Shown one piece after another: positions 1 through 15,336 of a DNA stretch of 15,336 bases (the first letter of the stretch is position 1; every line of letters begins with the position of its first letter). The notes under the pieces are model-generated. The model saw only the letters and a program-made list of their open reading frames with translations, did no database searches and had not been told where the DNA came from. A program made the translations under genes and the position numbers. Source of the stretch: Succinivibrio sp. (lineage in GTDB: Bacteria; Pseudomonadota; Gammaproteobacteria; Enterobacterales; Succinivibrionaceae); assembly GCA_017959135.1 (NCBI GenBank), contig JAGDBH010000013.1:1-15336 (forward strand), written 5' to 3'.

Positions 1-1104
1 CATATCGATATCTTCCCGGAAAACGCCTTTGATGATGTGCTGAACAGACTCTGCTCATCAAACTGCAAGGTTTATGTTGATCCGGATTCAACCAATGCTC
101 ACATCATGCTAAGCCTGATTAACGGTGGCGCAAAGCTGATTGAGGGACTTGGTCTGTGTCAGAAGCCTAAATCAATCAAGAATCACATCGAGGTTGCCGG
201 TGAGTATAAGGCTCACATTAAAGACGGTATCGCGATGTGCCGTTTCCTGTGCTGGCTTGATAACCTCACCCGGATTGAGACTCTTGAGAACGACGAGAGC
301 TTTATCAGACGTGTTGAGGAAACAACCGAGGCAGACCTTGCCGCCAGAGCAGAAATGTTCAGAAAGGTGGAGGCAGGCTACATTGAGCCTTCCTTTGCAA
401 CTATTTCCGCATTAGGTCCAAATGCGGCAATGTGCCACTATAATCATGAGAATGCTGAAAAACCAAGAGCCATGGGACATGACAGCGTATACCTCATCGA
501 CAGCGGCGCTCACTACAAGGACGGTACAACTGATATAACCAGAACCGTTCTGGTCGGACCTCATCTTTCAAATGATCTAAGAAAGATGTATACACTGGTA
601 TTGAAGTCTCATATTTCTCTTGCAACCCTGATCTTCCCTAAGGGCACAACCGGCCTTCAGATTGATGCGATTGCAAGACGTCCGCTGTGGGACTACGGCG
701 AGGATTTCGCTCACGGTACCGGTCATGGTGTAGGACACGTTCTGTCAGTACATGAGGGCCCTCAGTGTATTTCCTCAAAACGATCCATGATTGCACTTGA
801 ACCTGGAATGGTTATTTCAAACGAGCCTGGATTCTATAAGGAAGGAGAATTCGGTATCCGTCTTGAAAACCTGATGGTAGTTATGCCTTGTACACAGCCA
901 GGAATGAAACATATGCTATGCTTTACTCCTTTGACACTGGTTCCTTTTGATACTAGATTTATCATCAGAGAACTTTTATCTCAAAAAGAGATAGACTGGC
1001 TGAACAATTATCATCAGAATGTAAATAACGTAATTACAAATGCAGCAACATCACTAAGTGATGATGAAATAGTATGGCTATCAAAAGCCACCGCTGCAAT
1101 TTAG
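1..1104 (+). CDS. Xaa-Pro aminopeptidase (aminopeptidase P, M24B; XPNPEP1-like), 5'-truncated by window edge
   Basis: This metallopeptidase removes an N-terminal residue preceding proline and probably acts in the cytoplasm in peptide turnover. The frame is open from base 1, so the true start lies outside the window; the GTG at 37 is internal. All five M24 metal ligands are visible: Asp at 499-501 (IDSG), Asp at 532-534 (TDITR), His at 724-726 (GTGHGVGH), Glu at 823-825 (NEPG) and Glu at 865-867 (RLEN). After the catalytic fold comes a C-terminal extension (FTPLTLVPFD, then a KEIDWLN helix) typical of the M24_C region of large three-domain APPs of about 600 residues, rather than the roughly 440-residue E. 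coli PepP. About 367 residues are visible, so roughly 230 are missing upstream. The stop codon overlaps the AGGAG ribosome binding site of pssA, suggesting one transcript. The family assignment is firm; substrate preference is inferred. Confidence 0.93.
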   Translation, partial: HIDIFPENAFDDVLNRLCSSNCKVYVDPDSTNAHIMLSLINGGAKLIEGLGLCQKPKSIKNHIEVAGEYKAHIKDGIAMCRFLCWLDNLTRIETLENDESFIRRVEETTEADLAARAEMFRKVEAGYIEPSFATISALGPNAAMCHYNHENAEKPRAMGHDSVYLIDSGAHYKDGTTDITRTVLVGPHLSNDLRKMYTLVLKSHISLATLIFPKGTTGLQIDAIARRPLWDYGEDFAHGTGHGVGHVLSVHEGPQCISSKRSMIALEPGMVISNEPGFYKEGEFGIRLENLMVVMPCTQPGMKHMLCFTPLTLVPFDTRFIIRELLSQKEIDWLNNYHQNVNNVITNAATSLSDDEIVWLSKATAAI

Positions 1105-1113
1105 GAGCAAGAT

Positions 1114-2484
1114 ATGCCTTTTTGGAAAAAAAGTCTTCCAAATTCATTATATTGTCAGACAAGACTTCAGCAGCTTCCAACTATTCCTGTAGGAATATCG
1201 GACTACAATATTCTTGAAACTCCTCATCACTGCTACACAAGAATACTAGAGCTGATAGCATCAGCCAAAGAACGAATTCTTATCACTGCCCTGTATCTTG
1301 AAAATGACGAGATCGGCAGAGAAATCCTTAATGCTCTTTATGAAGCAAAGGAAAAGAATCCAAAATTATATGTAAGAGTCTATGTGGATTTCCACCGCGC
1401 TCAGCGTGGCCGTATCGGTGAGGGAGCATCCCTTGGAAATTCCGAGCTTTACTATGACATGGCCAAAAAGACCGAGACTCCACCTGCTATCTATGGTGTT
1501 CCAGTCAAGCGCCGTGAGCTTTTTGGTGTAATGCATCTTAAGGGATTTGTATTTGACGATACAGTTCTGTACACCGGTGCAAGTATCAACAATGTATACA
1601 TGGGCTACAACGGCAAGTACCGTCTTGACCGCTACCATGAGATTCATTCAAGAGAGCTGGCAAACACCTTATGTGCCTTTGCTACCAACGCTTTCCATCC
1701 TAACTTTGCCGTACAGGATTTCTCTCAGGGACAGGTTCGTCCAGCAAAGGACATGAGAGAAGAGATCAAGGAGCTTCGTAAACACTTAAGCTCAGTACAG
1801 TACATGGTTAAGAATGAGAAGGTAACCAAGTACCACGTGGGAGTTACTCCTCTGGTAGGCCTAGGCAAGAGATCAAATCTTCTGAACCGCTCAATCCTGT
1901 GGCTTTTAGGCGCAGCACGCGAGAAGATGTTTATCTGCACTCCTTATTTCAATCCTCCAAAGATCATTATCAAGGCTTTAGAGGATGCATTAAACCGTGA
2001 TGTATCAATTACCCTGGTTGTAGGAGACAAGACTGCCAACGATTTCTTTATCCGTGACAGTGAAAACTTCTGCACTATTGGTGCAATTCCATACATTTAT
2101 GAGCAGAACCTCAAGAACTTTATCATTAAAAACAAGAAGTTCATTGATTCTGGTCTGCTAAAGGTTATGCTATGGAAAGACGGAATCAATACCTACCACG
2201 TAAAGGGTATGTTTATTGATAACAACTATGCTCTGATTACAGGCAACAACCTGAACCCTCGTGCATGGAGTCTTGATCTTGAGAATGGAATCATTATCTC
2301 CGATCAGAATCATCATCTGCAGGAGAAGTTCATTCATGAACAGCAGTATCTGCTGCGTCAGACCACCAGAATCCGTTCAGAGGATGAGATTGAGTCAATC
2401 GACAACTATCCTCCAGAGGTAGTAAAGATTCTGAAGAAGGTTAAACGCCTGAGAGCTTCTATCTTCATTAAACAGCTTTTATAA
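1114..2484 (+). CDS. pssA: CDP-diacylglycerol--serine O-phosphatidyltransferase (phosphatidylserine synthase)
   Basis: PssA condenses CDP-diacylglycerol with L-serine to give phosphatidylserine and CMP, the committed step to phosphatidylethanolamine. It acts at the cytoplasmic face of the inner membrane. The 456 residues match the E. coli-type (phospholipase D superfamily) enzyme of about 451 residues along the whole length. Both HxKxxxxD motifs are present: H141/K143/D148 (HLKGFVFD) and H362/K364/D369 (HVKGMFID), the second followed by the family signature TGNNLNPRAW. The block VDFHRAQRGRIG and the basic C-terminus are also typical. The ATG at 1114 is set by AGGAG at 1103-1107, which overlaps the upstream stop codon. 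The recG ATG follows seven bases after this stop, so the genes are probably co-transcribed. Nothing looks broken. Confidence 0.97.
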   Translation: MPFWKKSLPNSLYCQTRLQQLPTIPVGISDYNILETPHHCYTRILELIASAKERILITALYLENDEIGREILNALYEAKEKNPKLYVRVYVDFHRAQRGRIGEGASLGNSELYYDMAKKTETPPAIYGVPVKRRELFGVMHLKGFVFDDTVLYTGASINNVYMGYNGKYRLDRYHEIHSRELANTLCAFATNAFHPNFAVQDFSQGQVRPAKDMREEIKELRKHLSSVQYMVKNEKVTKYHVGVTPLVGLGKRSNLLNRSILWLLGAAREKMFICTPYFNPPKIIIKALEDALNRDVSITLVVGDKTANDFFIRDSENFCTIGAIPYIYEQNLKNFIIKNKKFIDSGLLKVMLWKDGINTYHVKGMFIDNNYALITGNNLNPRAWSLDLENGIIISDQNHHLQEKFIHEQQYLLRQTTRIRSEDEIESIDNYPPEVVKILKKVKRLRASIFIKQLL

Positions 2485-2491
2485 GAGATTT

Positions 2492-4585
2492 ATGGTCCCT
2501 AAAGATGATTCTTACTATGCAAACTCTGATATAGCCATCATCAAAGGGCTAGGGACCACTTATACATCAAGCTTCTATAAAAAGGGGATCTTTACCCTGT
2601 TTGATCTCCTTTTAGACTTTCCTTTCAAGTTTCTTGATCAGACCAAGATAACCAAGATTGCCGATATCCGGCCTGACGGCGGTTTCTACTTCATCGACGC
2701 CCATATTGCTGCGGTCCAGAATGTCCTTACCCGCAGGGTAAAGATGCTCAAGATGATGCTTCAGGATGACACCGGTAAAATCGAGGCGGTTTTCTTCAAT
2801 CTGTATCCAAATCAGATCAAGGCTTACACCAGAGGTCGAAGAATACTGGCCTTTGGTCCGGTTAAGTACAATGACTACAACGGAGTGGTCAACTTTACCC
2901 AGCCGACGGTAACTTTCCTTGAAGAAGGAGATGAAGTTAAGCCTCAGGAGAGAATGACTCCGGTTTACCACGCAGTGGAAAAGGTTCCTCAGGCAGCAAT
3001 CAGAAAAGCGGTAAACGGTGTACTGCAGTCACTGCATGCCATCCCTCTTCCAGAACTTCTGCCTCAGAAGCATAATCCTTTTAACCTGACACTAAGTCAG
3101 GCTCTGGATCTCTGTCACTATCCATATCCACCTGATATACCTAATCAGAAGATTATTCCAGAGAAAACAGATGGCTTTAAAAGAATAAGCTACGAGGAAC
3201 TTATAGCCTATCAGCTGACACTCCTATCTGTAAAAAGAAAGAATGAACAGCACAATGCCATTGCTATAGATAAGGCTTTAGATGATACAGACAGATTCAT
3301 CAAATCACTGCCTTTTGAGCTTACCGGTGCACAGATGCGCTCCTTTAGAGAGGTTCAGCAGGATTTAAGCTCACAAAAGCCGATGTTAAGACTTCTTCAC
3401 GGTGACGTGGGTTCAGGTAAAACCATGGTCGCTGTCCTGGCTGCAATTCAGGTCGCCAAGTCAGGAAATCAGTGTGTGGTTCTGGCACCGACAGAACTGC
3501 TTGCCCAGCAGCATTATCAGAAATTTAAGGCTTTATTAGATCCATGCGGAATACGTACAGAGCTTATAACCTCATCCATCAAGGGAGTAAAGCGTAAAAA
3601 GCTTCTGGAGGATATTGAGTCAGGAGAGGTTCAGGTCATCATCGGAACTCACAGTGTCTATCAGGAAGAGGTTCACTACAGGAATCTTATTCTGGCTATC
3701 ATTGATGAACAGCACCGATTCGGCATTGACCAGAGAATTGCTCTTCTGAAGAAAGCTCCATCGGATATCACCATGCATCAGCTGGTAATGACCGCAACCC
3801 CAATTCCAAGAACACTGCAGCTGGCTCTGTTCTCTGATCTTGATGTCTCAACTCTTGATGAGCTGCCAAAAGGCAGAAAACCTATTATTACCGCCGTTAT
3901 GCCTGATACCAGAAAGGCTGAGATTATAAAAAGGCTTGATGAGGTATGTCATCAGGGAACTCAGGTTTACTGGGTATGTCCTAATATTGAAGAAAACGAG
4001 GATGAGACAGAATCAGTCAAGACAACCTACAAGGAACTGAAAAAACAGCTTCCGGATCTTAAGATAGGACTTCTGCACGGTCAGCTTGCAACCAACGAAA
4101 AGAACAAGGTTATGAAAGCCTTCCTCGAGAAGGAATACGATATTCTGGTAGCTACAACTATCATTGAGGTCGGTGTGGACGTTCCTAATGCTTCTATTAT
4201 CGTTATAGAGGGAGCACAGAGACTTGGACTGGCACAGCTTCATCAGCTTCGCGGACGAGTAGGCAGAGGCGCTCTGGATTCATACTGTATCCTGATCTAT
4301 AAGAGCTCAGAGACAGATGTTAATGACATCGCCATGCAGAGACTCTCAATCATGAGAGCAACAACCGACGGATTCAAAATCGCTACCGAGGATCTTAAGT
4401 TAAGAGGTCCTGGAGAAGTGTTAGGAAACAAGCAGACTGGATTTGATATCTTCAGAGTTGTTGACGTAAATCGAGATTTTGAACTAATAGATATTGCCAG
4501 AACTGCAGCTTTGGATATTATTCATAATGATACAGAAACCTGCAGAGCACTGATCTCCCGCTGGTTCCCTAAATTTAAAGTGTAG
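2492..4585 (+). CDS. recG: ATP-dependent DNA helicase RecG
   Basis: RecG is a double-stranded DNA translocase that remodels stalled replication forks, R-loops and Holliday junctions. The 697 residues are close to the 693 of E. coli RecG. An N-terminal wedge/OB region (about residues 15-150) precedes a superfamily 2 motor. Visible motor motifs are Walker A GDVGSGKT (304-311), the DEQH box (D405-H408), motif III TAT (434-436, in MTATPIPRT), a C-terminal RecA-like lobe with VATTIIEVGVDVPNAS, and motif VI QLRGRVGRG (585-593). The RecG-specific tail, with DLKLRGPGEVLG then KQTGFDIFRV, is intact. The start follows the pssA stop by seven bases with only a weak purine-rich ribosome binding site (AAGAGA), which fits translational coupling. 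No terminator separates it from the next gene, 12 bases on. Confidence 0.97.
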   Translation: MVPKDDSYYANSDIAIIKGLGTTYTSSFYKKGIFTLFDLLLDFPFKFLDQTKITKIADIRPDGGFYFIDAHIAAVQNVLTRRVKMLKMMLQDDTGKIEAVFFNLYPNQIKAYTRGRRILAFGPVKYNDYNGVVNFTQPTVTFLEEGDEVKPQERMTPVYHAVEKVPQAAIRKAVNGVLQSLHAIPLPELLPQKHNPFNLTLSQALDLCHYPYPPDIPNQKIIPEKTDGFKRISYEELIAYQLTLLSVKRKNEQHNAIAIDKALDDTDRFIKSLPFELTGAQMRSFREVQQDLSSQKPMLRLLHGDVGSGKTMVAVLAAIQVAKSGNQCVVLAPTELLAQQHYQKFKALLDPCGIRTELITSSIKGVKRKKLLEDIESGEVQVIIGTHSVYQEEVHYRNLILAIIDEQHRFGIDQRIALLKKAPSDITMHQLVMTATPIPRTLQLALFSDLDVSTLDELPKGRKPIITAVMPDTRKAEIIKRLDEVCHQGTQVYWVCPNIEENEDETESVKTTYKELKKQLPDLKIGLLHGQLATNEKNKVMKAFLEKEYDILVATTIIEVGVDVPNASIIVIEGAQRLGLAQLHQLRGRVGRGALDSYCILIYKSSETDVNDIAMQRLSIMRATTDGFKIATEDLKLRGPGEVLGNKQTGFDIFRVVDVNRDFELIDIARTAALDIIHNDTETCRALISRWFPKFKV

Positions 4586-4597
4586 AGCTTGCTGTAA

Positions 4598-6826
4598 ATG
4601 GCGTTCAAACCGAATATATACTACAGAAAACAGACTCCGCGCTATCTTAAATTCATTAAGATTGCCGTCTGTGTTCTCATTGTCACGATTGGCGTGGTGT
4701 GGGGATTCATTCTGTATTTCAACGGACAGCATGTAAAGGCTCCCCTTTTAAAATTCCTATCTGAGCGTACCAGTTTCTCCATTAACTGCGATGAAATTGA
4801 ATTTTCTCCGCTGTACCCTGACGTTCTTAAGCTAAAAAAGGTAACCCTAGGTAATTCGAGTATTGGTGAGATCTACGTTGAATACGATTTAAAGAGTGTA
4901 ATCTCATCAGATAATCTTGATATTAAGTACCTGTATGCAAAGGATATTTCCTTTGACGACAAGGATCTCGACGAACTGAAAAAGGAAAGATTCAGATATA
5001 AGAATATAAACATTAGTAAGCTCGATCTTATAAACAGCCCACTGTATCTTGGCAGATTCAAATCTGACAAGGCAGACCTGTCCGCAGTTGATGTCATAGT
5101 TTCAGAACAGGAGCAGATCAGCTTTAATGATTCAACACTGAATGCGCAGACGGGCTCGATTGATAATCATGAGGTTAAGAAGGTTCATGCAAGAATACTC
5201 TCATCAGAGGATAAGGTTGAACTGTCAGACGTTCAGATGCAGATTTTCGGCGGAACTGTTTTTGCTGCTCTGAGCATAGATAAAAATACACAGCTCATTG
5301 ATTTTTCAAAGCTTTCTATAAGCAATGCAATTTTCCAGAAATACTCAAGCCTGATTGATAACTACAATATCAGAGCAAAGAACGCAAACCTCAACAACTG
5401 TGTTCTCTCAATTCCTTCTGCGGACCTTCTTTTGGGACAGGTCTCAGGAAAGATAGAGGATTTTAGGATAGAGAATAAGAATATTTCCTTTGATTTCAAG
5501 GGAAAGGCAGGAGAAATCTCCAAAACAGACCTACTGGTTACAGCTGAGGATTCTCTTCTGAATGCATCTGTAAGACATGATCTCATCAGCATCAGCTCTG
5601 AGGGTAAACTCTTTACCGGAGAGTACAGCAGCAACATCGAGATGACCAGTCTTGATAAGCCGGAGTCCACTGTCACAATCAACGGTTTTACACTTAAGAA
5701 TGCTAAGTTAGAACCTACCCCTGAACTTTATAACCGTCTGAAATACCTGCTGTTTTCTCACAATACAGCAGTGAAAAACTTCAGCGTTGATAACACTGAG
5801 CTGGTATCTCACATCGATAAGATTCCTTTATCGGTTAAATCTGTAACCCTGAAAACAGAAGACATCCTGTTTGATGGTAAGACTCAGAAAGTTACAGGAA
5901 CACCAGGAAAATTCACTCTTAAGACAGACAGTGCCTATTATTCAGATCTGTTTATAAAGGGCACCGAGCTTCATGGAGCATTCGGCAGTGACGGATATTC
6001 AGTAGTTCTTGATAAGGTTGAAAGCTACAACTCAGAAGCAACTGCTTCAATTTCAAGAGATTTTACAAAGAATACCTTTAACTTCAAGGCAAAATCCGAA
6101 GACTTTGATATGTCCGATCTGAACAGTGGCCTGTTCTCTAAACTATTCAACGGAAAAGTCAGTTTCGATATTGATCTGCATTCAGATGAAAATGAGGACA
6201 GCTCCTTATCTGTTACCCAGAAGCTTTGTGGAAATATCCTTATAAAATCAAAATCACTTCTGATTTCTGCTTTTGGTCTTGATTTAATCAACGGCGGAAA
6301 CAAAAAGGATTATGAGCTGACCTTAAAGCAGCTTCTTTCATCTATCGAAGGTGGAGACTGCGGTTTTTACAGTCTTGATTTCAAATCCTCCATTGATAAA
6401 GGCCAGGCTAAATTCAGACTGTCTACAGACCTTGCCACTTCCCACTTAACAGCTAAGGGAAACTATGATGCCAATGACAGGATCATTGAATCAAAATCAA
6501 CTCTGATCTCCCTGGCAAAGGACAGTATCACCTCAGTAATCACCAGAGGTCATATTACAGATCCAACCTTCTACGTATCTGCAATTATGCGCGGAGCTGT
6601 AAGACCTGGAATTGATGAGAGTGCTCTTGGAGATGAAAATCTTACTGCTGCAGAAGATGGCACAGTAACCAGGGTCAAGGCAAAGGAACTTTCCGACAAG
6701 CCTAATATCCATGCCTCAGAGGATGACAAGGTCTCTGTTCACAGTGATGATGAGAAAAGGGAAAAGGCTCTTACTCCTGACTCACTGGTTATCGATGAAC
6801 AGAAATCTATGCTAGCCCCACAATAA
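4598..6826 (+). CDS. AsmA-family-like inner-membrane-anchored periplasmic protein
   Basis: The protein has 742 residues. A basic N-terminus is followed by one membrane segment (about residues 22-41) and then a long, polar, beta-rich domain exposed to the periplasm, the layout of AsmA-like proteins. The region around residues 540-650 (CGNILIKSKSLLISAFGLDLIN, with sparse cysteines) resembles the AsmA C-terminal repeat, in which a low-complexity beta groove runs to a DLxNxG-like element. Residues after about 655 form a charged, probably disordered tail rich in D, E, K and S. AsmA-family proteins (AsmA, YhdP, TamB, YdbH) are linked to phospholipid movement between inner and outer membranes or to outer-membrane homeostasis. 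The gene starts 12 bases after recG and lies two genes from pssA; a lipid-related role is therefore attractive but inferred. The exact subfamily is not clear. A terminator follows immediately. Confidence 0.65.
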   Translation: MAFKPNIYYRKQTPRYLKFIKIAVCVLIVTIGVVWGFILYFNGQHVKAPLLKFLSERTSFSINCDEIEFSPLYPDVLKLKKVTLGNSSIGEIYVEYDLKSVISSDNLDIKYLYAKDISFDDKDLDELKKERFRYKNINISKLDLINSPLYLGRFKSDKADLSAVDVIVSEQEQISFNDSTLNAQTGSIDNHEVKKVHARILSSEDKVELSDVQMQIFGGTVFAALSIDKNTQLIDFSKLSISNAIFQKYSSLIDNYNIRAKNANLNNCVLSIPSADLLLGQVSGKIEDFRIENKNISFDFKGKAGEISKTDLLVTAEDSLLNASVRHDLISISSEGKLFTGEYSSNIEMTSLDKPESTVTINGFTLKNAKLEPTPELYNRLKYLLFSHNTAVKNFSVDNTELVSHIDKIPLSVKSVTLKTEDILFDGKTQKVTGTPGKFTLKTDSAYYSDLFIKGTELHGAFGSDGYSVVLDKVESYNSEATASISRDFTKNTFNFKAKSEDFDMSDLNSGLFSKLFNGKVSFDIDLHSDENEDSSLSVTQKLCGNILIKSKSLLISAFGLDLINGGNKKDYELTLKQLLSSIEGGDCGFYSLDFKSSIDKGQAKFRLSTDLATSHLTAKGNYDANDRIIESKSTLISLAKDSITSVITRGHITDPTFYVSAIMRGAVRPGIDESALGDENLTAAEDGTVTRVKAKELSDKPNIHASEDDKVSVHSDDEKREKALTPDSLVIDEQKSMLAPQ

Positions 6827-6829
6827 AAA

Positions 6830-6849
6830 AGCGGAGAATTCACTCCGCT
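6830..6849. terminator. Bidirectional intrinsic terminator between convergent genes
   Basis: A perfect 7-bp stem, AGCGGAG (6830-6836) and CTCCGCT (6843-6849), has a 6-base loop. On the - strand the stem is followed by a run of six T (complement of 6825-6830), so it serves the yihY-like gene well. On the + strand the following tract (CTTATCCTTTGTTTT) is weaker but usable. It starts four bases after the stop of the AsmA-like gene. Confidence 0.85.
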
Positions 6850-6874
6850 CTTATCCTTTGTTTTGACATATTTG

Positions 6875-7810
6875 CTAAGTTGGTTTAGCTCTGTTAGAAG
6901 TAATCTTAACTCTGATTGGAGCCTGTTTATTCTTAGGTCTTACCAGTTCCTCTGAACCCAGGGTTGATCCGGTTACATTTGCAAGATAAACCATGAAGCT
7001 TGGAACATCATCAGAAAGACCTGATCTTACGACACCTAATGATGCTGTAAACTCAGCTCCCAGAAGAACCAGCCACCAGCTGATATAAATCCAGACAAAC
7101 AGTGCAGGAATTACGGCGATAGCGCCATAAATAGCCTCATAATTAGAGAAATTCAGAACAAAAATACTGAACAGTTTCTTTGAAACCTCAAAGGCAACAG
7201 TAACAAATATAGCGCCAAGAAAAGCATCCTGCATTTTTACTCTGACCCTTGGAACAATCACATACAGAGCTGTAAGAACCGCACACTCGATGATGATTGG
7301 GAATATAAAATAGGCCAGCATCAGAGCCATTCCGATATGAACGTTACTTGAAATAGCAATACCAACCACTCTGGTGAAAATCCAGATAATGATGCCTAAA
7401 GCGATAGGGCCTAAGGTTAAAAGAGTCCAGTAGATAGCAATCATTGAACCAAGCTTTCTTTTACCACCTCTCCAGATACGGTTCAGACACTGATCAATTG
7501 AACGAACCAGCATCAGAGAGATAACGAAGAAAACAATAGTACTTGTTGCTGTCAGTTTACCTGCATGATCAACAAAGGTTCCGACATATTTGCCTAAAGA
7601 TTCTGAAAATACAGGCATGAAGTTGGCCTGAGCAAAGGCCTTTAAAGATTCTCTGAATTCTGAAAAAGCAGGGAAAACGGCAAAGAAATAGAAAATCACA
7701 CTGATAGCAGGGATGAGTGCCAGAATCGATGTAAATGATAAGGCAGATGCTTCCAGTCCGATAGAATCTCTTTTTACTCGATTGAAGAAATATATATAAA
7801 GCTCTTTCAC
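6875..7810 (-). CDS. yihY: YihY/BrkB (UPF0761) family inner-membrane protein
   Basis: This 311-residue integral membrane protein has about six hydrophobic segments (roughly residues 23-47, 85-103, 122-148, 160-185, 198-218 and 228-256). The diagnostic C-terminal block YGAIAVIPALFVWIYISW, followed by VLLGAE, matches E. coli YihY (290 residues) nearly position for position. The SIDQCLNRIWR and RVKMQDAFLGA segments also match. The family was once called RNase BN by mistake; its molecular function is not settled. Translation starts at GTG (complement of 7808-7810), supported by an AGGGTGG ribosome binding site a few bases upstream and by alignment to the family N-terminus; no early in-frame ATG exists. 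The hydrophilic tail (after about residue 265) is somewhat long. It lies 193 bases downstream of the M15-type gene, so it may have its own promoter. Confidence 0.9.
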   Translation of the reverse strand: MKELYIYFFNRVKRDSIGLEASALSFTSILALIPAISVIFYFFAVFPAFSEFRESLKAFAQANFMPVFSESLGKYVGTFVDHAGKLTATSTIVFFVISLMLVRSIDQCLNRIWRGGKRKLGSMIAIYWTLLTLGPIALGIIIWIFTRVVGIAISSNVHIGMALMLAYFIFPIIIECAVLTALYVIVPRVRVKMQDAFLGAIFVTVAFEVSKKLFSIFVLNFSNYEAIYGAIAVIPALFVWIYISWWLVLLGAEFTASLGVVRSGLSDDVPSFMVYLANVTGSTLGSEELVRPKNKQAPIRVKITSNRAKPT

Positions 7811-7843
7811 GGTACCACCCTAAATTTTCAGAAATCTTATTCT

Positions 7844-7849
7844 AGTATA
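7844..7849 (-). promoter_or_regulatory. Candidate -10 element for the yihY-like gene
   Basis: The - strand reads TATACT here, a good sigma-70 -10 hexamer 34 bases before the GTG start. No convincing -35 hexamer lies at 16-18 bases, where the strand reads only A-rich sequence. An activator site such as the FNR-like box at 7932-7945 could compensate. This is inferred from position only. Confidence 0.3.
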
Positions 7850-7931
7850 GGGTAATATTTTATAATTTTTTGAGATGTGATAATAAGTTAATTAAAAAAA
7901 ATGAGATTCTTTTGCTTAATAGACTATACAT

Positions 7932-7945
7932 TTGACGTAAATCAA
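7932..7945 (-). promoter_or_regulatory. FNR-like operator upstream of the yihY-like gene
   Basis: On the - strand the site reads TTGATTTACGTCAA, matching the FNR consensus TTGAT-N4-ATCAA at nine of ten defined positions. It lies between the M15-type gene and the yihY-like gene, both on the - strand. Its centre is roughly 100 bases upstream of the start point predicted from the -10 at 7844-7849. FNR responds to oxygen through an iron-sulphur cluster, which fits an anaerobe or facultative anaerobe, but a single near-match can arise by chance in A/T-rich DNA. Confidence 0.35.
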
Positions 7946-8003
7946 ACTTAAAAATAAGAAAGAGAGATATATTTTTCGGATAGGTATCAATCCTGTAAAC
8001 AAT

Positions 8004-8759
8004 CTACAGCTGATTGATTTCCTTTTCAAAATGACAGTAATCCTTCAGAGATTTCCATTCTCCTCCCCATGTAAAGCCATGAGAAATAAACAGCTTATAG
8101 GCAAGGTCATCTCTGTCGATCTTGTATGCGAATTTATTTGAACGATCGCAGTATTCCCTTGAATCCTTCGGCTGAACAAAGAAGGTTCCGTCCTTTTTCA
8201 CTCTGCAGTAAGGATTGGTGCGGGGATTAAGATCAACTGCCAGGCCTCTTGCATGATAGGAGAGGAAGTTTGAGCCGGTAATATAGCGGAAAACGAAGCT
8301 GTTGGTGTTGTTTGCGCCCATCTGAATCTCATCATCGGCATTATAAACATCAGCAAGCTGCATGCGCTCAATAGGATATTTATTCTTGTACAGGATAAAG
8401 AAAATCTCGCGAAGATCCTCTGCAATAGCTTTATTGCAGACCATTTCGCCCAGTCTTACCTTACCGTCATAATCAGAGTGAAGTACTCTGATATAGCTCA
8501 GATCACTTCTTTTTATATAAGGATTCTCATGGTATGACCTGCCCTGCATTTTCTCCCATACAGAATCAGGAATGTCACTTATGGTGAAAAAACTGTTTTC
8601 CCCGTAGAAATCCAGAAGCTGTGCATCAATAACATCTCCACCCTCAAGATTAATGGAAACAAGATCATCCAGCGTTGAGGCTGATGAAATGTTCATGCAT
8701 GTTAAGGCCAGAGAAACTAGTAAAGATGAACAGTTTTTTCTTAGGGAAATAAAAGACAT
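8004..8759 (-). CDS. Exported M15-type (LAS superfamily) peptidoglycan peptidase
   Basis: This 251-residue protein has a Sec-type signal peptide (basic start, hydrophobic stretch about residues 11-22, likely cleavage near residue 27 after SSA). The C-terminal half carries the zinc-peptidase signature SxHxxGxAxD (SYHARGLAVD, with ligands H169 and D176). It is followed by GFTWGGEW and DYCHFE, which supply the third ligand H243 and an acidic residue (D240) at the catalytic-base position. The W-GG-W then D-xx-HF pattern is typical of the M15_4/VanY-like group that cleaves D-Ala-D-Ala or L-Ala-D-Glu bonds in peptidoglycan. The N-terminal 110 residues are not recognised. A strong AGGAGG ribosome binding site (complement of 8766-8771) sits six bases before the ATG. 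The protein is probably periplasmic and acts in wall remodelling; the exact bond cut cannot be told from sequence. Confidence 0.75.
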   Translation of the reverse strand: MSFISLRKNCSSLLVSLALTCMNISSASTLDDLVSINLEGGDVIDAQLLDFYGENSFFTISDIPDSVWEKMQGRSYHENPYIKRSDLSYIRVLHSDYDGKVRLGEMVCNKAIAEDLREIFFILYKNKYPIERMQLADVYNADDEIQMGANNTNSFVFRYITGSNFLSYHARGLAVDLNPRTNPYCRVKKDGTFFVQPKDSREYCDRSNKFAYKIDRDDLAYKLFISHGFTWGGEWKSLKDYCHFEKEINQL

Positions 8760-8765
8760 AAATTA

Positions 8766-8771
8766 TCCTCC
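8766..8771 (-). promoter_or_regulatory. Consensus ribosome binding site of the M15-type gene
   Basis: The - strand reads a full AGGAGG six bases before the ATG at 8759. It fixes this start and is the strongest Shine-Dalgarno sequence in the window. Confidence 0.85.
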
Positions 8772-9076
8772 TGATCTTCTAAGTATACATGCAAATTAAT
8801 GCACTATACTTTCTACGTACAAAATGCTCCTTAATCGGGAGATATTCATGGCACCAAACAAATAGATAAACACGGCGAATTTTGTATAATACGTTTTTCT
8901 TTCAGGAAAATTGCGCTTATTTACCAAGTGAATGCGATATAAATGCCATTTTATTGATAAATTTTTTTAATCTTTTTTTTAAGAAAATGTTACACAGGTC
9001 AAAAATGGTATACAATAGCGCATATTTTTTTTCTAAGAACTCATAAGTCAGAGTTAATTATCTTGGGGTTTACCAC
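8772..9076. other. Divergent intergenic region between the M15-type gene and typA
   Basis: About 300 bases without a gene, very A/T-rich, with T-tracts at 8961-8980 and 9025-9034. It must hold promoters for both flanking genes. On the + strand a perfect TATAAT lies at 8885-8890 without a good -35, and a better two-part promoter is at 8989-9016. On the - strand TATACT (complement of 8782-8787) and TATAGT (complement of 8803-8808) are possible -10 elements. TGCACTAT at 8800-8807 repeats the half-site seen upstream of glnL. No small reading frame with a ribosome binding site was found. Confidence 0.6.
8989..9016 (+). promoter_or_regulatory. Candidate sigma-70 promoter of typA
   Basis: GTTACA (8989-8994), a 16-base spacer and TACAAT (9011-9016, one mismatch to TATAAT) form a plausible promoter about 60 bases upstream of the typA ATG. 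A TG at 9006-9007 just before TATACA could add extended -10 character. This is a visual match only. Confidence 0.4.
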
Positions 9077-10915
9077 ATGGATGTTCAGAAGATCCGTAAC
9101 ATTGCTATTATTGCTCATGTTGACCACGGAAAAACAACATTAGTTGATAAATTACTACGCCAGTCTGGTACTCTTGACCGTAACGAAATCGGCCAGGAAC
9201 GTATCATGGACTCAAATGATATCGAAAAAGAGCGTGGTATTACTATTCTTTCAAAAAATACCGCTATCAACTGGAAAGATTACCGCATTAATATCGTTGA
9301 TACCCCAGGCCACGCCGATTTCGGTGGTGAAGTAGAACGTGTTATGTCTATGGTTGACTCAGTATTACTGCTGGTTGACGCTGTAGACGGCCCAATGCCA
9401 CAGACACGTTTCGTAACTCAGAAGGCTTTCGCTGCAGGTTTAAAACCAATCGTTGTTATTAATAAGTGCGATCGTGAAGGCGCAAGACCTGACTGGGTTA
9501 TTGATCAGATTTTCGATCTGTTCGACAATCTTGGCGCAACAGATGAGCAGCTGGATTTCCCAGTTGTTTATGCATCAGCATTCCAGGGCTGGGCATCTTT
9601 AGATCTTGAGAATCACGGCGATAACATGGAGCCTTTATTCCAGGCTATCGTTGACAAGGTAAGCCCTCCAGATGCAGATCTTGAAGGTCCTTTCCAGATG
9701 CAGATTTCATCACTTGATTTCACCTCATACGTTGGTGTTATCGGTGTTGGCCGTGTAAAGCGCGGTGTAGCAAAGGCAAATCAGCCTGTAACCATCATTG
9801 ATCGTGACGGTAATACCCGTACCGGTAAGATTGGTCAGGTTCTAGGTTATCTAGGCCTTCACAGAACTCAGGTTGAAAGCGCTGAGGCTGGTGACATTAT
9901 TGCTGTTACCGGTTTAGGTGAGCTGAAGATTTCAGATACCATCTGTGACAACACAGCTGTTGAAGCTCTGCCAGCTCTATCAGTTGATGAGCCAACAGTT
10001 TCTATGAACTTCTGCGTTAACACCTCTCCATTCGCAGGTCGTGAAGGTAAGTTCATCACTTCAAGAAATATTGAAGAGAGACTTCGCGAGGAGCTTGTTC
10101 ACAACGTTGCTCTACGCGTTGAAGCTACAGAAGATACCGACAGATTCAAGGTATCAGGTCGTGGTGAGTTACACCTTTCAGTTCTGATTGAAGAAATGCG
10201 TCGTGAAGGCTACGAGCTGGCTGTATCACGTCCAGAGGTTATCCTTCACAAGGAAGGCGGCAGAACTCTTGAGCCATATGAGATTCTAACCTTAGATCTT
10301 CAGGAAGAGCATCAGGGTCCTGTTATGGAAGAGCTGGGTCTTCGTAAGGGCGAGCTGAAGAACATGGTTCCAGATGGAAAGGGTCGTGTTCGTTTAGATT
10401 ACCGTATCCCTGCACGTGGACTTATCGGCTACCAGTCACTATACATGACTCTGACTTCAGGTACCGGTTTAATGTTCCATACCTTCGACAGCTACGATGA
10501 GTATGCAGGCGGCAGCATCGGTGAGAGACAGAACGGTGTTCTGATTTCTAATGATACCGGTAAGGCTGTTCCATACGCTCTATGGTTCCTACAGGAGCGT
10601 GGCAGACTGTTCGTATCTCCAGGTGAGGAGATCTACGAGGGTGAGGTTATCGGTTTACACGTTCGATCAAACGACCTGACTGTTAACCCATTAAAGACCA
10701 AGAAGCTGACCAACGTTCGTGCTGCAGGTTCAGACGATAACATCATCCTGACTCCAGCAGTTAAGATGACTCTTGAGCAGGCTCTTGAGTTCATCAACGA
10801 GGACGAGCTGGTTGAGGTTACCCCTCAGAGCATCAGAATCCGTAAGAAGAATCTGTCTGAACTTGATCGTGTTCGCGCATTCAGAGCCGCTGGCGGTAAG
10901 AAAGCTGACGAATAA
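9077..10915 (+). CDS. typA: Ribosome-associated translational GTPase TypA/BipA
   Basis: TypA (BipA) is an EF-G/LepA-like GTPase that binds the ribosome and assists 50S assembly and growth under stress, especially cold. The 612 residues compare with about 607 in E. coli. GTPase motifs are intact: G1 AHVDHGKT (13-20), switch region ERGITI (52-57), G3 DTPGH (75-79), G4 NKCD (129-132) and G5 SAF (167-169). EF-G-like domains follow, and the BipA-specific C-terminal domain begins around ARGLIGYQS and ends with [15 protein letters not shown]. The ATG at 9077 is preceded by GGGG at 9065-9068 with eight bases spacing. The gene is monocistronic: it has its own candidate promoter and a strong terminator. 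In E. coli the homologue lies next to the glnA-glnL-glnG cluster; here it lies next to glnL-glnG without glnA. Confidence 0.98.
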
Positions 10916-10938
10916 TACTCAGGTTTAGAGTCCTGAAA

Positions 10939-10967
10939 GCCTGTACCATTTTGGTGCAGGCTTTTTT
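10939..10967 (+). terminator. Intrinsic terminator of typA
   Basis: GCCTGTACC (10939-10947) and GGTGCAGGC (10953-10961) form a 9-bp stem with one T-G wobble and a five-base ATTTT loop, followed directly by six T and then ATTT. This is a strong rho-independent terminator 23 bases after the typA stop, and it separates typA from glnL. Confidence 0.93.
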
Positions 10968-11031
10968 ATTTCCATAAATGTTATATATATCAAAACATTA
11001 TCCCTATATTCCGTCATTATTCGTAAAAAAC

Positions 11032-11048
11032 TGCACTATTATTGTGCC
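11032..11048 (+). promoter_or_regulatory. NtrC-type binding site upstream of glnL
   Basis: TGCACTATTATTGTGCC contains GCAC-N7-GTGC, the invariant core of the NtrC consensus TGCACC-N5-GGTGCA. It lies about 70 bases before the glnL ATG. Its first 11 bases (TGCACTATTAT) recur exactly at 11088-11098. Autoregulation of glnLG by its own product is the natural reading and is inferred. Confidence 0.6.
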
Positions 11049-11060
11049 TTTTTCAAATTC

Positions 11061-11087
11061 TGTGATAAAGTGTAAGAAAATATCACA
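11061..11087. repeat. Perfect inverted repeat TGTGATA / TATCACA in the glnL leader
   Basis: Seven-base arms TGTGATA (11061-11067) and TATCACA (11081-11087) are perfectly complementary, with a 13-base spacer. Their centres are 20 bases, about two helical turns, apart. The element fits between the two TGCACTATTAT copies. The arms look like CRP half-sites (TGTGA/TCACA), but the spacing is far from the CRP spacing of six. It could be an operator for a dimeric or tetrameric regulator or an RNA hairpin. Confidence 0.45.
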
Positions 11088-11098
11088 TGCACTATTAT
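11070..11098 (+). promoter_or_regulatory. Candidate sigma-70 promoter of glnLG, overlapping the second NtrC-like half-site
   Basis: TATTAT (11093-11098, one mismatch to TATAAT) lies 17 bases after a weak GTGTAA (11070-11075). The -10 is inside the second TGCACTATTAT copy, so protein binding there would affect polymerase directly. No sigma-54 -24/-12 pattern (GG-N10-GC) was seen in this spacer. The start point would fall about 15 bases before the ATG. Weak evidence. Confidence 0.3.
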
Positions 11099-11104
11099 AG
11101 AACG
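11088..11104 (+). promoter_or_regulatory. Second, half-conserved NtrC-like site
   Basis: TGCACTATTATAGAACG shares its first 11 bases exactly with the site at 11032, but the right half lacks GTGC. The two copies start 56 bases apart in the same orientation. It may be a weak co-operative site; alternatively the repeat may be coincidental. Confidence 0.4.
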
Positions 11105-11118
11105 TTATAGGCAGTCTG

Positions 11119-12219
11119 ATGTCCGAAATAGATAAGGAAAATGTATTAGAAAACCTGACAACGGCGGTTATGATCACGGATAACGAGATGAATATCCTGT
11201 ATGCCAATACCGCTGCTGAACAGTTGTGTGGAATTTCGCGAACTCGTCTAAAGTCACAGAAGTTACAGGATCTGGTAGACAGGGAGGAAATTGCACTGAT
11301 AGATACGTTGAATAATCCAGACTTCAACGTCAATTTCCAAGGTTTCTCCGCCGCTGACGTGCGTTTCACTCCTTATCCTGGCAAAACATCAAAAGCCGAC
11401 CTCACTATCTTCCAGTATACAGACAATAAATTTGACGGATTCCTAGTTGAAATCCACCCAATAGCCCATCAGGAAAAACTAATCAATCAGGCCCAGCAGA
11501 ACTTCCAGTTCACCGCAGCCCGAGACCTCATCAGAAACCTTGCTCATGAGATTAAAAATCCTCTGGGTGGCATCAGAGGCGCAGCTCAGCTTATTGAGAT
11601 GACCTATGCTGACAAGGTGGAGAATATAAAGGATTACACCAAGGTTATTATCGAACAGACTGACAGACTGAAGGTTCTGGTTAACAACCTTTTAGGTCCT
11701 CAGCGTCCAAATCCTTTAACCCAGGTTAACATTCACTATCTGATTGAAAAGGTCTTAAAGCTTGTTCAGCTTCAGGATAACTGCAAGAGAATTACAATCA
11801 AGAAAGATTACGATCCATCTCTGCCTGAACTGCCTCTTGATTCAGATTCAATCGAACAGGTTATTTTAAATATCGTCAACAACGCAATTGACGCTCTTGA
11901 TAACGAGGTATTTACCGATCCTGTAATCAAGATTAAAACCCGCGCAAGTTTCAGAACAATCATAAGAGAAACCAAGTACCCGCTGTGCATGGTTGTTTCA
12001 ATCATAAACAACGGACCACAGATTTCCGAACAGTTAAAGAAGACCTTGTTTTATCCAATGGTAACCACCAAGCCTAACGGCAACGGTCTGGGATTATCAC
12101 TGGCTCTGAACATAATCGAACGTCATAATGGAACCATTGAGTGTCTGTCAGATGCTCACGAAACCGCTTTTAGAATAATTTTACCAGTCAAAACAGAAAA
12201 TCACGGAGAATACCGATAA
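11119..12219 (+). CDS. glnL: Nitrogen regulation sensor histidine kinase/phosphatase GlnL (NtrB) with a degenerate G1 box
   Basis: NtrB phosphorylates or dephosphorylates NtrC in response to PII (nitrogen status) in the cytoplasm. The 366 residues compare with 349 in E. coli. There is an N-terminal PAS region (about 8-105), a dimerisation/phosphotransfer domain with the H-box LAHEIKNPLGGIRGAAQ (phospho-acceptor H143), and a GHKL ATPase domain with N-box NIVNNAIDAL and G2 box GNGLGLS. The G1 box, DNGPG in E. coli NtrB, reads NNGPQ (residues 297-301). The aspartate that contacts adenine is Asn and the second glycine is Gln. The rest of the domain is well conserved, so this is unlikely to be a sequencing error. 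Kinase activity may be weak or lost while phosphatase function remains. The ATG has only a weak ribosome binding site (AGGCAG). The stop overlaps the glnG start. Confidence 0.94.
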   Translation: MSEIDKENVLENLTTAVMITDNEMNILYANTAAEQLCGISRTRLKSQKLQDLVDREEIALIDTLNNPDFNVNFQGFSAADVRFTPYPGKTSKADLTIFQYTDNKFDGFLVEIHPIAHQEKLINQAQQNFQFTAARDLIRNLAHEIKNPLGGIRGAAQLIEMTYADKVENIKDYTKVIIEQTDRLKVLVNNLLGPQRPNPLTQVNIHYLIEKVLKLVQLQDNCKRITIKKDYDPSLPELPLDSDSIEQVILNIVNNAIDALDNEVFTDPVIKIKTRASFRTIIRETKYPLCMVVSIINNGPQISEQLKKTLFYPMVTTKPNGNGLGLSLALNIIERHNGTIECLSDAHETAFRIILPVKTENHGEYR

Positions 12220-13655
12220 TGAATCCAATGATTTGGGTAATAGACGATGATGCAAGCATTCGCTTTGTTTTCGATAAGGCTTTGGATGTAAACAGCATTA
12301 ATCATCGTCTTTTTGAAAACGCTGAAGCTGCACTTGAAGCTATTAAGAAAGAAACACCTGATGTTATCGTTTCAGATATCAAAATGCCTGGCATTGATGG
12401 TCTTGAGCTAATCAAAGCAGTTCACGAGGTCGATGAGAACATTCCTTTCATTATCATGACAGCCCACTCAGATCTGTCAGCTGCTATTGATGCCTTCAAT
12501 GAGGGCTCATTTGAATACCTGCCAAAGCCATTCGACATTGATCAGGCTGTTGCAGTTATCAGAAGAGCAGCAGTTCACAGAGTAAACATGCTTCAGCTTG
12601 TTAGCCAGAGAAACCGTAACACTCTTATGGCCTCACCAGTTGAGCAGAAGGATGAGACAGAGATTATCGGCAAGTCACCTGCAATGCAGGATGTATTCAA
12701 GTTTATCGGTCGTGTTTCCAAGACCGATTTACCTGTACTGATTCACGGTGAAATCGGTACCGGTCGTGGTCAGGTTGCAAAAGCTCTGCACAATCACGGT
12801 GAGAGAACCGGAAAGAGTTTTGTTTCTATCAACATCTCATCAATTCCACAGGAAATGGTTAAGTATGAGCTGTTCGGTGACATTACCAAGGATCCTTCAA
12901 CCTGCGCAATTGCAAAGGCAGAAGGCGGTACCCTGTTCATCAGTGAAATCAATGATCTGCCACTGGACTGCCAGTCAAGACTGTTAAAGCTTCTGCAGAC
13001 AGGCGAATACACCAATATCGACAGCACAACAGCAATCAAAGCAAACGTAAGAGTAATTGCCTCAACTTCTCAGGATTTAGAGGCAAAGATCGCCAAGGGT
13101 ACATTTAACTCTGATCTTTTCTACAGACTGAATATCATCAACATCAATATTCCTCCTCTAAGAGACAGAAATAATGATATTCCTCTTCTGACCAAGCATT
13201 TCCTTGCACAGGCAGCTCAGGAAGGCCATACCGAGCCTAAGAAGCTGACTTCAGAGGTTCTGGTATTCCTATGCCGTCTTCCATGGCCTGGCAACGTTCG
13301 TCAGCTGAAGAATCTATGTAAGTACCTGACCATCATGGTAACAGGACGTGATATTCAGCTTGTAGATCTTCCATCTGAGTTCCTGCATGCAAACAACACT
13401 CAGAACAAGAGTACCTCAGGCGGTGCTGTGGCTAAGGAAAATCAGTCATGGCAGGATATGCTCAGAAGCTGGGTTGATGCAAAGCTCAAGGCAGGCGAGA
13501 GAGACATTCTAAATGAGGCTGTACCTGAGTTTGAGAAGGTTATGCTTGAAGCTACCCTTACCTTTACAGGTAATCACAAGCAGGAATCAGCAAAACTTCT
13601 TGGCTGGGGTAGAAATACTCTGACCAGAAAGATTAAGGAACTGAATCTGAAATAA
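12219..13655 (+). CDS. glnG: NtrC-family nitrogen response regulator with inactivated AAA+ / no GAFTGA loop
   Basis: The protein has 478 residues (E. coli NtrC 469). The receiver is intact: acidic pair D10/D11, phospho-acceptor D53, T81 and K103 (PKPFD). The C-terminal Fis-type helix-turn-helix (about 452-475, HKQESAKLLGWGRNTLTRK) is almost identical to E. coli. The AAA+ domain aligns throughout but has lost key residues. Walker A is GEIGTGRG (177-184, R183 for Lys). The segment between ELFG and GGTLF is 15 residues instead of 21 and has no GAFTGA loop. Walker B is TLFISEI (S242 for Asp, Glu kept). One arginine finger is gone (FNSDL, N297 for Arg), while R303 is kept. It therefore should not activate sigma-54 polymerase and probably does not hydrolyse ATP. 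Rhodobacter capsulatus NtrC, which lacks GAFTGA and works with sigma-70, is the nearest known parallel. The start overlaps the glnL stop by one base. Confidence 0.93.
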   Translation: MNPMIWVIDDDASIRFVFDKALDVNSINHRLFENAEAALEAIKKETPDVIVSDIKMPGIDGLELIKAVHEVDENIPFIIMTAHSDLSAAIDAFNEGSFEYLPKPFDIDQAVAVIRRAAVHRVNMLQLVSQRNRNTLMASPVEQKDETEIIGKSPAMQDVFKFIGRVSKTDLPVLIHGEIGTGRGQVAKALHNHGERTGKSFVSINISSIPQEMVKYELFGDITKDPSTCAIAKAEGGTLFISEINDLPLDCQSRLLKLLQTGEYTNIDSTTAIKANVRVIASTSQDLEAKIAKGTFNSDLFYRLNIININIPPLRDRNNDIPLLTKHFLAQAAQEGHTEPKKLTSEVLVFLCRLPWPGNVRQLKNLCKYLTIMVTGRDIQLVDLPSEFLHANNTQNKSTSGGAVAKENQSWQDMLRSWVDAKLKAGERDILNEAVPEFEKVMLEATLTFTGNHKQESAKLLGWGRNTLTRKIKELNLK

Positions 13656-13691
13656 TCGCAAATTTTAGTTCATAGTAAAGCAATTTTTGAG

Positions 13692-13720
13692 TGCAGGCTG
13701 GTTTTCCAGACCTGCATTTT
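13692..13720 (+). terminator. Intrinsic terminator of glnLG
   Basis: TGCAGGCTGG (13692-13701) and CCAGACCTGCA (13706-13716) form a 10-bp stem with one bulged A and a TTTT loop, followed by TTTTCTTT. It lies 36 bases after the glnG stop. Confidence 0.88.
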
Positions 13721-13942
13721 CTTTATCAGAGCAAATTTTTTTTCAGTGAAAACGCCTCTATTCTGAGAGCCTCATCAAATAATATTCTTTATATTCAGAC
13801 AGTTAATTGAGTATTAGTTTTTAGTTATAACAGATGATTAAAAATTAGTATTAGCCAAAAGATTTTTAAAATATAAGAATAGCAATATCGAAAGATACTA
13901 AAAAAAATAACAATCATATAACAATAAAAATTAAGGAATATT
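13721..13942 (+). other. A/T-rich promoter and leader region upstream of the metQN leader peptide
   Basis: No gene is visible. The region must contain the promoter for the met transporter. Possible -10 elements are TATAAC at 13826-13831 and TATAAG at 13872-13877, neither with a convincing -35 at 16-18 bases. No MetJ box (tandem AGACGTCT-like 8-mers), SAM riboswitch or T-box pattern was recognised. ATTAGT occurs at 13814-13819 and 13844-13849 and is identical to the 3' arm of the hairpin at 14060-14087, so alternative pairing with its 5' arm is possible. Confidence 0.5.
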
Positions 13943-14056
13943 ATGAAAAAGAATCTGCTATATCTTCAGAAAGAAGCTATCTTCTTATCTGACAGAAGAA
14001 TCACCCTAAACAAATACTCCGACAGCACTTCTGACTGTATGTGTATGTGCATGTAG
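13943..14056 (+). CDS. Putative Cys/Met attenuator leader peptide of metQN (37 aa)
   Basis: An ATG at 13943 with a good ribosome binding site (AAGGA at 13933-13937) opens a 37-codon frame ending at TAG 14054-14056. The last six residues before the stop alternate Cys-Met-Cys-Met-Cys-Met (codons 32-37: TGT ATG TGT ATG TGC ATG); apart from the initiator Met there are no other Cys or Met residues. The peptide is otherwise polar and has no domain. It sits 82 bases before metQ. A pile-up of the very amino acids relevant to the downstream transporter at the end of a short, well-initiated frame, followed by a hairpin and eight T, is the layout of a ribosome-mediated attenuator such as trpL or hisL. 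The ribosome would stall when charged tRNA-Cys or tRNA-Met is scarce. The alternative, a small metal-binding Cys/Met peptide, seems less likely given position and length. Confidence 0.75.
   Translation: MKKNLLYLQKEAIFLSDRRITLNKYSDSTSDCMCMCM
13966..13992 (+). promoter_or_regulatory. Candidate pause hairpin inside the leader peptide frame
   Basis: TCAGAAAGAAG (13966-13976) pairs with CTTCTTATCTGA (13981-13992), giving 11 bp with one bulged A and a CTAT tetraloop, inside codons 8-17 of the leader. In classical attenuators such a first hairpin pauses polymerase so that the leading ribosome can catch up. The right arm can alternatively pair with AGAAG (13994-13998). Confidence 0.55.
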
Positions 14057-14059
14057 CAC

Positions 14060-14094
14060 ACTAATCTCACTGATATTTTCCATTAGTTTTTTTT
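14060..14094 (+). terminator. Candidate attenuator terminator between leader peptide and metQ
   Basis: ACTAAT (14060-14065) pairs with ATTAGT (14082-14087) across a 16-base loop, and a run of eight T spans 14087-14094. The stem is short and A/T-rich, so it is weak on its own; only the T8 tract is strong. A ribosome stalled on the Cys/Met codons (14036-14053) would cover or approach the left arm and prevent pairing, giving read-through into metQ. A 5-bp hairpin TGTGC/GCACA (14046-14050 and 14056-14060) overlaps the last codons and shares one base with this stem. Confidence 0.5.
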
Positions 14095-14138
14095 AATAAG
14101 TTTTATTTAACAGCGTAAAAGCCGAACGGAGTTTTATT

Positions 14139-14990
14139 ATGTCCAAGTTATCAAAGAAAAATATTTTACTTACTGTTTTTTCAGCATTTTTAGCTTTAAC
14201 CTTAACTGCCTGCAACGATGAGGGCAGCAAATCAGCAAAGGCTGATACTGTTCCTGAGCATATCAAAATCGGCGTAGTTCCAGGACCTTACAAGGATCTT
14301 CTGAAGAATCATCTGACTAAGGTTGTCGAAAGCCGCGGTCATAAGCTTGATTTTGTTGAGTTTTCCGACTGGGTACAGCCTGATTCAGCACTTGATGCAG
14401 GTGAAATTGATGCCAACCTGTTCCAGCACTCAATCTACCTTAAGGCAATTGTTGAGAATCAGGGCTTAAAGCTTGATGAAGTTATCAACGTACCAACACT
14501 AGGCTTATTTGCTTTCTCTGAGAAGGTTAAATCACTTGATGATCTGAGAGATGGTGCCCTGGTTGCACTGCCTAATGATGCAGTAAATCTGTCACGTGCA
14601 TTAAGATTCGCCCGCGATGCAGGCATTATCACCCTAAAGGCTGACAGAGATGATCTCAAGGCATCTATTGCTGACATCGACAAAAACCCTAAGAACTTAA
14701 ACTTCGTGCCAATGGAAGCTGCTCAGCTGCCACGTTCTCTTGATTCAACCGATCTTGCTTTAGTTCCTGGCAACTATGCATATGAAGCAAAACTGCCATT
14801 TGACAAGGCTCTGGCAAAGGAGAAGGTTTCTGAGCCAATCAAGCTTGTGGTTACCGTACAGAGTGATCGTGTAAACACCGTTGGAGCCTTCTTAAAGGAC
14901 GCAGTTGCAAGCCGTGAATTTACCTCATCTGTAAATGCAGATCCTCTATACAGGGATTTTGCTAAGCCAGAGTGGTGGCCTGCAAACTAA
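14139..14990 (+). CDS. metQ: Methionine ABC transporter substrate-binding lipoprotein MetQ (NlpA family)
   Basis: MetQ captures D/L-methionine in the periplasm for the MetNI importer. The 283 residues (E. coli 271) begin with a lipoprotein signal peptide: basic start, hydrophobic stretch, lipobox LTAC with Cys25 as the lipidated residue. Family signatures are IKIGVVPGPY near residue 43, the DANLFQHSIYL block that resembles DANYFQHxPYL of the E. coli protein, LPNDAVNLSRALR, and VPGNYAYEAKL. The ATG is preceded by CGGAG (14127-14131) at seven bases. It lies downstream of the Cys/Met leader peptide and 40 bases upstream of metN; the order Q-N differs from E. coli metN-metI-metQ. Family assignment is firm; methionine is the most likely ligand, but NlpA-family relatives may bind cystine or related compounds, which the mixed Cys/Met leader would also allow. 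Confidence 0.92.
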   Translation: MSKLSKKNILLTVFSAFLALTLTACNDEGSKSAKADTVPEHIKIGVVPGPYKDLLKNHLTKVVESRGHKLDFVEFSDWVQPDSALDAGEIDANLFQHSIYLKAIVENQGLKLDEVINVPTLGLFAFSEKVKSLDDLRDGALVALPNDAVNLSRALRFARDAGIITLKADRDDLKASIADIDKNPKNLNFVPMEAAQLPRSLDSTDLALVPGNYAYEAKLPFDKALAKEKVSEPIKLVVTVQSDRVNTVGAFLKDAVASREFTSSVNADPLYRDFAKPEWWPAN

Positions 14991-15030
14991 TACAGAAGAA
15001 TAATAACCTTTAGTGGAAAGAAAAATAAAA

Positions 15031-15336
15031 ATGATCAGATTCGAAAATCTAAGTGTTAAGTTCTCGCATACCGACGCTGAATATACAGCAGTGGACCGCG
15101 TTAATCTAACCATTAACAAAGGCGAGTTCTTCGGAATAGTAGGCGCATCTGGTGCAGGTAAGTCAACACTGGTTCGCACGGTTAACCTGCTGCAGAAGCC
15201 TACCTCAGGTAATGTGTACATCAATGGGGAAAACATCGTAAACTACAGCGGACAGAAGCTTAGAAACCTAAGATTAAACATTGGTATGATCTTTCAGCAC
15301 TTCAACCTGATATCAAATGCCACTGTCTATGACAAC
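15031..15336 (+). CDS. metN: Methionine ABC transporter ATP-binding protein MetN, 3'-truncated by window edge
   Basis: The first 102 residues of the MetN ATPase are visible; the frame is still open at the window end. Walker A is GASGAGKST (38-46), and the Q-loop Gln89 lies in IGMIFQHFNLIS, a segment shared almost word for word with E. coli MetN. MetN drives import through the MetI permease, which is presumably encoded just beyond the window. The ATG at 15031 follows GGAAAG (15015-15020) and 40 bases of spacer after metQ with no terminator, so the two are co-transcribed and would share control by the leader at 13943-14094. The C-terminal ACT-like NIL regulatory domain of MetN, if present, is outside the window. 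Confidence 0.95.
   Translation, partial: MIRFENLSVKFSHTDAEYTAVDRVNLTINKGEFFGIVGASGAGKSTLVRTVNLLQKPTSGNVYINGENIVNYSGQKLRNLRLNIGMIFQHFNLISNATVYDN

Follow-up and report, generated by a model that had tools for sequence, protein, structure and literature searches.

A short reading frame ending in alternating Cys and Met codons as the probable leader peptide of a metQ operon in Succinivibrio and its relatives

Results

A Cys/Met-ended reading frame lies directly upstream of metQ

The window analysed here is a 15,336-nucleotide stretch of contig JAGDBH010000013.1 from Succinivibrio sp. Its 3′ end carries the first two genes of a transporter operon, and NtrB- and NtrC-type genes lie upstream of the short reading frame that precedes them. 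The features of this region are as follows.

13826..13854, + strand: 29-bp box TATAACnnAynATn10TATTAG, which recurs at the same spacing upstream of leaders
13933..13937, + strand: ribosome-binding site AAGGA of the leader, invariant in a five-sequence alignment
13943..14056, + strand: leader peptide frame of 37 amino acids, MKKNLLYLQKEAIFLSDRRITLNKYSDSTSDCMCMCM, whose homologues P0001-P0005 share the CMCMCM or CMCMCMCM end
14036..14053, + strand: Cys-Met-Cys-Met-Cys-Met codons, the proposed sensor, assigned from the sequence and residue counts
14046..14060, + strand: hairpin H1 (TGTGC-ATGTA-GCACA), found in a search of leader ends and reaching from the final codons across the stop
14069..14094, + strand: weak hairpin followed by T8, a doubtful terminator (-1.5 kcal/mol; judged by shuffles and relatives)
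14139..14990, + strand: metQ, for a MetQ-like substrate-binding lipoprotein of the NlpA/Lipoprotein_9 family (Pfam match above cut-off, E 1.1e-59)
15031..15336, + strand: metN, truncated by the contig end (best NCBIfam match, below cut-off)

The preliminary description of this DNA had named a 37-codon frame with an AAGGA site, six alternating Cys and Met codons and a stop, and all of these are present. Five bases separate AAGGA from the ATG, and the frame ends TGT ATG TGT ATG TGC ATG TAG, with the stop at 14054-14056. The metQ and metN genes that it had placed downstream are likewise present, with ATGs at 14139 and 15031.

The NCBIfam models for MetQ, MetN and MetI were the best matches to the transporter genes, yet they scored under their curated cut-offs; from these sequence matches, the substrate is likely methionine. 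In S. dextrinosolvens DSM 3072, whose MetQ is 98% identical to that of the window, the operon reads metQ-metN-metI-aminotransferase, and the aminotransferase matches methionine aminotransferase models among others, again under their cut-offs. MetQ identity is 96% in the uncultured RUG260 genome and 93% in S. dextrinosolvens ACV-10, and these three nearest MetQ matches place the contig in Succinivibrio. As a side observation, a scaffold titled [Clostridium] symbiosum ATCC 14940 encodes a MetQ 45% identical to the window's—as close as the Anaerobiospirillum MetQs—which may reflect contamination or transfer.

A DNA-similarity search of the window's own genome (87% complete) matched the leader only to itself and gave no second copy, and the regions upstream of its MetQ paralogues L293 and L294 (196-base upstream region) yielded no leader. 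When ten leaders were scanned with Pfam and NCBIfam, no model exceeded its cut-off; two matches were weak (E 0.2 and 0.11).

The end of the leader is kept across the Succinivibrionaceae

This MetQ is carried by 27 of 56 Succinivibrionaceae genomes at E 1e-45 or better, and a Met/Cys-ended leader precedes metQ in 19 of these 27, by detector and by eye, a count whose members are not independent since many leaders are closely related. A strict blind detector fires in 14 of the 27 loci, once per genome, versus 53 of 2700 shuffles, and misses G004, G005, G013, G020 and G032. Two of these, assigned by eye, are weak members: the leaders of G004 (...KRMPVLA) and G020 (...IRMYS) hold one and two Met, respectively, and zero Cys in their last 14 residues. 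No leader was found within the up to 900 upstream bases checked in the other eight genomes (G001, G008, G012, G015, G019, G063, G066 and G067); the G001 and G019 loci begin close to a contig end.

Within the window's clade, comprising the window and genomes G009, G014, G010 and G003, CMCMCM or CMCMCMCM closes every leader. When 5.8 billion proteins were searched with a 45-residue relative as query, five matches were returned, all with one of these two ends and with different first parts; one of them, P0002, is the G003 leader itself. Elsewhere in the family the starts diverge widely and the ends are alike (SCLCMRMTF, SCMCLCMRMPL, MCCMRSCMRMPR, SCSMRMPVLA, SLSMRMPVLA, SMRMSH and KINMCM), including those of Anaerobiospirillum (SSMRMPAMA, SSMRMPGMA, CMRMPVMA, FMCMPAMA and MCTPAMA). 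The check that the preliminary description had proposed—looking for Cys/Met-ended frames upstream of metQ in relatives—thus came out positive, with the ends kept and the N-terminal part largely varying. A leader peptide with Met/Cys codons before metQ is therefore well supported.

Leaders before other genes were sought by pattern across the family genomes. Frames ending in CMCM and a stop occur at 10 places in the 56 genomes as against one in a reversed control; they comprise five metQ leaders, the porin leader described below and four further places (L041, L042, L043 and L048) that look like chance. One of these four, in an Anaerobiospirillum genome (L042, G067:C29), is a 17-residue frame ending LCMCM with no nearby gene downstream; it is conceivably a leader all the same. 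The pattern ATGCGNATGCCn(3-9)GGC, modelled on leaders ending in M-R-M-P, occurs at 71 places in the same 56 genomes, seven of which are metQ leaders; none of the remaining places, which include the repeated ELMRMP frames L052, L211 and L212, was judged leader-like. A peptide search returned, besides the query and the porin leader, only weak matches (best E 0.04), the G013 metQ leader among them.

In the alignment, the terminal codons make up a run of TGTATG units that differ in number between strains, as might a hexanucleotide repeat arising by chance in AT-rich DNA. We regard this origin as so improbable as to be negligible, given that the Met/Cys end is kept in relatives and given the shuffle controls. 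In the 17 codons before the repeat, synonymous differences outnumber nonsynonymous ones (34 to 26, pairwise), as would be expected if the product were a small functional protein with no role in regulating metQ. Alternating Cys and Met residues could bind metals, and a metal-binding protein would be one example of such a product. This explanation is very improbable: the N-terminal parts diverge widely between clades, Cys is lacking in the last 14 residues of 5 of the 20 leaders considered next, and the frames stand before metQ and its paralogues, overlap a hairpin and, at the sister leaders, show an attenuator-like anatomy.

Met is the common signal and Cys a variable addition

Residues were counted, start Met excluded, in 20 leaders (the 19 metQ leaders and the porin leader). 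Met makes up 68 and Cys 39 of the 280 residues within the last 14 positions, versus 2 and 12, respectively, of the 575 remaining residues. Met is present in the last 14 residues of all 20, whereas Cys is missing there in G004, G020, G029, G032 and G064. Met is thus the common signal across the family and Cys a variable addition, strong in the window's clade. The dual Cys/Met sensor put forward in the preliminary description fits that clade and many other leaders; as a rule for the family it does not hold.

Ten of the 20 family leaders, as well as three of the four clostridial leaders described below, carry M-R-M at their end, with the Arg encoded by CGA, CGT, CGC or AGA. This variety of codons suggests that the Arg is retained at the protein level, as would suit an arrest in which the ribosome reads the terminal M-R-M of the nascent chain and senses Met or SAM instead of tRNA charging. 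However, the window's clade ends in CMCM with no terminal Arg, the number and spacing of Met and Cys vary, and the ends of the sister leaders are quite different, so that we consider nascent-chain arrest improbable.

A hairpin overlaps the end of the leader

A hairpin at the leader end was counted if, in the 36 bases around the stop, its stem had 5 bp or more, or 4 bp of which three were G-C. Eighteen of the 20 leaders possess one (shuffles: mean 5.3, maximum 10); G011 and the porin leader fail this criterion. Of these hairpins, 15 overlap the stop codon, and those of G016, G020 and G065 end just 5′ of it. Their arms vary yet pair (TGTGC/GCACA, GACCT/AGGTC, TGTCT/AGACA, ATGCC/GGCAT, TGCCTC/GAGGCA and TATGCCA/TGGCATA). 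Their position corresponds to that of hairpin 1:2 in a classical attenuator, and a ribosome on the Met codons would be expected to open the stem.

The preliminary description had further read a hairpin 3′ arm running into T8 as a terminator near position 14090, and this part fell away. The hairpin at 14069-14087 has a 6-bp stem of -1.5 kcal/mol and is followed by T8 at 14087-14094; a hairpin and T-run of this quality turn up in 84 of 1000 dinucleotide-shuffled spacers, none of the four near relatives (G009, G014, G010 and G003) has a comparable terminator, and a consensus scan across 13400-14400 gave no candidate terminator. We therefore rejected a conserved intrinsic terminator between the leader and metQ in the window. 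H1 is the better hairpin of the two. No clear antiterminator was seen in the window, and a search by eye found no direct antiterminator in the metQ leaders of the M-R-M type.

Two further read-outs were weighed for the window's clade. Under translational attenuation, the leader segment ACTCCGACAGC would pair with the region of the metQ ribosome-binding site, which a stalled ribosome would release. The pairing in G009 (11 bp with one bulge, -18.4 kcal/mol) is matched in 1 of 300 shuffles and that in G003 in 6 of 300, and between G009 and G014 a C-to-T change in the leader is accompanied by a matching change on the opposite side (by eye, in the alignment). However, 128 of 300 shuffles equal the window's own pairing, the corresponding fractions are 0.17 for G014 and 0.54 for G010, other tested metQ leaders pair no better than chance, and masking simulations were mixed, with the simulated ribosome positions not consistently freeing the metQ site. 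Sequestration of this site was accordingly rejected as a family-wide rule on the strength of the shuffles and simulations, and translational attenuation is rather unlikely overall.

The alternative of Rho-dependent attenuation, in which a ribosome that has finished would expose C-rich RNA to Rho and a stalled one would shield it, draws on base composition. In four Anaerobiospirillum leaders, C amounts to 33-36% against 17-23% G, their spacers to metQ are 359-799 nt long with 27-30% C against 19-26% G, and no terminator stands out at these loci. In the window, on the other hand, the excess of C over G is slight (20 to 17 in the leader, 16 to 12 in the spacer). We hold the involvement of Rho as a tentative possibility, with the balance tilted against it.

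Other known regulators of methionine genes were also sought. None of the 56 family genomes, the window's 87%-complete assembly included, gave a match to MetJ (PF01340), with a positive E. coli control, and Rfam models gave nothing at gathering score at the window or the other 18 metQ leader loci, nor at threshold at the leaderless family loci and sister leaders that were tried. These results agree with the preliminary description, which had recognised no control by MetJ, SAM riboswitch or T-box.

Sister leaders stand beside MetQ/NlpA paralogues

Leaders of this kind are not confined to metQ. A second leader in G005 (...SCMRMCMCM; L088, G005:C4) is 73% identical to the metQ leader of that genome (E 1.7e-16) and lies 248 bases upstream of a gene for a Gram-negative porin (PF00267); it is followed by TCCGTCACTGACGGA-GTTTT.

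We surveyed 60 regions beside MetQ paralogues, 59 from Succinivibrio and one from Succinatimonas. On either strand, these contain 12 Met/Cys frames with a ribosome-binding site, one of which (G002:C57) had been met earlier beside the 29-bp box; shuffles gave 0.4 per set. Two types belong to the window's own clade: a G014 leader ending ...SSMCTCHSCTLMCM, to which leaders of G003 and G010 are related, and a G009 leader ending ...SMCCSCHMCCSPMSM, each before a MetQ match; the NlpA domain was confirmed for the gene behind the G014 leader. A further sister leader, ...CLSLCMCMPMCMR, was found in G005.

Four sister leaders are followed by strong terminators: L315 (...MMCMCAMCMCYLSMSGGAL), upstream of an NlpA gene and msrA, at -7.7 kcal/mol; L324 (...FRMCRIMCLRMMRGAALPCQKF), with a stem of -12.0 kcal/mol; L329 (...CCRMCMCMMRRTRRAS), with a stem of -18.1 kcal/mol and an interrupted T-tail (TTCGTTTT); and L333 (...VLMCMFSMCCVMCMMCSVMASAYIQKS), with a stem of -9.9 kcal/mol. 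At each, RNA 3′ of the main Met/Cys cluster can pair at or next to the 5′ arm of the terminator. This candidate antiterminator would take up seven arm bases in L315, five in L324, eight in L329 and only two in L333; the L324 segment itself contains one Cys codon. Pairing as good arose in 23 (L315), 1 (L324), 25 (L329) and 61 (L333) of 500 shuffles, so that one of the four is individually significant (L324), L315 (4.6%) and L329 (5%) are borderline, and L333 (12%) is not. As in classical attenuation, the segment would be available for the antiterminator when a ribosome stalls on the Met/Cys codons, and would tend to be covered by a ribosome that moves on to the stop.

The survey's 12 frames include three more. 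A Cys-rich leader in G014 (L302), ending CSCFCCSRM, precedes a gene for an FAD-dependent oxidoreductase (DAO) and then another NlpA-like gene, and a leader in G009 (L296) is its relative; judged by sequence, the two are possibly Cys-sensing members. Upstream of a MetQ paralogue in G013 (L326, G013:C77), a frame ending LSLMMCMRMRAW may be another leader, whose start would lie further downstream.

A 29-bp box recurs upstream of leaders

The box at 13826..13854 lies about 90 bases upstream of the leader. All five genomes of the window's clade, as well as three clostridial genomes with leaders (G198, G081 and G082), have it at the same spacing; it was not found at the remaining 14 metQ leaders of the family. 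Further occurrences in Succinivibrio lie upstream of 2-oxoacid:ferredoxin oxidoreductase operons, of a MetE-like gene and of the L315 leader of the NlpA/msrA operon (box loci outside the window: L249, L250, L253, L259, L260, L261 and L262). Across the 56 family genomes the pattern matches 16 times, versus six in a reversed control, none of the six in these clade members; among 295 clostridial genomes, 53 contain matches, many of them AT-rich and chance-like. The box may be a promoter of the leader transcript that also holds a site for a regulator.

Leaders and SAM riboswitches before metQ in Clostridia

Among 80 named loci, leaders of the same kind precede MetQ in Ruminiclostridium sufflavum, Tyzzerella sp. 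UBA1042 and Anaerotignum sp. MB30-C6. In the order of the last of these, 15 of 295 screened genomes carry MetQ: three have a leader (one of them, in G198, new) and two have a SAM riboswitch instead, and neither element was recognised in the other ten, three of which were run against Rfam. This brings the clostridial leaders to four in all, for example NMCMRMLRTKDYCVGRCCMQKK. The hairpins behind them range from -9.5 to -13.4 kcal/mol, with a clear T-rich tail in three of the four.

Both riboswitches (RF00162; L198 in G165 and L199 in G123) lie immediately upstream of metQ, at the place where close clostridial relatives have the leader; L199 shows two successive matches. Further afield, a SAM riboswitch lies about 1.8 kb upstream of metQ at Bacillus and Peribacillus loci, and a T-box just upstream of it at an Enterococcus locus. 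Four 9-residue Paludibacteraceae frames and a weak Ruminococcus frame (L149) were not counted as leaders.

Discussion

The window combines a short frame with its own ribosome-binding site directly before an operon and, at the end of that frame, clustered codons for the pertinent amino acids that are conserved while the rest varies. We consider it probable that the frame at 13943-14056 encodes the leader peptide through which ribosome-mediated attenuation controls the metQ-metN-metI-aminotransferase operon, because the frame is conserved, it ends in Met and Cys codons with a hairpin at its end, no MetJ or riboswitch was found, and the sister leaders show a corresponding anatomy. The transporter models that scored under their cut-offs reduce our confidence in this explanation to that level.

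Judged from sequence features, control would very likely operate through ribosome stalling. When charged Met-tRNA—in the window's clade also Cys-tRNA—is short, the ribosome would stall on the terminal CMCMCM codons, keep H1 open and change how the RNA from leader to metQ folds or is exposed, such that metQNI would be expressed; with amino acids plentiful, the ribosome would complete the leader and depart, and expression would be damped. Translation of the leader, the stall and the direction of control are what we infer here. For the window's clade, the read-out may be the weak terminator, Rho or access to the metQ ribosome-binding site.

The his, trp, leu, phe and thr operons are controlled by leader-peptide attenuators following the classical 1:2, 2:3, 3:4 scheme. 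The leaders described here share with these the codons of the regulated amino acid near the end and a hairpin at the leader end, and four sister leaders also share a terminator and a candidate antiterminator. They differ in that the signals are Met and Cys and that the window's clade has no convincing terminator. The SAM riboswitches and T-box before Firmicutes metQ serve a related gene, but are RNA elements without a peptide.

The closest published case, as far as the available text of that report goes, is the metL leader MSTTSDRTPATEATTTPGARCMCRRMCAF of Streptomyces lividans TK24, which precedes metNIQ, ends CMCRRMCAF and has no clear intrinsic terminator (PMC8079986). Like the window, it is a short leader with a Met/Cys-rich end before a metNIQ-type operon, so that the window's anatomy falls within the metL type. 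Unlike the Shine-Dalgarno-led frame of the window, metL begins at a leaderless transcript start, and its authors, in that same available portion, stress Met and Thr (PMC8079986). It is known from one organism, in contrast to the family-wide, multi-operon pattern in Succinivibrionaceae, and the likeness described here is one of anatomy. The preliminary description had been aware of no gammaproteobacterial leader of this exact type. Since metL has been published (PMC8079986), a wholly undescribed type can be claimed less strongly; the narrower claim, limited to Gammaproteobacteria, is uncontradicted, no Met leader in Gammaproteobacteria having been found in the open-licence literature, to the extent of the text available there.

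Leaders with Cys codons are also on record. In Actinobacteria, the accessible part of one study describes Cys leader peptides before cys operons, with the codons near the stop and without obvious terminators; it proposes Rho-dependent attenuation for them and states that there are no conserved RNA structures before methionine operons (PMC1262725). A comparable excerpt for Rhodobacterales describes the Cys leader uORFC-8-2 before cysS (PMC8632094). Both resemble the window in having Cys codons in a short leader and differ from it, as far as these excerpts show, in using Cys without Met and in their target genes (PMC1262725, PMC8632094). The exchange of leaders and T-boxes is discussed in the available text of another paper (PMC2965389).

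A broader possibility is a sulphur-amino-acid attenuation regulon that would replace MetJ in this gammaproteobacterial family and reach Clostridia together with the promoter box, with M-R-M read both as nascent chain and through tRNA charging. We think this improbable, much as we do nascent-chain arrest; if it were true, methionine would be sensed by a peptide that itself needs methionine for its start.

Met is an awkward signal for a leader-peptide sensor, in that leader translation should itself start more slowly when Met is short. Cells may circumvent this problem with additional Cys codons, or by confining Met codons to the extreme end of the leader. Before related transporters, the family offers leaders that naturally range from Met-only through Met/Cys to Cys-rich, some with what looks like a complete attenuator, set in a gammaproteobacterial background in which MetJ was not found in any of the 56 genomes; and in Clostridia, leader peptide and SAM riboswitch substitute for one another before one gene.
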